Source of the DNA: an uncultured Phycicoccus sp.
Lineage (GTDB): Bacteria > Actinomycetota > Actinomycetes > Actinomycetales > Dermatophilaceae
Assembly: GCF_947495705.1 (NCBI RefSeq)
Contig: NZ_CANLZR010000001.1
Location: 558,001-622,000 of the forward strand
Reading direction: 5' to 3'
Length of the DNA: 64,000 bases
Each line of letters opens with the position of its first letter. Within the stretch, counting starts at the first letter, position 1. This document shows positions 1 through 64,000 of the stretch, piece by piece. The translations under genes and the position numbers were made by a program. The notes below the pieces were generated by a model. The model was not told the origin of the DNA, did not search any database, and was given only the letters and a program-made list of their open reading frames with translations.

Positions 1-2
1 AG

Positions 3-1583
3 GAACTCGCAGAGGACGTCGAGGAGGACGCGCTGACCCTCGCGGTGCTGGGGGCCCGCCGCGCGATTCTCTGCTTCATCACCGGGCGCGGCGAGACGAG
101 TGGGGATCTCGCCCGCCCTCTGGCGCTCAGCGCGTTCCGGCCGGGCTCGTGGCAACGGCTCTACGTCGTCGCGGAGTACGTGCACATCCTCACCTGGGAG
201 GGACGGGCCGCCCTCGCGGCTGCGGCCCTCGCCGAGGTCGAGGCGCTGCTGTCCGCAGCAGCCGACGGCGTACCCGTCGACGCGGGGGAGCGGCGGGGCG
301 AGGACCGGGCGCGGGCGTACGGGCTGGCAGCGGTGGCGATGTACGCAAACTTGTCGGACGCCGTTTCCGGTCACGAAGCGGGGCGGGTGGCGGCAGACGC
401 GGCCGCGGCCTGTGGCGACGGCTTCACTCTTCTCGACGCGGCGTTCTGGGAGGCCAACTCCCTCGCCACGCGGTCGCGGGCCTGGCTCGAGGCGATGGAG
501 CAGAGACGACGGCAGATGCTGGAGCTGCGCATCGCCCACCCGTACGTCGCGTGGCTGTGTGCGTCCCAGGCGCACACGGCACTGCATCTCGGCGAGGTTC
601 GGCTGTGTGCTGACCGGCTCCGGGTGGCGCTCGGTTCCGACCCCGGTCCGTCGGGCGACTTCTCGGCCCGGCTCACCGCTGCCCTGCTCGCAGCCGGCCA
701 GGGCCGGCAGCGGGAGGCCGAGGCGCACCTCGCCCGTGCCGACGAGCTCCTCAAGGGAGGGCGGCCGGCGCCGGCCTTCATCTACGAGAGGGTCCTGGCG
801 ACGGTGCTGTTGTCCGCGGGTGATGACGAGGGCGCCGTGGCCGCGGCACTCGACGGGCTGGATCCCGAGCAGATCCTGCCAACGGACTGCGAGTGGCTCG
901 TGCCCATCGCGGCACGAGGTCTGGCCGACCTCGTCTGCGGAGCCCGCGATGCCGGTCAGGATCCGGGCCCGTACCTGCGCCGGATCGACGAGCTCCGGGC
1001 GCGGTTCCCGCAGGTCGCACGGGACGTCGGCGAGATCACCGAGTTCTACCGTTCCGAGCTCGACGCCCTCGACGCGTGGTACGCCGCCGAGGTCGCGCGG
1101 GCCCGCCTCGCGGACGACGCACCTCGCTGCTGGTGCGCAGCGGTCGACCTGCTCGCGGCGGCGGAGCGGCCCTGGGAGGAGGCGTACGCGTCGTGGCGGG
1201 CGGGGGAGGCGCTGCTGCGGCGTGGTGACGCCGACGGACGTCGCCAGGCTGCGGCGGTGCTGCGGCGGGGGCACGGGATCGCGGTGCGGCTGGAGGCAGC
1301 GCCGACGCGAGGGGCGATCGAGGCGCTCGCGCGGTCGGCGCGTATCTCGTTGGCCGTCGTGACCGGGCCGGATGACTCGCCGCCCGGGATGCGGCTGACC
1401 CCGCGTGAGCGGGAGATCCTGGCGTACGTCGTCGCCGGGCGGACCTACGCCGAGATCGCCGGCGCGCTCTTCCTCAGCGAGAAGACGGTGAGCTCGCACA
1501 TCTCGAACATGCTGCGCAAGACGCGGAGCGCGAACCGCATCGAGCTCGCCGCCTGGGCGTCCCGGCAGGAGTCGGCCTTGTGA
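3..1583 (+). CDS. LuxR-family transcriptional regulator, 5' end cut by window
   Basis: The frame is open from the first complete codon at the window edge, so the true start lies upstream and at least 527 residues are visible. The last 65 residues form a LuxR/FixJ helix-turn-helix (LTPREREIL, then TYAEIAGALFLSEKTVSSHI and NMLRKT), which binds DNA. The long Ala/Arg/Leu-rich helical region before it looks like the TPR-like sensor part of large LAL-type regulators, whose N-terminal ATPase would be off-window. No Walker motif is visible here. Its target is unknown. The next gene converges from the other strand after about 30 bp. Confidence 0.85.
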   Translation, partial: ELAEDVEEDALTLAVLGARRAILCFITGRGETSGDLARPLALSAFRPGSWQRLYVVAEYVHILTWEGRAALAAAALAEVEALLSAAADGVPVDAGERRGEDRARAYGLAAVAMYANLSDAVSGHEAGRVAADAAAACGDGFTLLDAAFWEANSLATRSRAWLEAMEQRRRQMLELRIAHPYVAWLCASQAHTALHLGEVRLCADRLRVALGSDPGPSGDFSARLTAALLAAGQGRQREAEAHLARADELLKGGRPAPAFIYERVLATVLLSAGDDEGAVAAALDGLDPEQILPTDCEWLVPIAARGLADLVCGARDAGQDPGPYLRRIDELRARFPQVARDVGEITEFYRSELDALDAWYAAEVARARLADDAPRCWCAAVDLLAAAERPWEEAYASWRAGEALLRRGDADGRRQAAAVLRRGHGIAVRLEAAPTRGAIEALARSARISLAVVTGPDDSPPGMRLTPREREILAYVVAGRTYAEIAGALFLSEKTVSSHISNMLRKTRSANRIELAAWASRQESAL

Positions 1584-1614
1584 CGAGGCCGAGGTGAGGC
1601 GTCTCCGCGGTGGG

Positions 1615-2400
1615 TCAGGTCTGCGCAGCCGCCCCGGCGGGCACGTCCTCGAGGGGGGTGCCTGGGGCGTGCCGGGCCACGGCGGTGGTGAGCGCGGCGA
1701 GCCGGGCCGGGTCGAGCTCCGTCAGCGGCCGGGTCAGCAGGCGCGTGCCGAACGCGGTGGCGGGATCGGTGGTCGGCTCCACTCCGGGGTCGGGCGGGTG
1801 CGGCCAGCGGTGGGGGAGCGGCCGGCGCAGGCGGACGCCGAGGTGGGCGAGCCCGGCGACGGCGGCCACCGGCACGCGGACGTGGAGGAGCGCCGCGACG
1901 TCGCGCCACGGCACGAGGTCGATCGGTGCCTGCGCGGAGCGGGCGGCCACGACGCGGGTGCGCGGCGCGGCCGGGTCGTAGTCCGGGGGGAAGGCGAGGG
2001 CGACCCCCGCGGGCCCGACGGCGAGCAGCGGGGTGCCCGAGATCCGGAGCGCCGTGTCGACGAAGACGGCGAACAGCGCGAGCAGGATGAAGCCCCGGCC
2101 GGCGAGCAGGTCGAGACCCCCGCCGCGGAGCGCGGAGCCGACCAGGTCGACGAGCTGGGTGAGCAGGGCGGCGAGCAACGCCAGCGCGGCCGCGGCCGTG
2201 CCCCAGCCCGCGGGGCGCGTCGAGCGGACGAGCACCGACCCCGGCCCGCCCGCGACGGCCAGCAGCCGGGCCCCCAGGCGGTCGCTGCCGTCGAGGGGGC
2301 GCAGCGCGAGGTCGTGCAGGTCGGCGAGCCGACGCCGCAGCCCCGCCGTCGGGTCGTCGAGGAAGCCGGTCCCCGGCAGGGCCGGGTGGCGCTGGGTCAT
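1615..2400 (-). CDS. Hypothetical membrane protein
   Basis: A 261-residue protein of unknown function. Two or three hydrophobic segments lie near residues 66-90, 97-116 and 120-137, between a soluble N-terminal part and an Ala/Pro/Arg-rich C-terminal half. The start at 2400 has a purine-rich Shine-Dalgarno stretch (GGAGAGGGA) just upstream on the minus strand. It is convergent with the LuxR gene and has its own promoter region next to the repeat array at 2547-2780. I recognise no family. The call as a real gene rests on reading-frame length, RBS and the hydrophobic pattern. Confidence 0.6.
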   Translation of the reverse strand: MTQRHPALPGTGFLDDPTAGLRRRLADLHDLALRPLDGSDRLGARLLAVAGGPGSVLVRSTRPAGWGTAAAALALLAALLTQLVDLVGSALRGGGLDLLAGRGFILLALFAVFVDTALRISGTPLLAVGPAGVALAFPPDYDPAAPRTRVVAARSAQAPIDLVPWRDVAALLHVRVPVAAVAGLAHLGVRLRRPLPHRWPHPPDPGVEPTTDPATAFGTRLLTRPLTELDPARLAALTTAVARHAPGTPLEDVPAGAAAQT

Positions 2401-2546
2401 CGCGTCCCTCTCCGGGTAGTCGTCAGGCTCCCGGCCGGTCGTCGCCAGGGGCGTGGTGCTGGGGTGGTTGGGAAGTCCCTGTGGTGCCCCACGGATGATG
2501 CCCGGCCGCAGGCGTCCCCCGCTGCCAAATGGCCTCCCGCGATTCG

Positions 2547-2780
2547 CTCCGGAACCCGGAGGTATCCCTCCGAATCCGGAGGGATGGCCTGGAGCTACCT
2601 CCGGAACCCGGAGGTATCCCTCCGATTCCGGCCGGAATGCCCAGGCATTCTCCGGAACCCGGAGGTATCTCTCCGATTCCGGAGGGATCGCCCCAACTCC
2701 TCCGGAACCCGGAGGTATTGCTCCGGACCCGGATGAAAACGCCTCCGACTCCTCCGCTTCCGGAGGGATACCTCCGCTTG
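2547..2780. repeat. 51-bp direct repeat array built of hairpin units
   Basis: A 19-base unit (CTCCGGAACCCGGAGGTAT) occurs four times, at 2547, 2599, 2650 and 2700, a period of 50-52 bp. Each unit contains a perfect 6-bp inverted repeat (CTCCGG/CCGGAG with a 3-nt loop). In copies 1 and 3 it is followed by a second inverted repeat (ATCCCTCCG/CGGAGGGAT and a TCTCC variant). Degenerate copies continue to about 2780. The translated frames are low-complexity Pro/Gly/Arg and I see no coding potential. The array fills the intergenic region between a leftward and a rightward gene. Confidence 0.8.
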
Positions 2781-3050
2781 GCGGAACGTTTGCGGGACCT
2801 GTATATGACCGGCCCGGCTAGGAGCCGACCCAGGCCACGGCCATGCCCGGCCCGGGCGGCGAGCCGAGGCCCTCGCGAAGGTCGGCGAATGGCTCCACCG
2901 GGCCATTTACCGCGCCATTCCTACGCTCCTACGCTCGACGGATCGCCCTCGCGATCCCGGACGCGAAGGTGCCTCCGGGGTGAGGCACCAGTTCACCCTG
3001 GCGAGATTCGCCGCCCTCGGGGCAGGCGACCAGGGTGAAGGGCCGTTCCG
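2781..3050. other. Intergenic region before the membrane protein/CHAP pair
   Basis: No convincing gene is seen. It should hold the promoter of the downstream pair, but I could not assign -35/-10 boxes with confidence. The region before the start at 3051 has only a weak purine-rich stretch (GGTGAAGGG). Confidence 0.4.
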
Positions 3051-4415
3051 ATGCCGAACCAAAGGTCCGCTGGCGTCCACGTCGGTCATCCGCGCAAGCG
3101 CATCTGGGTCCAGCACGTCGCCGTCGAGACCGACAAGCTCGAGATGCGGGTGCAGGCGGCTCGTGCCCGGGGCACTCTGACCGAGTCCCAGGAGGTCCTC
3201 GCCCAGGGTGTGTGCGACTCGATCCGCAAGGCCAGGCTCGCCGCGTTCCGGGACGACCCGATCCCCAACCGGTTGGCGAACTGGTGGCGGGGCACCCTCG
3301 TCGAGGCGGCGTACCGGCGGATGCACACCGCGCGGGCCCAGCTGTTCGACCTCCTCGAGGAGGACGAGCTGATCGCCGAGGTCCCGCTCGTCGTCGCCCG
3401 GGCCAACGCCACCCTGAACCGGGACGACCCGCGCCGGGTCACGGTCGCCGAGCTGCTCGCGGACACTCCCGGCGTCCGGCGGGCCCGGCTGCGGCGCCTC
3501 GTGGGGGACAGCTACGAACAGCTCGACCTCGAGCACGCGCAGCTGCGCAGCTTCCGCAACATCCTCCTCAGCTCCGCCACGTTCCTCACGCTCATCGTCA
3601 TCGGCACCCTCGCCTTCGTCGCGGTCAACCCTCACCTCATGCCGCTCTGCTTCGACGCCGCGACGCCGAGCTGCCCGACGAGCATGGGGGAGGGGATCGC
3701 CACGCCCCGCGGTGCCGACATCCTCATCGTCGCGGTCCTCGGGGCGCTCGGCGGCGCGCTCGCCGCCACCCTGTCGATCCGCAACCTCAAGGGCACCTCG
3801 ACCCCGTACGACGTGCCCGTCGCGCTCGCCGCCCTCAAGGTCCCCCTGGGCGCGCTGACCGCCATCCTCGGGCTCGTGGCCGTCCAGGGCGAGTTCATCC
3901 CCGGCCTGAGCGAGCTCGACTCGCAGGGGCAGATCCTGGCCTACGCCCTCGTCTTCGGCTTCGCACAGCAGGCCCTGTCGCGGCTGCTCGACCAGCAGGC
4001 CCAGACCCTCCTCGAAGGCCTGCCCGGAGGTACGAACGTCGCGCCGGCGCCCAGCGCCCACGACAGCCTCGCGCCGGCAGGCGGAGGGGCGCTCGCGCCG
4101 ACGACTCCAGCCACACCCCCGGCGCCCGGTCCCGGCGACGGCGGCGACGAGGAGACCGACGACGAGATGGTCCCCGCCGTCAGCGCAGCCGCCGACCGGC
4201 CGACCGAGGAGCCGGACTCGGCGACCCAGCAGGACCAGCTGAACCTGCTGGAGGACACCGGCAACGACCGGCAGGACATGACCGAGGACGAGGAGGCCGA
4301 GCTCCTCGAGGCCGAGTTCGGGCCTCCCGACGACGACGGCATCTACGGCGCGCCACCGGCCGCGCCCGAGCAGCCGGGGAGGGCCCCGGCCGGCACCGCA
4401 CCAGGAGGCCCGTGA
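3051..4415 (+). CDS. Membrane protein with long acidic C-terminal tail, unknown function
   Basis: A 454-residue protein of no recognised family. Residues 1-168 are charged and helical. Four hydrophobic segments follow at about 170-192, 222-242, 256-278 and 294-312. The last 140 residues are disordered-looking, rich in Pro, Ala, Asp and Glu. Two cysteines (C200, C208) sit in the loop after the first membrane segment. The stop codon overlaps the next start by one base (TGATG), so the downstream CHAP hydrolase is probably translationally coupled. The pairing suggests a membrane partner or export/anchor factor for that hydrolase, which is inference. Confidence 0.7.
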   Translation: MPNQRSAGVHVGHPRKRIWVQHVAVETDKLEMRVQAARARGTLTESQEVLAQGVCDSIRKARLAAFRDDPIPNRLANWWRGTLVEAAYRRMHTARAQLFDLLEEDELIAEVPLVVARANATLNRDDPRRVTVAELLADTPGVRRARLRRLVGDSYEQLDLEHAQLRSFRNILLSSATFLTLIVIGTLAFVAVNPHLMPLCFDAATPSCPTSMGEGIATPRGADILIVAVLGALGGALAATLSIRNLKGTSTPYDVPVALAALKVPLGALTAILGLVAVQGEFIPGLSELDSQGQILAYALVFGFAQQALSRLLDQQAQTLLEGLPGGTNVAPAPSAHDSLAPAGGGALAPTTPATPPAPGPGDGGDEETDDEMVPAVSAAADRPTEEPDSATQQDQLNLLEDTGNDRQDMTEDEEAELLEAEFGPPDDDGIYGAPPAAPEQPGRAPAGTAPGGP

Positions 4416-5200
4416 TGTCCGACGTGGACGACATGATCGCCGCCGCCGAGCGGTTCCTCGGCACGAGCGGGCGGCCGAACGCGATCACCCGCTGGTACGC
4501 CGAGCGCAACGGCTCGGAGTTCAGCCGCGCCCCGTGGTGCGACATGAGCATCACCCTGTGGGCCAACCGGTCCGCGAACGCCGACGTCGTGTGCTTCGGC
4601 CGTGACTACGCCTACACCGTCTGGCACGCCCAGCGGTTCGCGACCGAGGGGCAGTGGCACGTCGACGTCGCCGGCATCCGACGCGGCGACATCGTCTTCT
4701 TCGACTGGGGCGAGACCAACCGGATCGGCCGCATCGACCACGTCGGCATCGTCACCGGCGTGCGGGACGGCGTCGTCTACACGATCGAGGGCAACACCCG
4801 GGACGGGTGCCGGCGGCGGGCGCGGTTCGCGTCGACCATCGTCGGCTACGGCCGTCCCGAGTACGGCCGCGGCCGGAGCGCGGAGGGCGGCAAGGGCGCG
4901 GGCGGGGACGCTCCCGCCACGGGCCGCGGCAGCCTCGCCCCGCCCGGGGTGCCGACGCTGCGCCGCGGCAGCGCCGGGACCCTCGTCAGGCAGCTCCAGC
5001 GGTGCCTCAACGTCGTCCAGAGCAGCGGTCTCGCCGTCGACGGCCGGTTCGGCCCGTTGACGACGGGGGCCGTCAAGACCTTCCAGAACCGCACCCGAGG
5101 GCTGGTCGTCGACGGCCGGTACGGGCCCGCGACGGCGGGGAAGATGCGGGTCGCCCGCACCAGGCTGCGGGACGACCGGCGCGGCGGTGCCAAGACCTAG
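4415..5200 (+). CDS. CHAP-domain peptidoglycan hydrolase with peptidoglycan-binding domain
   Basis: A 261-residue protein. Residues 20-145 form a CHAP (NlpC/P60-like) amidase/endopeptidase domain: catalytic cysteine C42 in APWCDMSITLW, histidine H109 in RIDHVGIV, and the polar IEGN at 124-127. Residues 157-225 form a PG_binding_1 repeat (LRRGSAGTLVRQLQ, VDGRFGPLT, VDGRYGPAT). The start at 4415 overlaps the previous stop and follows an AGGAGG Shine-Dalgarno. No signal peptide or membrane segment is present, so how it reaches the wall is open: the coupled membrane protein, lysis or a non-classical route are options. It resembles both phage-type lysins and cell-wall remodelling enzymes. Confidence 0.85.
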   Translation: MSDVDDMIAAAERFLGTSGRPNAITRWYAERNGSEFSRAPWCDMSITLWANRSANADVVCFGRDYAYTVWHAQRFATEGQWHVDVAGIRRGDIVFFDWGETNRIGRIDHVGIVTGVRDGVVYTIEGNTRDGCRRRARFASTIVGYGRPEYGRGRSAEGGKGAGGDAPATGRGSLAPPGVPTLRRGSAGTLVRQLQRCLNVVQSSGLAVDGRFGPLTTGAVKTFQNRTRGLVVDGRYGPATAGKMRVARTRLRDDRRGGAKT

Positions 5201-5363
5201 ATCTGGTGCCCCAGACGTCACACGAGTCCCACAGGTGGTGCTCCGACACGCCGCGCAGGCCGCTTCCAACCCCGTCACACCCCCGCTGACCTGCGGAAAC
5301 AGCCGAACGGACGATCTTTGCCCCCACCTGCTTGCGTCGCAGGTCACACGGGAGGCATGATGG

Positions 5364-5379
5364 CCACAACATCTAGTGG
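5364..5379 (+). promoter_or_regulatory. Candidate NrdR box
   Basis: The 16-mer CCACAACATCTAGTGG matches the palindromic NrdR-box consensus (ACACwATATaTwGTGT) at 12 positions and lies 109 bp upstream of the nrdR start. Autoregulation of nrdR and control of linked nrd genes through such boxes is well known for the family. A second copy of similar quality at the usual spacing is not clear; the nearest candidate is degenerate, around 5399-5414. Confidence 0.65.
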
Positions 5380-5405
5380 TTACACCGTTGTAGTTCGTCC
5401 ACATG

Positions 5406-5469
5406 TTGTGCACAAGAAACAACGGTCGTCCACAGGTTGTTCACACCACAGTCCACCGATTCGTCCACA
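5406..5469 (+). promoter_or_regulatory. Cluster of four DnaA-box-like 9-mers upstream of nrdR-nrdJ
   Basis: Four 9-mers in the same orientation each differ by one base from the actinobacterial DnaA box TTGTCCACA: TTGTGCACA (5406-5414), TCGTCCACA (5426-5434), TTGTTCACA (5437-5445) and TCGTCCACA (5461-5469). They lie between the NrdR-box candidate and the nrdR start. DnaA control of ribonucleotide reductase genes is known in E. coli; binding here is inference. Confidence 0.5.
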
Positions 5470-5487
5470 GGGGGAGGAGCGCCCGCC

Positions 5488-5985
5488 ATGCACTGTCCGT
5501 TCTGCCGGCACACCGACTCCCGGGTCATGGACTCCCGCACCACCGACGACGGCTCCTCCATCCGGCGCCGTCGCCAGTGCCCCGAGTGCGGCCGGCGCTT
5601 CACCACGGTCGAGACCGCGAGCCTGAGCGTCGTCAAGCGCTCCGGCGCCACCGAGCCGTTCAGCCGCGCCAAGGTCCTCGTCGGCGTCCGCAAGGCCTGC
5701 CAGGGCCGCCCGGTCACCGAGGACGACCTCGCCATCCTCGCCCAGAAGGTCGAGGAGACCATCCGCAGCGCCGGCTCCGCCGAGATCGACGCCCACGAGG
5801 TCGGCCTCGCCGTCCTCGAGCCGTTGCGCGAGCTCGACGAGGTCGCGTACCTGCGCTTCGCGAGCGTCTACCAGGCCTTCGACTCCCTCGAGGACTTCGA
5901 GTCGGCCATCACCCTCCTGCGCGCCGAACAGGACGCGACCGCGCAGGAACCGCAGGCCACCGCGCCTGTCGGACCCCAGCAGTAG
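5488..5985 (+). CDS. nrdR: Transcriptional repressor NrdR
   Basis: A 165-residue repressor of ribonucleotide reductase genes that senses ATP/dATP. Residues 3-34 form the zinc ribbon (C3, C6, C31, C34 in CPFC and CPECGRRF). Residues about 47-137 form the ATP-cone ([16 protein letters not shown] onward). The start at 5488 gives the invariant M-x-CPFC N-terminus and has GGGGAGGAG eight bases upstream, whereas the longer frame from 5437 would add residues not found in the family. It sits directly upstream of nrdJ (58-bp gap), the usual actinobacterial arrangement, and is probably autoregulated through the box at 5364-5379. Confidence 0.96.
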
Positions 5986-6043
5986 AACTAGAACCACCAG
6001 GTCACCACCGCCCCGACAGAGGGGGCAGAAGAGAGGGATTCGC

Positions 6044-9004
6044 ATGACCGAGACCGCCGGAGCACGTGCAGGTGCCCGTAAGGCCCCCAAGGACAAGGGG
6101 GTGAAGATCGAGCGGATCTACACCACGCCGGGCGTCCACCCGTACGACGAGGTGACCTGGGAGAAGCGCGACGTCGTCCAGCAGAACTGGAAGACCGGCG
6201 AGACGATCTTCGAGCAGCGCGGGGTCGAGTTCCCCGACTTCTGGAGCGTCAACGCCTCCACCATCGTCACGACCAAGTACTTCCGTGGCGCCGTCGGTAC
6301 CGAGGCGCGCGAGACCGGGCTCAAGCAGCTCATCGACCGCGTCGTCCTCACCTACGTCAAGGCCGGCAAGGACCACGGGTACTTCGGCAGCCCCGACGAC
6401 GCCGAGATCTTCGAGCACGAGCTGACGTACGCCCTGCTGCACCAGGTGTTCAGCTTCAACTCGCCGGTCTGGTTCAACGTCGGCACCGCGAGCCCCCAGC
6501 AGGTCAGCGCCTGCTTCATCCTCTCGGTCGACGACTCGATGGACTCCATCCTCAACTGGTACAAGGAGGAGGGCTTCATCTTCAAGGGCGGCTCAGGCGC
6601 GGGCCTCAACCTCTCGCGCATCCGCTCCTCCAAGGAGCTGCTGTCCTCCGGCGGCACCGCCTCCGGCCCGGTCTCCTTCATGCGCGGCGCCGACGCGTCC
6701 GCGGGCACCATCAAGTCCGGTGGCGCCACCCGCCGCGCGGCGAAGATGGTCGTCCTCGACGTCGACCACCCCGACATCGTCGAGTTCGTCGAGACGAAGG
6801 CGCGCGAGGAGGACAAGATCCGCGCGCTGCGCGACGCCGGCTTCGACATGGACCTCGGCGGCAAGGACATCACCTCCGTCCAGTACCAGAACGCCAACAA
6901 CTCCGTCCGGGTCACCGACGCCTTCATGCGTGCGGTCGAGGACGGCACCGAGTTCGGGCTCACCTCCCGCCAGGACGGCTCGGTCATCGAGACCGTCGAC
7001 GCCCGCGAGCTCATGGGCAAGATCGCCACCGCCGCGTGGGAGTGCGCCGACCCGGGCATCCAGTACGACGACACGATCAACGACTGGCACACCAACCCCG
7101 AGACCGGCCGCATCACCGCGTCCAACCCGTGCTCGGAGTACATGTCGCTCGACAACTCCTCGTGCAACCTCGCCTCGCTCAACCTCCTGAAGTTCCTCCG
7201 CGACGACGACACCTTCGACGCGGTCACCTTCGCCAAGGTCGTCGAGCTCGTCATCACTGCGATGGACATCTCCATCTGCTTCGCGGACTTCCCGACCGAG
7301 CCCATCGGCGACACCACCCGCGACTACCGCCAGCTCGGCATCGGCTACGCCAACCTCGGCGCGCTGCTCATGGCCACCGGCCACGGGTACGACTCCGACG
7401 GCGGCCGCGCGCTCGCCGCGTCCATCACCTCGCTGCTCACCGGCGCCGCGTACAAGCGCTCCGCCGAGATGGCCGCGGTCGTCGGCCCGTACGCCGGGTA
7501 CGCCCGCAACGCCGACGCCCACAAGCGGGTCATGCGCAAGCACGCAGCCGCCAACGACGCCGTGCGCACGCTGGGCACGATGGACAAGGACATCCACCGC
7601 GTCGCCACGAAGACGTGGGACGACGTCGTCAAGCTCGGCGAGAAGAACGGCTACCGCAACGCCCAGGCGTCGGTGCTCGCCCCCACCGGGACCATCGGCT
7701 TCATGATGGACTGCGACACCACCGGCATCGAGCCCGACTTCTCGCTCGTGAAGTTCAAGAAGCTCGTCGGTGGCGGCTCGATGCAGATCGTCAACCTCAC
7801 GATCCCGCGGGCCCTGCGCAAGCTGGGCTACACCGAGGAGACCGTCGAGGCGATCGTCGAGTTCATCGCCGACAAGGGTCACGTCATCGACGCGCCCGGT
7901 TTGAAGCCCGAGCACTACGAGGTCTTCGACACCGCGATGGGCGCGCGGGCCATCTCCCCGATGGGCCACGTCCGGATGATGGCGGCCACCCAGCCGTTCC
8001 TGTCCGGTGCCATCTCCAAGACGGTCAACCTGCCCGAGACGGCGTCGATCGAGGAGATCGAGGAGGTCTATGTCCAGGGCTGGAAGATGGGCCTGAAGGC
8101 GCTGGCCGTCTACCGCGACAACTGCAAGGTCGGCCAGCCGCTGTCCGACGGCGGCTCGACCGCCAAGGACGCCGCTGCCGACAAGGCCTCGGCCGCGGTC
8201 AAGGCCGCGCAGGGCGAGATCATCGAGAAGGTCATCTACCGGCCGACCCGCGAGCGGCTGCCGAAGCGTCGCGGCTCGCAGACCACGTCGTTCACCGTCG
8301 GTGGGGCCGAGGGCTACCTCACGGCCGGCACGTACGAGGACGGCCGTCTCGGCGAGGTGTTCCTGAAGTTCGGCAAGCAGGGCTCCACGCTCGCCGGCGT
8401 CATGGACGCCTTCTCGATCGTCACCTCGGTCGCGCTCCAGTACGGCGTGCCGCTCGAGACGTTCGTCGAGAAGTTCACGAACATGCGCTTCGAGCCGGCC
8501 GGCATGACCGACGACCCGGACGTGCGGATGGCGCAGTCGCTCATGGACTACGTGTTCCGCCGGCTGGCGCTGGACTACCTGGACTTCGACACCCGCTCGT
8601 TCATGGGGATCCACACGGCCGAGGAGCGGGCGCGCCAGCTCGAGACCGGCTCGTACGCCCCGGAGTCCTCGGACGAGTCCGACGAGGAGCTCGAGGGCGA
8701 GATCGAGTCGCTGTCCCAGGGCATCGGCGCCTCGGCGAAGAAGCACGAGGAGACGGCTGCCCCGGCGGCTGCCACCGAGGCCTCGGCCGACGCGCAGTCC
8801 GCGGCGACCACGGCGTCCGGCTCGGGTGCGGCGTCGGCGCGTGAGGTCTCCTCGGAGATCCACAGCTCGGCCGACCTCCTGGCCGCGTTCGGCAACTCCA
8901 AGGCCGCCGACGCCCCGATGTGCATGACCTGCGGGACCAAGATGCGCCCCGCCGGCTCCTGCTACGTCTGCGAAGGCTGCGGCAGCACCAGCGGCTGCAG
9001 CTGA
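6044..9004 (+). CDS. nrdJ: Vitamin B12-dependent (class II) ribonucleotide reductase
   Basis: A 986-residue adenosylcobalamin-dependent enzyme reducing ribonucleotides to deoxyribonucleotides. The core residues known from the family are all present: redox cysteines C157 (VSACFIL) and C374 (SSCNLASLN), the thiyl cysteine C363 with N361 and E365 (NPCSEY), and the phosphate-binding loop near LAPTGTIGFMMD. The C-terminus carries an acidic Ala/Ser-rich linker and a cysteine-rich tail (CMTCGTKM, CYVCEGCG) that probably re-reduces the active site. The start follows GAGAGGGA. It lies in the nrdR transcription unit and ends at a strong hairpin. I see no cobalamin riboswitch upstream. Confidence 0.96.
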   Translation: MTETAGARAGARKAPKDKGVKIERIYTTPGVHPYDEVTWEKRDVVQQNWKTGETIFEQRGVEFPDFWSVNASTIVTTKYFRGAVGTEARETGLKQLIDRVVLTYVKAGKDHGYFGSPDDAEIFEHELTYALLHQVFSFNSPVWFNVGTASPQQVSACFILSVDDSMDSILNWYKEEGFIFKGGSGAGLNLSRIRSSKELLSSGGTASGPVSFMRGADASAGTIKSGGATRRAAKMVVLDVDHPDIVEFVETKAREEDKIRALRDAGFDMDLGGKDITSVQYQNANNSVRVTDAFMRAVEDGTEFGLTSRQDGSVIETVDARELMGKIATAAWECADPGIQYDDTINDWHTNPETGRITASNPCSEYMSLDNSSCNLASLNLLKFLRDDDTFDAVTFAKVVELVITAMDISICFADFPTEPIGDTTRDYRQLGIGYANLGALLMATGHGYDSDGGRALAASITSLLTGAAYKRSAEMAAVVGPYAGYARNADAHKRVMRKHAAANDAVRTLGTMDKDIHRVATKTWDDVVKLGEKNGYRNAQASVLAPTGTIGFMMDCDTTGIEPDFSLVKFKKLVGGGSMQIVNLTIPRALRKLGYTEETVEAIVEFIADKGHVIDAPGLKPEHYEVFDTAMGARAISPMGHVRMMAATQPFLSGAISKTVNLPETASIEEIEEVYVQGWKMGLKALAVYRDNCKVGQPLSDGGSTAKDAAADKASAAVKAAQGEIIEKVIYRPTRERLPKRRGSQTTSFTVGGAEGYLTAGTYEDGRLGEVFLKFGKQGSTLAGVMDAFSIVTSVALQYGVPLETFVEKFTNMRFEPAGMTDDPDVRMAQSLMDYVFRRLALDYLDFDTRSFMGIHTAEERARQLETGSYAPESSDESDEELEGEIESLSQGIGASAKKHEETAAPAAATEASADAQSAATTASGSGAASAREVSSEIHSSADLLAAFGNSKAADAPMCMTCGTKMRPAGSCYVCEGCGSTSGCS

Positions 9005-9017
9005 CGCTCAGCGGCAC

Positions 9018-9055
9018 GACGAGGGCCCGGGCGGAACCATCCGCCCGGGCTCGTC
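9018..9055 (+). terminator. Rho-independent-type terminator after nrdJ
   Basis: A long hairpin starts 13 bases after the nrdJ stop. The arms GACGAG+CCCGGGCGGA and TCCGCCCGGG+CTCGTC pair over 16 bp with a two-base bulge and a short loop (ACCA/AACC). There is no U-tract, as is common in high-GC actinobacteria. It also marks the left boundary of the accessory island. Confidence 0.8.
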
Positions 9056-9222
9056 GCAAAGCACCCACGTCTGCGCGGAAGCACCTATTGTGCTGCTCGA
9101 GAACGCGAAACCAGTTTCCTTGCACTCTGCTGTTCTAAGGTGCGTTCGTCGCGGGGCAACTTGCTCCCTGACGGGACAACGAGTAGTTGACAAGTCAGTC
9201 GACCCAGATTGGGGTGCCTTTC

Positions 9223-10419
9223 GTGCCGCAAATGCGCGTGTTTCTTTCCTCAACGGCTTATGACCTGGGAATGGTCAGAGGCCAACTAGGTGCGTTCATC
9301 AGCGGACTGGGCCACCAGGTCGTGATGAGTGAGTATTCGGGGGTGCTTTACGACCCAAAGGTGCACACGCACAAGGCCTGCGTCCAGGAACTGGCTACCT
9401 GTGACGCAGTAGTGATGATCATTGGAAGCCGCTGGGGGAGTGTTGCGAAGCCCGAGTTCATAGATGAAATTGCGACTGAGGGGAAACTTGACGACTCCAC
9501 CGGAGTTCTGACAGATGCGCTTGAAAAGGGAAACGTTTCGGTCACTCAGCTCGAAGCGCTGACTGCCTTTAATCGAGGCATCCCAATGTTTGTATTTGTG
9601 GAGCGCTCAGTAAGGGCAGAGGCGCGATTCTTCGAGGTGAATCAAGAATTGGCCAACGCCGGCAATCTACGCCTCCCTACGATGGGCGATCCGCGTGTGG
9701 CCAAGTACATTTTCGATTTCTTGCGTTACGTTGAAGCACGCACTTCCGGCAATGCAGTCACCGAATTTGACAGCATCGAGGGAATTCAGCGGCACTTGAA
9801 GCACCAGTGGTCTGCCTGGCTTCAGCGGTTGCTGAATGAGGTGCGGGAGGCTCAAACGCAGCAGTCTGTAGTTGACGCCATCGCAGAGAAGTTAGAAGAC
9901 TTGCGCGTCGCTATGGTATCGACCATGCCGGATGCCGACGCCAGGAGGGTCGCCTCTGCGGTGCTGGAATTTCGAATCCTGTGTGACGTCGTCCTAACGT
10001 TAGACGACTCTGGACGATTTCTGTTTGCTGAGGATCCGCCAGATTTCGGAGCTCTGCTTGACCAACTCGGCGTGATATCAGTCGACCCGTTCGACACTCC
10101 TCGCGGTCCCGCGGGTGGACGTACAGTGGTGGTCTTCCGGGATAAGGTAATTGAGCTCCGTATTCCGCCCGGCCGGTTTTCGCGACTCCCCGTGGATTGG
10201 GAAGCGTTTCGGAACATGAGTGTCGCTGAGCGACGTGTCGTGGTCGAAACGCTTCGTAACGACCGGCGTGCAATTGGCGCAATGAGTCGAGTGCGAACCA
10301 TCGACGAGGAACTAGCCGAGCGGCTCTTCGCGGGAGGGGCTATACGGCAGGATGAGTTCGAGAGATTCATGGAGCGAGCGGACGATGTGCGCGGCGGAGT
10401 ACGAGTTGCTCGCCCTTAG
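9223..10419 (+). CDS. DUF4062 domain-containing protein, AT-richer island gene
   Basis: A protein of about 398 residues that opens with a DUF4062 domain: MRVFLSSTAYDLG, then HQVVMSEY and VVMIIGSRWG, over roughly residues 4-110. That domain is often N-terminal in signalling and defence proteins, including STAND-type NTPases. Here no NTPase motif follows, only a helical middle and a C-terminal region of unknown fold. I placed the start at GTG 9223 (GGGGTG upstream; ATG at 9232 is next) because the domain normally begins at the protein N-terminus; the frame also allows TTG 9187. Base use is clearly AT-richer than its neighbours, a sign of transfer. It converges on hsdR with 18 bp between, so a defence role is inferred from context. 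Confidence 0.75.
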   Translation: MPQMRVFLSSTAYDLGMVRGQLGAFISGLGHQVVMSEYSGVLYDPKVHTHKACVQELATCDAVVMIIGSRWGSVAKPEFIDEIATEGKLDDSTGVLTDALEKGNVSVTQLEALTAFNRGIPMFVFVERSVRAEARFFEVNQELANAGNLRLPTMGDPRVAKYIFDFLRYVEARTSGNAVTEFDSIEGIQRHLKHQWSAWLQRLLNEVREAQTQQSVVDAIAEKLEDLRVAMVSTMPDADARRVASAVLEFRILCDVVLTLDDSGRFLFAEDPPDFGALLDQLGVISVDPFDTPRGPAGGRTVVVFRDKVIELRIPPGRFSRLPVDWEAFRNMSVAERRVVVETLRNDRRAIGAMSRVRTIDEELAERLFAGGAIRQDEFERFMERADDVRGGVRVARP

Positions 10420-10437
10420 CTCAACCCAATAAGGGCC

Positions 10438-13437
10438 TCATAGGACTGCCTCGCGGCGGAACTCGTCGTAGGTGCCGCCGAGGTAGTTGAGCAGCATGAC
10501 CTGGAAGTCGGGATTGGCGAAGAACATGTCGAACAGCACCCCGTTCTTCTCGTGCCGGTCCAGCAGGAGGTCCTTGATCTTATGCTCGAGGACCATCTGG
10601 TACTGGCTGCGGTCGTTATTGACGGCGACGGCTTCCATCTCGGCGTCGTCCTTGACGACGGTCCATTGCTGGTCGACCCAGACCTTGTCTGCCTCGGTCA
10701 GGTCGGCGCCGTACTTCTCGTTCATCGCCGCGATGAGCGCGGAAAGTTTGTCGAGCATCGGCTCGGCGACCTTCCCCTTGCCCTCGCCGGGGAAGGGGAT
10801 GCCGGGCTCGTCAGATGCGGTCAGCGTGATGGCCTCGTCGGAAGTCACCGAGATCTTCAGGTGGGTGAGCTGGACCGACTTGCTCAGCTGTGGCATGGGG
10901 TCGTTCTCTCGCGCGGGCAGATCCGCCAGCAGCAGCCGCCCGTAGAGGAACAGGCGCTCCAGGTCCGCATCCGACCAGGGTATGACCTGGGCCACGAAGG
11001 CGTAGGCCCGACAGAACGACTGCAGGGTCCCGCGGAACGCTTCCTGCGCGTCCTCGTCGAGAGCGACAAACCGCCCTACGGCGGGGCCGAGATTTGCGTA
11101 GAGCACCGACTGCTGCGACGAGTCGTCAGATAGCAGCGCGGCGACGGCGGTGTCCATCTCATCCCGGGACAGCACGCCGGCGGCCATGAGGTCGTGCTCC
11201 ATCGTGTACAGCACGTTCGGCTCGGTCGGGGCGGCGAAGGACTCCTCGTAAAAGGGCTCGAACGAGTCCTTGATCTCCTCGGCGGTGTTGGCGAAGTCGA
11301 GGACGAAGGTGTCCTCCTTGCCGGGGTGAGTCCGGTTGAGCCGGGAGAGGGTCTGGACGGCGGCGACGCCGGCGAGCTTCTTGTCGACGTACATCGTGTG
11401 CAGCAGCGGCTCGTCAAACCCGGTCTGGTACTTCTCGGCGACGACGAGCAGCTGGTAGCCGCCCTCGCGGAACTGCTTGGGCAGCTGGCCCTCTGAGAAG
11501 CCGTTGATGTTCGCCTCGGTGAAGGACTGCCCGCGGGGGTCGTCCGGGTCGATGAGCGGTCCGGAGAAGGCCACGAGGGTGCGCAGCGGGTTGTCGCCGC
11601 TCTGGTAGCCCTTCCGTGTGATGTACGCGTCGAGCGCCTGCTTCATCCGCACCGCGTGCAGCCGAGACCTGGTGACGACCATCGCCTTGGCCTGCCCGTC
11701 GATCTTCCCGGCGGTCTTCTGCCGGAAGTGTTCGATGATGACCTCGGCCTTGGCCTCCAGCTGGTACGGGTGCAGCGAGGCGAACCGGGCCAGGGCCGCC
11801 CGCCCTTTGCTCGACTCGAACTCTGGGTCGTTGCGGGGGTGGGCGGTGGCGAGCTTGTAGTACACCGAGTACGTCGTGTAGTTCGCCAGCACGTCGAGGA
11901 TGAACCCTTCGGCGATGGCCTGGCGCATCGAGTACGTGTGGAACGGCCGCTTGTGACCTTGGCTGTCGACCTGCCCGAATGTCTCGAGCGTTCTCGGCTT
12001 CGGGGTGGCGGTGAACGCGAAGAACGACAGGTTCTTCCGCTTCCCGCGTGCGCGGGCACTGGCGAGCAGCGCCTCGTCCGGCGCTTCCCCTGCCTCGGCG
12101 ACGGCTTGCTCCTCCTCCGCCTCCGCCAGTGGATCGTCCCCCGTCAGGACGGTCTTGAGCTTGGTCACCGAGTCCCCGGTCGTGGAGGAGTGGGCCTCGT
12201 CGACGATGACGGCGAACCGTCGCCCGACGACCCCCTTGGCGTCTCCTTCGGCTTCGGCCTCGGCGGCGAGCCGGGCGACGACGGGGAACTTCTGCAGGGT
12301 CGTGATGATGACCCGCGCCGCGTTGCCCTCGAGGGCGTCCTTGAGCTGCTGGGACTTCTCGTCGATCCGCACGATGGTGCCCGGCGTGTGGTCCAGCCCC
12401 GCGACGGTCTGCTGGAGCTGGCGGTCCAGCACCTTGCGGTCGGTGATCACGACGACCTTGTCGAAGATCGGCGCGTCATCCGCGCCGTGCAGCCGAGAGA
12501 GGGCGTGTGCGGTCCACGCGATGGTGTTCGACTTCCCCGACCCCGCCGAGTGCTGCACGAGCCGGTCCACCCCGGCCCCGTCGCGGGAGGTCGCCTCCAT
12601 GATCGAACGCACCGCGTGCCACTGGTGGAACCGCGGGAACAGGGTCCGCCCGCCCTCGTCGTGGACGAAGGACCCCAGCAGGTCCAGCCAGGCGTCGCGC
12701 TGCCACACCTCGGTCCACAGGTACGAGGTCTGGTAGGTCCCGGGCATCACCGGGTTTCCGGCGCTGCCCGGCCGGCCCGGGCCGGCGCTGCCCAGATTGA
12801 ACGGCAGGAAGACCGTCTCCTGCCCGGCGAGCTTCGTCGTCATCGCCACCTGGTGCGGGTCGACCGCGAAGTGCACCAGGGTGCGGGCCCGGAAGATGAG
12901 GTCGTGCGGGTTGCGGTCGGTGCGGTACTGGGTCATTGCCTGCTCGATGCCCTGCCCGGTGAGCGGGTTCTTCAGCTCCGCCGTCGCGATCGGGATGCCG
13001 TTGACGACCAGTGCCAGGTCCACCGAGTCCATAGGGCGCGACTCCGAATGGTGTAGCTGCCGCACCACGCCCAAGCGGTTGGCCGCATACCGTTGCGACT
13101 GTTCCTCGTTCAGGGTGCTCGCCGGCTTGAAGAAGCACAGCCGCACCGTCACCCCGGTGTCCTTGACCGGGGAGCGCAGCACGCTCACCGTCCCGCGGTG
13201 GTCGATCGCATCCGCCACCGTCCTGAGGAACTTGATGCGGGCCGCCTGCTCACCACCGTGGCGGGTGACAAGTTGCTGCCACGCCTTCGGCTGCGAATCC
13301 TGCACGAACGCGACGACCTCGTCCGGAAAGATGCCTGCCTTCCGGTCGTAGCCCGACGGGTCGACCTTGGCCCACCCGTCCTCGCGCAGGTCGGCCTCGA
13401 TGTTCGCCTCGAACGCTGCTTCCTGCGTGATGCTCAT
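10438..13437 (-). CDS. hsdR: Type I restriction enzyme, R (motor/nuclease) subunit
   Basis: A 999-residue translocase/nuclease that cleaves DNA lacking the system's methylation. The N-terminal PD-(D/E)xK nuclease is visible as D140 and E154-x-K156 (DLALVV, AELKNP). The SF2 motor follows: Walker A SAGSGKS at 297-303, DEAH box in IVDEAHSSTTG, motif III FTATPKP, and motif VI QTLSRLNRTHPGK. The C-terminal third is helical and joins the M2S core in this family. Seven bases separate it from hsdS upstream on the same strand. No frameshift or missing motif is seen, so the enzyme looks functional. Confidence 0.95.
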   Translation of the reverse strand: MSITQEAAFEANIEADLREDGWAKVDPSGYDRKAGIFPDEVVAFVQDSQPKAWQQLVTRHGGEQAARIKFLRTVADAIDHRGTVSVLRSPVKDTGVTVRLCFFKPASTLNEEQSQRYAANRLGVVRQLHHSESRPMDSVDLALVVNGIPIATAELKNPLTGQGIEQAMTQYRTDRNPHDLIFRARTLVHFAVDPHQVAMTTKLAGQETVFLPFNLGSAGPGRPGSAGNPVMPGTYQTSYLWTEVWQRDAWLDLLGSFVHDEGGRTLFPRFHQWHAVRSIMEATSRDGAGVDRLVQHSAGSGKSNTIAWTAHALSRLHGADDAPIFDKVVVITDRKVLDRQLQQTVAGLDHTPGTIVRIDEKSQQLKDALEGNAARVIITTLQKFPVVARLAAEAEAEGDAKGVVGRRFAVIVDEAHSSTTGDSVTKLKTVLTGDDPLAEAEEEQAVAEAGEAPDEALLASARARGKRKNLSFFAFTATPKPRTLETFGQVDSQGHKRPFHTYSMRQAIAEGFILDVLANYTTYSVYYKLATAHPRNDPEFESSKGRAALARFASLHPYQLEAKAEVIIEHFRQKTAGKIDGQAKAMVVTRSRLHAVRMKQALDAYITRKGYQSGDNPLRTLVAFSGPLIDPDDPRGQSFTEANINGFSEGQLPKQFREGGYQLLVVAEKYQTGFDEPLLHTMYVDKKLAGVAAVQTLSRLNRTHPGKEDTFVLDFANTAEEIKDSFEPFYEESFAAPTEPNVLYTMEHDLMAAGVLSRDEMDTAVAALLSDDSSQQSVLYANLGPAVGRFVALDEDAQEAFRGTLQSFCRAYAFVAQVIPWSDADLERLFLYGRLLLADLPARENDPMPQLSKSVQLTHLKISVTSDEAITLTASDEPGIPFPGEGKGKVAEPMLDKLSALIAAMNEKYGADLTEADKVWVDQQWTVVKDDAEMEAVAVNNDRSQYQMVLEHKIKDLLLDRHEKNGVLFDMFFANPDFQVMLLNYLGGTYDEFRREAVL

Positions 13438-13444
13438 ACGCCCC

Positions 13445-14665
13445 TCATCCCGGAATCCCGCTCCCCGCGGTCGTCACATCGAATTCACCAGTCACCGCAG
13501 CTGTGATCAACGACTGCTTGTACTCCCGCAGCAATGCCGCTGACTGTCGAACCTGCCCCAGGTGTTCTACATGCGCGGAGTCAATCCGTGACACCTCAGC
13601 GAGCAAGTCCGTCGTCGTGTTTTGATCAGCCAGGGGTACCGGGTAGTTCTTGAGATCACCCATATTCAGCACGGACTGCGCCGTCCCATGGGTGACTTCC
13701 TCAGTGAACCGCGCGAAGTCGGGAAGGCGAAGGACGGCCTGTACGTAAGCGCCGGCCACCCCGGTACGCGGCCGCAATCGGGCAATCGCACGGGACACGT
13801 TGGCACCTACGAGCTCCGCGTGCACCACTGTCGGACGCCCCAGCGTGCCCACAACCCCGAGCAGCACGTCGTCGCGTGCGAGTCTTGTCCGGATGTACTC
13901 AAGGCTCTGCGTGGCGGGGATGCGCGGGAGGCTGGCCTCTTCCACGGAACCGGAAGCTGGCAGGTCGGCGATGCGCACGATCGGGGTTCCAGCGTCCACG
14001 TATTCGGGCTTCAGCACGCCATAGCAAGGTGGCGCAGCCAACAGATCCTTCAGACGACCCCTCTGCTCAGTAGGTGCGAACACTGCTGACAACTGTGCTT
14101 GAGCCAGCTCGTCCGTCAATGCTGCCTGCTCTTGGCGGTGGACGATGATCTGGTCGATGCGGGCGACGCGGTCGTCGAGGAAGTCCGCGATCCGCTGCTG
14201 CTGGCCTAGGTCGTGGACCGGTACGGGCGTCGCCCGTAGGTCTGCGACGCCGAGGCCGTAGCGCGAGATGCCGCTCGCATGAGTGCTGAAGTGTGCGAGC
14301 GAGGGCCTTGATCGAAAGGCCCAGTTCAGGAAGCGCGGCACGACGCCCTCTCGGGGCCGGGCGATAGCCAGGTGGTAGCCGCACACGAAGTCGGCGGCCG
14401 TGCCTGTGATGAAGGCCGAGATCCCAATGTCGTTGGGATCTTCCGAGTCCTTCGTGAGTACGGTGTCGCCCGGCTGCAGTCGAAACCGTCGCACCTCTTC
14501 TGGAGTTGCTGTTGCCCTCATAAGACCGGCGTGGGGCTCGACGGTGTCGTTCTTGTAGGCGTCCGTGTAGTTGCACAGCCGTATTGGGATTTCGCCCTCG
14601 ACTGAGTGCTTGTCAACGCTGCTGCTCCACACCTCGGCGAGATGGCGGACCTGCGTGGCGGTCAC
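13445..14665 (-). CDS. hsdS: Type I restriction enzyme, S (specificity) subunit
   Basis: A 406-residue DNA-recognition subunit with the usual two halves. Each half has a target recognition domain (about residues 5-155 and 205-350) followed by a helical spacer with the family repeats (QQRIADFLDDRVARIDQII near 165 and DLLAEVSRIDSAHVEHLGQV near 365). The target sequence cannot be read from the protein. Its start overlaps the hsdM stop by four bases (ATGA), so the two are translationally coupled, as expected for a 2M:1S methylase. The two TRDs differ, implying a bipartite asymmetric site. Confidence 0.92.
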   Translation of the reverse strand: MTATQVRHLAEVWSSSVDKHSVEGEIPIRLCNYTDAYKNDTVEPHAGLMRATATPEEVRRFRLQPGDTVLTKDSEDPNDIGISAFITGTAADFVCGYHLAIARPREGVVPRFLNWAFRSRPSLAHFSTHASGISRYGLGVADLRATPVPVHDLGQQQRIADFLDDRVARIDQIIVHRQEQAALTDELAQAQLSAVFAPTEQRGRLKDLLAAPPCYGVLKPEYVDAGTPIVRIADLPASGSVEEASLPRIPATQSLEYIRTRLARDDVLLGVVGTLGRPTVVHAELVGANVSRAIARLRPRTGVAGAYVQAVLRLPDFARFTEEVTHGTAQSVLNMGDLKNYPVPLADQNTTTDLLAEVSRIDSAHVEHLGQVRQSAALLREYKQSLITAAVTGEFDVTTAGSGIPG

Positions 14666-16623
14666 AGGTCAAGGTCCTTCATCCAGGTCTGGATCTGGGT
14701 CTCCAGGTCCTTGATCTCGGCGGCGATCTCCTTGACGGGGCGGGGCGGTTCGTATACGTAGAACTGGCGGGTGAAGGGGATCTCGACGCCGACCTTGGTC
14801 CTGGTGTGGTCGATCCAGGCGTCCGGCACGTAGGGGCGGATCTCGGTCTCGAGGTGGGCCTCGGCGGCCTCGACCAAAGCCTTGTCGCGGGCGTCGTCGC
14901 CTAGGTCGAACCAGCCGACGGCCAGGGGCACGTTCTCGTTGTCGCGCAGGTCGGGGTCGGGCTCGACCGTCCCGCCGCGGCCGGTGACGACGGGGGCGTC
15001 AGGGTCGGCGACGGCGCAGGCCTTGGCGAACTTCTTCCGCTGCGCCGGGGACAGGTCGTTCACCTCGGCGAGAAGCGCCTTCTCGGTCTCGAACCGCAGC
15101 CCGATAAGCCCGCCGTAGGCGTCGAACGGTGCGGTAGCGACGGCCTCGGGGGTGACCTCCCAGCGGCGGCGCATAGGGCGGTCGACGGTGATCCGCTGGA
15201 AGCCGAATGCCTCGCGGGGCAGGACCTTGACGCGGGGATCGTCGGCGAACTCATCGCGAGCGCCGAGGAAGAGGCCCACTATCTCGTCGATCGCTGCCAG
15301 CGTCAGTTGCTTACGTTTGTCGCCGAGGGACTTGCGCATCTTGGTGCCCATCGCGCGGGCGTCGACGAGGCGTACCAGGCTGGCGTCCTCGGAGGCTTTG
15401 TCGTTGGTGAGGATCCAGACGTAGGTGGAGATGCCGGTGTTGTAGAACATCTGGTCCGGCAGGGCGACGATGCCTTCGAGCCAGTCGTTCTCGAGGATCC
15501 ACCGGCGGATCTCGGACTCGCCGGAGCCGGCCTGTCCGGAGAACAGCGGGGAGCCAGAGAGCACGATCCCGACCCGGGAGCCGCCGGGCTTCATGTGGCT
15601 GAGCATGTGCTGTAGGAAGAGGAACGAGCCGTCGGAGACCCGGGGCAGGCCGGCGCCGAACCGCCCGTGGTGGCCCTGGCCGTTGTGCTCGTCGCGGATC
15701 GGGCCGGCGTAGGCCTTCCAGTCCACGCCGTAGGGCGGGTTGGCGAGGATGAAGTCGAACTTCTCGGTGGGGAACGCGTCCTGGGTCAGGGTGTTGCCGT
15801 TTCGCATCCGTGCCGGGTCGATGCCTTGCATCATCAGGTCGGACTGGGCGATGGCCCAGGTCTCGTCGTTGATCTCCTGCCCGAAGACGTTGACGATCGC
15901 CGCGTCGTTCTGGCTCTTGATCTGGGCCATGGCGGTCATGAGCATGCCGCCGGTGCCGGCGGCCGGGTCGTAGACGGTGCGGACGGGTGCGGGGTTCTCG
16001 GTGAGCTCGCGGGCGGTGCGGCCGCTGACGAGGAGGTCGACGATGAGCTGGATGACCTCGCGCGGGGTGTAGTGCTCACCTGCGGTCTCGTTGCTCATCT
16101 CGGAGAACTTGCGTAGAAGCTCTTCGAAGACGTAGCCCATCGCCTCGTTGCTCACCATGGACGGGCGCAGGTCGAGGTCGGCGAAGTCGGCAAGGACGGC
16201 GTAGAGGATGCCGGCGCGGTCCATCCGCTCCAGCCGCCCGTCGAAGTCGTATGCCTCGATGATCCGGTAGGCGGTGGGGGAGAGCTTCGTGATGTAGTCG
16301 CGCAGGTTCGCGGCGACGTTCTTGTCGTCGCTGAGCATCGAGGAGAACGTGAAGGCCGACGTGTTGTAGAACGATTGGCCGGCCGCGCGCTTGAGTAGGG
16401 CGTCCACGCCCTCGTTGATCTGGTCGTACTTCGCCGCCTGGTTCCGCACCTGCTCCCGGGTGGGGGCCAGTACTGCGTCCATCCGGCGGAGCACGAGCAG
16501 CGGCAGCATCACCGACCCGTACTCGTGCTGCTTGAACGTCCCCCGGAGCTTATCCGCGACCTTCCAGACGAACGCGACCTTGTCCTCGAAGCCGACCGGC
16601 GCCATCTCTCCCTCTCGAGTCAT
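14662..16623 (-). CDS. hsdM: Type I restriction enzyme, M (adenine methyltransferase) subunit
   Basis: A 653-residue N6-adenine methyltransferase. Residues 11-155 are the HsdM N-terminal helical domain (FVWKVADKLRGTFKQHEYGS). The catalytic domain has the SAM-binding motif DPAAGTGGM at 219-227 and the catalytic NPPYG at 295-299. The C-terminal 200 residues include a coiled end (KEIAAEIKDLETQIQTWMKD) that likely contacts HsdS. The start could also be the Met at residue 7. The gene is longer than the roughly 500 residues of E. coli-type HsdM and matches a common actinobacterial form. The DUF3883 gene ends 30 bp upstream on the same strand. Confidence 0.95.
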   Translation of the reverse strand: MTREGEMAPVGFEDKVAFVWKVADKLRGTFKQHEYGSVMLPLLVLRRMDAVLAPTREQVRNQAAKYDQINEGVDALLKRAAGQSFYNTSAFTFSSMLSDDKNVAANLRDYITKLSPTAYRIIEAYDFDGRLERMDRAGILYAVLADFADLDLRPSMVSNEAMGYVFEELLRKFSEMSNETAGEHYTPREVIQLIVDLLVSGRTARELTENPAPVRTVYDPAAGTGGMLMTAMAQIKSQNDAAIVNVFGQEINDETWAIAQSDLMMQGIDPARMRNGNTLTQDAFPTEKFDFILANPPYGVDWKAYAGPIRDEHNGQGHHGRFGAGLPRVSDGSFLFLQHMLSHMKPGGSRVGIVLSGSPLFSGQAGSGESEIRRWILENDWLEGIVALPDQMFYNTGISTYVWILTNDKASEDASLVRLVDARAMGTKMRKSLGDKRKQLTLAAIDEIVGLFLGARDEFADDPRVKVLPREAFGFQRITVDRPMRRRWEVTPEAVATAPFDAYGGLIGLRFETEKALLAEVNDLSPAQRKKFAKACAVADPDAPVVTGRGGTVEPDPDLRDNENVPLAVGWFDLGDDARDKALVEAAEAHLETEIRPYVPDAWIDHTRTKVGVEIPFTRQFYVYEPPRPVKEIAAEIKDLETQIQTWMKDLDL

Positions 16624-16653
16624 CAGTGTGAGGCCATCACGGTAGCCGCAGAT

Positions 16654-17502
16654 TCAGCCAGCCTTGCTGGACCTCGGCCAGGCGACGTACGAGTCTGGGC
16701 GAAGCTCAGCGGTTGCGCGCAGCGAGCCGGGCATCTCGTAGAAGCCGGGGGTGCGGTCGAGGTGGAAGATGCGCACAAGGGAGAACCGGTCCGCGGCTTC
16801 GACCGAGAACTCCACCTCGTTGGCGCTGACGTAGAAGGGCTGGCGGAGCGAGCGCACTGTCGTTTTTACCTCAAGGAAACGTTCGCGCCCCTGAGGCGTG
16901 AACGAGCGCACGTCGTAGCCCAAGCCGTCACCTTCATCGACCGAGACGTGGCTGACCCGCTCGGCAAGGTCTCCGCGACCTAGATGATCCAGGACGCGTC
17001 GCTCGCGCTCGACCACGAGTAGCTCGCCAGCCAGTCCTCGCTGGCGGTTGCGCGCCTCTAGTGCGTTGAAGTCGACCGCGACCCCCACGCGCTGACCACG
17101 TGTGTCGGTCGACGGAGGTACCAGGTCACGAGGGATCGACACGGGGTCGCCGAGCCGAGCCACCGAATCCCGCGGTTCGGTCTGAGCCAGCCGGATCATG
17201 AGCTGCCGGATCTCTGGCTCCTGAGAGAAGCGATCCTCGACCTTTTCCCGCAGGAGGCCTTGGACGTTGGCCAAGGGCTTGAAGCCGTCCACGAAGACCG
17301 AGCCCATCTCGGCCAAGACCGCCGATATGTTGCTGAACTTGTACTCGACGGCGCTCTCGCTCCGTCCGATCTCACTGCTCACGGGACGGTAGAAGTCCAC
17401 CTTGGAGAACTGTTGGCCGGTCAGTTCGAGGCGCAACATCGCAAAGTACGCTTCTAGGGTCCGTTCGACCTCGCTCTCGTCCCAAGGACCCCCTCTCGGC
17501 AT
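16654..17502 (-). CDS. DUF3883 domain protein (putative PD-(D/E)xK nuclease-like), first gene of the hsd operon
   Basis: A 282-residue protein. The C-terminal half matches DUF3883: RGLAGELLVVERERRVL, LGYDVRSF and FLEVKTTVRS. The D...E-x-K arrangement is typical of restriction-endonuclease-like folds. The N-terminal 110 residues (WDESEVERTLEAYFAMLRLE) form a separate helical module often seen with such nucleases. I chose ATG 17502 because it begins that module and lies exactly six bases after a TACGGT -10-like box, a predicted leaderless start; the longer frame to 17619 runs into the divergent promoter region. It precedes hsdM by 30 bp on the same strand. A modification-sensing or accessory restriction role is inference. 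Confidence 0.8.
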   Translation of the reverse strand: MPRGGPWDESEVERTLEAYFAMLRLELTGQQFSKVDFYRPVSSEIGRSESAVEYKFSNISAVLAEMGSVFVDGFKPLANVQGLLREKVEDRFSQEPEIRQLMIRLAQTEPRDSVARLGDPVSIPRDLVPPSTDTRGQRVGVAVDFNALEARNRQRGLAGELLVVERERRVLDHLGRGDLAERVSHVSVDEGDGLGYDVRSFTPQGRERFLEVKTTVRSLRQPFYVSANEVEFSVEAADRFSLVRIFHLDRTPGFYEMPGSLRATAELRPDSYVAWPRSSKAG

Positions 17503-17531
17503 GCACCGACCGTACGGCAGGCAGGCCCAGT

Positions 17532-17552
17532 GATCTGCCGGGTTGGCAGATC
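17532..17552. promoter_or_regulatory. Inverted repeat in the divergent DUF3883-hsd / ecsC-gmrSD promoter region
   Basis: Perfect 8-bp arms GATCTGCC and GGCAGATC flank a 5-base centre. The site lies in the 119-bp gap between two divergent defence units, about 20 bp upstream of the TACGGT box of the minus-strand unit and 70 bp before the EcsC start. It is well placed to act as an operator for both directions. No regulator gene is recognised next to it. Confidence 0.55.
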
Positions 17553-17621
17553 CACTGAGTCGCCTTCCACCGAACCGGCATGATGCGGTGTGGGAATCGA
17601 AGCATCTATGGAGGGGCAAGC

Positions 17622-18380
17622 ATGTCGGACGCCGAACGTCGACCTGTGTCGAAGACTCTGCAAAGGGTCAACCCGCTTCCGTTGGCGAAAGACCTCATCG
17701 CGGCAGGAGCCGACGCTCCCAAGCGGATGGTCGGATGGGTCCTCGAACGCGATGCCGAGAGCATCGCGCGACAAGTCGAAGCGGATCGGGGGCGACCCGG
17801 CTTCTCTACAGAGGACTACGTGAGGAAGGTGCAGGGCTCCCATGTACGCCTGGCGCGCAGTGAGGGAGCCGGCGCCGGGATGGCCACGGCCTTGGCGGAG
17901 CTGGGAGGAGCCGCAGCCGCAGGTCCTGCGGGCGCTATCACTGGCGCCGCCGTGACGATCGTTGCCGATCTCGCGATCCTGAGCCGAATTCAGATTCGTC
18001 AGTCCCTTACGATCGCCGCGGCCTACGGACTCGACCTCTCCGATGATGAGACCCGCGCGTCGGAGATCCTGTCGCTGCACAGCCTCGAGGCGGCCAGTTC
18101 GAAAAGTGCCCTAGGCGCCGGACAAAAGGCGGGGCAACGCGTGGGCAAGCGACTTCTGGAGCGATATCTCCGGGGCCAGACGCTCACGGCCGTTAAGGCG
18201 ATGTTCCGCCTGGTGGGCGTCAACTTCTCTCGGGCGGCGCTCGTCAGGTCACTCCCACTCATCAATGTCCCTGTCAACGCCGCCCTCGCCGACGTGACCA
18301 CGCGGCGCGTCGGGGCCAAGGCCGCGACCTACTACCGCAACCACCCCAGCGCGACCCCAACGGTGGGTGTCTCGGCATGA
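17622..18380 (+). CDS. EcsC family protein
   Basis: A 252-residue protein with the EcsC-type pattern: an Ala/Gly-rich hydrophobic stretch (GGAAAAGPAGAITGAAVTIVADLAILSR, about residues 97-124), then IRQSLTIAAAYGLDL. It ends with the RSLPLINVPVNAALADVTTRRVG-like region and AATYYRN. The name comes from an orphan protein of the Bacillus ecs locus whose biochemical role is unknown. ATG 17622 has GGAGGGG five bases upstream, better than in-frame starts further up. It ends 52 bp before the GmrSD-type gene on the same strand, so the two are probably co-transcribed. Membrane association is likely from the hydrophobic segments. Confidence 0.75.
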   Translation: MSDAERRPVSKTLQRVNPLPLAKDLIAAGADAPKRMVGWVLERDAESIARQVEADRGRPGFSTEDYVRKVQGSHVRLARSEGAGAGMATALAELGGAAAAGPAGAITGAAVTIVADLAILSRIQIRQSLTIAAAYGLDLSDDETRASEILSLHSLEAASSKSALGAGQKAGQRVGKRLLERYLRGQTLTAVKAMFRLVGVNFSRAALVRSLPLINVPVNAALADVTTRRVGAKAATYYRNHPSATPTVGVSA

Positions 18381-18432
18381 GGTACCCCAAGGCGCCGCAG
18401 TCCGCGACAGCGACCGACCGACAGGTGGCGCG

Positions 18433-20862
18433 ATGAAGACCGACGTCTTGACGCCCCAAACGGTCTTCTATCTGCCCCAGCACCTCGTAGTGCCTCTCTT
18501 CCAGCGGCCTTATGTGTGGGACGAGACGGAACAGTGGTTGCCCTTCTGGCAGGACGTTGCGAGATTGACTGAGATGCGCCTTGCGAATCCGTACTCGGCA
18601 CCCACCCACTTTCTCGGCGCCGTAGTACTCCAGGCAGTCGACGGTCAGCAGGGTGCGGTCCCGCAGAAGAACGTGATCGATGGGCAGCAGCGCCTGACGA
18701 CCCTGCAGCTGCTGGTCGATGCTGCCGCGTCGGTGTTGGAAGAGCGGGGGTTCGACGGACTCGCCCAACGATTTGACGATCTCACGCACAACCGCGCGTA
18801 CGGACACGGTGGGGCGGCCACGCTCAAAGTGACACACACAAACGCCGACGGTTCTGCCTTCCGCGAGGTCATGGATTCTGAACCTCCGGTTGACCACTCA
18901 TCTCTGAAGCATGCCAAGTCTCGGATCACTCGGGCCCACGAGTTCTTCACGCGCAAGGTCGACGAGTGGATCGGAATTGAACCTGCGGCTGAAGATCGCG
19001 CCTCGGCGCTGATGGAGTCCATCAGCCAAGGCCTTCAGCTCGTCGTCATCGACTTACTGGCGAGCGAGAACTCGCAGGAGATCTTCGAGACGCTCAACGC
19101 GCGCGGGACCCCGCTCACCGCGGCCGACCTCATCAAGAACTTCGTCTTCCAACGCCTCGAGAGCGAAGGTGCCGACATTCGTCTGGCCTACGCCGAGGAC
19201 TGGCCCTTCGAGACGAAGTTCTGGGAGCAGGACGTCAGTGTCGGCCGCTACACCATGAGCCGTAGCTCGCTGTTCCTGAGTCAATGGCTCGGTAGCCGTC
19301 TTGGCGAAGAGGTCAGTCCTCGACAGACGTTCGTCCGCTTCAAGAGCTACGTCGACCACGAGGCCGGCGTGACCATGCTGGACCTCCTTCGTGCTATCAA
19401 AGCCCAGGCCGAGCTTTACCGCGATTGGACCGAGGCGGCCGAAGACACGTCCCGGACGCTAAGCCGGGCGCAGCTGGCCATCTATCGCATGCGCAGCGGC
19501 GGCGTCGAGCTCCTCAAGCCAGCCATGATCTGGCTTTACGACCCCGAGAACGCAATCCCCCACGCGGTAGCCGACGAGGTTCTTGCCATGCTCGAGTCAT
19601 GGATGGTGCGACGGCAGCTCCTACGTCTTACCTCCGCTGACTTGGGCCGGATCGTGGCTGACATCATCAGTCGGCACCGGACGACGCCTGCAGACCAGTT
19701 GAAAGCCGCTGTCGAGGCTCAGTTGAGCCGTCTGGACGCCTCGTCGACGTACTGGCCAGGGGACGACGACGTGCGCCAGCACCTGCAGACGGAACAGGCG
19801 TACAGCCGCTACACGCGCGGTCGGTTGCGGATGTACCTCGAGGCGGTCGAAGACCACCTGCGATCGGTCCACGGATATCAGCAGGTAGCCCGCGTTGGGT
19901 ACCCAATCGAGCACGTGCTGCCGCAAAAGTGGCAGACCTACTGGCCCGTCGAGGACATCGAGGCCGAGCTCGCGAGGAGTGAGCACGTCCACCGACTTGG
20001 GAACCTGACGCTCCTGACGACGAGCCTAAACAGCACGGTGTCGAACGGTCCATGGGATGGGGAAAGCGGTAAGCGAGCCCACATCTCCGCTCACGACGCC
20101 CTCCTTGTCAATCGGCCCTTCGACAGACAGGACACGTGGGATGAGGCGGCCATCGATGCACGTACCGGCTGGCTGACGGACCGGCTGCTCGAGGTCTGGC
20201 CGGTCCCCGACGGGCACCTAGGAGAGATCAAAGACGCGCAAGCCAGAGACAACACCTGGGTCGAGGTCAAGCACTTGCTGGCGGCAGGGTTGCTCGCGCC
20301 GGGAACGATTCTGCGGGCCCGACCCGGTCAGTGGGGGGCCGTAGAGGCCGTCGTCCTTGCCGATGGCCAACTACAGATAGGTGACCGTGTCTTCTCGACC
20401 CCTTCAAGCGCGGGACAGTACGCCAAGTCCGGGAAGACGACTAACGGCTGGCGATTCTGGCGGGTCGATGACAACCAGTCTCTTGCTGACGTTCGCTCCG
20501 CTTATCGAGGGGAGAGGGCGGAGAGAACGGCCGGCTTTGACTGGTCACCCCTTCACGAGATTCTAGAAGTCCTGCCAGCAGCCCGGTGGACCTCCTACAG
20601 GGACCTGGCCGACGCGATCGGTACGGCACCTCAGCCGCTGGGTGGCCACATCACGAACTGTCGGCAGTGCGCCCACCCTTGGCGTGTTCTCAACGCGGAC
20701 GGTCGCGTGGCGGCCAAGTTCTCGTGGAGCGACCCGAGCGACACCCGAGTGCCGGCAGATCTTCTGCGCGAGGAAGGTGTTCGTCTCGTCGACGGCGTCG
20801 CCGACCCCGAGCAACGACTTGATACCGATGCGCTGCTAGCCCTGCTTGCCGAGGATGACTAG
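18433..20862 (+). CDS. GmrSD-type restriction enzyme (DUF262-DUF1524) with RAMA-like and alkyltransferase-like C-terminal domains
   Basis: An 809-residue multidomain protein. The DUF262 (GmrS-like, NTP-dependent) domain spans about 1-240, with VPLFQRPYVW at 20-29, FLGAVVLQ and the signature DGQQR at 83-87. The DUF1524 HNH-like nuclease (GmrD) is near 430-600, with IEHVLPQKW and HRLGNLTLL (H494, H520, N524). Residues about 609-690 resemble a RAMA domain (VEVKHLLAAGLLAPG ending GWRFWRV). Residues 702-795 resemble the DNA-binding fold of O6-alkylguanine transferases, with WTSYRDLADAIG and PWRVLNADGRV. The acceptor Cys of PCHR is Trp, as in catalytically dead ATL proteins. I chose ATG 18433 because the DUF262 domain starts there. 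Likely a type IV, modification-dependent restriction enzyme. Confidence 0.85.
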   Translation: MKTDVLTPQTVFYLPQHLVVPLFQRPYVWDETEQWLPFWQDVARLTEMRLANPYSAPTHFLGAVVLQAVDGQQGAVPQKNVIDGQQRLTTLQLLVDAAASVLEERGFDGLAQRFDDLTHNRAYGHGGAATLKVTHTNADGSAFREVMDSEPPVDHSSLKHAKSRITRAHEFFTRKVDEWIGIEPAAEDRASALMESISQGLQLVVIDLLASENSQEIFETLNARGTPLTAADLIKNFVFQRLESEGADIRLAYAEDWPFETKFWEQDVSVGRYTMSRSSLFLSQWLGSRLGEEVSPRQTFVRFKSYVDHEAGVTMLDLLRAIKAQAELYRDWTEAAEDTSRTLSRAQLAIYRMRSGGVELLKPAMIWLYDPENAIPHAVADEVLAMLESWMVRRQLLRLTSADLGRIVADIISRHRTTPADQLKAAVEAQLSRLDASSTYWPGDDDVRQHLQTEQAYSRYTRGRLRMYLEAVEDHLRSVHGYQQVARVGYPIEHVLPQKWQTYWPVEDIEAELARSEHVHRLGNLTLLTTSLNSTVSNGPWDGESGKRAHISAHDALLVNRPFDRQDTWDEAAIDARTGWLTDRLLEVWPVPDGHLGEIKDAQARDNTWVEVKHLLAAGLLAPGTILRARPGQWGAVEAVVLADGQLQIGDRVFSTPSSAGQYAKSGKTTNGWRFWRVDDNQSLADVRSAYRGERAERTAGFDWSPLHEILEVLPAARWTSYRDLADAIGTAPQPLGGHITNCRQCAHPWRVLNADGRVAAKFSWSDPSDTRVPADLLREEGVRLVDGVADPEQRLDTDALLALLAEDD

Positions 20863-21080
20863 CTGTGATGTCCAGGCACCGGGCAGGAGCGTTCCAGAGA
20901 GACAGGACCTCATGCTTGGGGCGACATCAATTCGCCGTCGACGCCAGCGGGCGCAGCACGGCCGCCGTCTAAACGATCTTTTCGGCCACAGCGATGCGCT
21001 GTGCATGAGGGTTCGGGATTGCGCGACGTCGCATGGGCCCGCTGGTCCCCGGCAGGCACCGGTAAGGGCAGGCCACGAGG
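20863..21080. other. Intergenic region in the worn right part of the island
   Basis: No gene, terminator or RNA is convincing here. Short frames present on both strands show no family resemblance and no good ribosome binding site. Confidence 0.4.
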
Positions 21081-21408
21081 GTGGCGCCCAAGAGCGCCGG
21101 GCTCACAGTCCTCGCCGCCTTCTTCCTGCCGGGTCTCGGGCAGTTCGCCAACGGCCAGCCAAGCAAGGGCGCCCGCTTCCTGGTCGGCTGACGCCCTCAG
21201 CCTTCTGCTGATGTGCGTCCTCGTTGGCTTCCTCGCCGGACCGGCGCTGTGGATCTGGTTGATGGTGGACGCATACGCCGGCGCTCAGGCGGCGAGGACT
21301 GCCGCGAGGTGCCGTTCGAGGGCGGAGGTGGTCGGCGGGCCGTCCTCCTCCGGGTCTGAGTCGGACCCCCAGCCGAGGAGCGGGGGAGCCAGGGACCGGT
21401 GCGTGTGA
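21081..21408 (+). pseudogene. Frameshifted small TM2/DUF5683-like membrane protein
   Basis: From GTG 21081 one frame reads a typical small-membrane-protein N-terminus (APKSAGLTVLAAFFLPGLGQ, then FANGQPSKGARFLVG) and stops at 21189-21191. The expected second half (LSLLLMCVLVGFLAGPALWI, then WLMVDAYAGAQAA) follows immediately in the next frame (+1). Joined, they give a normal two-helix protein of the kind that ends in a DAY motif. A single base gain near 21185-21191 explains the break. It is either a genuine pseudogene or a sequencing error. Confidence 0.6.
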
Positions 21409-21558
21409 CCGGCCGGCGCGCGGCGCTCGATCTCGCGCGGGCCGGCGCGGCTGACGGTGACCTGCCGGCCGGGGGCCTCCGCCCGACCTCATCAGCGAGA
21501 TCGGCAGTCCGCAGGTTGCGAAGCGGCTGGGCATCGTTTGACCGGCGGACAAGGACCG

Positions 21559-21936
21559 TTAGTCCACCTTCGGCGTGACCTCGTTCAACTCGGGGGACAG
21601 CTCGTTGATCAAAGCGGCCTTCACCTGACGTGTGTCCTCGGTGTAGGTGACTCGGAAGGTGCAGCGTTCGAGCCAAGCGCGGATCTCCTCGCGTGTCGCT
21701 GTCCGGCCCAGCTCTTTGTCCAGAATGCGACCCACCTTCTCGTGCAGGATCGACGCCTCGCGGTCACCCGTGAGGTGCATCCGCACGCGCGAACGAGTGG
21801 AACCGCTGAGTCCGACGTACAAAGCTCGACCGCCGGGGCGGTACACCACGTGCACGCCCGGGTCATCGGCCAGTCCGGCGAGGGCGGACTCGTCTCCCAG
21901 CGAACGGGCTGGGGAGAGCATGGACTCGACACTCAT
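21559..21936 (-). CDS. GIY-YIG nuclease family protein
   Basis: A 125-residue protein with a GIY-YIG-like core: GVHVVYR, ALYVGLSGSTRSRVRMHL and a terminal KAALINELSPELNE that supplies the family's conserved Glu and Asn. Such domains cut DNA; small standalone versions have varied or unknown roles. ATG 21936 has GGAGG eight bases upstream and is preferred to the longer frame from 21972. It lies at the right edge of the defence island beside a NERD gene, so a nuclease role in defence or a mobile element is plausible but unproven. Confidence 0.75.
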   Translation of the reverse strand: MSVESMLSPARSLGDESALAGLADDPGVHVVYRPGGRALYVGLSGSTRSRVRMHLTGDREASILHEKVGRILDKELGRTATREEIRAWLERCTFRVTYTEDTRQVKAALINELSPELNEVTPKVD

Positions 21937-22061
21937 CACGAACCTCCGACCAGAGGGGATGTCGAGGCCCACGTTACGCAGGCCGAGCCGAGTGGCGTCA
22001 GCGAAGACGCTGCGCGCGTGGGGCCCGGCCAGGATCAGCTAGGACGTCGGCATCCACTTGG

Positions 22062-22960
22062 TCACTTCGGGGCTCCCGTCGTCATGGAAGGAAGCCGCTG
22101 CGCGGCGAGGCGAGCCACCTCGAGGCGTTGGGCGTCGTCCCACTCGCCGTCGGCCGAGACCAACTGGGCCAAGCCCCTGAGCCCGCACAGCCGGACGCCG
22201 TTGACGCGTCGATCCTCTCGCGCATCGGCAGCAGCCCGTCGACGAAGCACAGGACCGGGACGACCGGGGAGCCCTCCAGGTCGCTGCCGACCAGCGCGCC
22301 GGCGACGACATCGCGCTGCGTGCGCATGGCGGTGACGAGAGCGTCGCGCTTACGGTTCTTCACCTTGAGAGTCTCGATGCGAGGTCCGAACAGCCCGCCG
22401 CTGCGCTCCACCGACACCTCGGCGTCCTTGTAGTACTTCGCGTCGATGACGAAGATGCCGGCGGCCCCGACGAAGAGGTGGTCGATGTTCGACCGCTTGC
22501 CCGGGACGCGGCGGTCATGGAGGGCATAGCCGGCGCCGGCCTCGGTGCGTTCGAGCAGGGCTTTGGCGACGCGCTCCTCGCCGACAGCACCGACCTTCCA
22601 GGCGTGGGTGGTCTGCCGCCCATCCGGGTAGAAGAACGAGTTGAGGGCTCGCCAGACTGCACTGCGCTCGGCGCGGGCTGCGTCGTCCTTCGCCTTACGT
22701 CGCTCGTACTCCCTGAGAGCAGCGGCGCCAGCCACACCGACGTCGATGACCGGCTCCTCCGGCTCCGGTGCGACGTCGGGCTCCTCGACCGATGCCGCCG
22801 GAGTCGACTCCCGCAGCGGGGTGACGCTTTCGTCCAAGCAGGGGAGACACAGCACCCTCTTGGCCTCCCGGTCGTATGCCGCCCGCTCGCCCTTCGCGAT
22901 CGCCGTGCCGCAGTGGCATTCGCCGGCGTAGCGGAGCCGCATCACCTTCACGTCCGACAC
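22062..22960 (-). pseudogene. NERD-domain protein, frameshifted near the C-terminus
   Basis: The first 255 residues read normally: an N-terminal zinc-ribbon-like part (RLRYAGECHCG, CLPC), an acidic linker, then a NERD nuclease-related domain (VGAVGEERVAKALLE, SNIDHLFVGAAGIFVIDAKY). At about 22205-22209 the frame breaks. The expected C-terminal residues (VNGVRLCGLRGLAQLVSADG and on to PSMTTGAPK) continue in another frame and stop at 22062, while the original frame runs on as unrelated low-complexity sequence to 22082. Two extra bases (GC in GACGCGTC) explain the shift. GTG 22960 has GGGGAGG six bases upstream. The nuclease core is intact, so a truncated protein could still act. Confidence 0.7.
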
Positions 22961-23249
22961 CCTCATCCTCCCCAGGTCGCCGCATCGACACCGGCGCGTG
23001 CTGCAGAGCTTCGCCACTCCACATGGACAGAAGGTAGGGCGTGAGCGAGGCGCACCGTGAGAACTTGAAACGAACCGTCAGCCCTCGGCGACGTGGCGAG
23101 GCGGCCGACGTTCTCGATCGCGTGTTCCGTCCGACAGGCGCTCACGACCACAGGGGCCCCTGGTCGCGCCCGAATATGGCTCATTCGTGGCATAGGCAGG
23201 ACGGTGAAACCTCCCTACCGTCGTGCTGGATGACTGGAGGGAGAGCGCC

Positions 23250-23366
23250 ATGCGAATCGCGGCGTTGGGCGCCACGGGGACGGCCGCCGGCGCGTTCGTC
23301 GACCGCGGCCGGTTGCCTCTCACCAGCGCCGATCCCGGGCCGGCCGGGGCATCGGCGTCCACCTAG
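23250..23366 (+). pseudogene. Remnant of a Rossmann-fold (NmrA-like) NAD(P)-binding gene
   Basis: A 38-codon frame with an excellent ribosome site (GGAGGGAG, 23237-23244). It begins MRIAALGATGTAAGAFVDRG, the dinucleotide-binding N-terminus (GATG) of NAD(P)-dependent epimerases, then loses resemblance and stops at 23366. Most of the gene seems deleted. A genuine 38-residue protein cannot be excluded. It lies 21 bp upstream of the MBL-fold gene. Confidence 0.45.
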
Positions 23367-23387
23367 CGAATCCCTCGAGGAGAGACC

Positions 23388-24224
23388 ATGGAGCAGCACC
23401 GCATCGGCGCGGACATCACCGTGCTCAGCGACAACGCCGAGGTACCCGGGATCGGCTTCCTGCCGGTCAACACGTTCGTCATCCATGGCGAGCAGCCCGT
23501 CGTCGTCGACACCGGGCTCAGCACCCCCGACAAGGACTACGTGTCGGCACTGGCCCAGGTCATCGACCCCGCTGACGTGCGCTGGGTCTGGCTCACCCAC
23601 CCCGACCGCGACCACACCGGCGGGCTGTGGCAGCTGCTCGAGGCGGCGCCCCAGGCGAAGCTGATCACCACCTTCGGCGGCGCCGGGATCCTGGGCTGCG
23701 AGTACGAGGTCCCGATGCACCGGCTGCAGCTGCTCAACCCCGGGCAGTCCCTGGACATCGGCGACCGGACCCTCACCGCGTGGCGCCCGCCGCTGTTCGA
23801 CAGCCCGGTCACCGTCGGCTTCCAGGAGAGCCTCGGCGGAGCCCTCCTCGCCTCCGACTGCTTCGGCGGGCCCATGCCCAGCGCGGAGCTCGCGAGCGGG
23901 CCCGACCTGCGCGAGGTCTCCGACGACGAGCGGCGTGCTGCTCAGCTGCTGTGGGCGGCGGTCGACAGCCCCTGGGTCCGTTGGATGGACCGCGCCGTGC
24001 ATGTTCGGCACGTCGACCAGCTGCGGGCGATGACACCGTCGGCCATCCTCAGCACGCATCTCCCGCCGGCGGTCGGCATGAACGACAAGCTGTACGAGAC
24101 GCTGCTCGAGGCGCCGGACGGCCCGGAGTTCTCGTGGCCCGACCAGGCCGCGCTGGATGCGATGCTGGCGAGCTTCGAACCGCCGACGTCGGCGTCCGCT
24201 GCGGCCCCGGCTCCGGTGGGGTGA
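23388..24224 (+). CDS. MBL-fold metallo-hydrolase
   Basis: A 278-residue protein of the metallo-beta-lactamase fold. The metal motif HPDRDH (H71, D73, D75, H76 in the HxDxDH pattern) is intact. The N-terminal NTFVIHGEQPVVVDTGL strand pair is typical of flavodiiron/ODP-like and alkylsulfatase-distant hydrolases. ASDCFGGP near 155 supplies a further ligand Asp and LSTHLPP a possible late His. The substrate is unknown. The start has GAGGAGAGACC upstream. It is transcribed toward the acyl-CoA synthetase but is separated from it by an operator/promoter region, so it is probably a separate unit. Confidence 0.88.
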   Translation: MEQHRIGADITVLSDNAEVPGIGFLPVNTFVIHGEQPVVVDTGLSTPDKDYVSALAQVIDPADVRWVWLTHPDRDHTGGLWQLLEAAPQAKLITTFGGAGILGCEYEVPMHRLQLLNPGQSLDIGDRTLTAWRPPLFDSPVTVGFQESLGGALLASDCFGGPMPSAELASGPDLREVSDDERRAAQLLWAAVDSPWVRWMDRAVHVRHVDQLRAMTPSAILSTHLPPAVGMNDKLYETLLEAPDGPEFSWPDQAALDAMLASFEPPTSASAAAPAPVG

Positions 24225-24296
24225 CGGCGCCGCCGGCCGCCTCGGCCTGACCGCCGAGACCGGCGTCTCGCCGTCGCCGGGCACGCGAGCATGCTG

Positions 24297-24316
24297 AACC
24301 TACGCCACCGTAGGTT
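24297..24316. promoter_or_regulatory. Palindromic operator candidate upstream of the acyl-CoA synthetase
   Basis: A perfect inverted repeat, AACCTACG and CGTAGGTT around CCAC, overlaps a likely -10 region (TAGGTT / TAGGGT). It lies 64 bp before the chosen start of the acyl-CoA synthetase. The spacing and symmetry fit a TetR-type dimer, the usual kind of regulator for actinobacterial fatty-acid genes. The regulator itself is not in this window. Confidence 0.6.
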
Positions 24317-24379
24317 AGGGTCGAGGTGGTCCTCGATGCCCGGCCTCGGGCAGGGCCGGGAAGGGACGGCGAAGGCCTG

Positions 24380-26059
24380 ATGACCGACAGCCCGTGGACG
24401 AAGAACTACGCTCCCGGAGTCCCCGCCACGGTCGACATCCCCGACCACTCGCTCGTCGACCTGCTCGACGCCTCCGTCGAGCGCTTCGGCGGCCACGTCG
24501 CGCTCGACTTCTACGGCGGCACCACAACGTACGCCGAGCTTGGGGAGCAGGTCGCCAAGGCAGCCCGGGCCCTGCACGACCTCGGGGTGCAGGCGGGTGA
24601 CCGGGTGGCGATCATCCTCCCCAACTGCCCGCAGCACGTCGTCGCCTTCTACGCGGTCCTGCGCCTCGGGGCGGTTGTGGTCGAGCACAACCCCCTCTAC
24701 ACACCCGAGGAGCTGCAGGTCCAGCTCGCCGACCACGGGGCCCGGCTCGCGATCGTGTGGGACAAGGCCGTGCCCGCGGTGCAGCAGGTGGCCGACCGGA
24801 CGAAGGTCGAGACCGTCGTCGCGGTCGACCTCACGACGGCGCTGCCCCGCCTCAAGCAGCTGATGCTCCGACTCCCGGTGCCCTCCGCCCGGGCCGCGCG
24901 GTCGGCGATGACGGCGCCGGCTCCGGGCAGCCTGTCCTGGGGGCGGCTCGTGGCGTCATCCGCGCCGCTCGACGCGGCCTGGCCGGGCCCGGCGAGCACG
25001 GACGTCGCGCTGCTCCAGTACACCGGCGGCACGACCGGCACCCCGAAGGGCGCCATCCTCACCCACCGGAACCTGCTCGCCAACGCCCTCCAGGGACGGG
25101 CGTGGGTGCCGGGCCTCGTCGACGGCGAGGAGACCGTCTACGCGGTGCTCCCGCTGTTCCACGCCTACGGCCTGACCCTGTGCCTCACCTTCGCGATGGG
25201 CATCGGCGCGACCCTCGTGCTCTTCCCGCGCTTCGACGTCGACCAGGTGCTCGAGGCGATGGGGCGCCGCCCGGCGACCTTCCTGCCGGCGGTGCCGCCG
25301 ATCTACCAGGCGCTCGCAGCCGCCGCCCGCGACCGCGGGGTGCCGCTGACGTCGGTGCGGGTCGGGCTCTCGGGGGCGATGGCGCTGCCGGTTGAGACGG
25401 TCGGGCTGTGGGAGGAGGTCTCCGGCGGCCTGCTCGTCGAGGGGTACGGGATGACCGAGTCCTCACCGATCACGATGGGCAACCCGGCGTCCTCGGGCCG
25501 GCGGCCGGGCACCATCGGAGTGCCGTTCCCGTCGACCGAGATGGGGGTCGTCGACCCTGAGGACCCGACCGTCGACCGGCCGAGCGGGGAGCGCGGCGAG
25601 CTGCTGGTCCGCGGGCCGCAGGTGTTCTCCGGCTACTGGCAGCAGCCCGGGGAGACCGAGCGCGTGCTGCTGCCGGACGGATGGCTGCGCACCGGCGACG
25701 TCGTGGTGGTGGACGACGATGGCTTCGTCACGGTCGTCGACCGGATCAAGGAGCTCATCATCACCGGCGGCTTCAACGTCTACCCCTCGGAGGTCGAAGC
25801 CGCGCTGCGCCGGGTCGACGGCGTGCTGGACGCGGCGGCCGTCGGGATGCCGACGGAGGCGGGCGGCGAGGAGGTCGTTGCGGCTGTGGTGGCCGAGCCG
25901 GGGGTCGGGCTCGACCCGGACGCGGTGCGCCTGGCGAGCCGGGAGCACCTGGCCGGATACAAGGTGCCGCGTCGGGTCGTCGTGGTCGACGAGCTGCCGC
26001 GCTCCCTCATCGGCAAGGTCCTGCGCCGGCAGGTCCGGGACGCCCTGCTGGTCGGGTAG
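24380..26059 (+). CDS. Long-chain fatty-acid--CoA ligase (FadD-like, AMP-binding)
   Basis: A 559-residue ANL-superfamily enzyme that activates a carboxylic acid with ATP and joins it to CoA. The motifs are complete: the phosphate loop YTGGTTGTPKGAILTH, GYGMTESSP, GWLRTGD, the hinge RIKELIITGGFNVYPSEVE, and the catalytic lysine in SLIGKVLRR near the C-terminus. MTDSPWTKNY is the conserved N-terminus, so ATG 24380 is preferred; GTG 24326, very near the predicted transcription start, would add 18 residues. Chain-length preference cannot be read from sequence. Expression is probably controlled by the palindrome at 24297-24316. Confidence 0.93.
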   Translation: MTDSPWTKNYAPGVPATVDIPDHSLVDLLDASVERFGGHVALDFYGGTTTYAELGEQVAKAARALHDLGVQAGDRVAIILPNCPQHVVAFYAVLRLGAVVVEHNPLYTPEELQVQLADHGARLAIVWDKAVPAVQQVADRTKVETVVAVDLTTALPRLKQLMLRLPVPSARAARSAMTAPAPGSLSWGRLVASSAPLDAAWPGPASTDVALLQYTGGTTGTPKGAILTHRNLLANALQGRAWVPGLVDGEETVYAVLPLFHAYGLTLCLTFAMGIGATLVLFPRFDVDQVLEAMGRRPATFLPAVPPIYQALAAAARDRGVPLTSVRVGLSGAMALPVETVGLWEEVSGGLLVEGYGMTESSPITMGNPASSGRRPGTIGVPFPSTEMGVVDPEDPTVDRPSGERGELLVRGPQVFSGYWQQPGETERVLLPDGWLRTGDVVVVDDDGFVTVVDRIKELIITGGFNVYPSEVEAALRRVDGVLDAAAVGMPTEAGGEEVVAAVVAEPGVGLDPDAVRLASREHLAGYKVPRRVVVVDELPRSLIGKVLRRQVRDALLVG

Positions 26060-26195
26060 CCGACCACGGCGGGGATGCGGACGGAGGTCGTCGGTCGTCG
26101 GTCGCCGGTGGCGGGTGTGGGCCCCGCCCTGTAGGGGCGTGCGGGACACCCTGAGCGTAGGCGGCGCGGGAGGCGAAGCCGCTGTTCAGAGGCCT

Positions 26196-26216
26196 GTCGG
26201 TGGTCCCGTCTAGTGT
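26196..26216 (+). promoter_or_regulatory. Conserved promoter element of DUF222 gene 1
   Basis: GTCGGTGGTC, five bases, then TAGTGT, which lies exactly six bases before ATG 26223. The same 10-mer, spacings and hexamer precede the second DUF222 gene (51580-51600). TAGTGT fits a -10 box that would make the transcript leaderless. Confidence 0.6.
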
Positions 26217-26222
26217 CTTCTC

Positions 26223-27782
26223 ATGGACCAGCCAGCAGTCAGTCTCGAGGAGCGACGCTCCCGGCTCGAGGCTGCCGCGGAGGCCTTGGACGGACTTGAC
26301 ATCGTGCTCCACCAGGCCTCCGGTCCCGAGCTGGCAGAGCTGATGACCCTTGCCGACCGGGTGGCCGCGCGGGCTGCTGCGGCGCGGGTGTCGGTCACCG
26401 CCGAGGCGGTGACCCGCGGCGAGGTGGCAGAGGCGGGCGTCAACGTCCACGCCTGGGTCCGCGACCACGCACCCTCGCTGTGCCAGGGCGGTGCCGGGGC
26501 AGTCGCCACGGTCGTCCAGGCCGTCGCGGCTCCGGGCTCGCAGCGGCCGGCGGACGGCCCACTCGTCGACCCCGACTCGGCGCTCGGCATCGTGTGGTCG
26601 GGGGTCTCCGAGGGATCGGTGTCCCCGGCACTGGCGACGGCGGTGCTGCGCGAGCTGGAGCGGCTCCAGCCCCAGCTGGTCCCCGAGGCGGTGCCGACCG
26701 TGACCCGCGCGCTGCTCGAGCTGGGGGTGCAGTGGGGGCCGTCGGTGATGCGCCGGCTGCGGCCGCGGCTGCTGGCCGAGCACGGCCGCGCCGGGGTGCT
26801 CGACGACCTCCAGGACCGGCTGGCGGCGGCGGCACGGCTGTCCGCACCTGTCGTGGAGTCGGCGGACCTCACCGAGTACCAGCTCTTGATGACCCCTGAG
26901 CAGGCGGCAGCCTTGGAGGCGGCCATCGGCCCGCTGTCGGCGCCTGCGCCCAACGACGAGACGGGGGAGCGCGACCTGCGCCCGTCCGGGCAGCGCCGGG
27001 TCGAGGCACTGACCGAGGTCTGCCGCCGTTCCAGTGGCCTCGACGCCGCCGGGTCGGGCAGCGACGGGGCCGGCGCGGCCTCGTCGGCGCTGCACGTGAC
27101 GATGTCTCTCGAAGACCTGCAGGCCCGCACTGGATGCGGCGAGGTGCTCGGGTCGAGCGCAACCGGGACCCTGCTGTCGCCGGAGGCCCTGCGGCGCGTC
27201 TGCTGCGACGCCGACCTCATCCCGCACGTGCTGGGGAGCGCCGGCGAGGACCTCGACCTGGGCCGCGTAGTCAGGCTGTTCACCCGGGCCCAACGGCGGC
27301 GGCTGTGGCGCCGCGACCGAGGCTGTACGTACCCCGGCTGCACCGCCCCTGCCAGCTGGTCGCAGGCACATCACGTCGTGCACTGGGCCGACGGCGGGCT
27401 GTCCGACATGGACAACGCAGCCCTGCTGTGCCAGCGACATCACACCCTCGTCCACAAACGTCGGCTCATTGCGGAGGTGCGCGGCCGACCGGATGACCAG
27501 GGCCGGTACGTCGTCTGGGACCTCACCGACGGCAGCTACGACCGGCACCTGCATCGGCTGCGGGCTGAACAGGCCCAGCACGACCCGCCCCCGCTGACGC
27601 CGGAGCGGCTGCGAACCCTGCTCGCTGCCCTCGCGGGTGAGGACCCGGACGACCAGCGTTGGGCCGAGCACGAGCTGGCGGCCTGGGGGCCCGACGACGA
27701 GTGGGCACCCGGCACCGACCTCGACGGCTGGGATCACGCCTGGTCCGAGGAGAGCCTCGTCGGCCTCGAGCACTCGTCCTGA
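26223..27782 (+). CDS. DUF222 / HNH endonuclease domain protein (13E12-repeat family), copy 1
   Basis: A 519-residue member of the large actinobacterial 13E12 family. Residues 1-330 are the helical DUF222 region, including LTEYQLLMTPEQAAAL. An HNH nuclease follows at about 355-415: CTYPGCTAPASW, the catalytic AHHVVHWADGG and CQRHHTLVH, with two zinc-binding Cys pairs. A further 100-residue acidic tail is not shared with the second copy in this window. Family members occur in many copies per genome, and the biological role is unknown (mobile-element or defence links are discussed). The start follows a conserved TAGTGT element with no Shine-Dalgarno, so it is probably leaderless. Confidence 0.9.
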   Translation: MDQPAVSLEERRSRLEAAAEALDGLDIVLHQASGPELAELMTLADRVAARAAAARVSVTAEAVTRGEVAEAGVNVHAWVRDHAPSLCQGGAGAVATVVQAVAAPGSQRPADGPLVDPDSALGIVWSGVSEGSVSPALATAVLRELERLQPQLVPEAVPTVTRALLELGVQWGPSVMRRLRPRLLAEHGRAGVLDDLQDRLAAAARLSAPVVESADLTEYQLLMTPEQAAALEAAIGPLSAPAPNDETGERDLRPSGQRRVEALTEVCRRSSGLDAAGSGSDGAGAASSALHVTMSLEDLQARTGCGEVLGSSATGTLLSPEALRRVCCDADLIPHVLGSAGEDLDLGRVVRLFTRAQRRRLWRRDRGCTYPGCTAPASWSQAHHVVHWADGGLSDMDNAALLCQRHHTLVHKRRLIAEVRGRPDDQGRYVVWDLTDGSYDRHLHRLRAEQAQHDPPPLTPERLRTLLAALAGEDPDDQRWAEHELAAWGPDDEWAPGTDLDGWDHAWSEESLVGLEHSS

Positions 27783-27866
27783 GTCGGACCTCGACCAGAG
27801 GACACAGGTCGCTTCGTACGCAGGCGGCGTACAACGGTGCGAGTGGCTCCGCGCGGGTCGACGGAT

Positions 27867-28190
27867 AAGTGACTGCAGCCGGGTCGACGGTGATTTGACC
27901 GCAGCAAGGGCCGACGTCGGCGTCTGGGGAGCCGGGGTCGACGGCGCGGTGATCTCAGCCCGGGTCCCGGTGAGGTGACCGCGCCGGGGGCCGACTGTGC
28001 GGTGACCGCAGCCCGGGTTCCGGTGAGGTGACCGCGCCGGGGGCGACTGTGCGGTGACCGCAGCCCGGGTTCCGGTGAGGTGACCGCGCCGGGGGCGACT
28101 GTGCGGTGACCGCAGCCGGGCTCACGGTGAGCCAACGGCAGCCGGGTTCGACGGCACGGCCATCGCAGCGAGGGCCAACCTCCCCGCTCG
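27867..28190. repeat. 52-bp tandem repeat array
   Basis: Copies begin with GTGACCGCAGCC(C)GGG at 28002, 28054 and, partly, 28106, with a close variant at 27949 (GTGATCTCAGCC). The period is 52-53 bp, and the copies at 28002 and 28054 are essentially identical. More degenerate units (AAGTGACTGCAGCCGGG near 27867 and a GGCAGCCGGG form near 28135) extend the array to about 28190. Each unit also contains CCGGTGAGGTGACCGCGCCG. Translations are low complexity in all frames. It fills the gap between the DUF222 gene and the converging EEP gene. Confidence 0.8.
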
Positions 28191-28248
28191 GGGAGCCGGG
28201 GTCACCGGTGGGGTGGCCCCACGGTTGGGGTCAGCGCCGACTGCGCCG

Positions 28249-29376
28249 TCAGAGCCGGAACTCGGCGACCACCCCGGCGTGGTCGGACGGCCAGAACGGC
28301 GGCACGCCCCGGAAGGGGGTGTTGCCGACGACGACAGCCGTGGCGCTGTCGGCGCGGGCGGCGCCGCGGCCGAGCACGAGGTCGATGCGGCTCCGCAGCG
28401 TCGAGACCGGGTTGTTGAGCGCACCGGGAGCCAGCGGGGGAGTGTTCGACGACTGGCAGCACGTGAACCCCGACCCCAGCGTTGCGTCGTCCCAGGCGTC
28501 CCGGAACCGGCCGGGCGCGGTGAGCTGCGCATACGAGGTGGTGGTCGACCCGTCCGCGGCGGAGTTGAAGTCGCCGACGGCGATGACGGTGCCACCCTTG
28601 GCCGGCCCGGCGAGGAACTCGGCCGCCTGGGCCTCCTGGATGAGCGGGAAGTCCTCGGTCTCGAGGTGGGTGTTGACGAACCGGAACGGCTTGTTGCCGA
28701 GCTTCGCGTCGATGCTGGCCCAGCCGCGGTCGAAGGCGACGGGCCCGACCGGCGAGTCGAACACCTGCTGGTCGGCGTAGCGGCCGCTGCGGGCGTTGCT
28801 CCAGGTGAGCCCCGGGGTGTCGTCGTTGACGAGGATCACGTCCCGGTCATCGAGCGTCACCGAGCAGGTGATGACGGGTCCCGGCTGCACGCACCCCTGA
28901 CTGGCCAGCGCCAGCGGCGCCGGCCCGATCGAGGCGTTGTCGACCACCGCGGCAACCGAGTACGAGAGTCCCCGGGCCGTGAGCGCGGACTGGAGGATCG
29001 CCAGGAAGTCGTAGCCGGGCGGCGGGTTGATCCCACCGGTGGTCCAGCGCGACACCTCCTGGAGGCCGATGACGTCCGGCCCGCGCGCCTGGATCTCGTC
29101 GGCGATCGCCTCGGCCCGGGCCGGGAAGTTCGTGTACTGCACCGTCGCGTAGATCTGGGCGACCGCCGCCACGAAGCCCTCGGGCGTCGACGCCGCCAAT
29201 GCCGGGGTGAGGCTGGAGCCGAGGTAGAGGTTCTGGGTCATCACGACGACCGTGTCGCGGTCCTTCGGTGCGGCCTGAGCCGGTGCGGTGGTCAGCATCG
29301 CCCCCAGGGCCATCATCACGGCCACCGCCACCCCCGCGGTCCGTGAAGCCGTCCAGCGCGGAGTGGTCCTGGCCAT
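28249..29376 (-). CDS. Secreted endonuclease/exonuclease/phosphatase family protein
   Basis: A 375-residue exported hydrolase of the EEP (DNase I/sphingomyelinase-like) fold. An N-terminal signal peptide (VAVAVMMALGAMLTTAPAQA) ends at an AQA-A cleavage site. The core motifs are VMTQNLYLG (metal Asn), VIGLQEVSRW (catalytic Glu), FVNTHLE, VGDFNSAAD (GDFN) and the terminal WPSDHAGVV (SDH with the catalytic His). The substrate may be nucleic acid, a phosphoinositide or a sphingolipid; sequence alone does not say. ATG 29376 has GGAGG seven bases upstream and is preferred to the frame from 29394. Confidence 0.88.
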   Translation of the reverse strand: MARTTPRWTASRTAGVAVAVMMALGAMLTTAPAQAAPKDRDTVVVMTQNLYLGSSLTPALAASTPEGFVAAVAQIYATVQYTNFPARAEAIADEIQARGPDVIGLQEVSRWTTGGINPPPGYDFLAILQSALTARGLSYSVAAVVDNASIGPAPLALASQGCVQPGPVITCSVTLDDRDVILVNDDTPGLTWSNARSGRYADQQVFDSPVGPVAFDRGWASIDAKLGNKPFRFVNTHLETEDFPLIQEAQAAEFLAGPAKGGTVIAVGDFNSAADGSTTTSYAQLTAPGRFRDAWDDATLGSGFTCCQSSNTPPLAPGALNNPVSTLRSRIDLVLGRGAARADSATAVVVGNTPFRGVPPFWPSDHAGVVAEFRL

Positions 29377-29496
29377 GTCATTGCCTCCCGACAACCGAAG
29401 TGCTCAGGAGCGTATCGCCCGGCCGACGACAAGGGCACCCCCTTTGGACGTCCCAAGCAGGCACCTGAGCCCGTCGAGCACCAGGCGCCGCAGCCG

Positions 29497-30540
29497 TCAC
29501 AGGCCGGAGGCGCAGTCCCCGTTGCCGAGGACCGCGAGCACGTATCGGTCGCCGGGACCGAAGCCGGTCTGGCCGCGGTTCTGGGCCGCCATGAGCTCGT
29601 CCGGGCTGTCGGCGTGGCCGGCCCCGACGACGTGGGCCAGCTCGTGCGCGATGACCGCCTGGACCTCCGCCGCGCCACGGGCCGTGGCGAGGTCCGGGGT
29701 GAGCGCGGGCGCATCGAGCGTCACCGAGCCGCTGACGTACCTGAGCCGCCCGTCGTCGCCGCGCACCACTGCACCACCGCCCAGGCCCGCAGTGTCCCCG
29801 TCGAGCTCCGGGGTCTCGGTGGGGTCGCTCCAGGCGATGAGGACGGGCTTCCAGGCCGACGACCGGCCGCCCCACCCGGTGCCGCGGTCCTCGGACGGCG
29901 CCTCGTCGGTGAACCCGTCGAACACGAACGCGAGCCCGGTGGCCAGCGACACCTGGGTGACGGCCCGCGACACCGCCTCGCGCCCTGCCCCGCCGACTCC
30001 CGGCACCTCGCGGACGACGTAGTGGATGGCACGGCACGGGTCGAACGTCACGGGGTCGGAGCCGTCCTGGGTCTGCATGAACGAGTAGTGCTCCGGCGAC
30101 GGCGCGGCGGGGATGGGCACCGCGGGACGGACCCGGCCGTCGGAGGCTCCCGACGCCGACGCCGACGTCGCCACACCCACAGCCGCGCGCGAGGGGTCGT
30201 TGAACACCCGGTAGGCGGGGTCGCCGTGGACGAGGTAGTCGACCCAGCCCGAGAGGCTCGGCGTGGCCGCCCAGGCCACCGAGGCCAGCGCGACGGACGC
30301 CACGAGAACCATGGTCCGGCGCCCCGTCCGCTGCGTGCCGTCGCCGACCGGCCGGCCGGGCTCCCAGGCCCGTGGGTCGGTGCGCGACGACAGCCCGCCC
30401 GGCGACGTGACCTCGTCGGGGTCGGCTGCCAGCCGGTCGAGGCGGTCCAGCTCCTCGAGGCGTCGCTGCATGTCGCGCTGCCGACGCCCCGGCCCGCCCG
30501 TCAGCGCATCCAGTCGCGCTGTCCATCCCCCGCCTGACAC
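29497..30540 (-). CDS. Membrane-anchored metzincin-type zinc metalloprotease
   Basis: A 347-residue protein with a cytoplasmic N-terminus of about 75 residues and one membrane helix at about 76-95 (TMVLVASVALASVAWAA). The extracellular domain ends in the zinc site HELAHVVGAGH (HExxHxxGxxH), followed by SPDELM, whose Met fits the Met-turn. This matches matrixin-like M10 peptidases. C169 and the C-terminal C343 could form a disulfide. Substrate unknown. GTG 30540 lies exactly six bases after a TACCCT -10-like box, suggesting a leaderless message; an internal ATG at 30471 is an alternative start. It is on the same strand as the beta-amylase gene, 79 bp downstream of it. Confidence 0.85.
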   Translation of the reverse strand: MSGGGWTARLDALTGGPGRRQRDMQRRLEELDRLDRLAADPDEVTSPGGLSSRTDPRAWEPGRPVGDGTQRTGRRTMVLVASVALASVAWAATPSLSGWVDYLVHGDPAYRVFNDPSRAAVGVATSASASGASDGRVRPAVPIPAAPSPEHYSFMQTQDGSDPVTFDPCRAIHYVVREVPGVGGAGREAVSRAVTQVSLATGLAFVFDGFTDEAPSEDRGTGWGGRSSAWKPVLIAWSDPTETPELDGDTAGLGGGAVVRGDDGRLRYVSGSVTLDAPALTPDLATARGAAEVQAVIAHELAHVVGAGHADSPDELMAAQNRGQTGFGPGDRYVLAVLGNGDCASGL

Positions 30541-30619
30541 CCGAACAGGGTAGGAGGGGACGGCACCGCGCGCTGGCAGTTGACGGAATCGCAGGGCACG
30601 GCCGGCGCGGGCAAGCGCG

Positions 30620-32347
30620 CTAGGGCCGGGTGATCGCGACGTTCGACGAAGTCGGCAGGACGTACACCTGCGTGGAGTTCGCCGAGTACCACCGCGTCGT
30701 GCTGTCCCAGGCCCCCGCCGAGCTGACGAAGTTGAAGTTGAACGTCGGCGTCCCCGCCACGGTCACCTTCCACCAGTGCCGGCCGTTGAGGTACCCCTCG
30801 TAGGCCATCGCCCGGTCGCCGGTCAGCCCGTTCCACGGGTGCAGCGTGTAGCCCGCAGCGGACGCCGGCTCGGCGTAGTGCACCGTCACCTGCTGCCGGT
30901 ACCGCGCAATAAACGACGCGTAGCGCGACATCCCCAGCCCGGAGGCGACGTCACCGACCCGGAGCACCGTCATCCCGATGTACGGCGCGTAGTCGAAGGC
31001 GTTGACGATGTTGTCCCAGCCCGAGTTCGACGCGACCCCGCCGGCCAGGGCGTTCTCGCCCTTGATCGCGACCCCGAGCGAGGCCGCGTGCTGGGCCACC
31101 CAGAACACGAGGTCCTGCGCGCCCGAGTACGCCGGGGCCGAATAGCCGTTCGACATCTCCAGGCACGTGAAGTGCAGGATGACCTGCCGCGACGTCGCGA
31201 CCGTCTTCGCCAGCCCGATGACCTTCGTGTAGCCGTGCCCGGTGCCGCCGGCGTTCATGTCGACCGAGGTCTGGACCAGCCCGGCGGCGACCTCGGCCGC
31301 GCGCGGGTAGGTGGGGTGCGTCATCGCCCAGTGCACGCCGGGGATCTTGTAGCCGAGCGGCGCGTTCGAGAACGACGACCCGAGCGCCGACGAGACCGCG
31401 TCGAGCACCGTCTTGCCGTGCGTGACGAGGCTCTGGTTGTACCAGTCGACGAAGTCCTTGCCGTACTTGATGTTCCGGTAGTCACCGGAGCTGAAGAAGT
31501 ACCCCGCGTCCGAGGGCGGGTTGATCTGGCTCGTGCTCGTCAGCGACGTGCCCCAGGCCGAGTTCACGCCCGCCAGGGAGCCGTACTTCGACACCATCGC
31601 GGAGCGGAAGGAGGCGACCGCGAGCGGCGAGTACGACTGCAGCGCACCGCGCGTGGGGTAGCCGGCGCCCGAGTCGTGGCCGTTGTAGGAGGGGTAGCGC
31701 AGCTCCCCGGCGGGGCCGAGCGAGACGTTGACCTCCGACAGGTCGCCGCCGTACGTCCCCGAGTAGCGGTTCTTGAACGCCGTGGCGAACGCCGCGTACT
31801 CGCCCGAGACGAGCCCGTCGGCCCACACCTGCAGGGTCTCGCTGGAGTAGTTGCCCTGCTCGCTCTTGTACTTCAGCCCGTTGGCGTCCAGGGTGACGCC
31901 GTTCAGGCTCTTGCCCTGGTACTTGCCCCACAGCCACGACGGCAGCGGGATGTTGCACGTGTCGCCGACGTTCCCGCCGCACTGGTGGAAGGACAGGATG
32001 GGGACGATCTTCAGCCCGCGCGCCTTGATCTTGGCGAACATCGTGTCGTAGTACGACCAGTCGAAGACCTGGTCGGAGGTCTCGACCTTGCCCCACCACA
32101 CGTCGACGCTCACCCCGTCGACGCCGTACTCCTTGGCGGTCTGGATCTGCGCCTCGAAGCCCGACCACTGCGAGGACTCGACCCACAGCGGGGCCATGAC
32201 GTTCGCGGTGAACGCGGGGTTGTTCGTCGCGGTGGCGGCGCGCGCGGGAGCAGCCGGAGCGGCGACGACCGCGACGACGGCGAGAGCCGCGACAAGGGCC
32301 ACCCGGGCCTGGGTGAGCAGTGCAGGCAGGGATGAGCCGACGGCCAC
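30620..32347 (-). CDS. Secreted GH14 beta-amylase with C-terminal starch-binding module
   Basis: A 575-residue exported enzyme that releases maltose from the non-reducing ends of starch. A signal peptide (residues 1-38, ending ARA-A) precedes the GH14 barrel. Signature features are VDVWWGKVE at 81-89, FHQCGGNVGDTCNIPLPSW at 120-138, the acid catalyst E215 in GPAGELRYPSY, and the base E431 in GENALAGG. Residues about 486-575 look like a CBM25/26 starch-binding module (VTVHYAEP, WWKVTVAG, FNFNFVSSAGAWD). The GTG start has GGAGG eight bases upstream. Length is normal and all catalytic residues are present. No other starch gene is adjacent. Confidence 0.92.
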   Translation of the reverse strand: MAVGSSLPALLTQARVALVAALAVVAVVAAPAAPARAATATNNPAFTANVMAPLWVESSQWSGFEAQIQTAKEYGVDGVSVDVWWGKVETSDQVFDWSYYDTMFAKIKARGLKIVPILSFHQCGGNVGDTCNIPLPSWLWGKYQGKSLNGVTLDANGLKYKSEQGNYSSETLQVWADGLVSGEYAAFATAFKNRYSGTYGGDLSEVNVSLGPAGELRYPSYNGHDSGAGYPTRGALQSYSPLAVASFRSAMVSKYGSLAGVNSAWGTSLTSTSQINPPSDAGYFFSSGDYRNIKYGKDFVDWYNQSLVTHGKTVLDAVSSALGSSFSNAPLGYKIPGVHWAMTHPTYPRAAEVAAGLVQTSVDMNAGGTGHGYTKVIGLAKTVATSRQVILHFTCLEMSNGYSAPAYSGAQDLVFWVAQHAASLGVAIKGENALAGGVASNSGWDNIVNAFDYAPYIGMTVLRVGDVASGLGMSRYASFIARYRQQVTVHYAEPASAAGYTLHPWNGLTGDRAMAYEGYLNGRHWWKVTVAGTPTFNFNFVSSAGAWDSTTRWYSANSTQVYVLPTSSNVAITRP

Positions 32348-32490
32348 GGCGGACCTCCACGAGGACGGCGACGCCGCAGGCCCCCGGGGCGCCGCCGCGA
32401 CGATGCGAGCAGAACCTGCTCACCGTATGGGCGACGACACCGGTCGGCAATCCGAGCGCGCCGAGGCCGCGGCCCCGGCGCGCACGGACG

Positions 32491-32823
32491 TTACATGCCG
32501 GGGATGGGCTGCACCTCGTGCACCTCGATCTCGCAGCCACCCGAGTTGAGGTGCGGGTGGATCTTCGCCAGCTCGAGGGCGGCGTCCATGTCCGCGGCCT
32601 CGAGGATCGTGTAGCCGCTGACGTCGCGCCCGCTCGGAGCAGTGCCGTCCTGGGTCACCTGCACGCCATTGGCGAGCGGGGTGCCGAAGTCGACCATCCC
32701 GTCGCCGACCTTCTCGGCCCAGGCCATCCACTTGCCCATCTCGGCCTGCATGTCCTCCGGGCTCATCTCCGGCGCGCCCTCGGGGGGAGTGGGGTTGTGG
32801 TACGTGAAGACGAACTTCGTCAT
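32491..32823 (-). CDS. YCII-related (DGPF) domain protein
   Basis: A 110-residue protein with the YCII/DGPF ferredoxin-like fold: KFVFTYHNP at the N-terminus, the central MGKWMAWAEKVGDGMVDFG and the C-terminal CEIEVHEVQPI. Family members are small dimeric proteins of unclear enzymology, sometimes linked to ECF sigma factors, none of which is seen here. ATG 32823 has GGAAGGA upstream and starts the domain; the longer frame to 33009 would add a low-complexity stretch overlapping the neighbouring gene. It sits downstream of the ArsR/SRPBCC pair on the same strand with an 82-bp gap. Confidence 0.85.
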   Translation of the reverse strand: MTKFVFTYHNPTPPEGAPEMSPEDMQAEMGKWMAWAEKVGDGMVDFGTPLANGVQVTQDGTAPSGRDVSGYTILEAADMDAALELAKIHPHLNSGGCEIEVHEVQPIPGM

Positions 32824-32905
32824 CGTCGTGTCCTTCCATTCGATGCCGTCCGCCGTGGCGTGACCCGGGATGGGCCCCTGCGACCGCCGCGGACGGGTCC
32901 TGCGG

Positions 32906-33880
32906 TCAGGCGGCGATCGGGGTGCGGCCGGCGTACGCCGCCAGCGCATCCAGGGGCGAGGCGCCCGCCGCCGGCGGCACCTCGTCGGCGAAGGAGCGGC
33001 CGCGCCCACCGGGGACGACCGCCTCGGCCAGGCCGCGCACGTAGGCGACGACCTCGTCGGAGAGGCGCAGGTCTTGGCCGCTCGCCTGGGCGATGTCCCA
33101 GCCGTGCAGCACCAGCTCGAGCGGCAGGACCCCGGCGATGACGGCCGCGGGTGCCTCGCCGTCGCCGACGGGCACCATCGAGTCGGGGTCGACCCGGCGC
33201 CAGGCGGCGATGGCGTGCGCGGCAGCCTCGGTGACCCGGTTCTCCGCCGACCCCGTATCGGGCGGGTCCACGGGGTGGCCAGCCATCCCGGCCAGCTGGG
33301 TCAGCGAGCCGATGAGGTGGACGACGAGGTCGTGACAGGTGAACTCGGTGCACGGCGTCGGCCGCGGCTGGTCCTCGATGGTCAGCCCACGCAGCACCGG
33401 CTGCAGGGCGGCCAGCGCGGCCTCGGCCGCAGTGGTCGGGGTGAGCTCGTCGGGCGCCCAGGCCCACTCGTCGGGGCCGGCGTCGCCGGTGGCGGCCACC
33501 CGCTGGAGCCGTTCGAGGTAGTGGGCCCAGCCCAGGGCGTGCTTCTCGGCCTCGACGGCGCTCAGGCCCTCGTGCTGCAGGGTGACCCGGGAGCCATCGC
33601 CGTGCGGCTCGACCGTGACCGTGACGGTGGAGGCGTCGGGCGGGACGTCGTCGCTGCCCTCCCAGCCCCAGCCGAGCACGAGCCGACGGCCGGGCTCGAC
33701 CTCGCGGACCGTGCCGGCGGCGATGTGTCCGGGAGTCACGGTCCACCGGTAGGCGCCCCCGGCGCGCAGGTCGACGACGGCCGAGACCGTCTGCCAGCGC
33801 CGGAGCCGCTCGGCCTCGGTGAGCAGGGCGAAGGCCTCGTCGGGGGTGACCGGCAGGTCGACGCTGTTCGTGTACGTCAT
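32906..33880 (-). CDS. SRPBCC (AHSA1-like) domain fused to MDMPI/TIGR03086-type domain
   Basis: A 324-residue two-domain fusion. Residues 1-140 are an SRPBCC/AHSA1-type ligand-binding fold (SVDLPVTPDEAFALLTEAER, ending ALGWAHYLERL). Residues 155-324 match the mycothiol-dependent maleylpyruvate isomerase-like TIGR03086 family (LRGLTIEDQPRPTPCTEFTC, HDLVVHLIGSL, LPLELVLHGWDIA), whose DinB-like fold binds metal through three His residues. The ATG overlaps the ArsR stop by four bases, so expression is coupled. ArsR-SRPBCC pairs are common; the added MDMPI domain suggests mycothiol-linked chemistry on the bound ligand, which is inference. Confidence 0.85.
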   Translation of the reverse strand: MTYTNSVDLPVTPDEAFALLTEAERLRRWQTVSAVVDLRAGGAYRWTVTPGHIAAGTVREVEPGRRLVLGWGWEGSDDVPPDASTVTVTVEPHGDGSRVTLQHEGLSAVEAEKHALGWAHYLERLQRVAATGDAGPDEWAWAPDELTPTTAAEAALAALQPVLRGLTIEDQPRPTPCTEFTCHDLVVHLIGSLTQLAGMAGHPVDPPDTGSAENRVTEAAAHAIAAWRRVDPDSMVPVGDGEAPAAVIAGVLPLELVLHGWDIAQASGQDLRLSDEVVAYVRGLAEAVVPGGRGRSFADEVPPAAGASPLDALAAYAGRTPIAA

Positions 33881-34182
33881 GGGGCTCTCCTCAGCGCGTG
33901 GGCGTCCTCGACCAGCTGGTCGAGCTCGGTGGTCCAGAACCGGTCGATCTCGGCCTGGAGCCGCTGCAGACCGCCGGGCAGCACCCGGTAGGTCCGCTGG
34001 CGGCCGACCTTCTCCGCGGTCACGAGCCCCGCGGCCGCCAGCACGAGCAGGTGCTGGGACACCGCCGACCTCGTGACCGGGAACTCCGCCGCCACCTCGG
34101 ACACCGTCCTCGGCCGCTGCGCGAGCAGCTGGAGGATGCGGCGCCGGGTCGGTTCGGCCGCGGCGGAGAGGGGGTCGGTCAC
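33877..34182 (-). CDS. ArsR-family transcriptional regulator
   Basis: A 101-residue winged-helix repressor: LSAAAEPTRRRILQLLAQRP, the recognition helix TRSAVSQHLLVLAAAGLV, and the wing EKVGRQRTYRVLP. It lacks the metal-binding Cys of metal sensors, as is usual for the ArsR partners of SRPBCC proteins. Its stop overlaps the SRPBCC-MDMPI start. A perfect inverted repeat ten bases upstream of its start (34192-34209) is the probable autoregulatory operator. The effector is unknown and may be the ligand of the neighbouring SRPBCC domain. Confidence 0.92.
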   Translation of the reverse strand: MTDPLSAAAEPTRRRILQLLAQRPRTVSEVAAEFPVTRSAVSQHLLVLAAAGLVTAEKVGRQRTYRVLPGGLQRLQAEIDRFWTTELDQLVEDAHALRRAP

Positions 34183-34191
34183 ACCCGAATA

Positions 34192-34209
34192 CGTTAGTAA
34201 CGACTAACG
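34192..34209. promoter_or_regulatory. Operator candidate of the arsR-SRPBCC unit
   Basis: A perfect inverted repeat, CGTTAGT and ACTAACG around AACG, lies 9-27 bp upstream of the ArsR start. The 7-4-7 geometry and the position over the promoter fit a winged-helix repressor site that shuts off its own operon. Confidence 0.65.
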
Positions 34210-34314
34210 CATCTGTCCAGACCCGCGCCCGCGGAGGACAGTGACGACCGGGGGAGTGCGGCTCTAGACTCCGCACACCGCGCCGCGGAACAGCGCCACC
34301 GAGGGGGCCACGCC

Positions 34315-35253
34315 ATGGAGCACCGGACGTCCGTCGTGGACGCGATCGGCAACACCCCGATCGTCGAGCTGCTGCACATCGCCCCGCCGGGCGGGGCGCG
34401 CATCGTCGCCAAGCTCGAGTCGGCCAACCCGACCGGCAGCATGAAGGACCGGCTGGCGCGCACGATCATCGAGCGGGCCGCGGACAAGGGACTGCTGGAG
34501 CCCGGGGGCACGGTCGTCGAGTACACGGCCGGCACCACCGGCATCTCGCTCGCGCTCGTGGCCGGCGCCCTGGGCTACCGCACGCACTTCGTGTTCTCGG
34601 ACGCCTTCAGTGCGGAGAAGCGCTGGACGATGCGGGCGTACGGCGCGCAGCTCACCGACGTGCGGAGCGACGGCCAGCGCATCACCAAGGAGCTCATCGA
34701 GGCGATGATCGCGAAGGCGGCCGAGATCAGCGAGCAACCGGGGCACTGGTGGGCCGACCAGCTGCGCAACGAGGACGGCGCCGACGGCTACCTCGGGCTC
34801 GGCGACGAGATCTGGGCCCAGACGAACGGGCGGGTCGACGCGCTCGTGCACAGCGTCAGCACCGCGCACTCGATCCACGGCATCGGCCGCGCGCTGCGCC
34901 GTCACCGCCCGGACGTCCAGGTCGTCGCGGTCGAGCCGGCCGAGTCGGCGGTCCTGTCCGGGCAGCCGCCGGGCGCGCACAAGATCGAGGGCATCGGGCT
35001 GGGGTTCCTGCCGCCGCTGTGGCACCCCGAGGAGGTCGACGAGGTGATGGCGGTCTCGACCGCCGACGCTAAGCAGATGGCGCGCCGGCTGGCGAAGGAG
35101 GAGGCGATCTTCGCGGGTACCTCGACCGGGGCCAACGTCGTCGCCGCCCTGCGCGTCGCGGAGCGGCTCGGGCCGGACCGGACCGTCGCGACCGTCGTCG
35201 TCGACTCCGGGCTGCGCTACCTCAGCACCGACGTCTTCCGCGACCCGGCGTAG
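34315..35253 (+). CDS. PLP-dependent cysteine synthase family protein
   Basis: A 312-residue fold-type II PLP enzyme. The PLP lysine is K44 in NPTGSMKDR, the substrate loop is TAGTTGISLAL, and the phosphate-binding loop near FAGTSTGANV matches the GTSTG/GSSG glycine turn. Cysteine synthase and cystathionine beta-synthase-like enzymes share these features. The substrate loop reads AGTTGI where classical CysK has SGNTGI, so the substrate may not be O-acetylserine. No cysE or sulfate gene is nearby. A GAGGGGG Shine-Dalgarno precedes the start. A TAGACT box near 34265 may be its -10. Confidence 0.85.
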   Translation: MEHRTSVVDAIGNTPIVELLHIAPPGGARIVAKLESANPTGSMKDRLARTIIERAADKGLLEPGGTVVEYTAGTTGISLALVAGALGYRTHFVFSDAFSAEKRWTMRAYGAQLTDVRSDGQRITKELIEAMIAKAAEISEQPGHWWADQLRNEDGADGYLGLGDEIWAQTNGRVDALVHSVSTAHSIHGIGRALRRHRPDVQVVAVEPAESAVLSGQPPGAHKIEGIGLGFLPPLWHPEEVDEVMAVSTADAKQMARRLAKEEAIFAGTSTGANVVAALRVAERLGPDRTVATVVVDSGLRYLSTDVFRDPA

Positions 35254-35347
35254 CCCGCGGGTGCGGACGGTCCCCGTCGGGTCAGGGGGTCTTGTTTCAC
35301 GAGATGTGCCATAGAACAGAACCACCCTGTCGATTACCCGGAAGTGC

Positions 35348-35376
35348 TTGACCCGCCGACCGGCCGCCTCTAGATT
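35348..35376 (+). promoter_or_regulatory. Promoter of the beta-glucoside operon (leaderless)
   Basis: TTGACC (35348-35353), a 17-base spacer and TAGATT (35371-35376) make a good housekeeping-sigma promoter. The ATG of the ROK gene begins seven bases after the -10 box, where transcription should start. The message is therefore predicted to be leaderless, and no Shine-Dalgarno is present. Confidence 0.75.
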
Positions 35377-35382
35377 CACGCC

Positions 35383-36660
35383 ATGAACAAAGTAGTGGAC
35401 GAGGGCGGGTCGTCCCGGACGGTGCAGTCCTTGCGCCGCGACAACCGGAGCCGGGTGCTCCGGCACGTCCTGTTCGGCGGGCCGACCACCCGCGCCGAGA
35501 TCGGCGCCGCCTGCGGGCTGTCCGTCGGCTCGGTCACCAACGTCGTCAGCGGGCTCATCGAGGAGGGGCTCGTCGAGGACGCCGGCTCGCTGCCGTCCTC
35601 GGGCGGGCGCCGCTCGGCGGTGCTCCAGGCCCGGGCCGCCGGTGCCTTCACCATCGGCGTCGACGTCGGCGAGGAGGGCGTCGCCGCCGAGCTGTTCGAC
35701 CTGAGGCTCAACCGGGTCGACCGGCAGTTCGCCCGCGTCGACACCCACGTGGCGCCCTCACCCGACTCGATCGCCCCGCGGATCACCGACGCGATCCGCC
35801 GGCTCTGGTCGCGCCACCCCGACCGATGGAGCTCGGTCGTGGGCGTCGGCATGGGGCTGCCAGGGGTCGTCACGACGGACGACCGCGGCGTCCAGGTGCT
35901 CCATGCCCAGAGCCGGGGTTGGCCGTCGACTCCGGTGTCGGAGTTCTTGGACCTCCCAGGGCTCGAGGGACTGCCGCTGCTGGCTGACAACGGAGCCTCG
36001 ACCCTGGCGGCCGCAGAGGGCGCGGTCGGCGCGGCCAGGGGCAGCCAGCGGGCGATCGTCGCGCTGCTCGGCCGCGGGGTCGGGCTCGGCGTCCTCGAGC
36101 ACGGGCAGGTCGCCGGGGGTCGCGGCGGGAGTGCCACGGAGTGGGGGCACACGAAGATCGCCCTCGACGGCAGGCCGTGCGACTGCGGTGGCCGTGGGTG
36201 CGTCGAGGCCTACATTGGCGGAGCCGCGGTCCTGGACCGGTGGCGCGAGGCCGGCGGCGTCGTCAGCGGCCACGGCTGGAACGCCCTCGGCGCCCTCATC
36301 GACGCTGCGACGTCCGGAGACGTCACGGCCCGTCAGGTCCTCGACGAGACGATCGCCATCGCCGGCCTGGCCCTGGGGAACCTCGTCAACCTCTACAACC
36401 CCGACCGCATCGTCCTCGGCGGATGGGTCGGGCTGCGGCTCATGGAGACCCACGCCGGCGAGATCCTCGCGGCCGTCCAGCACGCGTCGCTCCGGCAGTT
36501 CGCCGAGCAGTTCACCCTGCAGGGCTGCGCCTTCGGGGGCGACTCGGTCGCCCTCGGCGCCGCCCTCCTCCCGCTTGAGCGCCTCATCGAAGCCCCGATG
36601 GCCGAGCTCAGGACCACCCATGCACGCACGGCACGTCACACATCAAAGGAGATGTCATGA
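35383..36660 (+). CDS. ROK-family transcriptional regulator
   Basis: A 425-residue sugar-responsive repressor. Residues 20-75 are a winged-helix domain (TTRAEIGAACGLSVGSVTNV). Residues 85-410 form the ROK kinase-like domain with DVG, LADNGAS and the zinc site GHTKI...CDCGGRGCVEAY (CxCGxxGCxE). It probably represses the downstream uptake and hydrolase genes until a beta-glucoside or glucose derivative binds. It is the first gene of a six-gene unit; its stop overlaps the binding-protein start by four bases. The ATG coincides with the predicted transcription start. Confidence 0.92.
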   Translation: MNKVVDEGGSSRTVQSLRRDNRSRVLRHVLFGGPTTRAEIGAACGLSVGSVTNVVSGLIEEGLVEDAGSLPSSGGRRSAVLQARAAGAFTIGVDVGEEGVAAELFDLRLNRVDRQFARVDTHVAPSPDSIAPRITDAIRRLWSRHPDRWSSVVGVGMGLPGVVTTDDRGVQVLHAQSRGWPSTPVSEFLDLPGLEGLPLLADNGASTLAAAEGAVGAARGSQRAIVALLGRGVGLGVLEHGQVAGGRGGSATEWGHTKIALDGRPCDCGGRGCVEAYIGGAAVLDRWREAGGVVSGHGWNALGALIDAATSGDVTARQVLDETIAIAGLALGNLVNLYNPDRIVLGGWVGLRLMETHAGEILAAVQHASLRQFAEQFTLQGCAFGGDSVALGAALLPLERLIEAPMAELRTTHARTARHTSKEMS

Positions 36661-37925
36661 TCATGAACAAGCCAATCGCGAGGGTTCTGCTCGCGCCGGC
36701 TGTCGCGGGCGCGCTGCTGCTCGCCGGGTGTGGCGGGTCGTCGGAGGCGACCGGCGGCGGGCAGACGCCCGAGCCCAAGGAGGACGTGACGCTCACGGTG
36801 TGGGTCATGGGTGACTCCGGCACCAACTTCGAGAAGGTCGTCCAGCCCTTCACGGCGGACACCGGCATCGACGTCAAGGTCGAGGCGATCCCGTGGGACA
36901 ACGTCAACGACCGACTGACCACCGCCGTCGCCTCCGGCAAGGGGCCCGATGTCACGCAGGTGGGCCTGTCGTTGCTGGCGTCCTACGTCGAGGGTGGTGC
37001 GCTCGAGGACATCTCGGGCAACCTCGCCTCGTACCCCAACCTGGCCCCGGAGAACTTCCCCGAGGCCGTCGCTCCCGCGAGCCTGCACGCCGACGGCGCC
37101 GCCTACACCGTGCCGTGGGTCGGGGACACCCGAGTCCTGTTCTACCGCAGCGACATCCTCGAGGAGGCAGGCATCGACGCGCCGCCCGCCACGTGGGACG
37201 AGATCCGCGCCGACGCCAAGACGCTCGCCGCGCGCGGCAAGGGGCAGTTCGGCTACTACATCCCGCAGTGGGACGCGCCCCTGCCGGTCTCCTACACCTG
37301 GCAGGCCGGTGGTGACGTCGTCGACGGCGAGGGCAAGGTCACCATCGACACCGACGCCTTCCGTGCCGCGGCCGACCACTACCTCGGCTTCTACGCGGAC
37401 GGGTCCGTCCCGACCGCGGGCGACTTCGACCAGGCGGCCGGCTTCATCTCCGGCGCGGCGCCGATGCTCGTCTCCGGTCCCTACCTCGCGGCAGCGGTCC
37501 GGGAGCAGGCGCCGGACCTCGATGGCAAGTGGGGCGTCACGACCGTCCCCAGCGGTGACAACGACATGTCGCTGTTCGCCGGGTCGAACCTCGGCATCTG
37601 GAAGGGCAGCGAGCACAAGGACGCGGCCCTGGAGCTGCTCGACTTCATGGCCGACCCCGCGACGCAGGTGAGCTGGTTCACGACGACCGGCGAGCTCCCC
37701 GCGGCCACGGCCGCCTTCGAGGACCCCGCGCTCACGAAGGACCCGATGGTGGCCGTGTACGCGGACCAGCTCGCGAGCTCGAGGGCGCTGCCGATCAGCA
37801 CCCGCTGGGACGCCGCCAACGCCGCGATCCTCGAGACGCTCAACGCCATCGCCCTCACCGGTGCCGACAAGGACAGCTCGCTGAAGGCGCTGTACGCCAC
37901 GATCGAGGAGATCAACGCCCGATGA
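36657..37925 (+). CDS. ABC transporter extracellular sugar-binding lipoprotein
   Basis: A 422-residue solute-binding protein of the CUT1/MalE-like family. The signal peptide ends in the lipobox LLAGC with the lipidated C25. Mature residues show the family pattern (DVTLTVWVMGDSG, YTVPWVGDTRVLFYRSDIL, LDFMADPATQVSWF). It would capture an oligosaccharide outside the cell and deliver it to the two permeases encoded next. Context with GH5 and GH3 suggests a beta-linked glucan oligomer such as cellobiose. ATG 36657 follows AAAGGAG by five bases and overlaps the ROK stop; ATG 36663 is an alternative. Confidence 0.93.
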   Translation: MIMNKPIARVLLAPAVAGALLLAGCGGSSEATGGGQTPEPKEDVTLTVWVMGDSGTNFEKVVQPFTADTGIDVKVEAIPWDNVNDRLTTAVASGKGPDVTQVGLSLLASYVEGGALEDISGNLASYPNLAPENFPEAVAPASLHADGAAYTVPWVGDTRVLFYRSDILEEAGIDAPPATWDEIRADAKTLAARGKGQFGYYIPQWDAPLPVSYTWQAGGDVVDGEGKVTIDTDAFRAAADHYLGFYADGSVPTAGDFDQAAGFISGAAPMLVSGPYLAAAVREQAPDLDGKWGVTTVPSGDNDMSLFAGSNLGIWKGSEHKDAALELLDFMADPATQVSWFTTTGELPAATAAFEDPALTKDPMVAVYADQLASSRALPISTRWDAANAAILETLNAIALTGADKDSSLKALYATIEEINAR

Positions 37926-38977
37926 CGAGCGACGGTCGCGCCGCCGGGCGCCCGCCCGGCGGCGCCGCCGTCCTCGCCGCGCGAGGAGCCGACGTGCACC
38001 AGGAGCGTGAGTCCGTCAGCCGGGCGGGGCGGGGCCGGTGGTCCCTGCTCCGGCCGGGGGCCCCCGGCCGGCAGACGCGGCGCCGAACGGGACCGTGGGG
38101 GCGGCGCCGGGCCGGCGCCACCCCGTACCTGTTCATCGCCCCGGCCTGCCTGCTCCTGGCCCTGTTCGGGATCCTCCCCATCCTCGTCGCCGCGGTCGTC
38201 AGCACGACCGACCTCGACATCGGAGGGCTCGGCGACCCGAGCACGATCCGGTTCCTCGGGCTGGACAACTACGAACGGTTGTTCTCGGACCCGAAGTTCT
38301 GGCAGGCGCTGCGGACGACGACCCTCTTCGTCGTCCTCGGCGTGCCGGTCATCATCGCCCTGTCGCTGACGATCGCGGTCGGGCTCAACGTCTCGACGTC
38401 CCGGCTGTTCACGGTGCTGCGGGCCTTCTACTTCCTGCCGGCCATCACCGCGATCGTGGCGGTCGCCCTGGTGTGGGGCTACCTCTACAACAGCCAGTTC
38501 GGCCTGCTGAACCAGGGCCTCGCGCTCGTCGGTCTCGGCCCGGTCGGCTGGCTGTCGGACCCGAACACGGCCCGGGTGTCGGTCGCAGTCGTGGCCATCT
38601 GGCGGGCCACCGGCCTCAACGTCATCATCTTCCTCGCGGCGCTCCAGGCGATCCCGCAGGACTACCACGACGCGGCCGCTCTGGACGGCGCCGGACGATG
38701 GGCGACGTTCCGGTTCGTCACCTTCCCGTTGCTGAGGTTCGCGCTCTTCTTCGTCACCGTCACCACGCTCATCGGCTGGCTGCAGTTCTTCGACGAGCCG
38801 TACGTCCTGACCAAGGGCGGGCCGGTGGGTGCCACGACATCGGTGTCGCTCTTCATCTTCCAGAACGGCTTCTCGTTCAACCAGTTCGGCTACGCGAGCG
38901 CCGGGTCGATCATCCTGTTCATCCTGATCGCCGCCGTGACCGCGGTGCAGCTGCGACTGCGAGGTAGCGATGACTGA
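37922..38977 (+). CDS. ABC sugar transporter permease (MalF-like)
   Basis: A 351-residue integral membrane protein with six predicted helices. It has a basic, disordered N-terminal tail of about 65 residues and the cytoplasmic EAA-loop variant YHDAAALDGAGRWATFRFV, which contacts the ATPase. It pairs with the next gene as the MalF/MalG-type channel. The start overlaps the binding-protein stop by four bases. The unusually long N-terminal tail leaves open a downstream start near the first helix. Confidence 0.93.
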   Translation: MTSDGRAAGRPPGGAAVLAARGADVHQERESVSRAGRGRWSLLRPGAPGRQTRRRTGPWGRRRAGATPYLFIAPACLLLALFGILPILVAAVVSTTDLDIGGLGDPSTIRFLGLDNYERLFSDPKFWQALRTTTLFVVLGVPVIIALSLTIAVGLNVSTSRLFTVLRAFYFLPAITAIVAVALVWGYLYNSQFGLLNQGLALVGLGPVGWLSDPNTARVSVAVVAIWRATGLNVIIFLAALQAIPQDYHDAAALDGAGRWATFRFVTFPLLRFALFFVTVTTLIGWLQFFDEPYVLTKGGPVGATTSVSLFIFQNGFSFNQFGYASAGSIILFILIAAVTAVQLRLRGSDD

Positions 38978-39794
38978 CGTCCGCAGACGACCCCTGGTGA
39001 TCGCCACCGGGACCGCCCTCGGGCTGGGGGCCCTGGTCACCTCGTTCCCCTTCTTCTGGATGATCACGAGCTCGCTGAAACCGGCCAGCGAGGCGATCTC
39101 GGTGCCTCCGCGGGTCCTGCCGTCGCGGCCCTCGTTCGACGCCTACGTCCGGCTCTTCACCGAGCTCGACTTCGCCCGGTACCTCGTGAACACCGTCGTC
39201 GTCGTCGCGTTCTGCGCCGTCGGCCTGTTCCTCATGGCCATGGCCGGCTACGGCTTCGCGAAGTTCCGCTTCCGCGGGCGCGAGGCGATCTTCCTCGCCG
39301 TACTGACGACCCTGATGATCCCGGTCCAGGTCTCGATGATCCCGACCTACCTCATCCTCAACGAGCTGCACCTGACGAACACCCTGCTCGGGATCGCGGC
39401 CCCCATGCTCGTGAGCGCGTTCGGCATCTTCCTCTTCCGGCAGTTCATGACCACGATCCCCACCGAGCTCCTCGAGGCCGCCCGGCTCGACGGCGCGGGG
39501 GAGTTCCGCATCTTCACGACCATCGTGCTGCCGCTGTCGAAGCCGATCGTCGCCGTCCAGGGCGTCCTCGTCTTCATCGGCGCATGGAACAGCTTCCTGT
39601 GGCCCCTGGTCATCGCCACCGAGCAGGACAAGTACACCCTCGCGGTGGGGCTCTCCCTCCTCAACCAGCAGATCACCATCAACCCGACGCTGCAGATGGC
39701 CGGTGCCTCGGTGATGGTGGTGCCGATCATCATCGTCTTCGTCATCTTCCAGCGGCACATCGTCCAGGGCTTCGCCCTGTCGGGGCTGAAGTGA
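38970..39794 (+). CDS. ABC sugar transporter permease (MalG-like)
   Basis: A 274-residue permease with six helices and the EAA loop LLEAARLDGAGEFRIFTTIV. Opening PFFWMITSSLKP and closing FQRHIVQGFALSGLK are typical of CUT1 MalG-type subunits. The start overlaps the previous stop by eight bases. No ATPase gene follows. Actinobacteria commonly energise several such importers with one shared MsiK-type ATPase encoded elsewhere, and that is the likely case here. Confidence 0.94.
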   Translation: MTDVRRRPLVIATGTALGLGALVTSFPFFWMITSSLKPASEAISVPPRVLPSRPSFDAYVRLFTELDFARYLVNTVVVVAFCAVGLFLMAMAGYGFAKFRFRGREAIFLAVLTTLMIPVQVSMIPTYLILNELHLTNTLLGIAAPMLVSAFGIFLFRQFMTTIPTELLEAARLDGAGEFRIFTTIVLPLSKPIVAVQGVLVFIGAWNSFLWPLVIATEQDKYTLAVGLSLLNQQITINPTLQMAGASVMVVPIIIVFVIFQRHIVQGFALSGLK

Positions 39795-41365
39795 CCCCGC
39801 CCGTGCGCGCCGTCCGCGGCCATCTCGTCGCCGCGGACGGCACGCCGCTGACGTTGCGCGGGGTCGGCCTGGGCAACTGGCTGCTCCCCGAGGGCTACAT
39901 GTGGGGGTTCGGGGACGCCGCCGCCTCCCCGCGCCAGATCGAGGCGCTCGTCGAGCAGCTCGTGGGTCCCGACGCGGCCGGTGAGTTCTGGCGCGGGTTC
40001 CGCGACACCTTCGTCGCCGAGTCCGACATCGCGATGATCGCCGCGGACGGGTTCGACCACGTCCGGCTGCCCGTCAACTGGCGGGTCCTCATGACCGAGG
40101 ACGGCGACCTGCGGCCAGAGGGGCTCGCGCTCGTCGACCGGCTCGTCTCCTGGTGTGGTCGCCACGGCCTCCTCGTGCTCCTCGACCTGCACGGGGCGCC
40201 GGGCGGCCAGACCGGGACGAACATCGACGACTCCCGGGGGCGGCCCGAGCTCTTCATGGACCCGCGCAACGAGGAGCTGACCGTCGCGCTGTGGACCGCG
40301 CTCGCCGGCAGGTACCGCGACGATCCGACCGTGCTCGGCTACGACCTGCTCAACGAGCCGCTGCCGAACCACTGGCAGCACGTCTACCCGGACGCCCTGG
40401 TGCGCCTCTACCGGCGGCTCACCGAGGCCATCCGCGCGGTGGACCCCGACCACCTGCTCATGTACGAGGGGACGCACTGGGCCACCAACTGGGACATCTT
40501 CACCGAGGTCTGGGACCCGAACTCGGCCCTGCAGTTCCACAAGTACTGGTCCCCGCCCGACGACGCGAGCATCCGGCCCTACCTCGAGGCCCGGGAGCGA
40601 CTCGGCCTGCCGATCTACATGGGCGAGGGGGGCGAGAACTCCCCGCAGTGGCTCGCCGCGGCCCACAGCCTGTACGAGCGTCACGAGATCGGCTGGAACC
40701 TCTGGCCGTGGAAGAAGATCGAGACCCTGACCTCGCCGCTGTCGGTCACCGCTCCCGCCGAGTGGTCGCGGATCGTCGCCTACGCCGCCGGCACCGGCCC
40801 CCGCCCCAGCGCGGCGACGGCCGCCCGGTGCCTCGACGAGCTGCTCCACAACCTCGACAGCGGGCGGTGCACCCGGCGCGAGGACGTCGTCAACGCGGTG
40901 TTCCGGCGCGCGCCCCTGGACGTCGCCGCCTACGGCCTCACCGAGGTCGCCGGCACCTCGACGATCGAGGTGCGCGGGCGGGCGGCGGATGCGGGGACGG
41001 GGCAGCCCGACGACGCGTCGGAGTCGCCCACCGCACCCGTCGTGGACCACTCGTACCCGCCCTGCCCGGCAGCCCCGGACGTCGTCCGGCGGATGCAGCC
41101 GGGGGCGGCGGTCGCGACCGAGGTGCTCGTCACCGCCGGATCGTGGGACCTCGAGGTCCACGGCAGCGGCCCGCTGCCCACCCTGGACCTCGACGGGGCG
41201 GGCATCGCGCTCACGCGGACGACGGACGGGGCGGAGGGAGACCAGTGCTGGGCCGGACGCACGACCCGGGCGCAGGCCGGCACGAGCACGCTGCGCCTCG
41301 ACTCCCACGCCGGCTTCACCCTCTCGCAGGTCGTCATCCGGCGGAGCGCCGATGACGCCCCCTGA
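39791..41365 (+). CDS. GH5-like glycoside hydrolase (cellulase family), cytoplasmic
   Basis: A 524-residue enzyme. The barrel spans about 1-385: LRGVGLGNWL, HVRLPVNW, LLDLHGAPGGQ, the acid/base pair N188-E189 in LLNEPLPN, and the nucleophile E279 in YMGEGGEN. Residues 410-520 form an extra beta-rich module, perhaps carbohydrate-binding. There is no signal peptide, so it should act inside the cell on imported oligosaccharides, unlike classical secreted cellulases. GTG 39791 overlaps the permease stop by four bases (GTGA). Specificity could be beta-1,3- or beta-1,4-glucan fragments. Confidence 0.87.
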   Translation: MTPPVRAVRGHLVAADGTPLTLRGVGLGNWLLPEGYMWGFGDAAASPRQIEALVEQLVGPDAAGEFWRGFRDTFVAESDIAMIAADGFDHVRLPVNWRVLMTEDGDLRPEGLALVDRLVSWCGRHGLLVLLDLHGAPGGQTGTNIDDSRGRPELFMDPRNEELTVALWTALAGRYRDDPTVLGYDLLNEPLPNHWQHVYPDALVRLYRRLTEAIRAVDPDHLLMYEGTHWATNWDIFTEVWDPNSALQFHKYWSPPDDASIRPYLEARERLGLPIYMGEGGENSPQWLAAAHSLYERHEIGWNLWPWKKIETLTSPLSVTAPAEWSRIVAYAAGTGPRPSAATAARCLDELLHNLDSGRCTRREDVVNAVFRRAPLDVAAYGLTEVAGTSTIEVRGRAADAGTGQPDDASESPTAPVVDHSYPPCPAAPDVVRRMQPGAAVATEVLVTAGSWDLEVHGSGPLPTLDLDGAGIALTRTTDGAEGDQCWAGRTTRAQAGTSTLRLDSHAGFTLSQVVIRRSADDAP

Positions 41366-43667
41366 GCCCCCGGCGCACCTGGACACCACCCGGTCCGTGG
41401 ACGAGCGGGTCGCCGCGCTGCTCGCCCGGATGACCCTGCCCGAGAAGGTCGGGCAGATGCTCCAGCTCGACGCCCAGACCGGGGTCGAGGACGCGGTCCT
41501 GCACCGGCACGCCGGCTCGCTGCTGCACACCGCACCGGCGGACGTCGTCGCGGCCCATGCGGCCGCCGAGCGCACCAGGCTGCGCATCCCGCTGCTCATC
41601 GCCGAGGACGCCATCCACGGCCACTCGTTCTGGGCGGGCGCGACGATCTTCCCCACCCAGCTGGCGATGGCCGGCTCGTGGTCACCGGACCTGCTCGAAC
41701 GGGCCGCGCGAGCCACCGCCGTGGAGGTGGCGGCCACCGGCATCCACTGGACCTTCTCGCCGGTGCTGTGCATCGCCCGCGACCTCAGATGGGGCCGGGT
41801 CGGGGAGACGTTCGGCGAGGACCCGCACCTCATCGGCGAGCTGGGAGCGGCCATGGTCAGCGGCTACCAGGGCGCCGGCCTGGACGACCCCACGGCCGTC
41901 CTCGCGACGGCCAAGCACTTCGCCGGGTACTCCGAGACCCAGGGCGGACGCGACGCCAGCGAGGCCGACATCTCCCGGCGCAAGCTGAGGTCCTGGTTCC
42001 TGCCGCCGTTCGAACGCGTCGCGCGCGGCGGGTGCGCCAGCGTCATGCTGGGGTACCAGTCGATGGACGGGGTGCCGGTGACGGTCGACGACTGGCTGCT
42101 CACCGACGTCCTGCGCGGGGAGTGGGACTACCGGGGCGTGCTGGTCACCGACTGGGACAACGTCGGGCGGATGGTGTGGGAGCAGCGGATCTTCGCCGAC
42201 GACGTCGCCGCGGCCGCTGCCGCCGTCCGCTCGGGCAACGACGTCGTGATGACGACGCCGGCGTTCTTCGAGGCGGCGCAGGACGCCGTCGCGGCGGGCC
42301 TGGTCGGCGAGGGGGACATCGACGCCGCCGTCTCCCGAATCCTGGCCCTGAAGTTCCGGCTCGGGCTCTTCGAGGACCCGCGTCGCCCGGATGCCCGACG
42401 CCAGCGCCTCGTCATCGGGTGCCCCGAGCACGCCGCGCTCAACCTCGAGGTGGCGCGGCGGTCGGTCGTGCTGCTGGACAACGACGGCACGCTGCCGCTG
42501 GACGGCGGCTGCGTCCGCGGGGCCGACGGGCGCGCCTCCGCCGACGGTCGGCCGTCCCGCAGGGTGCTCGTCGTGGGCCCCAACGCCGACGACCCCCACG
42601 CCCAGCTGGGCGACTGGGCCGGCGCCTCGGGCCAGGTCGGCTGGATGCTCCCGGACGGTCACCCCCGCGAGCTCACCGAGACGGTCCTCGACGGGTTCCG
42701 CGCCCTCGCCCCCGCGTCCTGGCAGATCGACCATGCGGTGGGGGCCGGCATCGTCGCGTTCGCGGACGACCCCGCCTCTGGCCTCCTTCCTGACGGCCAG
42801 CCCCGCCCGCCCGTCGTCGTCCCGGCTCCGGTCGACGCCGCAGCCCTCGGCGAGGCGACCGCCCTCGCTCGCGACGCCGACTGGGTCGTCGCCGTCGTCG
42901 GCGACCGGATCGAGCTCGTCGGGGAGGGGCGCTCGACCGCGACCCTCGAGCTGCAGGGCGGCCAGGTCGCGCTGCTCGACGCCCTGGTCGCCACGGGGAC
43001 GCCGGTCGTCGTCGTCGTCGTGGCCTCAAAGCCGCTCGTCCTCCCGCCCTCGACGGCCGGAGCGGCCGCCGTGGTCTGGGCGGGCAACCCGGGCATGCGC
43101 GGCGGTGTGGCCGTCGCCGAGCTCGTCCTCGGGCTCGTCGAGCCGGCCGGGCGGCTGCCCGTCTCCTTCCCTCGCCACGCGGGCCAGCTGCCCGTCTTCT
43201 ACAACCAGGTCCGCGGTCAGCACGGCGACCGGTACGCCGACCTGACCCAGGAGCCCGCCTACCCGTTCGGGCACGGCCGGTCGTACACGACCGTCACGTA
43301 CGAGGACCTGCGAGTCCTCACCCCGACCGTCGGGCCGAGCGGCATCGTCCGTGCCACGGTCCGACTGACGAACACCGGGCGACGACCGGCGCTGGAGACG
43401 GTGCAGTGCTACGTCAGCGACACGGTCACCTCCGCCACCTGGGCCGACCAGGAGCTCAAGGCGTTCCGACAGGTCGAGATCCCCCCGGGCGAGTCCACCC
43501 TCGTGGAGCTCACGGTGGCGGCGAGCGAGTGCACGCTCGTCGACAGGACGGGCCGCCGGGTGGTGGAGGCCGGCGAGTTCGAGCTGCGGGTCGGCCCCTC
43601 GTCGGAACGGGAGCGGCTCCTCAGCGCCCGCTTCCAGATCACGGACGCCGGCGACTCGCCGTCCTGA
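41352..43667 (+). CDS. GH3 beta-glucosidase
   Basis: A 771-residue enzyme that removes terminal beta-glucose. The N-terminal barrel has RWGRVGETFGEDP, the substrate-binding ATAKHFAGY (K188, H189) and the nucleophile D267 in VTDWDN. The second alpha/beta domain (RSVVLLDNDGTLPL onward) and a C-terminal fibronectin III-like domain (RATVRLTNTGRRPALETVQ) complete the standard three-domain form. There is no signal peptide. The start lies 14 bases inside the GH5 gene, so it is translated as the last gene of the operon. Convergent with an unknown gene six bases downstream. Confidence 0.93.
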   Translation: MTPPEPPAHLDTTRSVDERVAALLARMTLPEKVGQMLQLDAQTGVEDAVLHRHAGSLLHTAPADVVAAHAAAERTRLRIPLLIAEDAIHGHSFWAGATIFPTQLAMAGSWSPDLLERAARATAVEVAATGIHWTFSPVLCIARDLRWGRVGETFGEDPHLIGELGAAMVSGYQGAGLDDPTAVLATAKHFAGYSETQGGRDASEADISRRKLRSWFLPPFERVARGGCASVMLGYQSMDGVPVTVDDWLLTDVLRGEWDYRGVLVTDWDNVGRMVWEQRIFADDVAAAAAAVRSGNDVVMTTPAFFEAAQDAVAAGLVGEGDIDAAVSRILALKFRLGLFEDPRRPDARRQRLVIGCPEHAALNLEVARRSVVLLDNDGTLPLDGGCVRGADGRASADGRPSRRVLVVGPNADDPHAQLGDWAGASGQVGWMLPDGHPRELTETVLDGFRALAPASWQIDHAVGAGIVAFADDPASGLLPDGQPRPPVVVPAPVDAAALGEATALARDADWVVAVVGDRIELVGEGRSTATLELQGGQVALLDALVATGTPVVVVVVASKPLVLPPSTAGAAAVVWAGNPGMRGGVAVAELVLGLVEPAGRLPVSFPRHAGQLPVFYNQVRGQHGDRYADLTQEPAYPFGHGRSYTTVTYEDLRVLTPTVGPSGIVRATVRLTNTGRRPALETVQCYVSDTVTSATWADQELKAFRQVEIPPGESTLVELTVAASECTLVDRTGRRVVEAGEFELRVGPSSERERLLSARFQITDAGDSPS

Positions 43668-43673
43668 CCCTGT

Positions 43674-44648
43674 TCAGATCGTGAAGCGACGGCCGTCCCA
43701 CAGCGCGTCGACGTGCGGAGCGAAGGCGCTCGCGCCGATGTCGTCGCCCGACCACACGAGTGCCAGCTCGTCGCCGAGCCGTGACGCCCCGGGCAGCAGC
43801 CCGGCGGTGGCGGTGAGCACGGCCCAGCCGTAGTCGCCCCGGCTGCTGGGCGCGACGGGCACCCGGCGCGCCACGAACACCGTCGCGGCCAGCGCGGTCT
43901 CGATGGGGAGCATGGGCACCGAGCCGAGATCGCGCTCGACGAAGCCCCTCCCCACCGCGTCCCACGCCAGACCGGTCCACTGTTCCGTGGTCGCGCCGGG
44001 CGTCCCGTCGGCGACCCGGATGCCGAGCCGGTACCCCGGTGCGGCGTCGCTCGCCGCCCGGCCCAGCACGACCGGGTCGTTCTCGGGGTCGGTGGTCGCC
44101 GCGGCGGGGGCGACCCACACCTGGCGACCGAGGAAGGGCAGCGGGTCCGGGGGTGCCCCGGTGCCCCCGGACGGTGCGGGCAGCGCCGGCGGCGGCGACC
44201 ACAGCGGCAGCAGCCCACCCGCGGCCTGGAGGTCGACGAGGGCCGCCACCAGCGAGGGCGCGAGGTCCTCGCGGACCCCGACCGACAGCGGCACCCCGGC
44301 GCCGGCCGCGCCGGACGGCCGGTGGTTCGCGACGGCCGTGAGCCGCAGCGGCGGCGTCGAGACCCCGAAGGTCTCCTCGAGCCCGCTCGTCGCGAGCCCG
44401 AGGGTGGCGCCGAGCATGTCGCGGCGCATCCGCGTCTCCCCGAGCGTGCCCAAAAGGTTGAGGTACCCGCCGACCTCGGTGATGTTGAGCGGCGCGGGGA
44501 TCCGCGACGGGATGACGTCGCCCTGGGTCGCGAGCCGCCGGAGCAGCAGCGCCTGGGCCTGCTGGATCTCCGGGCTCGTCGCGCCCTTGATGACCTCGGT
44601 GAGCGCGAGGACGAGGGCGTCCTCGGCGGCGTCGGGCTGGGTGCTCAT
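43674..44648 (-). CDS. Unknown protein, partner of the giant OmpA-like protein
   Basis: A 324-residue protein of no recognised family. Residues 1-45 are helical (ALTEVIKGATSPEIQQAQAL). The rest is Ala/Pro/Gly-rich beta-like sequence with PLNITEVGGYLNLLG near 53 and a closing WSGDDIGASAFAPHVDALWD. No signal peptide, membrane segment or catalytic motif is apparent. It starts 19 bp after the giant gene on the same strand, so the two form an operon-like pair. Its function is likely tied to that protein, but nothing in the sequence tells what it is. Confidence 0.65.
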   Translation of the reverse strand: MSTQPDAAEDALVLALTEVIKGATSPEIQQAQALLLRRLATQGDVIPSRIPAPLNITEVGGYLNLLGTLGETRMRRDMLGATLGLATSGLEETFGVSTPPLRLTAVANHRPSGAAGAGVPLSVGVREDLAPSLVAALVDLQAAGGLLPLWSPPPALPAPSGGTGAPPDPLPFLGRQVWVAPAAATTDPENDPVVLGRAASDAAPGYRLGIRVADGTPGATTEQWTGLAWDAVGRGFVERDLGSVPMLPIETALAATVFVARRVPVAPSSRGDYGWAVLTATAGLLPGASRLGDELALVWSGDDIGASAFAPHVDALWDGRRFTI

Positions 44649-44667
44649 AGCGTGGCCTCTCTCGTGC

Positions 44668-47600
44668 TCAGTAGGTGAAGGCGACGTCGGCGCGACGCAG
44701 CTTCGGGAAGTCGCCGGGGGCTCCGGCGAGGACCCCGCCCTCGGCCCGGGTGGCGGTCAGGCCCAGCGTCGCGAGGTGCGCGATGACGGCGTCCGCGCGC
44801 CGGTGGGCGAGGTCGACGTTGTGCGCGGCCGTCCCCTCGGGGGAGGCGAAGCCGCGGACGACGGCGCCGGTGGCTCCTGCGTCCTTGGCCTTCGTGACGA
44901 GCGCGTCGAGCGCGGTGACGTCGGCGGGGGCCGGCGCGACGGTCAGGTCGTCCTCGTCGTGGGCGAAGTGCACCGAGGCCGTCTGCGGCGGGGTGGGCTT
45001 GGGCTCGGGGTCGGGCTCGGCGGGGTTGGGCCCCGGCTCCGGTTTGGGCTTGGGCTCGCCGCCGGGCTTCGGGGTCTCCTTGCCCGCCTCGGCCTTCTTC
45101 CCGGTGTAGATGTTCGCCGAGGTCTCCATCGCCTTCTCGGCGAGCTTCGTCGCCGACGCCAGGGCGTCCTTGCGGGCGGCCTCGGCGGTGTCGATGGTCT
45201 TGCCGCCGAGCGTCGTGAGGTTGCCGGCGTTGGTCAGCGCCCCGATGTCGAAGCCCTTGGCGTCCTTGGCCGCGGCGATGAGCGCGGTGGCCAGCGAGGT
45301 GTCGACCGTCGGCGGGGCCATGCTGAAGTTCTGGATCTGCGGGGTGAGCCCGGTGAGGGCGCTCGGCGCCGACGCCCCGGTGAGCAGCGAGCTGCCGGGC
45401 ATCGAGACCGGGGCGATCTGGGTCGCCTCGTCGCCGGGGGAGTCCTGCCAGTTCCAGAACCGGGTGAGGTCGATCTTCTCCGCCGACGGGCAGTGCCCGA
45501 GCACGGCCTCGCCGAGCACGCCCTTGGTCGGCAGCGCGATCGTCGAGCGCGGCGGGGCGAACCCGTCGGTGTGGAAGCGGGTGAGCGCGTCCTGGATGTC
45601 GCCGGTCGTGATCCCGGGCTCGACGAGCCGCCGCACGCCGGCGTCGTCGACCTGCCACTTGCCCGTGGCCTCGGTGATCGCGGCCGGGATGATGAACGGC
45701 AGCACCATCGAGTTGCCGTACCAGCCGAGGACGTTGTTCGTGATGCACGACAGCAGCGGCACACCGGGCCGGGCGTTGCCGTTCTCGTCCGGGGGCAGCT
45801 CGATCTCGTAGCGCTCGAGCATCACCGCCCGCTCCTCGGGGGTGAGCGAGGCGAAGACGGCGAGGCTGCACGTCATCGTGTTGCGCACGACCCACTGGAA
45901 GGTCTTCTCGATCTCGAGCACCGACGCGTACGACAGCACCGGCGGGATGCCGCGGGCCGCGACCGGGAAGGTCGACGAGGGCAGCTCGACGCCGCCGCCG
46001 AAGCCGCCGGCCACCAGCTCGACCGCGCCGGGCACCGGAGTCCCGCCGCCCGCGCCGCCGGAGACGCCGGGGCTGTCGAGGACCGCCGAGAACGTGCCGA
46101 CCCGTGGGCCGCCGAGCTCGGTCTCGATCCGGTCCGAGCGGTACGAGCGGGTGACCGACGGCTTGTCGAGCGCGGCCTTGAGCACGGCGTCCCCGAGCGA
46201 CCCGAGCGGGCCGAGCATCCCGGTGGCCGTGCCGAGGTCGGCGACGAGCGGCGGGGCGAAGGTGTAGTCGAGGCGCCGGGTGCGGCGGGTGATCTCGAAG
46301 CCGGTGACGTCCTGGCGCGGCAGCGACGGAGGCAGCGACACCCGGGCCGTCCACGGCACCGGGGTGGCGGACTGCCGGGCCCGGCGCAGCGCCCCGAACA
46401 GCGCCTCCTCCGAGGCGAGCGCGGTCGTGCCGGTGGGCGGGGCGTACGCCGGGTTGCCGTCGAGGCGCACCGGCCCGATCCGCATCCCGCGCCGGCCGAG
46501 GACGGTGACGAACACCTCGTCGGTCGCGAGGAACGTGCCCGTCGCCCGGATGGTCAGCACCTCGGTCGACGGGGCGTTCTCGTCGGCGACGGCGGTTGTC
46601 GGGTTCGCCGCGAAGTCGGTGAGCAGGCTCAGGCCGCGGCGGTGCCGGCGCGGCACCACGCGGGTCAGCACGTCGGCGTGGGTGAGCATCCGGCCGTACC
46701 GGTCGAGCACCTCGTCGCGGGTGTCCGGGGCGTCGGTGACGCGCGGCGGCATGCCGGGGGGCAGGAACTTGATGACCTCGAGCGGCACGAGGCAGACGAG
46801 GTTGACGCCCTCGGCGACGGTCGTCACGTCGAAGAGCCGCTGCACCTCCCAGTACTGCATCGTCAGGGCGCGGGTCTTGTTGTGGTTCGTGATGACCTTC
46901 GTGACGATCTCGGTCGTCTCGTGTGCCGTGGCCAGCCGCATCGCGGTCCGCGACGAGCTGCGCCGCGCCGCGGCCTGGCGCTGCACCGAGGCGTGCGTGT
47001 TCTGCGCGGCCTGCGACGTCGAGTTGCGGGCGCCGTTCATCCACGTGTTCGTGTTGCCCGACGAGCTCGAGGTGCCGAAGCTCGTCGCCACCCCGCCGGC
47101 GACGCAGCCGAACGGGAACACCCCGCCGCCGCCCACCGCGGCCGCGACCGAGAACGAGCTGGCCTCGGTGTCGTAGTGCGACCCGCCGGAGGCGACCTCG
47201 TTGAACGCCGACGCGAACGTCGACGTGGCCGAGGACTCGTCCCGCTCGGCGAAGGACATCTGCTCGCTGGAGTCCAGCCGCTCGCTCTCGACGACGCTGG
47301 AGGAGGCGCTGCGCTCCATGACCGCGACCCGCTGCTGCTCCCCGGGCGCCAGCGGCAGCGAGTAGACGAGGTCGCCGAGCGCGAGGCCGAGCGGGGTCCA
47401 CCGCTGCGCCATCTGGACGACGTAGCCGATGGCGAGCGACCCGGCGACGGGCACCCCGCCCCAGGGCCGGTCGACGGCCAGGCCCTCGCGGAACGCCTCG
47501 ACGTCGATCGGCCGGTCCACGGGGACGCGCTCGGTGAGGTGGAAGCGCATCCGGGACAGCTTGCGGGCGAGCCGGGTCTCGGGGGAGGTCGGCCCGTAGA

Positions 47601-48399
47601 AGGTGAACGACGTGCCGCTCCTGTCGAACTTGGTCGGCAGGCCGAAGCGCAGGGTCGGCTCGCTGAGCGCGGGGTCGGTGAGGCGGAACAGCACTCCGTA
47701 CGGGAAGCGGTCGCTGGAGGAGTCCTTGCGGAAGACGACCATGCAGTCGTCCTCGCCGACCGCGATGGCGGGGGTGGAGCCGTGCCGGTGCCCCGGCTCG
47801 TCGTCCTCGGTCGTCGCGATGCCGTCGACGAGGTCGCGCAGCGCGGCGATGAGGCTCGGGGGCAGCGGGGGAGCGGCCTGGGGGAGCCGGACCGGGGGCA
47901 GGACCCCGCTGGGCTGGAGGTGGCGCAGGGCGTCGGCCACGCGCTGCACGCCGTCGCGGGAGGTGGCGACGAGGGCGACGGCGACGTCGGTGCCGCGGGC
48001 CCCCACGGGCAGGGCGATGACGAAGCTGCCGTCGGACGAGGTGAGCGCGGTGGCGGTGCGCGAGTCGGACGCGCTGCCCCCGGCGACCTCCAGGGTCACC
48101 TGAACGCGCTCGGCCGGCGACCCGTCCGGCTGCTCGAGCCGGCCGATGACCTGCGGCGCGCGCTGGGTGGCGGCGGTGCTCGGCAGCGCGTTCATCGTCT
48201 CGACGAGCTTCTCGAGCGACTCGACCATCCGCCGGCTCTGGTCGACCTTGAGGTCGACGTACTGACGGGCCAGCGCGTGCGTGGTCTCGCTGTCGTCGTC
48301 CCACACGGGGGAGTCCGGGCCGAGCGCCCACGGCACGGCCGACTGCAGCTTGCCGCGCTGGTCGAAACCCCGGCTGTACATCATCTTCTCGTTGAACAC
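44668..48399 (-). CDS. Giant protein with CarboxypepD-like N-terminal region and C-terminal OmpA-like domain, unknown function
   Basis: A 1243-residue protein I cannot assign. It has no signal peptide. Residues 84-165 resemble a carboxypeptidase-regulatory/Ig-like fold (VIGRLEQPDGSPAERVQVTL). Residues 365-490 are Ser/Gly/Ala-rich, including a small hydrophobic Gly patch near 418-440. A Q/A-rich helix and TEIVTKVITNHNKTRALTMQ lead to a large beta-rich body. A Pro/Lys/Glu linker (KPKPEPGPNPAEPDPEPK) precedes residues 1141-1243, an OmpA-like domain (ASVHFAHDEDDL, VVRGFASPEGTAAHN, HRRADAVIAHL) of the peptidoglycan-binding type. It may be a large structural or surface assembly protein exported by an unknown route. 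Confidence 0.7.
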   Translation of the reverse strand: MFNEKMMYSRGFDQRGKLQSAVPWALGPDSPVWDDDSETTHALARQYVDLKVDQSRRMVESLEKLVETMNALPSTAATQRAPQVIGRLEQPDGSPAERVQVTLEVAGGSASDSRTATALTSSDGSFVIALPVGARGTDVAVALVATSRDGVQRVADALRHLQPSGVLPPVRLPQAAPPLPPSLIAALRDLVDGIATTEDDEPGHRHGSTPAIAVGEDDCMVVFRKDSSSDRFPYGVLFRLTDPALSEPTLRFGLPTKFDRSGTSFTFYGPTSPETRLARKLSRMRFHLTERVPVDRPIDVEAFREGLAVDRPWGGVPVAGSLAIGYVVQMAQRWTPLGLALGDLVYSLPLAPGEQQRVAVMERSASSSVVESERLDSSEQMSFAERDESSATSTFASAFNEVASGGSHYDTEASSFSVAAAVGGGGVFPFGCVAGGVATSFGTSSSSGNTNTWMNGARNSTSQAAQNTHASVQRQAAARRSSSRTAMRLATAHETTEIVTKVITNHNKTRALTMQYWEVQRLFDVTTVAEGVNLVCLVPLEVIKFLPPGMPPRVTDAPDTRDEVLDRYGRMLTHADVLTRVVPRRHRRGLSLLTDFAANPTTAVADENAPSTEVLTIRATGTFLATDEVFVTVLGRRGMRIGPVRLDGNPAYAPPTGTTALASEEALFGALRRARQSATPVPWTARVSLPPSLPRQDVTGFEITRRTRRLDYTFAPPLVADLGTATGMLGPLGSLGDAVLKAALDKPSVTRSYRSDRIETELGGPRVGTFSAVLDSPGVSGGAGGGTPVPGAVELVAGGFGGGVELPSSTFPVAARGIPPVLSYASVLEIEKTFQWVVRNTMTCSLAVFASLTPEERAVMLERYEIELPPDENGNARPGVPLLSCITNNVLGWYGNSMVLPFIIPAAITEATGKWQVDDAGVRRLVEPGITTGDIQDALTRFHTDGFAPPRSTIALPTKGVLGEAVLGHCPSAEKIDLTRFWNWQDSPGDEATQIAPVSMPGSSLLTGASAPSALTGLTPQIQNFSMAPPTVDTSLATALIAAAKDAKGFDIGALTNAGNLTTLGGKTIDTAEAARKDALASATKLAEKAMETSANIYTGKKAEAGKETPKPGGEPKPKPEPGPNPAEPDPEPKPTPPQTASVHFAHDEDDLTVAPAPADVTALDALVTKAKDAGATGAVVRGFASPEGTAAHNVDLAHRRADAVIAHLATLGLTATRAEGGVLAGAPGDFPKLRRADVAFTY

Positions 48400-48631
48400 G
48401 GCGGACCTCCTGGGAGCGGGCAGTCCGTCGCTCGACGGTGCCGTCGGAGGGGAGGAGGCCGGCGCGTCCGCGGTGATACCGCCCAGCCCTTATCAGTGCC
48501 ACCTGTGACGTGAGGGTAAGGAGAAGGTAAAGAACCTCCCTCAACTTGGTAAAGAAGGGTCAAGTGCCCCGCAAAGTGGGCGGCCCGGGGAATAATTCCG
48601 CTTACGCAGGGGAGGAGTAGGAGACGGACGA
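48400..48631. other. Divergent promoter region of the giant-protein locus
   Basis: This 232-bp gap separates the giant minus-strand gene from a divergent plus-strand gene. It contains a GGTAAAGAA direct repeat (about 48526 and 48548), and a short palindrome GGAATAATTCC (48589-48599) lies 33 bp before the plus-strand start. The AT-rich centre fits a regulatory role. I cannot place firm -35/-10 boxes. Confidence 0.4.
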
Positions 48632-49720
48632 GTGAACGTATCGGTGGGGCTGGTGTCCGCCACCAGCTTCCGTGTGCCGAGCCCCGGGCTTCAGGACACC
48701 TTCGGTCGGGGCAGCCTCAGGCTGCCACGTCAGAGCGCGACCGAACAGGGATCCCACGGCATCACCCGTTCCACGGGGCCGGCGCCCAGTCGCACCCTCG
48801 TCCGCGTGTCCTCCACCGTCTCCCCGGCCAAGGCGGAGCGCGCCCAGGCGATCCTCGAGGAGGAGGACGCCCTCGTCTCGCTCCACCGCGCGTGGTACCC
48901 CCCCGTCCAGCGGCCGGTCGTCGCCGACCGGCAGCCGGTCAACGAGGACGCCATCCGCCGCCGGCGGGCCGAGCTGGCGCGAGAGGGAGTCCGCTGGTTC
49001 GACGTGTCGAACCGGCGTCGCGCCGTTCGGACCGCTGAAGAGATGGCCCACCACGACATCGACGAGGCGATGGCCGCCAGCAGCAACTGGACCGAGCGCG
49101 AGGAGCGCCGGCTCGACGCCTGGTGGAACGCGCTGTGCGGCAACGACCCCGTCGTCGTCGAGCAGCACCTGCGCGGGGTCTTCCAGTCCACCGACACCCC
49201 GGCCTCGCCGGTCTCGGTGGCCGGCGGGCTGCTCGACGTCGCCGTGCTCATCCCCGGCGAGCACGTCCTGCCGTCGGAGTCGGTGCACCTCGTCGGGGGC
49301 GACCTGTCGATCCGGCGGGCGTCGCGCTCGCACCGGGCGCAGCTGCACCGGCAGGTCGTTGCCGGGCTGCTGATCGCGGTGGCCCGTCAGGCCTTCGCCG
49401 CCGCTCCGGGGCTCACGGCGGTGCGCTGCCACGCGCTGCAGGCGACGCACCGCGGCCGGCACGACGACCTGTCCGCCATCGGGGTCGTCGAGCTGTCCCG
49501 CGTCGACCTCGCGGTCGCCGACCTCAACGTCGACGCCGAGGCGCTGCTGCACCGCTACGGCTCGGGCCTGCGCTGGGTCACGCACACCCCCGACGGCCCG
49601 CTGCGCCCGCTGCCCCTCGACGACATGCCCGAGCTCGCCGACCTCCTCGCACGGCTCTGCCGCAACGCCCTCGGCGAGGCGTCCGACGACCGGCGCCCGG
49701 GGGTCAGCGCCCCGGCCTGA
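48632..49720 (+). CDS. Conserved-looking hypothetical protein divergent from the giant gene
   Basis: A 362-residue soluble protein of unknown function. Residues 60-170 are charged and helical (SPAKAERAQAILEEEDALV, then REERRLDAWWNAL). Residues 175-330 alternate strands and helices (VVVEQHLRGVFQ, GLLDVAVLIPGEHVLP, IGVVELSRVDLA). The GTG start at 48632 follows GGAGTAGGAGACGG. There is no signal peptide or membrane segment. It shares the divergent promoter region with the giant OmpA-like protein, but nothing else shows that they work together. Confidence 0.65.
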   Translation: MNVSVGLVSATSFRVPSPGLQDTFGRGSLRLPRQSATEQGSHGITRSTGPAPSRTLVRVSSTVSPAKAERAQAILEEEDALVSLHRAWYPPVQRPVVADRQPVNEDAIRRRRAELAREGVRWFDVSNRRRAVRTAEEMAHHDIDEAMAASSNWTEREERRLDAWWNALCGNDPVVVEQHLRGVFQSTDTPASPVSVAGGLLDVAVLIPGEHVLPSESVHLVGGDLSIRRASRSHRAQLHRQVVAGLLIAVARQAFAAAPGLTAVRCHALQATHRGRHDDLSAIGVVELSRVDLAVADLNVDAEALLHRYGSGLRWVTHTPDGPLRPLPLDDMPELADLLARLCRNALGEASDDRRPGVSAPA

Positions 49721-49775
49721 CGCCGCCGCTGTCTGACCTTCGCCCCCGGCGCCCCACGGCGTCGGGGGTGAGGCT

Positions 49776-49781
49776 TACGGT
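49776..49781 (+). promoter_or_regulatory. -10 box of a leaderless aldo/keto reductase transcript
   Basis: TACGGT lies exactly six bases before ATG 49788, and no Shine-Dalgarno is present. This is the same geometry as several other starts in the window (17502, 26223, 30540, 35383, 51607, 61009). Confidence 0.55.
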
Positions 49782-49787
49782 GAGGCC

Positions 49788-50798
49788 ATGGACTTCCGAT
49801 ACCTCGGCAACAGCGGACTCAAGATCTCCGAGATCACCTACGGCAACTGGCTCACCCACGGCTCCCAGGTCGAGAACGACGCGGCGACGGCGTGCGTGCG
49901 GGCCGCGCTGGAGCACGGCATCAGCACCTTCGACACCGCCGACGTGTACGCCAACACCAAGGCCGAGACGGTGCTCGGTGAGGCCCTCAAGGGCGAGCGC
50001 CGCGAGAGCCTCGAGATCTTCACGAAGGTCTACTGGCCCACCGGCCCGGGCGGCAAGAACGACACCGGCCTGTCCCGCAAGCACATTCTCGAGTCGATCA
50101 ACGGGTCGCTGACCCGCCTGCAGACCGACTACGTCGACCTGTACCAGGCGCACCGGTACGACACCGAGACCCCGCTCGAGGAGACGATGCAGGCCTTCGC
50201 CGACGTCGTCCGGCAGGGCAAGGCCCTCTACATCGGGGTCAGCGAGTGGACCGCCGACCAGATCCGCGCCGGGCACGCGCTCGCGAAGGACCTCGGCATC
50301 CAGCTCATCTCGAGCCAGCCGCAGTACTCGATGCTGTGGCGGGTCATCGAGGGCGAGGTCGTGCCCGCGAGCGAGGAGCTCGGCGTCAGCCAGATCGTGT
50401 GGAGCCCCATCGCCCAGGGCATCCTCACCGGCAAGTACAAGCCCGGGCAGGCCCCGCCCGCCGGCTCGCGCGCCACCGACGAGAAGGGCGGCGCCGACAT
50501 GATCAAGCGGTTCATGGACGACGACATCCTCACGCGGGTGCAGAAGCTGCAGCCCATCGCCGACGAGGCGGGCCTGACGATGGCCCAGCTCGCCATCGCG
50601 TGGGTGCTGCAGAACGACAACGTCGCCGCGGCGATCGTCGGGGCGTCGCGCCCCGAGCAGGTCGAGAGCAACGTCAAGGCCGCGGGCGTCCGGCTCGAGG
50701 CGTCGGCGATGCAGGCGATCGACGACGCGCTGGGTGACGTCGTCGTGCGCGACCCGGCGATGACGGCCAAGACGGCGCCGCAGGCGCGGGTCGCCTGA
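49788..50798 (+). CDS. Aldo/keto reductase (Kv-beta-like family)
   Basis: A 336-residue NADPH-dependent carbonyl reductase with the full catalytic tetrad: D49 and Y54 (FDTADVY), K80 (IFTKVYW) and H122 (QAHRYD). The NADPH-binding C-terminal motif is present as IVGASRPEQVESN. Similarity is to the potassium-channel beta subunit group of AKRs, which reduce aldehydes and methylglyoxal-like compounds. The physiological substrate is unknown. It forms its own unit, with a predicted leaderless start and a hairpin after the stop. A second, more MgrA/YghZ-like AKR lies at 62293-63339. Confidence 0.93.
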   Translation: MDFRYLGNSGLKISEITYGNWLTHGSQVENDAATACVRAALEHGISTFDTADVYANTKAETVLGEALKGERRESLEIFTKVYWPTGPGGKNDTGLSRKHILESINGSLTRLQTDYVDLYQAHRYDTETPLEETMQAFADVVRQGKALYIGVSEWTADQIRAGHALAKDLGIQLISSQPQYSMLWRVIEGEVVPASEELGVSQIVWSPIAQGILTGKYKPGQAPPAGSRATDEKGGADMIKRFMDDDILTRVQKLQPIADEAGLTMAQLAIAWVLQNDNVAAAIVGASRPEQVESNVKAAGVRLEASAMQAIDDALGDVVVRDPAMTAKTAPQARVA

Positions 50799-50819
50799 CC
50801 TCCGCTGCCACCGCACGCC

Positions 50820-50854
50820 GGCGGCCGCCGTCCCGGACCGGGGCGACGGCCGCC
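50820..50854 (+). terminator. Hairpin terminator after the aldo/keto reductase
   Basis: GGCGGCCG (50820-50827) and CGGCCGCC (50847-50854) form a stem that can extend inward through CGTC/GACG with a bulge. It lies 21 bases past the stop and has no U-tract. The gene on the other side converges at 50884, so it may act in both directions. Confidence 0.5.
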
Positions 50855-50883
50855 CGCGTGCGTGCGGCCGGGGGTCGGGCGGG

Positions 50884-51246
50884 TCAGTCCTCGAGGAGGG
50901 GCGGGACGCCGGTCTCCCGGCCGTCGCACCAGGACCACGGGTCGAGGCCGCGGTCGTGCAGGGCCCGCATCGCGTGCTGCAGCAGCATGGCCGCGACGCC
51001 CTCCATCACCGGGGTCTCCGTGTGCTCACGGGACCAGTTGATGCCCCGGCACAGCTCGCGCAGGGTCTCGTCGTCGTGCGGGGGCGCCGTCGGGTCGAAG
51101 AGGCTGCCGAACGCGATGTCGCGGTAGGGGTTCGTCGCGCCGCTGGGGGGCCGCGGGGGAGTCCGTGGCGGGACGATCGGGACGTAGTAGCGGCGCGGCG
51201 GGCGGTGGCTGCGGTCTTCGGGGGTGCCGGAAAGGGGAGTGGGCAT
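50884..51246 (-). CDS. Hypothetical protein
   Basis: A 120-residue protein with a Pro/Arg-rich N-terminal half (PPRRYYVPIVPPRTPP), then a helical C-terminal half (ETLRELCRGINWSREHTE, VAAMLLQHAMRALHDRGLDP). ATG 51246 has AAGGAG eight bases upstream on the minus strand and is preferred to the longer frame from 51333. No signal peptide or membrane segment is present. The family is unknown to me. It converges on the aldo/keto reductase gene and is divergent from the second DUF222 gene. Confidence 0.55.
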   Translation of the reverse strand: MPTPLSGTPEDRSHRPPRRYYVPIVPPRTPPRPPSGATNPYRDIAFGSLFDPTAPPHDDETLRELCRGINWSREHTETPVMEGVAAMLLQHAMRALHDRGLDPWSWCDGRETGVPPLLED

Positions 51247-51606
51247 CGTTGCTCCTTCAGGGGTCGGGACCCCTGGGCGCTCGCCCGGCGGAGTCCGCTG
51301 TTGTCGGATGGACCTGCTCGTCACCTGGGGCACCTCTGCGGCAGAGGTTGCCGGACGGCCAGCCAGGGCTTCGCACCGTCACTCGTGAGCTGGTGGAGAC
51401 GATAGGGGAGGGGTCCGACAGGCGGTCGGATAGATGGTCGGGTAGGTGGTCCGGCGCGGCCATCCGGTCGTCCGACAGGGCTGTGCCCCAGGCTGTTTCG
51501 CCCGGCGGGCGGCGGGTTGTCCACAGATCCGTGGTTCGGCGGGAGTCGTCCACAGATGCGTCTCCGGGGCTGGGGCAGTGTCGGTGGTCGCCCGTAGTGT
51601 CGGGTC
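51247..51606. other. Intergenic region with two DnaA-box-like sites and the DUF222 promoter
   Basis: The stretch holds TTGTCCACA, an exact match to the actinobacterial DnaA-box consensus (51517-51525). A TCGTCCACA variant follows in the same orientation (51546-51554), both with GAT downstream. It ends with the DUF222 promoter element at 51580-51600. GTCGGAT/GTCGGGT-like short repeats occur around 51424-51445. I see no gene in it. Confidence 0.45.
51580..51600 (+). promoter_or_regulatory. Conserved promoter element of DUF222 gene 2
   Basis: GTCGGTGGTC, five bases, TAGTGT, then six bases to ATG 51607. Sequence and spacing are identical to the element before the first DUF222 gene (26196-26216), although the flanking bases differ. 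Confidence 0.6.
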
Positions 51607-52899
51607 ATGGCAGGGGGATCCGCACTCGACGAGCACCGCTCGGCGATCGCCGACGCGGTCTCGGCGTTGCGCGCGCTGCCCGCGGACCTGTGGCGGGCCG
51701 GTGGCGCCGCGCTCGGGGAGCTCGCAGGTGAGATCGGTGGCCTCCATCAGGCGTGCGAGGCGGCGACGGTGGCGGTGGTCCGCGAGGCCGTCGAGCGGGG
51801 TGAGCCGCGGCGCGACGAGCGGGCGATGACGCCGGTGCAGTGGCTCCGGGCGCACGCGCCCACGTGGCGTGCCGGGGGCGCGGCGCAGGTGGTCGCGGTC
51901 GCCGAGGCCTTCGCGGTGCCGGGCAACTCGCCGGTCAAGGCGGCTGTGCAGGGAGGCAGCCTGCCGGTGCGCTCGGCGGCGGTCGTCGTGGCCGAGGCCG
52001 ACCGGTTGCGCCCGCTGCTGGCCGAAGGGGTGGAGGAGGCCGTCGTCGCCGGGATGGTCGAGGTCACCGAGCAGCACGGTCCGGGCGCCTGCCGGCAGCT
52101 GCGGTCCGCGATCCTGGCCCGGTACGGCCGCGACGGGGTGCTCCAGCGCGAGCAGGACGCGGCGAGGCGGTTCGTCGCGCTGTCCCGGCCTCGGGTCGAC
52201 CCGCTCGGGCTGGCGGAGTACCGGCTGACGCTCGATCCCGAGGGCCGGGCCGTGCTCGAGGCGGCGCTGGGGCCGTTGTCCGCACCGCGGCCGACCGAGG
52301 GTGAGCGTGACCTGCGCTCCGGCGAGCGCCGCCGCGGCGAGGCCCTGGTCTCGCTCGTGCGCCGGGCCGTGGCTGCCGGCGACCAGGTGGGGCCGCACGC
52401 GAAGACGACGCTCCTGGTCCAGGTTCCTCTCGAGACGCTGCGCACCGGGGTGACCGGGGCGGCCGAGACCGTCGCCGGGCCGGAGGCCGGGGTGCACCTC
52501 GCGCCCGAGACCGCGCGGCGGCTCGCGTGCGATGCGCAGGTCGTCCCGGTCGTCCTCGACGGCGTGGCCGAGGTTGCCGACCTGGGGCGGGCCCGCCGGT
52601 TGTTCACCGGTGGCCAGACCCGGCGGCTGTGGCTGCGCGACCGGCATTGCACCTACCCCGGCTGCGACATGCCCGCGCAGTGGACCGACGCGCATCACCT
52701 CGTCCACTGGGCCGACGGCGGCGCCACCGACCTGTGCAACGCCGCCCTGTTGTGCGAGCGCCACCACACCGTGGTCCATCAGCGACGGCTGACGGGCGAG
52801 GTCGTCTCCGACGGCGAGGGCCAGCGGGTGAAGTGGGACGTCACCGTGGGCTCCTACGACCTGCGGCTGGCGCAGCTCGCCGCCCGAGAACCCGCGTGA
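51607..52899 (+). CDS. DUF222 / HNH endonuclease domain protein (13E12-repeat family), copy 2
   Basis: A 430-residue family member. The helical DUF222 region covers about 1-315 (LAEYRLTLDPEGRAVLEAAL). The HNH domain follows at about 335-400: CTYPGCDMPAQW, AHHLVHWADGG and CERHHTVVHQRRL. It lacks the roughly 100-residue acidic tail of copy 1 and diverges from it over the N-terminal half. All HNH residues are intact, so nuclease activity is possible; the cellular role of the family is unknown. It is probably leaderless and ends at a strong hairpin. Confidence 0.9.
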   Translation: MAGGSALDEHRSAIADAVSALRALPADLWRAGGAALGELAGEIGGLHQACEAATVAVVREAVERGEPRRDERAMTPVQWLRAHAPTWRAGGAAQVVAVAEAFAVPGNSPVKAAVQGGSLPVRSAAVVVAEADRLRPLLAEGVEEAVVAGMVEVTEQHGPGACRQLRSAILARYGRDGVLQREQDAARRFVALSRPRVDPLGLAEYRLTLDPEGRAVLEAALGPLSAPRPTEGERDLRSGERRRGEALVSLVRRAVAAGDQVGPHAKTTLLVQVPLETLRTGVTGAAETVAGPEAGVHLAPETARRLACDAQVVPVVLDGVAEVADLGRARRLFTGGQTRRLWLRDRHCTYPGCDMPAQWTDAHHLVHWADGGATDLCNAALLCERHHTVVHQRRLTGEVVSDGEGQRVKWDVTVGSYDLRLAQLAAREPA

Positions 52900-52911
52900 C
52901 CCTGCCCCACA

Positions 52912-52937
52912 CCCCGGCACCCCTGACGGTGCCGGGG
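52912..52937. terminator. Perfect hairpin terminator between convergent genes
   Basis: Arms CCCCGGCACC (52912-52921) and GGTGCCGGGG (52928-52937) form a perfect 10-bp GC-rich stem with a 6-base loop, 12 bases after the DUF222 stop. The MFS-cNMP gene ends at 53082 from the other direction, so the hairpin could stop both. No U-tract is present. Confidence 0.7.
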
Positions 52938-53081
52938 CACGAGGCGTGGCTGCGGGTCCGCCCGGGCGGCGGAGGTCGGTGCCCCGCACTGGTTGCAGAA
53001 CCGTGAGCCGGGGGCTGCTCGGTGCCGCACGACGGGAAGCTCAAACCCGCCTAGCTGCGCCGCTCGCCGGGCCGCTCGCCC

Positions 53082-54875
53082 TCATGCGCGCCCCAGCCTG
53101 CGGAGGACGACCTCGTTGGCCGCCGCCATCGACTCTTCGGCGCCGCGGACCGCCGCGAGGAAGTCCTCGCGGGTCATGGTGAGCAGGTCGGTGTCCTCGA
53201 CGGCGGTGATCGTCGCGCTGCGGGGCGCGTCGCGGAGCAGGCCGATCTCGCCGAAGAACTCGCCCGGGCCCTCCTCGCGCAGCACCGTGCCGTCCTGGGT
53301 GACCTGGACGCGGCCGCCCTCGATGATGAAGAAGAGGTCCGACTCCTCGCCGGTGCCGATGACCTGGGTGCCACGTGCCACGTGCCGGCGGCCGAGCCCG
53401 CGGGCCAGGCCCTCCAGGGCGCCGGGGGCGAGCGGGGCGAAGATCGGGATGCCCCGCAGCAGGTCGAGGTGCTCGGGCGGCTGGAGGGTCGCGTCGAGGC
53501 GCAGGCAGCGGGGGAGGGAGAGCAGGGCCGGCAGCCCGACGACCAGGGCGAGGACGAGCATCGTCCACCGGATGCCGAAGCCGTCCAGGAGCAGGGGGGT
53601 GACGACGGCGCCGAGGGCCATCGTCGCGATGAGGACGCCCTCGTACGCGCCGAAGACCCGGCCGAGGACGTGGTCGGGGGCGAGGCGCTGGACGATCGTC
53701 ACGAAGTTGACGTCGACGAGTGGGTTGCCGAAGCCGAGGAGGATGACGGCCGCGAACACGGTGACGGGTGAGGGGAATGCGACGACGAGCAGCAGCGGGA
53801 GCGACCACAGCGCGGTGCCGAGGGCGAGGTCGCTGGCGATCCGGTTCTTCGCGGCGCGGGCGATGGCGACGAACCCGCCGACGATGGCACCCACCCCGAA
53901 GGCCGAGTCGATGATGCCGACGCCTTCGGGGCCGGTGCCGAGGATCTCGACCGCGAAGACGACCCCGAACACCACCGAGGCGCCGGCCACGATCGTCTGG
54001 GTGCTGACGAGGAACGCGACCATGGTGAGGTCGCGGTCCTTGGCGATGTGGACGAAGCCCCCGGCCATCTCGCGGAGCATCCCCTCGGGGGGCGGGGCGT
54101 CGCTGTCGGCTCCCTCGGTCCGGGTGGTCTCGTCGGTCTCGTCGGTGGGGCATGCCGAGGCGACCGGATGGATCCCGGTGATGAGGAAGGCCGACCACAG
54201 GAACGTCAGGGCGTTGAGGACGAAGACGACCTCGACGCTGGTCGTCGCGATGAGCAGGGCGCCCAGGGCCGGGCCGAGGAAGAACGCGAGGCTCTCGATC
54301 GTGCTCGACGCCCCGTTGGCGGCCGCCAGCTCCTCCGGCTTGTCGGTGAGCGAGGGCAGCCACGCCATCTGCGCGGGGCGGAACACGCAGCCGACGAGGG
54401 ACACCAGGGTCGCGACGACGAGGATGGCCAGTGTGGGTGCGTCGGCGACGAGCATGGCGGTGGCGACGAGGACGAGGACCGCCCGGGTGACGTCGGAGGC
54501 GATGAGCACGAGCTTGCGGGGGAAGCGGTCTGCGAGGGTCGCGCCCAGAGGTGCCGCGACGGCCATCATGAGGAGCCGGACGGCGCTCCAGATGCCGATC
54601 AGCTTGGCCCCGCCCACGCCGTACGCCCAGACGATGACCGCCGTGGAGTAGGCCCAGTCGCCGACCATCGACCCCGCGAGGGCGAGCTGGATGCGACGCA
54701 GGGCGGGGTTGAGGAAGACCGAGCGCAGGGAGGACCACGCGTCGCGTACCGCGTTGCGCGCGCCGCTCGAGCGTGATGCCGGAGGTTCGGTCTCGACCGC
54801 CAACTGGGCCCCCTCTGCGCCGCACGACTGCGCCGTCGTCAATGGATCATCCGGCGCGGAAATGACCCCGTCCAT
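53082..54875 (-). CDS. MFS transporter fused to a cyclic nucleotide-binding domain
   Basis: A 597-residue fusion. Residues 35-450 form an MFS-type transporter of about twelve helices, similar to the MFS_3/enterobactin-exporter-like group (GDWAYSTAVIVWAYGVGG, LADRFPRKLVLIASDVTRAV). Residues 470-590 form a cNMP/CRP-like domain (ESDLFFIIEGGRVQVTQDG, GEFFGEIGLLRDAPRSATI) containing the phosphate-binding-cassette pattern GE(I/L)...R-S-A-T. The nucleotide could gate transport, which is inference; the substrate is unknown. ATG 54875 is the best start, since the reading frame upstream of it has no family resemblance. The gene ends near the hairpin shared with the DUF222 gene. Confidence 0.87.
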   Translation of the reverse strand: MDGVISAPDDPLTTAQSCGAEGAQLAVETEPPASRSSGARNAVRDAWSSLRSVFLNPALRRIQLALAGSMVGDWAYSTAVIVWAYGVGGAKLIGIWSAVRLLMMAVAAPLGATLADRFPRKLVLIASDVTRAVLVLVATAMLVADAPTLAILVVATLVSLVGCVFRPAQMAWLPSLTDKPEELAAANGASSTIESLAFFLGPALGALLIATTSVEVVFVLNALTFLWSAFLITGIHPVASACPTDETDETTRTEGADSDAPPPEGMLREMAGGFVHIAKDRDLTMVAFLVSTQTIVAGASVVFGVVFAVEILGTGPEGVGIIDSAFGVGAIVGGFVAIARAAKNRIASDLALGTALWSLPLLLVVAFPSPVTVFAAVILLGFGNPLVDVNFVTIVQRLAPDHVLGRVFGAYEGVLIATMALGAVVTPLLLDGFGIRWTMLVLALVVGLPALLSLPRCLRLDATLQPPEHLDLLRGIPIFAPLAPGALEGLARGLGRRHVARGTQVIGTGEESDLFFIIEGGRVQVTQDGTVLREEGPGEFFGEIGLLRDAPRSATITAVEDTDLLTMTREDFLAAVRGAEESMAAANEVVLRRLGRA

Positions 54876-55025
54876 AGCCTGATCGGGCCATGCCGATCCT
54901 GGGCCGTCGGACCGCCGTTGACCTGCGAGATCACCCGCCTGTGGATAACTCGGCTGGCGGTTTCCGCGGCTTTGGCTAGCGTGGTTCCGACGGGGGTCGC
55001 CACGGGGGTGGCCGGGGAGGTTTCG

Positions 55026-55625
55026 ATGGGGCACGGTCACCGGTTCCGGCTGGGCGTCGTGGGGGTGCTCGGGGTTGTCGTGGTCGCGGGCTGCAGCGCG
55101 TCCGGCGGCTCGCCCACCGCCCCGACGCCGAGCCCCGATGCGACGCCCAGCATGTCGGTGAGCGCGTCGCCGTCCGCCTCGCCCTCGCCGAGCCCCAGCC
55201 CGAGCGGCCCCGACATCCCCGCCGCAGCCAGACAGCAGACCGACGCCGGCGCCGAAGCCTTCGTCAAGTACTTCTTCGAGCAGTTCAACGTGGCTTGGAC
55301 CGAGCCGCGCCCCGGCCTGATCGCATCCCTCAGCGACCCTGACTGCCAGTTCTGCGCCAAGTCGGAGACGACGGCGCGCCGATTGGCTGATCAGAGTCAA
55401 AGGTACGAGCGCGCGCCCCTCACCCTCGAGAAGGCGGAACCCTTTGCCGGTGCTCCAGGCAATGAGGCCTACTTGTACGTGGAGTTCACCCAGCACGGGG
55501 CAGACATTGTGGATGCCAATGGGAATCGTGTTGGTGGCGACCAGAGGGGTGATGCGCGGGCAAACGCTGCTCTGAAGTGGTCGGGCGAGGGTTGGAGGGT
55601 CCTTGGGATCGAGGCGTCCGAATGA
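55026..55625 (+). CDS. DUF6318-type lipoprotein
   Basis: A 199-residue exported lipoprotein. The signal peptide ends in the lipobox VVAGC with C23. A Ser/Pro linker of about 50 residues (SASPSASPSPSPSPS) follows. The C-terminal domain has the DUF6318 pattern (AGAEAFVKYFFEQFNVAWTE, DPDCQFCAKSETTARRLADQ) with two close cysteines. Its function is unknown; the fold resembles SnoaL/NTF2-like domains by eye. GGGGAGG lies seven bases before ATG 55026. Its stop overlaps the next start (ATGA), so the two secreted proteins are made together. Confidence 0.82.
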   Translation: MGHGHRFRLGVVGVLGVVVVAGCSASGGSPTAPTPSPDATPSMSVSASPSASPSPSPSPSGPDIPAAARQQTDAGAEAFVKYFFEQFNVAWTEPRPGLIASLSDPDCQFCAKSETTARRLADQSQRYERAPLTLEKAEPFAGAPGNEAYLYVEFTQHGADIVDANGNRVGGDQRGDARANAALKWSGEGWRVLGIEASE

Positions 55626-56524
55626 GAGCCATCTCGCTTATCGCGGCGGTCGTCCTCGGGCTCAGCGCTCCGGCGGTCGGTGCTGATGAGCCTCCGGGGG
55701 GAGGTGCCATGGGGAATCTGTCGGATGCCGGATCTGTGGTGCGGACGGCGACCCGTGAGGACCTGGAAGCACTGGGGCGCAGCTATTTCAGGAATGTCGT
55801 CGCGAAGGGACCGTTCCACGACTACGCCGCGGTGTCCGTGTGCGGGAACCCGAAACCGGGGGACCGGGACGCGGGCAACCTGTGTCCGCAGTCCTGGGGC
55901 CTGTGCCGGATCGCATCCGGCGGCGGGGACGGCCCGGCTGTGGCCGTGTTCCGGCGGCTCGTCGAGGCGGACGGCACCCCGCTCGCGGGTCCACCGGGTC
56001 AGTGGCAGCCCGTGGACCTGACGTGCTGGCCGGACCAGGTGCCCGGCGCGGGCAGGACGCTGACGATGGCCATGATCCGGGAGGCCTTCCACGACACCGA
56101 CTTCACGGTGGCGTCGGTCAACATCCAGCCCGAGGGTGACGTCACGCTCGTCAACCTGCCGACGTACTTCGAGGTGGTCTTCCCCGACGACGGCTTCGGC
56201 CCCGACGAGGTGGATCGACCCGACCCTGCGCGGCTGCTGGGCTACGCGGTCGAAGTGCGGCCCCGGCTGAAGAGCGTCACGTACCACCTCGGGGAGCGGA
56301 CCATCGGCCCGACCACCGACCTGGGCGGTCCGCACCCGGACGGCTCGGTGGTCCACACCTACACCTCGCCGGGGGAGCACGAGGTGCGGGCCGACATCGT
56401 CTACACCGGGCAGTTCCGGGTCGGCGGCAGCGGCTGGATCGACATCCCCGGGCAGGTGGCGTTGCCGGGGGAGCCGGTGACCCTGAGCGTGCGCGAGGCG
56501 CGGTCGAGGCTCTACACCAACTGA
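55622..56524 (+). CDS. Secreted protein coupled to the DUF6318 lipoprotein, unknown function
   Basis: A 300-residue exported protein. A signal peptide (AISLIAAVVLGLSAPAVGA) is followed by a region with several cysteines (VCGNPKPGD, NLCPQSWGLCRI, TCWPDQ) and a C-terminal beta-sandwich (FEVVFPDDGFGPDE, VHTYTSPGEHEVRADIVYTG) that looks PKD-like. I do not recognise the whole protein. The start overlaps the lipoprotein stop by four bases. The pair may form an envelope complex, with the lipoprotein as anchor; this is inference from coupling only. Confidence 0.75.
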   Translation: MRAISLIAAVVLGLSAPAVGADEPPGGGAMGNLSDAGSVVRTATREDLEALGRSYFRNVVAKGPFHDYAAVSVCGNPKPGDRDAGNLCPQSWGLCRIASGGGDGPAVAVFRRLVEADGTPLAGPPGQWQPVDLTCWPDQVPGAGRTLTMAMIREAFHDTDFTVASVNIQPEGDVTLVNLPTYFEVVFPDDGFGPDEVDRPDPARLLGYAVEVRPRLKSVTYHLGERTIGPTTDLGGPHPDGSVVHTYTSPGEHEVRADIVYTGQFRVGGSGWIDIPGQVALPGEPVTLSVREARSRLYTN

Positions 56525-56722
56525 GCGCCCGCACCGGGCGCCACGGCGTCGCCGGGCCGCAGCGCCCGCCTCGTCCACAGGGCGGGGCGCTGCCCTCGGT
56601 TGTCCCCAGGTGGGCCGCGCGGTCGGTGCGTCGCCCCGCCTCTGTCGGTGGCTGCGCCTACGGTTGTCGCAGACGTCGATCGGCGCACGGCCGCGACGCG
56701 GGCAGGGCTCAGGAGGTGCCGG

Positions 56723-57415
56723 ATGGACGTGCAACACGCGCTCGCCATGGGTCGGCGGCTGCTGCACGAGCACAACCTCCACGGGTGGACCGTCGTCGCC
56801 GACCGGGCCAAGACCCGGGCCGGGGTGTGCCGCTTCGGGCCCCGTCAGATCGGGATCAGCGGGCCGCTGACCCGGCTGCACTCCGAGGACGAGGTCCGCG
56901 ACACCCTGCTCCACGAGATCGCCCACGCCCTCGTCGGGCCGGCGCACGGGCACGACGAGGTGTGGCGGGCCACCGCGCGGCGCATCGGGTGCAGCGGTGA
57001 GCGCTGTGTCTCGCCCGACTCACCGCGGGTGCCGGGCGACTGGGTCGGTCGCTGCCGGGCCGGGCACGAGCGCACCCGCCACCGGGCCCCGACCCGCCTC
57101 ATGTCGTGCGGGCGCTGCTCACGACGCTTCGACCCGCAGCACCTCTTCACGTGGAGCTACCGCGGCAGTCCGGCCACGTTGCCCCCGTCGCACGCCGCCG
57201 AGCTCGCCGCGCTCAGGCGCACCGAGGTGTCCGCCCGGGCCGTCGTCCCGCCCCGGCTCGGCGACCACGTCGAGGTGGCGGACGGGCCATGGCAGGGGCG
57301 TGCCGGTGAGGTCGAGCTCGTCGGTGCCACCCGGTGCCAGGTGCGGGTGGGGGACGACCTCGTCAGCGTCCCGCTCGAGCTGGTCCGCGTCCTGACCGGC
57401 GGCGACGCAGCCTGA
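56723..57415 (+). CDS. SprT-like zinc metalloprotease domain protein
   Basis: A 230-residue SprT/Spartan-like protein. The zinc site is HEIAHALVGPAHGH (H64, E65, H68, H75). A zinc-ribbon-like region with four cysteines follows at about 95-145 (CSGERCVSP, CRAGHE, MSCGRCSRRF). Residues 185-225 look like a KOW/SH3-like beta module (LGDHVEVADGPWQGRAGEVE). Spartan-type proteases act on DNA-bound proteins in eukaryotes; bacterial SprT roles are largely unknown. GGAGG stands six bases before ATG 56723, preferred to the longer frame from 56600. Confidence 0.87.
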   Translation: MDVQHALAMGRRLLHEHNLHGWTVVADRAKTRAGVCRFGPRQIGISGPLTRLHSEDEVRDTLLHEIAHALVGPAHGHDEVWRATARRIGCSGERCVSPDSPRVPGDWVGRCRAGHERTRHRAPTRLMSCGRCSRRFDPQHLFTWSYRGSPATLPPSHAAELAALRRTEVSARAVVPPRLGDHVEVADGPWQGRAGEVELVGATRCQVRVGDDLVSVPLELVRVLTGGDAA

Positions 57416-57543
57416 TCGGGGCGACGCGGCCTGAAACGACGCCGTGTCGGCCGGGGGGGGGTCCGGCGTGGGATGCGGCGGGGGTGAGCACACTCACCCC
57501 CGGGACGGTCATGAGCCCCTCCGGCAGGCCGGACAATCGAGGG

Positions 57544-58677
57544 GTGACTGAATCGACCGAGCAGGGCCGGACCTCGACGGATCCAGCGACCCCGGAGCAC
57601 GCGGCGACGTCGTTGACGCGGATCGCAGACGCGGAGTCGGCGGTCGCGAACGCCTACGAGGGGGGCGGGGACGCAGACGAGGCGGTCGCGGACGCCCAGG
57701 AGACCTCGACGGAGCCGGCGACGACCGGCACCGAAGTCCAGCAGGCGGGCCCGGAGGCAGACGGGTTCGGCACCCCCGACGGCGCGCCGACCCGGTACGT
57801 CGACGGCGCCTCCAGCGTCTTCGCCGACTGGCAGCGGCCTGAGGTCACCCTCGACCGCGCCGTCGTCTTCGCCGGCGGTGGGGTCACCGGCATCGCGTGG
57901 GAGGCGGGCATCGTCCTCGGCCTGCGGGACGCCGGCATCGACATCCGCAACGCCGACACCATGATCGGCACGTCGGCCGGCTCGATGGTCGCCGCCCACC
58001 TGCGTCTCGGCACCGACGACGAGGCCTTCGACCTCGTCCGGCAGGGTGCCCCGATGACCGAGGTGGGGCGGCTGCGACCCACCGACGCCGGCCGCTACCT
58101 GCGAGCCCAGCTGAGCCGCGACCCCCGCGACGGTCGGGCCATCGTCAGCCGGGCCGCGCTGTCGGCCACGACGGCGACCGAGGAGGAGTGGCTCGACACC
58201 GTCGGCTTCGGGCTCGTCGGCCGGGAGTGGCCCGAGGGCCGCCTCCTCATCACCGCCGTCGACGCCGAGACCGGCACGTCGGTCGTCTTCGACGGCTCCG
58301 GCGGGGTCCCCCTCGAGCGGGCCGTCGCCGCCAGCTGCGCCGTCCCCGGGGTGTTCCCCGCGGTCGAGATCGCCGGTCGCCACTACGTCGACGGCGGCCT
58401 GCGCTCCATCGCGAACGTCGACCTCGCCGCCGGCCACGCCCGCGTCCTCGTCCTCGCGCCCTACCCCGTCGGCGGTCAGGTCTACGAGCTGCCGCGGGTC
58501 CAGGCGTGGGCGCTGCGCCGCCACAGCAAGTCCCAGGTCGTCGTCCCGGACGCCAAGGACCTGTGGGCGATGGGCGCCAACCCGCTCGACACGACGCGCG
58601 GGTCGACCGTCCTGGACCGGGCCCGCGAGCACGGGCGGCGCATCGCGCCGCGCATCGCCGGCCTGTGGAATGACTGA
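57544..58677 (+). CDS. Patatin-like phospholipase
   Basis: A 377-residue serine hydrolase. An acidic, Thr/Ala/Glu-rich and probably disordered N-terminal segment of about 95 residues precedes the patatin domain. That domain has the oxyanion turn GGGVTGIAWEAG, the nucleophile serine in GTSAGS and the catalytic Asp in DGGLRS. The enzyme would cleave acyl esters of lipids in the cytoplasm or at the membrane; there is no signal peptide. GTG 57544 lies six bases after GACAAT, a possible -10, so it may be leaderless; ATG 57511 would add 11 residues. It precedes rocD on the same strand by 45 bp. Confidence 0.88.
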   Translation: MTESTEQGRTSTDPATPEHAATSLTRIADAESAVANAYEGGGDADEAVADAQETSTEPATTGTEVQQAGPEADGFGTPDGAPTRYVDGASSVFADWQRPEVTLDRAVVFAGGGVTGIAWEAGIVLGLRDAGIDIRNADTMIGTSAGSMVAAHLRLGTDDEAFDLVRQGAPMTEVGRLRPTDAGRYLRAQLSRDPRDGRAIVSRAALSATTATEEEWLDTVGFGLVGREWPEGRLLITAVDAETGTSVVFDGSGGVPLERAVAASCAVPGVFPAVEIAGRHYVDGGLRSIANVDLAAGHARVLVLAPYPVGGQVYELPRVQAWALRRHSKSQVVVPDAKDLWAMGANPLDTTRGSTVLDRAREHGRRIAPRIAGLWND

Positions 58678-58722
58678 CCGCCCGGACTCGTTAGAGTCGC
58701 GGCACCGAGAAGGAGGATGACG

Positions 58723-59958
58723 ATGACCGAGACCCGGCAGGATCAGGACCGAATGAGCACGCTCGACTCCGCCGCCCACATCGAGCTGACGGAGCGGTAC
58801 GCCGCCCACAACTACCACCCGCTGCCCGTCGTCCTCAGCCACGGCGAGGGCGCCTGGGTGACCGACGTCGAGGGCCGCCGCTACCTCGACTGCCTCGCCG
58901 GCTACTCGGCGCTCAACTTCGGGCACGGCCACCCGCGGCTCCTCGCCCGGGCCCACGCGCAGCTCGACCGCCTCACCCTGACGAGCCGGGCGTTCTTCAA
59001 CGACACCCTCGGCCCGTTCGCCGAGAGCCTCGCCCAGCTCACCGGCAAGGAGGTCATCCTCCCGATGAACACCGGTGCCGAGGCCGTCGAGACCGCCCTG
59101 AAGGTCGCCCGCAAGTGGGGGTACCGGGTCAAGGGCGTCCCCGAGGGCGAGGCCGACATCATCGTCATGGAGGGCAACTTCCACGGCCGCACGACGACCA
59201 TCGTCAGCTTCTCCGACGACAAGGTCGCGCGCGACGAGTACGGCCCGTACACCCCCGGCTTCGGTGCCGTGACGTACGGCGACGCCGAGTCGGTCCGCGC
59301 CGCCATCACCGACACGACCGTCGCGGTCCTGCTCGAGCCGATCCAGGGCGAGGGCGGGGTCGTCATCCCGCCCGAGGGCTTCCTGCGCGAGGTCCGCGCC
59401 ATCTGCGACGAGGCCGGGATCCTCATGATCGCGGACGAGATCCAGTCCGGCCTGGCCCGCACCGGGCGCACCTTCGCGTGTGACCACGAGGACGTCGTCC
59501 CCGACATCTACGTCATGGGCAAGGCCCTCGGCGGTGGCCTCTACCCGGTGTCCGCCATCGCCGCGGACCACGCGGTGCTCGACGTCGTGACGCCCGGCTC
59601 GCACGGCTCGACGTTCGGTGGCAACCCGCTCGCGGCGGCCATCGGCCACGAGGTCGTCACGATGCTCGCCGAGGGCGAGTTCCAGCGCCGGGCCGCCGAC
59701 GCCGGGGCGCTGCTCGAGGCCGGGCTGCGCCCGCTCGTCGGGAACGGCCTGGCGGCCATCCGGGTGCGCGGGCTGTGGGCCGGGCTCGACATCGAGCCCG
59801 GTGGGCCGAGCGGGCGGACGATGAGCGAGCGCCTCATGGAGCGGGGCGTCCTCGCCAAGGACACGCACGGGTCGACGATCCGGCTCGCGCCGCCGCTCGT
59901 CATCACCGAGGACGAGATCCGTCTGCTCGTCGACGCCGTCGCCGACTCCCTGCACTGA
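58723..59958 (+). CDS. rocD: Ornithine--oxo-acid transaminase
   Basis: A 411-residue class III PLP aminotransferase that converts ornithine to glutamate semialdehyde in arginine/ornithine breakdown. Motifs are LDCLAGYSALNFGHGHP, MNTGAEAVETALKVARKWGY, FHGRTTTIVSFS, EPIQGEGGV, IADEIQSGLARTG (PLP Asp), the PLP lysine in VMGKALGGG, and HGSTFGGNP. AAGGAGG lies six bases before ATG 58723, so this start is better than ATG 58717, which touches the Shine-Dalgarno. TAGAGT near 58692 may be the -10. Arginase and other rocF-type genes are not adjacent. Confidence 0.95.
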   Translation: MTETRQDQDRMSTLDSAAHIELTERYAAHNYHPLPVVLSHGEGAWVTDVEGRRYLDCLAGYSALNFGHGHPRLLARAHAQLDRLTLTSRAFFNDTLGPFAESLAQLTGKEVILPMNTGAEAVETALKVARKWGYRVKGVPEGEADIIVMEGNFHGRTTTIVSFSDDKVARDEYGPYTPGFGAVTYGDAESVRAAITDTTVAVLLEPIQGEGGVVIPPEGFLREVRAICDEAGILMIADEIQSGLARTGRTFACDHEDVVPDIYVMGKALGGGLYPVSAIAADHAVLDVVTPGSHGSTFGGNPLAAAIGHEVVTMLAEGEFQRRAADAGALLEAGLRPLVGNGLAAIRVRGLWAGLDIEPGGPSGRTMSERLMERGVLAKDTHGSTIRLAPPLVITEDEIRLLVDAVADSLH

Positions 59959-59999
59959 CCGACTCCTGCACTGACCGACTCCCTGCACTGACCGACGCC
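59951..59999 (+). repeat. Triplicated 16-17 bp unit over the rocD stop codon
   Basis: TGCACTGACCGACTCC-type units start at 59951, 59967 and 59984. The first contains the last rocD codon and the TGA stop, so the end of the gene has been copied twice downstream. It looks like replication slippage. Confidence 0.75.
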
Positions 60000-60044
60000 C
60001 CGCCGAGCCCCAGCCGGGCCCGGCGGCCGTCGTGCGCCCGAGCG

Positions 60045-60950
60045 TCAGTCCGCGGCCGGGTGGATCGCCGCGCGGGCGGCGTTGCGGGCGATCGCCTCGA
60101 CGATCTCGGCGCGCCGCGGCTTCGGCAGGTCGTGGCCCATGTCGGGGAACAGCAGCAGCCGGGAGCCCGGCACCGCCCGCGCTGTCGCGACGCCGCCGCT
60201 CCAGGAAACCAGGGGGTCGGCGAGGCCGTGGATGACGAGGGTCGGCACGTCGACCCGGCGCAGGGCCTCCGTCCGGTCCGGGCTGCCGAGGATGGCGAGC
60301 AGCTGGCGCACCGCCCCGATCGGGCTCGTGCTGCGCGCGACCGCGTACCGCACCTGCTCCTCGATCTCGTCCTCGTCGAAGTGCGGCCCGGCGATGAGCC
60401 GCCAGCCCTCGACGCCCAGGCGCACCGCCTCCTCCTCGTCGGTGGGCCGCGGGGTCGTCAGCGACAGCGCCATGGTGGGCAGCAGCCGCAGCGACACGGT
60501 GCCGCTCCGCCGGTTGCCCGTGTTCGACATGATCGAGGTGAGCGTCCGCACCCGCTCCGGATGGTCGATGGTCAGCTGCTGGGCGATCATCCCGCCCATC
60601 GACACCCCGACGACGTGAGCCTGCGCGACGTCCAGGTGGTCGAGCAGCGCGACGGCGTCCTCGGCCATGTCCGAGAGCAGGTAGTCGGGGCGCGCGGCGC
60701 GACGGTGGACGAACGCGCGCATGACGTCACCGCGGGTGGGCGGCGGGCTCTCGGTGCGGGAGGACAGGCCGATGTCCCGGTTGTCGAGTCGGATGACCCG
60801 GTAGCCGTGCTCGGCCAGCCCGTCGACGACGTCCGCCGGCCACGCGACGAGCTGGGTGCCGAGCCCCATGAGCAGCAGCATCGGCTCGCCGTCCTCCGGG
60901 CCGTCGACCTCGTAGGCGATCTCGACGTCGCCGAGCTGTGCGGTGGTCAT
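60045..60950 (-). CDS. Alpha/beta-fold hydrolase
   Basis: A 301-residue hydrolase. The nucleophile is S117 in the elbow GVSMGG, the acid is probably the Asp in VIHGLADPLV, and the His is in PDMGHDLPK near the C-terminus. LLLMGLGTQL supplies the oxyanion HG-like turn. It resembles the esterase/epoxide-hydrolase-like group that includes DhaA-distant and rifampin-hydrolase-like proteins; substrate unknown. No signal peptide is present. A strong Shine-Dalgarno is lacking before the start; GAGACT lies six bases upstream of the ATG, so a leaderless start is possible. It converges with rocD. Confidence 0.88.
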   Translation of the reverse strand: MTTAQLGDVEIAYEVDGPEDGEPMLLLMGLGTQLVAWPADVVDGLAEHGYRVIRLDNRDIGLSSRTESPPPTRGDVMRAFVHRRAARPDYLLSDMAEDAVALLDHLDVAQAHVVGVSMGGMIAQQLTIDHPERVRTLTSIMSNTGNRRSGTVSLRLLPTMALSLTTPRPTDEEEAVRLGVEGWRLIAGPHFDEDEIEEQVRYAVARSTSPIGAVRQLLAILGSPDRTEALRRVDVPTLVIHGLADPLVSWSGGVATARAVPGSRLLLFPDMGHDLPKPRRAEIVEAIARNAARAAIHPAAD

Positions 60951-61008
60951 GGAGGAAGTCTCGCACCCGGGCTCCGGCCGGCCCGGACCCCGCGGTTAGG
61001 GTGAGCGC

Positions 61009-61371
61009 GTGATCGAGCCGCTGACGTACGCCGTCGTCGGGGCGTCGGCCATCCTGTGCGTCGTGGCCATCTGGTACGCCGTCCGCGACCGCCTCATCGA
61101 CGACCTGCTCCTGCTCCTCGCGGGTCTCGTCGAGCTCGGCCTGGTCGTGCTGCTCGTCGGCGGGCTGCTCGACCTCGGCCACATCACCGACTCGGCCGAG
61201 CGCGCCACCTTCGTCGCCTACCTCGTGAGCCTGCCGGTGATCCCGGTGGGGACGGCCTTCCTCGCCATCAAGGAGAAGTCCCGGTGGGCGATGGGCGCGG
61301 TCGCGGTCGGGGCCTTCGCCGTCGCCGTCATGACCGCACGCCTCCTGCAGATCTGGGTGTCCTATGGCTGA
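61009..61371 (+). CDS. Small membrane protein, possibly leaderless
   Basis: A 120-residue protein with four predicted transmembrane helices (about 5-24, 33-55, 68-86 and 94-115). GTG 61009 lies exactly six bases after TAGGGT and lacks a Shine-Dalgarno, so the message is probably leaderless. The next membrane protein overlaps it by eight bases. The family resembles uncharacterised small actinobacterial integral membrane proteins; function unknown. Confidence 0.75.
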   Translation: MIEPLTYAVVGASAILCVVAIWYAVRDRLIDDLLLLLAGLVELGLVVLLVGGLLDLGHITDSAERATFVAYLVSLPVIPVGTAFLAIKEKSRWAMGAVAVGAFAVAVMTARLLQIWVSYG

Positions 61372-61801
61372 CGCCTCCCGCCGCGCCCTCGGGGGCCCCG
61401 GCGTCCTGCTCGTCGTCGTGTACGGCGTGCTCGCGCTCGCCGCGACCGGGCGCTCGGTGCTGCAGATCTCCGAGTACTTCGAGCGGGCGCCGCTCGCGTA
61501 CCTGCTGTCGGCGTTCGCCGCGGTCGTCTACATCCTCGCCACGTGGTGCCTCGCCCGCGGGGGCCGCTGGGTGCGGGTCGGCATCGTCGCGTGCGCCGTC
61601 GAGCTCGTCGGCGTGCTCGTCGTGGGACTGGCGTCGTTCCTCGTGCCCGCGGCCTTCCCCGACAAGACGGTGTGGTCGCACTTCGGCCAGGGCTACGGGT
61701 TCGTGCCGCTCGTCCTGCCCGTCCTGGGCCTGCTGTGGTTCCGCCGGCTCGAGCACTCGGCGCTCGCGCGCGACACGGACTCGCGAGCGTCCGAGAGCTG
61801 A
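61364..61801 (+). CDS. Small membrane protein, coupled to the preceding one
   Basis: A 145-residue protein with four hydrophobic segments (about 11-30, 44-65, 70-92 and 110-128) and a charged C-terminal tail. Its start lies eight bases inside the upstream gene, so the two are translationally coupled and may form a two-subunit membrane complex. The pattern GGPGVLLVVVYGVLALAATG at the N-terminus and FGQGYGFVPLVLPVLGLLWF near the end is seen in uncharacterised actinobacterial proteins. Function unknown. Confidence 0.75.
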   Translation: MADASRRALGGPGVLLVVVYGVLALAATGRSVLQISEYFERAPLAYLLSAFAAVVYILATWCLARGGRWVRVGIVACAVELVGVLVVGLASFLVPAAFPDKTVWSHFGQGYGFVPLVLPVLGLLWFRRLEHSALARDTDSRASES

Positions 61802-61841
61802 GCCCGGCGGCCGGTCCCGGTCAGGGACGCTTGCGGTCAGG

Positions 61842-62279
61842 TCACCGGTCGGCGGTGGGCTCGAGGACGAGGACCGGGATGAGCCGGTCGGTCTTGGTCT
61901 GGTACTCGGCGTACGGCGGGTAGGCGGCGACGCACCGCTCCCACCACTGCTCGCGCTCCTCGCCGGTGACCTCGCGGGCGGTCGCGTCCCACGACTCGGT
62001 GCCGTCCTGCAGCCGGATCCGCGGGTTCGCCTGGAGGTTGGCGTACCACTGCGGATGCTCGGGGGCGCCGCCCTTGCTCGCGACGGCCGCGTAGACGCCG
62101 TCGTGCTCGACCCGCATCAGCGGGACCTTCCGGACGGCGCCCGTCTTCGCGCCCCGCATCGTCAGCAGGACGACGGGGCGGTCCATCACGGACACCGCGC
62201 GGGTCGTGCCCTCGGCCTCGATCTGCTGGACCTGCTCGCGCACCCAGGTACTGGGGCTCGGGATGTATTTCTCGCTCAT
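61842..62279 (-). CDS. Deazaflavin (F420)-dependent nitroreductase family protein
   Basis: A 145-residue split beta-barrel protein of the Ddn family. Typical features are LLTMRGAKTGAVRKVPLM (the cofactor-phosphate-binding GxKTG-R region), GVYAAVASKGGAPEHPQWYA and the C-terminal FP/YPPYAEYQTKTDRLIPVLVL. Members use coenzyme F420 to reduce varied substrates, including nitro-drugs and quinones. The natural substrate is not predictable. It converges with the two small membrane proteins and lies 13 bp downstream of the aldo/keto reductase on the same strand, so the two reductases may be co-transcribed. Confidence 0.92.
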   Translation of the reverse strand: MSEKYIPSPSTWVREQVQQIEAEGTTRAVSVMDRPVVLLTMRGAKTGAVRKVPLMRVEHDGVYAAVASKGGAPEHPQWYANLQANPRIRLQDGTESWDATAREVTGEEREQWWERCVAAYPPYAEYQTKTDRLIPVLVLEPTADR

Positions 62280-62292
62280 GACGAGGTGTAAC

Positions 62293-63339
62293 TCAGTGGT
62301 CGCTCGAGGTCTTCCACAGGTTGATGCCCCCGTCGACCGCGTGCTTGTCGATCTTCGCGAGCTCGGCGTCGGTGAACGACAGGTTCTGCACCGCGTCCAG
62401 GCTGTTGTCGAGCTGTTCGACCGAGGACGCCCCGATGAGCACGGAGGTGACCCGCGGGTCGCGCAGCGCCCAGGCGAGGGCCATCTGCGCCAGGGACTGC
62501 CCCCGCGCCTTCGCCATCCGGTCGAGCGCCCGCACGTGCTTGAGCGAGGTCTCGGTGAGCAGCTCGGGGTCGAGCGACTTGCCCTGCGCGGCGCGCGAGC
62601 CCTCGGGGATGCCCTTGAGGTACTTGTTCGTCAGCATGCCCTGGGCGAGCGGGGAGAACGCGATGCAGCCCACGCCCTCGACCCCGAGCACGTCGAGCAG
62701 GTCCTCCTCGATCCACCGGTTGAGCATCGAGTACGACGGCTGGTGGATGAGCAGCGGGGTGCCCAGCGCGCGGAGGATCTCGACGGCCTCCCGGGTCCGG
62801 GGCCCGGAGTAGGACGAGATGCCGACGTAGAGCGCCTTGCCGGCGCGCACGAGCGAGTCCAGCGCGCCCATCGTCTCCTCGAGCGGGGTCGTCTCGTCGA
62901 AGCGGTGGCTGTAGAAGATGTCGACGTAGTCGAGCCCCATCCGCTGCAGCGACTGGTCGCACGAGGCGGTGATGTACTTGCGCGACCCGCCGCCCTGGCC
63001 GTAGGGGCCGGGCCACATGTCGTAGCCGGCCTTGGAGCTGATGACCAGCTCGTCGCGGTACGGGCGGAAGTCGCGGGCGAAGATCGCGCCGAAGTTCCGC
63101 TCGGCGCTGCCGTAGGGCGGCCCGTAGTTGTTCGCAAGGTCGAAGTGCGTCACCCCGCGGTCGAAGGCGCGCCGCAGCGTCGCCTGCTGGCGCTCCAGCG
63201 GCACGTCGTCGCCGAAGTTGTGCCAGAGCCCGAGGGAGATGGCGGGCAGGTCGAGCCCGGAGCGGCCGGTGCGGCGGTAGGGCATCCCGGCGCGGTAGCG
63301 GCCCGCGGCGGCCTTGTACTCGTCGGCGTGGAAGGTCAT
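62293..63339 (-). CDS. Aldo/keto reductase (YghZ/MgrA-like)
   Basis: A 348-residue reductase with the tetrad D67 and Y72 (FDLANNYG), K103 (SSKAGYDMWPGPYG) and H145 (YSHRFD). The insert AGYDMWPGPYGQGGGSRKYI is characteristic of the YghZ/MgrA group, which reduces L-glyceraldehyde 3-phosphate and methylglyoxal. The NADPH motif IGASSVEQLDNSL is near the C-terminus. An AGGA stretch about eight bases upstream serves as ribosome site. It is the upstream gene of a likely pair with the deazaflavin nitroreductase, and is divergent from metY. Confidence 0.93.
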   Translation of the reverse strand: MTFHADEYKAAAGRYRAGMPYRRTGRSGLDLPAISLGLWHNFGDDVPLERQQATLRRAFDRGVTHFDLANNYGPPYGSAERNFGAIFARDFRPYRDELVISSKAGYDMWPGPYGQGGGSRKYITASCDQSLQRMGLDYVDIFYSHRFDETTPLEETMGALDSLVRAGKALYVGISSYSGPRTREAVEILRALGTPLLIHQPSYSMLNRWIEEDLLDVLGVEGVGCIAFSPLAQGMLTNKYLKGIPEGSRAAQGKSLDPELLTETSLKHVRALDRMAKARGQSLAQMALAWALRDPRVTSVLIGASSVEQLDNSLDAVQNLSFTDAELAKIDKHAVDGGINLWKTSSDH

Positions 63340-63395
63340 GCGCTCATCCTGCCCGCCGGGCGGCGCGTACGGTGGCGGGGGAGTTCGGTGGGTGA

Positions 63396-64000
<605 letters not shown>

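Follow-up and report, generated by a model that had tools for sequence, protein, structure and literature searches.

A putative modification-dependent nuclease of the GmrSD family with a RAMA domain and an alkyltransferase-like domain in a Phycicoccus genome

The window, a stretch of 64,000 nucleotides of an uncultured Phycicoccus genome, contains a gene for a probable phage-DNA-cutting enzyme, in which a GmrSD nuclease core is followed by a RAMA domain and an alkyltransferase-like (ATL-like) domain. The model gives the last 110 or so residues of this protein an AGT/ATL fold, a resemblance beyond chance, yet by its defining residues, as read from the alignment, the domain is no ATL. The protein is, on balance, best regarded as a putative NTP-stimulated, modification-dependent type IV-like nuclease of the GmrSD family. 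The gene and its domains are located as follows.

18433..20862, + strand: GmrSD-RAMA-ATL-like fusion gene, 809 codons plus stop
18484..19149, + strand (residues 18-239): GmrSD_N (DUF262), Pfam PF03235, 117.5 bits against a cut-off of 33.2, E 1.1e-33
19753..20178, + strand (residues 441-582): GmrSD_C (DUF1524) HNH nuclease domain, Pfam PF07510, 78.3 bits against a cut-off of 23, E 6.9e-22
20242..20517, + strand (residues 604-695): RAMA domain, Pfam PF18755, 63.9 bits against a cut-off of 35.2, E 1.5e-17
20518..20859, + strand (residues about 696-809): restriction-type ATL-like domain, from profile, AlphaFold2 and Foldseek

The open reading frame is intact and lies exactly where a previous sequence-only reading had placed it (18433-20862, +); the four domains and their order proposed there were borne out by Pfam, profile search and fold prediction. 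An in-frame GTG at 18367 is an alternative start that would give 831 aa, and an AGGTGG is seen by eye directly 5' of the ATG at 18433. The genome itself (an assembly of 3.5 Mb) contains one match to the 809-aa protein at E 1e-3, and its closest named relative (L002, 79% identity) is from Phycicoccus. The full-length model has a pLDDT of 86.5 and a pTM of 0.63, and the mutual positions of its domains are not used here as evidence.

The assignment to the GmrSD type holds, with DUF262 and DUF1524 in one chain and both the DGQxR and EHxxP motifs present. DGQQR (residues 83-87) lies within GmrSD_N, while GmrSD_C carries IEHVLPQ (E493-H494-x-L496-P497) and the protein has GNLTL at residues 523-527, N524 included. 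The nuclease core looks intact, since DGQQR, E493, H494, P497 and GNLTL are all invariant in the 26-row alignment that includes the window protein. The core of the full-length model matches DndI, SspE and BrxU (Foldseek E from 2.7e-14 for DndI to 1.1e-4), which share the DUF262/DUF1524 core fold and are not known to have a RAMA or ATL-like tail. Membership of the phosphorothioate-sensing type (SspE, DndI) gained no support from the one dnd gene searched for, DndC (TIGR03183), which has no match in the same genome at E 0.01. A review (PMC12707154) describes the core of the GmrSD family as an NTP-stimulated HNH nuclease, suggests that additional fused domains may allow other modification states to be restricted, and places target recognition by BrxU, as a suggestion, at the interface of its two domains.

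The RAMA domain, likewise claimed from the sequence at the outset, is upheld by a Pfam score above gathering and by a match of the full-length model to the RAMA fold of MPND (7ydw; Foldseek probability 1.00, TM 0.65 by target, E 0.032). DUF4357 overlaps it in the Pfam scan. Attachment of RAMA to nucleases is shared with the RAMA-Mrr-NTPase and GIY-YIG-RAMA proteins, for which it was proposed as a 6mA reader (PMC11037411); the GmrSD core and the ATL-like domain are what sets the window protein apart from them. The status of RAMA as an established modified-base reader, assumed earlier, is disputed (PMC9963953; also PMC11037411): one study saw no effect of 6mA on how MPND binds DNA, and the RAMA domains of MPND and CcrM contact the backbone and no bases (PMC9963953).

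The Pfam evidence for the last domain stays below gathering, with PF01035 at residues 709-783 scoring 17.6 bits against a cut-off of 27 (E 0.0034) and 22.1 bits when the 118-residue tail is scored alone. The cut-off is passed by four of the ten relative proteins scored (L079, 36.1; L067, 29.4; L070, 29.0; L066, 28.9). A profile of 19 domains has Atl1 of Schizosaccharomyces pombe (3gva, E 4e-8) as its top match, followed by the ATL of Vibrio parahaemolyticus (2kif, 2e-6), and the Cys-bearing AGTs listed rank below these two. The AlphaFold2 model of the domain, built on 26 rows, has a pLDDT of 93.1 and a pTM of 0.83. In the PDB, Foldseek matches it to nothing but AGT or ATL proteins down to rank 41 (E 4.1e-3 to 0.24, hence none under E 0.001), with a probability of at least 0.90 in 39 of the 41; the highest TM, 0.58 by query and 0.63 by target, belongs to Atl1, and the first unrelated match comes at rank 42 with E 2.0. 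The full-length model also matches 2kif (probability 1.00, E 0.18). Both folds that had been expected in the last 200 residues, RAMA and MGMT/ATL, were thus found there by Pfam, profile, AlphaFold2 and Foldseek.

The residues of the predicted pocket were compared in a register set on the invariant R751-V752, which places P749 at the position of the acceptor Cys and W750 at that of the following His. The sequence-only reading had it that the Cys is Trp and the His is absent; the acceptor Cys is indeed missing, but that register was off by one, and a Trp at the Cys position is ruled out by the alignment on Arg-Val. The comparison covers 27 non-canonical domains: 23 restriction-type ones, comprising L113 and 22 others that sit on nuclease proteins or frames, and four small or regulator-like ones (L114, L116, L119 and L120). 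With five divergent domains, from the GmrSD proteins L076, L077 and L117 and the McrB proteins L078 and L131, the restriction-type set grows to 28 restriction-linked domains; the residue counts leave out the partial domains of L075 and L115, and L118. The canonical AGT/ATL set comprises 30 rows from 33 candidate loci, L125 having no row at an i-Evalue of 1e-3 and L094 and L104 being the same as L120 and L050; these rows were obtained by the profile searches that also gave the relatives and are not a random sample.

The domain of the window protein keeps the Tyr (Tyr722), has Gln734 where the Arg finger would be and Pro749 where the Cys would be, shows the conserved Trp719, Arg751, Phe763 and Trp765, and contains the motif H739-x3-C743-x2-C746. 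The Tyr is present in 23/23 restriction-type and 30/30 canonical domains. The Arg finger, found in all 30 canonical rows, occurs in none of the 23 (Gln 16, Val 6, Met 1), and the Cys position holds Pro 5, Ala 16, Val 1 and Gly 1, against Cys 18 and Trp 12 in the canonical set. Trp719 and Trp765 are both 23/23 against 0/30, and Phe763 is 23/23 against 17/30. Among the small or regulator-like relatives, three of four keep the Arg finger. The position aligned to Arg69 of Atl1 has no Arg in either the 23 or the 30 rows, so that this column says little. The five divergent domains weaken this pattern: each has Trp719 and Arg751, with a residue other than Cys or Trp at the Cys position, but Phe763 and Trp765 are absent throughout, and L117 is the sole restriction-linked domain with Arg at the finger. 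Over the 28, the totals are 25 for the Tyr, one for the Arg finger, none for Cys or Trp, 28 each for Trp719 and Arg751, and 23 for the Phe763-Trp765 pair. The pocket is therefore not uniform, the Tyr being gone from L076, L077 and L117 (both McrB domains have it) and Phe-x-Trp from these and the two McrB domains.

Of the features of ATL proteins proper (the roles of the Arg finger, the Tyr and a Trp at the Cys position in AGT/ATL proteins are treated in PMC10779285), the window domain has the Cys replaced, by Pro749 though not by the Trp of most ATLs, and does not have the pair of Arg finger and Tyr, Gln734 standing at the finger. The ATL proteins of S. pombe (Atl1), V. parahaemolyticus and E. 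coli share with the domains of the window type the fold, the missing acceptor Cys and the conserved Tyr. The latter differ from them in being fused to restriction nucleases, in having Gln or Val as the finger and Pro or Ala at the position of Cys or Trp56, and in the conserved Trp719 and, mostly, Phe763 and Trp765.

Searches with the whole protein gave 29 related loci, one of them a stub (L030). Three of the 28 usable relatives (L002-L004) have the ATL-like domain, two carry another domain at its place (DUF6416 in L005, DUF4268 in L011), one has a broken frame (L021) and one is short (L024). The ATL-like module appears dispensable for most, since the other 21 stop shortly after RAMA. Pfam was run on 26 aligned proteins, the window protein and 15 of these 21 included; RAMA was matched in all 26 and PF01035 in nine at E 0.01. 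The same four-domain order, which the sequence-only reading had proposed to search for in other genomes, does recur, in nine of the 26 (the window protein, L002-L004, L061, L062, L064, L110 and L112). Another 11 proteins join a GmrSD core to an ATL-like domain without RAMA (L063, L065, L067-L074 and L079; the RAMA profile was applied to all 11 and Pfam to seven). In two genomes, the domain occurs together with Mrr_N and AAA_5 in McrB proteins (L078 and L131; E 7.9e-17 for the domain of L131), and mcrC follows (E 4.2e-60 and 9.1e-57); in the family of these carriers 3/47 genomes match the query, one of them only partly. L066, a protein of 467 aa with PF01035 above the cut-off and no GmrSD core, is perhaps a NucS-like nuclease, to judge from a weak match of its front part to NucS (PDB E 0.18). 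A RAMA domain is not claimed for it, the i-Evalue being just 0.27.

A four-row profile was run on 396 genomes of the order and matches 35 of them at E 1e-4; 30 of these were inspected, of which 19 have a restriction-type domain (with a broken frame in G177 and an internal stop in G209) and 11 have Trp-type ATLs, alone or within longer frames. The whole protein is matched in 79 of the same genomes at E 1e-15. The 19-row profile, run on 396 genomes of the phylum, has matches in 44 at E 1e-8; of 30 loci examined from this search, 17 are AGT-type, being short frames that carry PCHR. The 35 pattern matches to the ATL-like domain in viral contigs yielded none that was confirmed, and 50,697 phage records contained no such domain at E 0.01; among plasmids, it is found in one Streptomyces record, recovered by three different domain queries.

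Identities over the core and over the ATL-like domain point to modularity. The window protein and L065 are 23% identical over the GmrSD core and 51% over the ATL-like domain, and for L063 the values are 25% and 48%; L066, too, reaches 47% over the domain. The core of L065 is closer to the RAMA-less L067-L079 (27-31%), while its ATL-like domain is closer to the RAMA group (46-53%) than to the RAMA-less proteins (34-44%). Within the RAMA group, the two parts vary in step, at 51-81% for the core and 52-77% for the domain. In a tree of 57 rows, computed without L076, L077, L078, L117 and L131 and with a warning of long branches from the tool, the 27 non-canonical domains split from the 30 canonical ones at 100/100 on a branch of 2.97, and the RAMA-bearing L064 clusters with the RAMA-less L063 and L065 (96/87). 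Against modularity, an AU test did not reject the nine RAMA-linked domains as one clade (p 0.175). For the 21 GmrSD-linked domains, a single clade was rejected (p 0.012); this group was picked after the tree was seen, and the test is confounded by L113 among the excluded rows, a 151-aa frame that is maybe a gene fragment. Taken together, the sequence comparisons lean towards an ATL-like domain that acts as a plug-in target reader with a rebuilt pocket on different restriction nucleases.

The gene lies in a restriction cassette with the following neighbours.

10438-13437, - strand: hsdR, type I restriction-modification (Pfam)
13445-14665, - strand: hsdS, type I restriction-modification (Pfam, PADLOC)
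14662-16623, - strand: hsdM, type I restriction-modification (Pfam, PADLOC)
16654..17619, - strand: NOV_C gene, PADLOC PDC-S36 (Pfam PF13020; PADLOC E 5.7e-87)
17580..18380, + strand: upstream EcsC-like gene (Pfam PF12787, 33.3 bits), ending 52 bases before the ATG

The neighbours are retained in the Phycicoccus relative L002 (EcsC 80%, NOV_C 74%, hsdM 85%, and hsdR 86% over 326 aa at the edge of the locus). Its hsdS is just 50% identical to that of the window, while the GmrSD protein is at 79%, and the adenine-methylation sites of the two hosts may therefore differ. It is probable that a host would suffer if RAMA set off cutting at any 6mA. The genome also has three other PF01035 frames (172, 336 and 346 aa), and of two inspected, one is of the PCHRV type and one is a Trp-type ATL.

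GmrSD homologs with PF01035 (DNA_binding_1) were already reported by Machnicka et al. (2015) for several proteins, mainly from Streptomyces, together with DUF4357 and DUF4268 as further extras; PF01035 is described there merely as the DNA-binding domain of O6-methylguanine repair proteins (PMC4619093). Hence the domain order, taken earlier as distinctive, does recur as a set of four, but its combination of DUF262 and DUF1524 with an AGT-type domain is not new. The accessible portion of PMC4619093 mentions no pairing of RAMA with an ATL domain, no missing Cys or Arg finger and no link to McrB, unlike what is reported here. Searches of the open literature, with most subscription papers and supplements outside their scope, returned no paper on GmrSD with an alkyltransferase, none pairing an alkyltransferase-like protein with type IV restriction or with McrB, and, in what was accessible, no description of the fusion of GmrSD with RAMA; for PF01035 with restriction they returned PMC4619093 alone. 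An author note in PMC12707154 refers to work under way on RAMA-HNH fusions. Judged by these searches, the GmrSD-PF01035 fusion is known, and its pairing with RAMA, the loss of the Arg finger and the connection to McrB are new.

Sequence and models together make it somewhat more likely than not that the protein reads DNA modification, the choice of target being aided by the two C-terminal DNA-binding modules. RAMA would hold duplex DNA, by analogy with the backbone contacts of MPND and CcrM, and the ATL-like domain, to judge from its fold and conserved residues, would sit in the minor groove. With the help of Tyr722, it might then flip out a base, the gap being filled by Gln734 rather than Arg, and probe this base in a remodelled pocket that includes Trp719, Arg751, Phe763 and Trp765; if the base carries a modification that fits, probably one made by a phage, the HNH domain would be licensed to cut. 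More tentatively, and with clearly less than even chances, these domains could form a class of modified-base readers without a name so far, characterised by W-T-x-Y (in most), no acceptor Cys, a Gln or Val finger and, in the branch of GmrSD and L066, an F-x-W pocket lid. They would have passed between GmrSD, McrBC and, perhaps, a NucS-like nuclease within Actinomycetota and would let different restriction engines see a hypermodified base, at a guess a 7-deazaguanine or an alkylated purine of actinophages. Such a domain next to RAMA would give an enzyme with two readers, in which cutting requires two DNA features. If the reader role is right, a fold from DNA repair has been recruited to provide several restriction engines with specificity, as has happened to SRA, EVE and winged-helix domains, offering a handle on the modified bases seen by actinobacterial restriction enzymes and a small domain for building DNA-modification detectors.

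A less probable explanation, which still deserves some weight, is that specificity resides in the GmrSD core and that the two C-terminal modules, RAMA and ATL-like, only clamp DNA non-specifically or serve as surfaces for multimerisation. The backbone contacts of RAMA and the recognition suggested for BrxU agree with it, and so do the variable Tyr and Phe-x-Trp and the lost Arg finger, owing to which the ATL-like domain may no longer flip bases. The conservation of Trp719 and Arg751 in 28/28 and of Phe763 and Trp765 in 23/28 would, however, go beyond the need of a plain clamp, and other domains (DUF6416, DUF4268) occupy the same place in relatives.

It is unlikely that the domain is a canonical ATL reader that would bring cutting to the sites of bulky O6-alkylguanine to which it binds, be they in phage DNA or in damaged DNA, as had been supposed from the sequence. 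The fold, with Atl1 as the best profile match, the acceptor Cys missing in 28/28 and the base-flipping Tyr kept in 25/28 would fit such a reader; against it stand an Arg finger in 1/28 (L117) as compared with 30/30, a Trp at the Cys position in 0/28 and the 100/100 split from canonical AGT/ATL proteins. With both the Arg finger and that Trp replaced, and only the Tyr kept, the O6-alkylguanine reading is not transferable from Atl1 and is left unsupported, and the base that is read is probably a different one. Equally improbable is a role in repair, in which the nuclease would be guided to DNA with alkylation or other damage. Fusions of ATL and AGT with EndoV do exist, and the archaeal ATL-EndoV fusion, in which an ATL is likewise joined to an endonuclease, is discussed as a repair protein (PMC10779285). 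A repair role fits poorly with the patchy distribution (a restriction-type domain in 19/396 genomes of the order), the location in a restriction cassette, the presence of the domain on McrB beside mcrC and the separate PF01035 genes of the same genome.

One further feature is the H-x3-C-x2-C motif, which occurs in 12/23 restriction-type, 0/4 small and 0/30 canonical domains, on the branch that holds the window protein. That it is a relocated acceptor or redox site, making the domain a one-shot sensor rather than a dead reader, is very improbable, as it is missing from 11/23 and a metal site or a disulfide would be simpler. If the domains do form a class of readers of their own, the motif may provide this subgroup with a metal site near the DNA face.

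GmrSD is not the only restriction engine that employs the ATL-like module, the C-terminal AGT/ATL fold without an acceptor Cys; McrB, whose gene is followed by mcrC in two other genomes, is a second one. A further protein carries the module at locus L066.

L078, 6701-9262: McrB with Mrr_N, the ATL-like domain and AAA_5
L131, 3879-6515: McrB with Mrr_N, the ATL-like domain and AAA_5
L066, 6657-8054: 467-aa frame; one stretch weakly resembles NucS, another looks like RAMA (match not significant), and the ATL-like domain is a good match

The L066 frame lies between helicase genes of the MZB and UvrD types and an HNH_repeat gene.

The following motif was found in 12 of the 23 restriction-type ATL-like domains, but in none of the four small/regulator-like or 30 canonical AGT/ATL domains, and may form a metal site where the recognition helix ends.

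Window 20647-20670: H-x3-C-x2-C, residues 739-746 of the GmrSD-RAMA-ATL-like protein

Three small/regulator-like relatives (L114, 2611-3303; L119; L120) retain the Arg finger and lack the acceptor Cys, and may represent a bridge from canonical ATL to the restriction-type domain. The GmrSD-linked domains of L076, L077 and L117 have lost both the base-flipping Tyr and Phe-x-Trp; this module seems to be decaying, or shifting its target further. The GmrSD-RAMA relatives L005 and L011 carry DUF6416 or DUF4268 at the C-terminus instead of the ATL-like domain; the slot behind RAMA looks interchangeable.

Two reading frames are located downstream of the GmrSD fusion gene.

Window 21559-21972 (-): 137-aa frame, GIY-YIG-looking by eye, no Pfam hit
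Window 22082-23017 (-): NERD nuclease-related protein

NERD was also found near the GmrSD homologue of another Phycicoccus locus, L002. The type I restriction genes hsdR and hsdM are 85-86% identical between the window and L002, whereas hsdS (window 13445-14665) shows only 50% identity, a predicted specificity swap within an otherwise conserved cassette.
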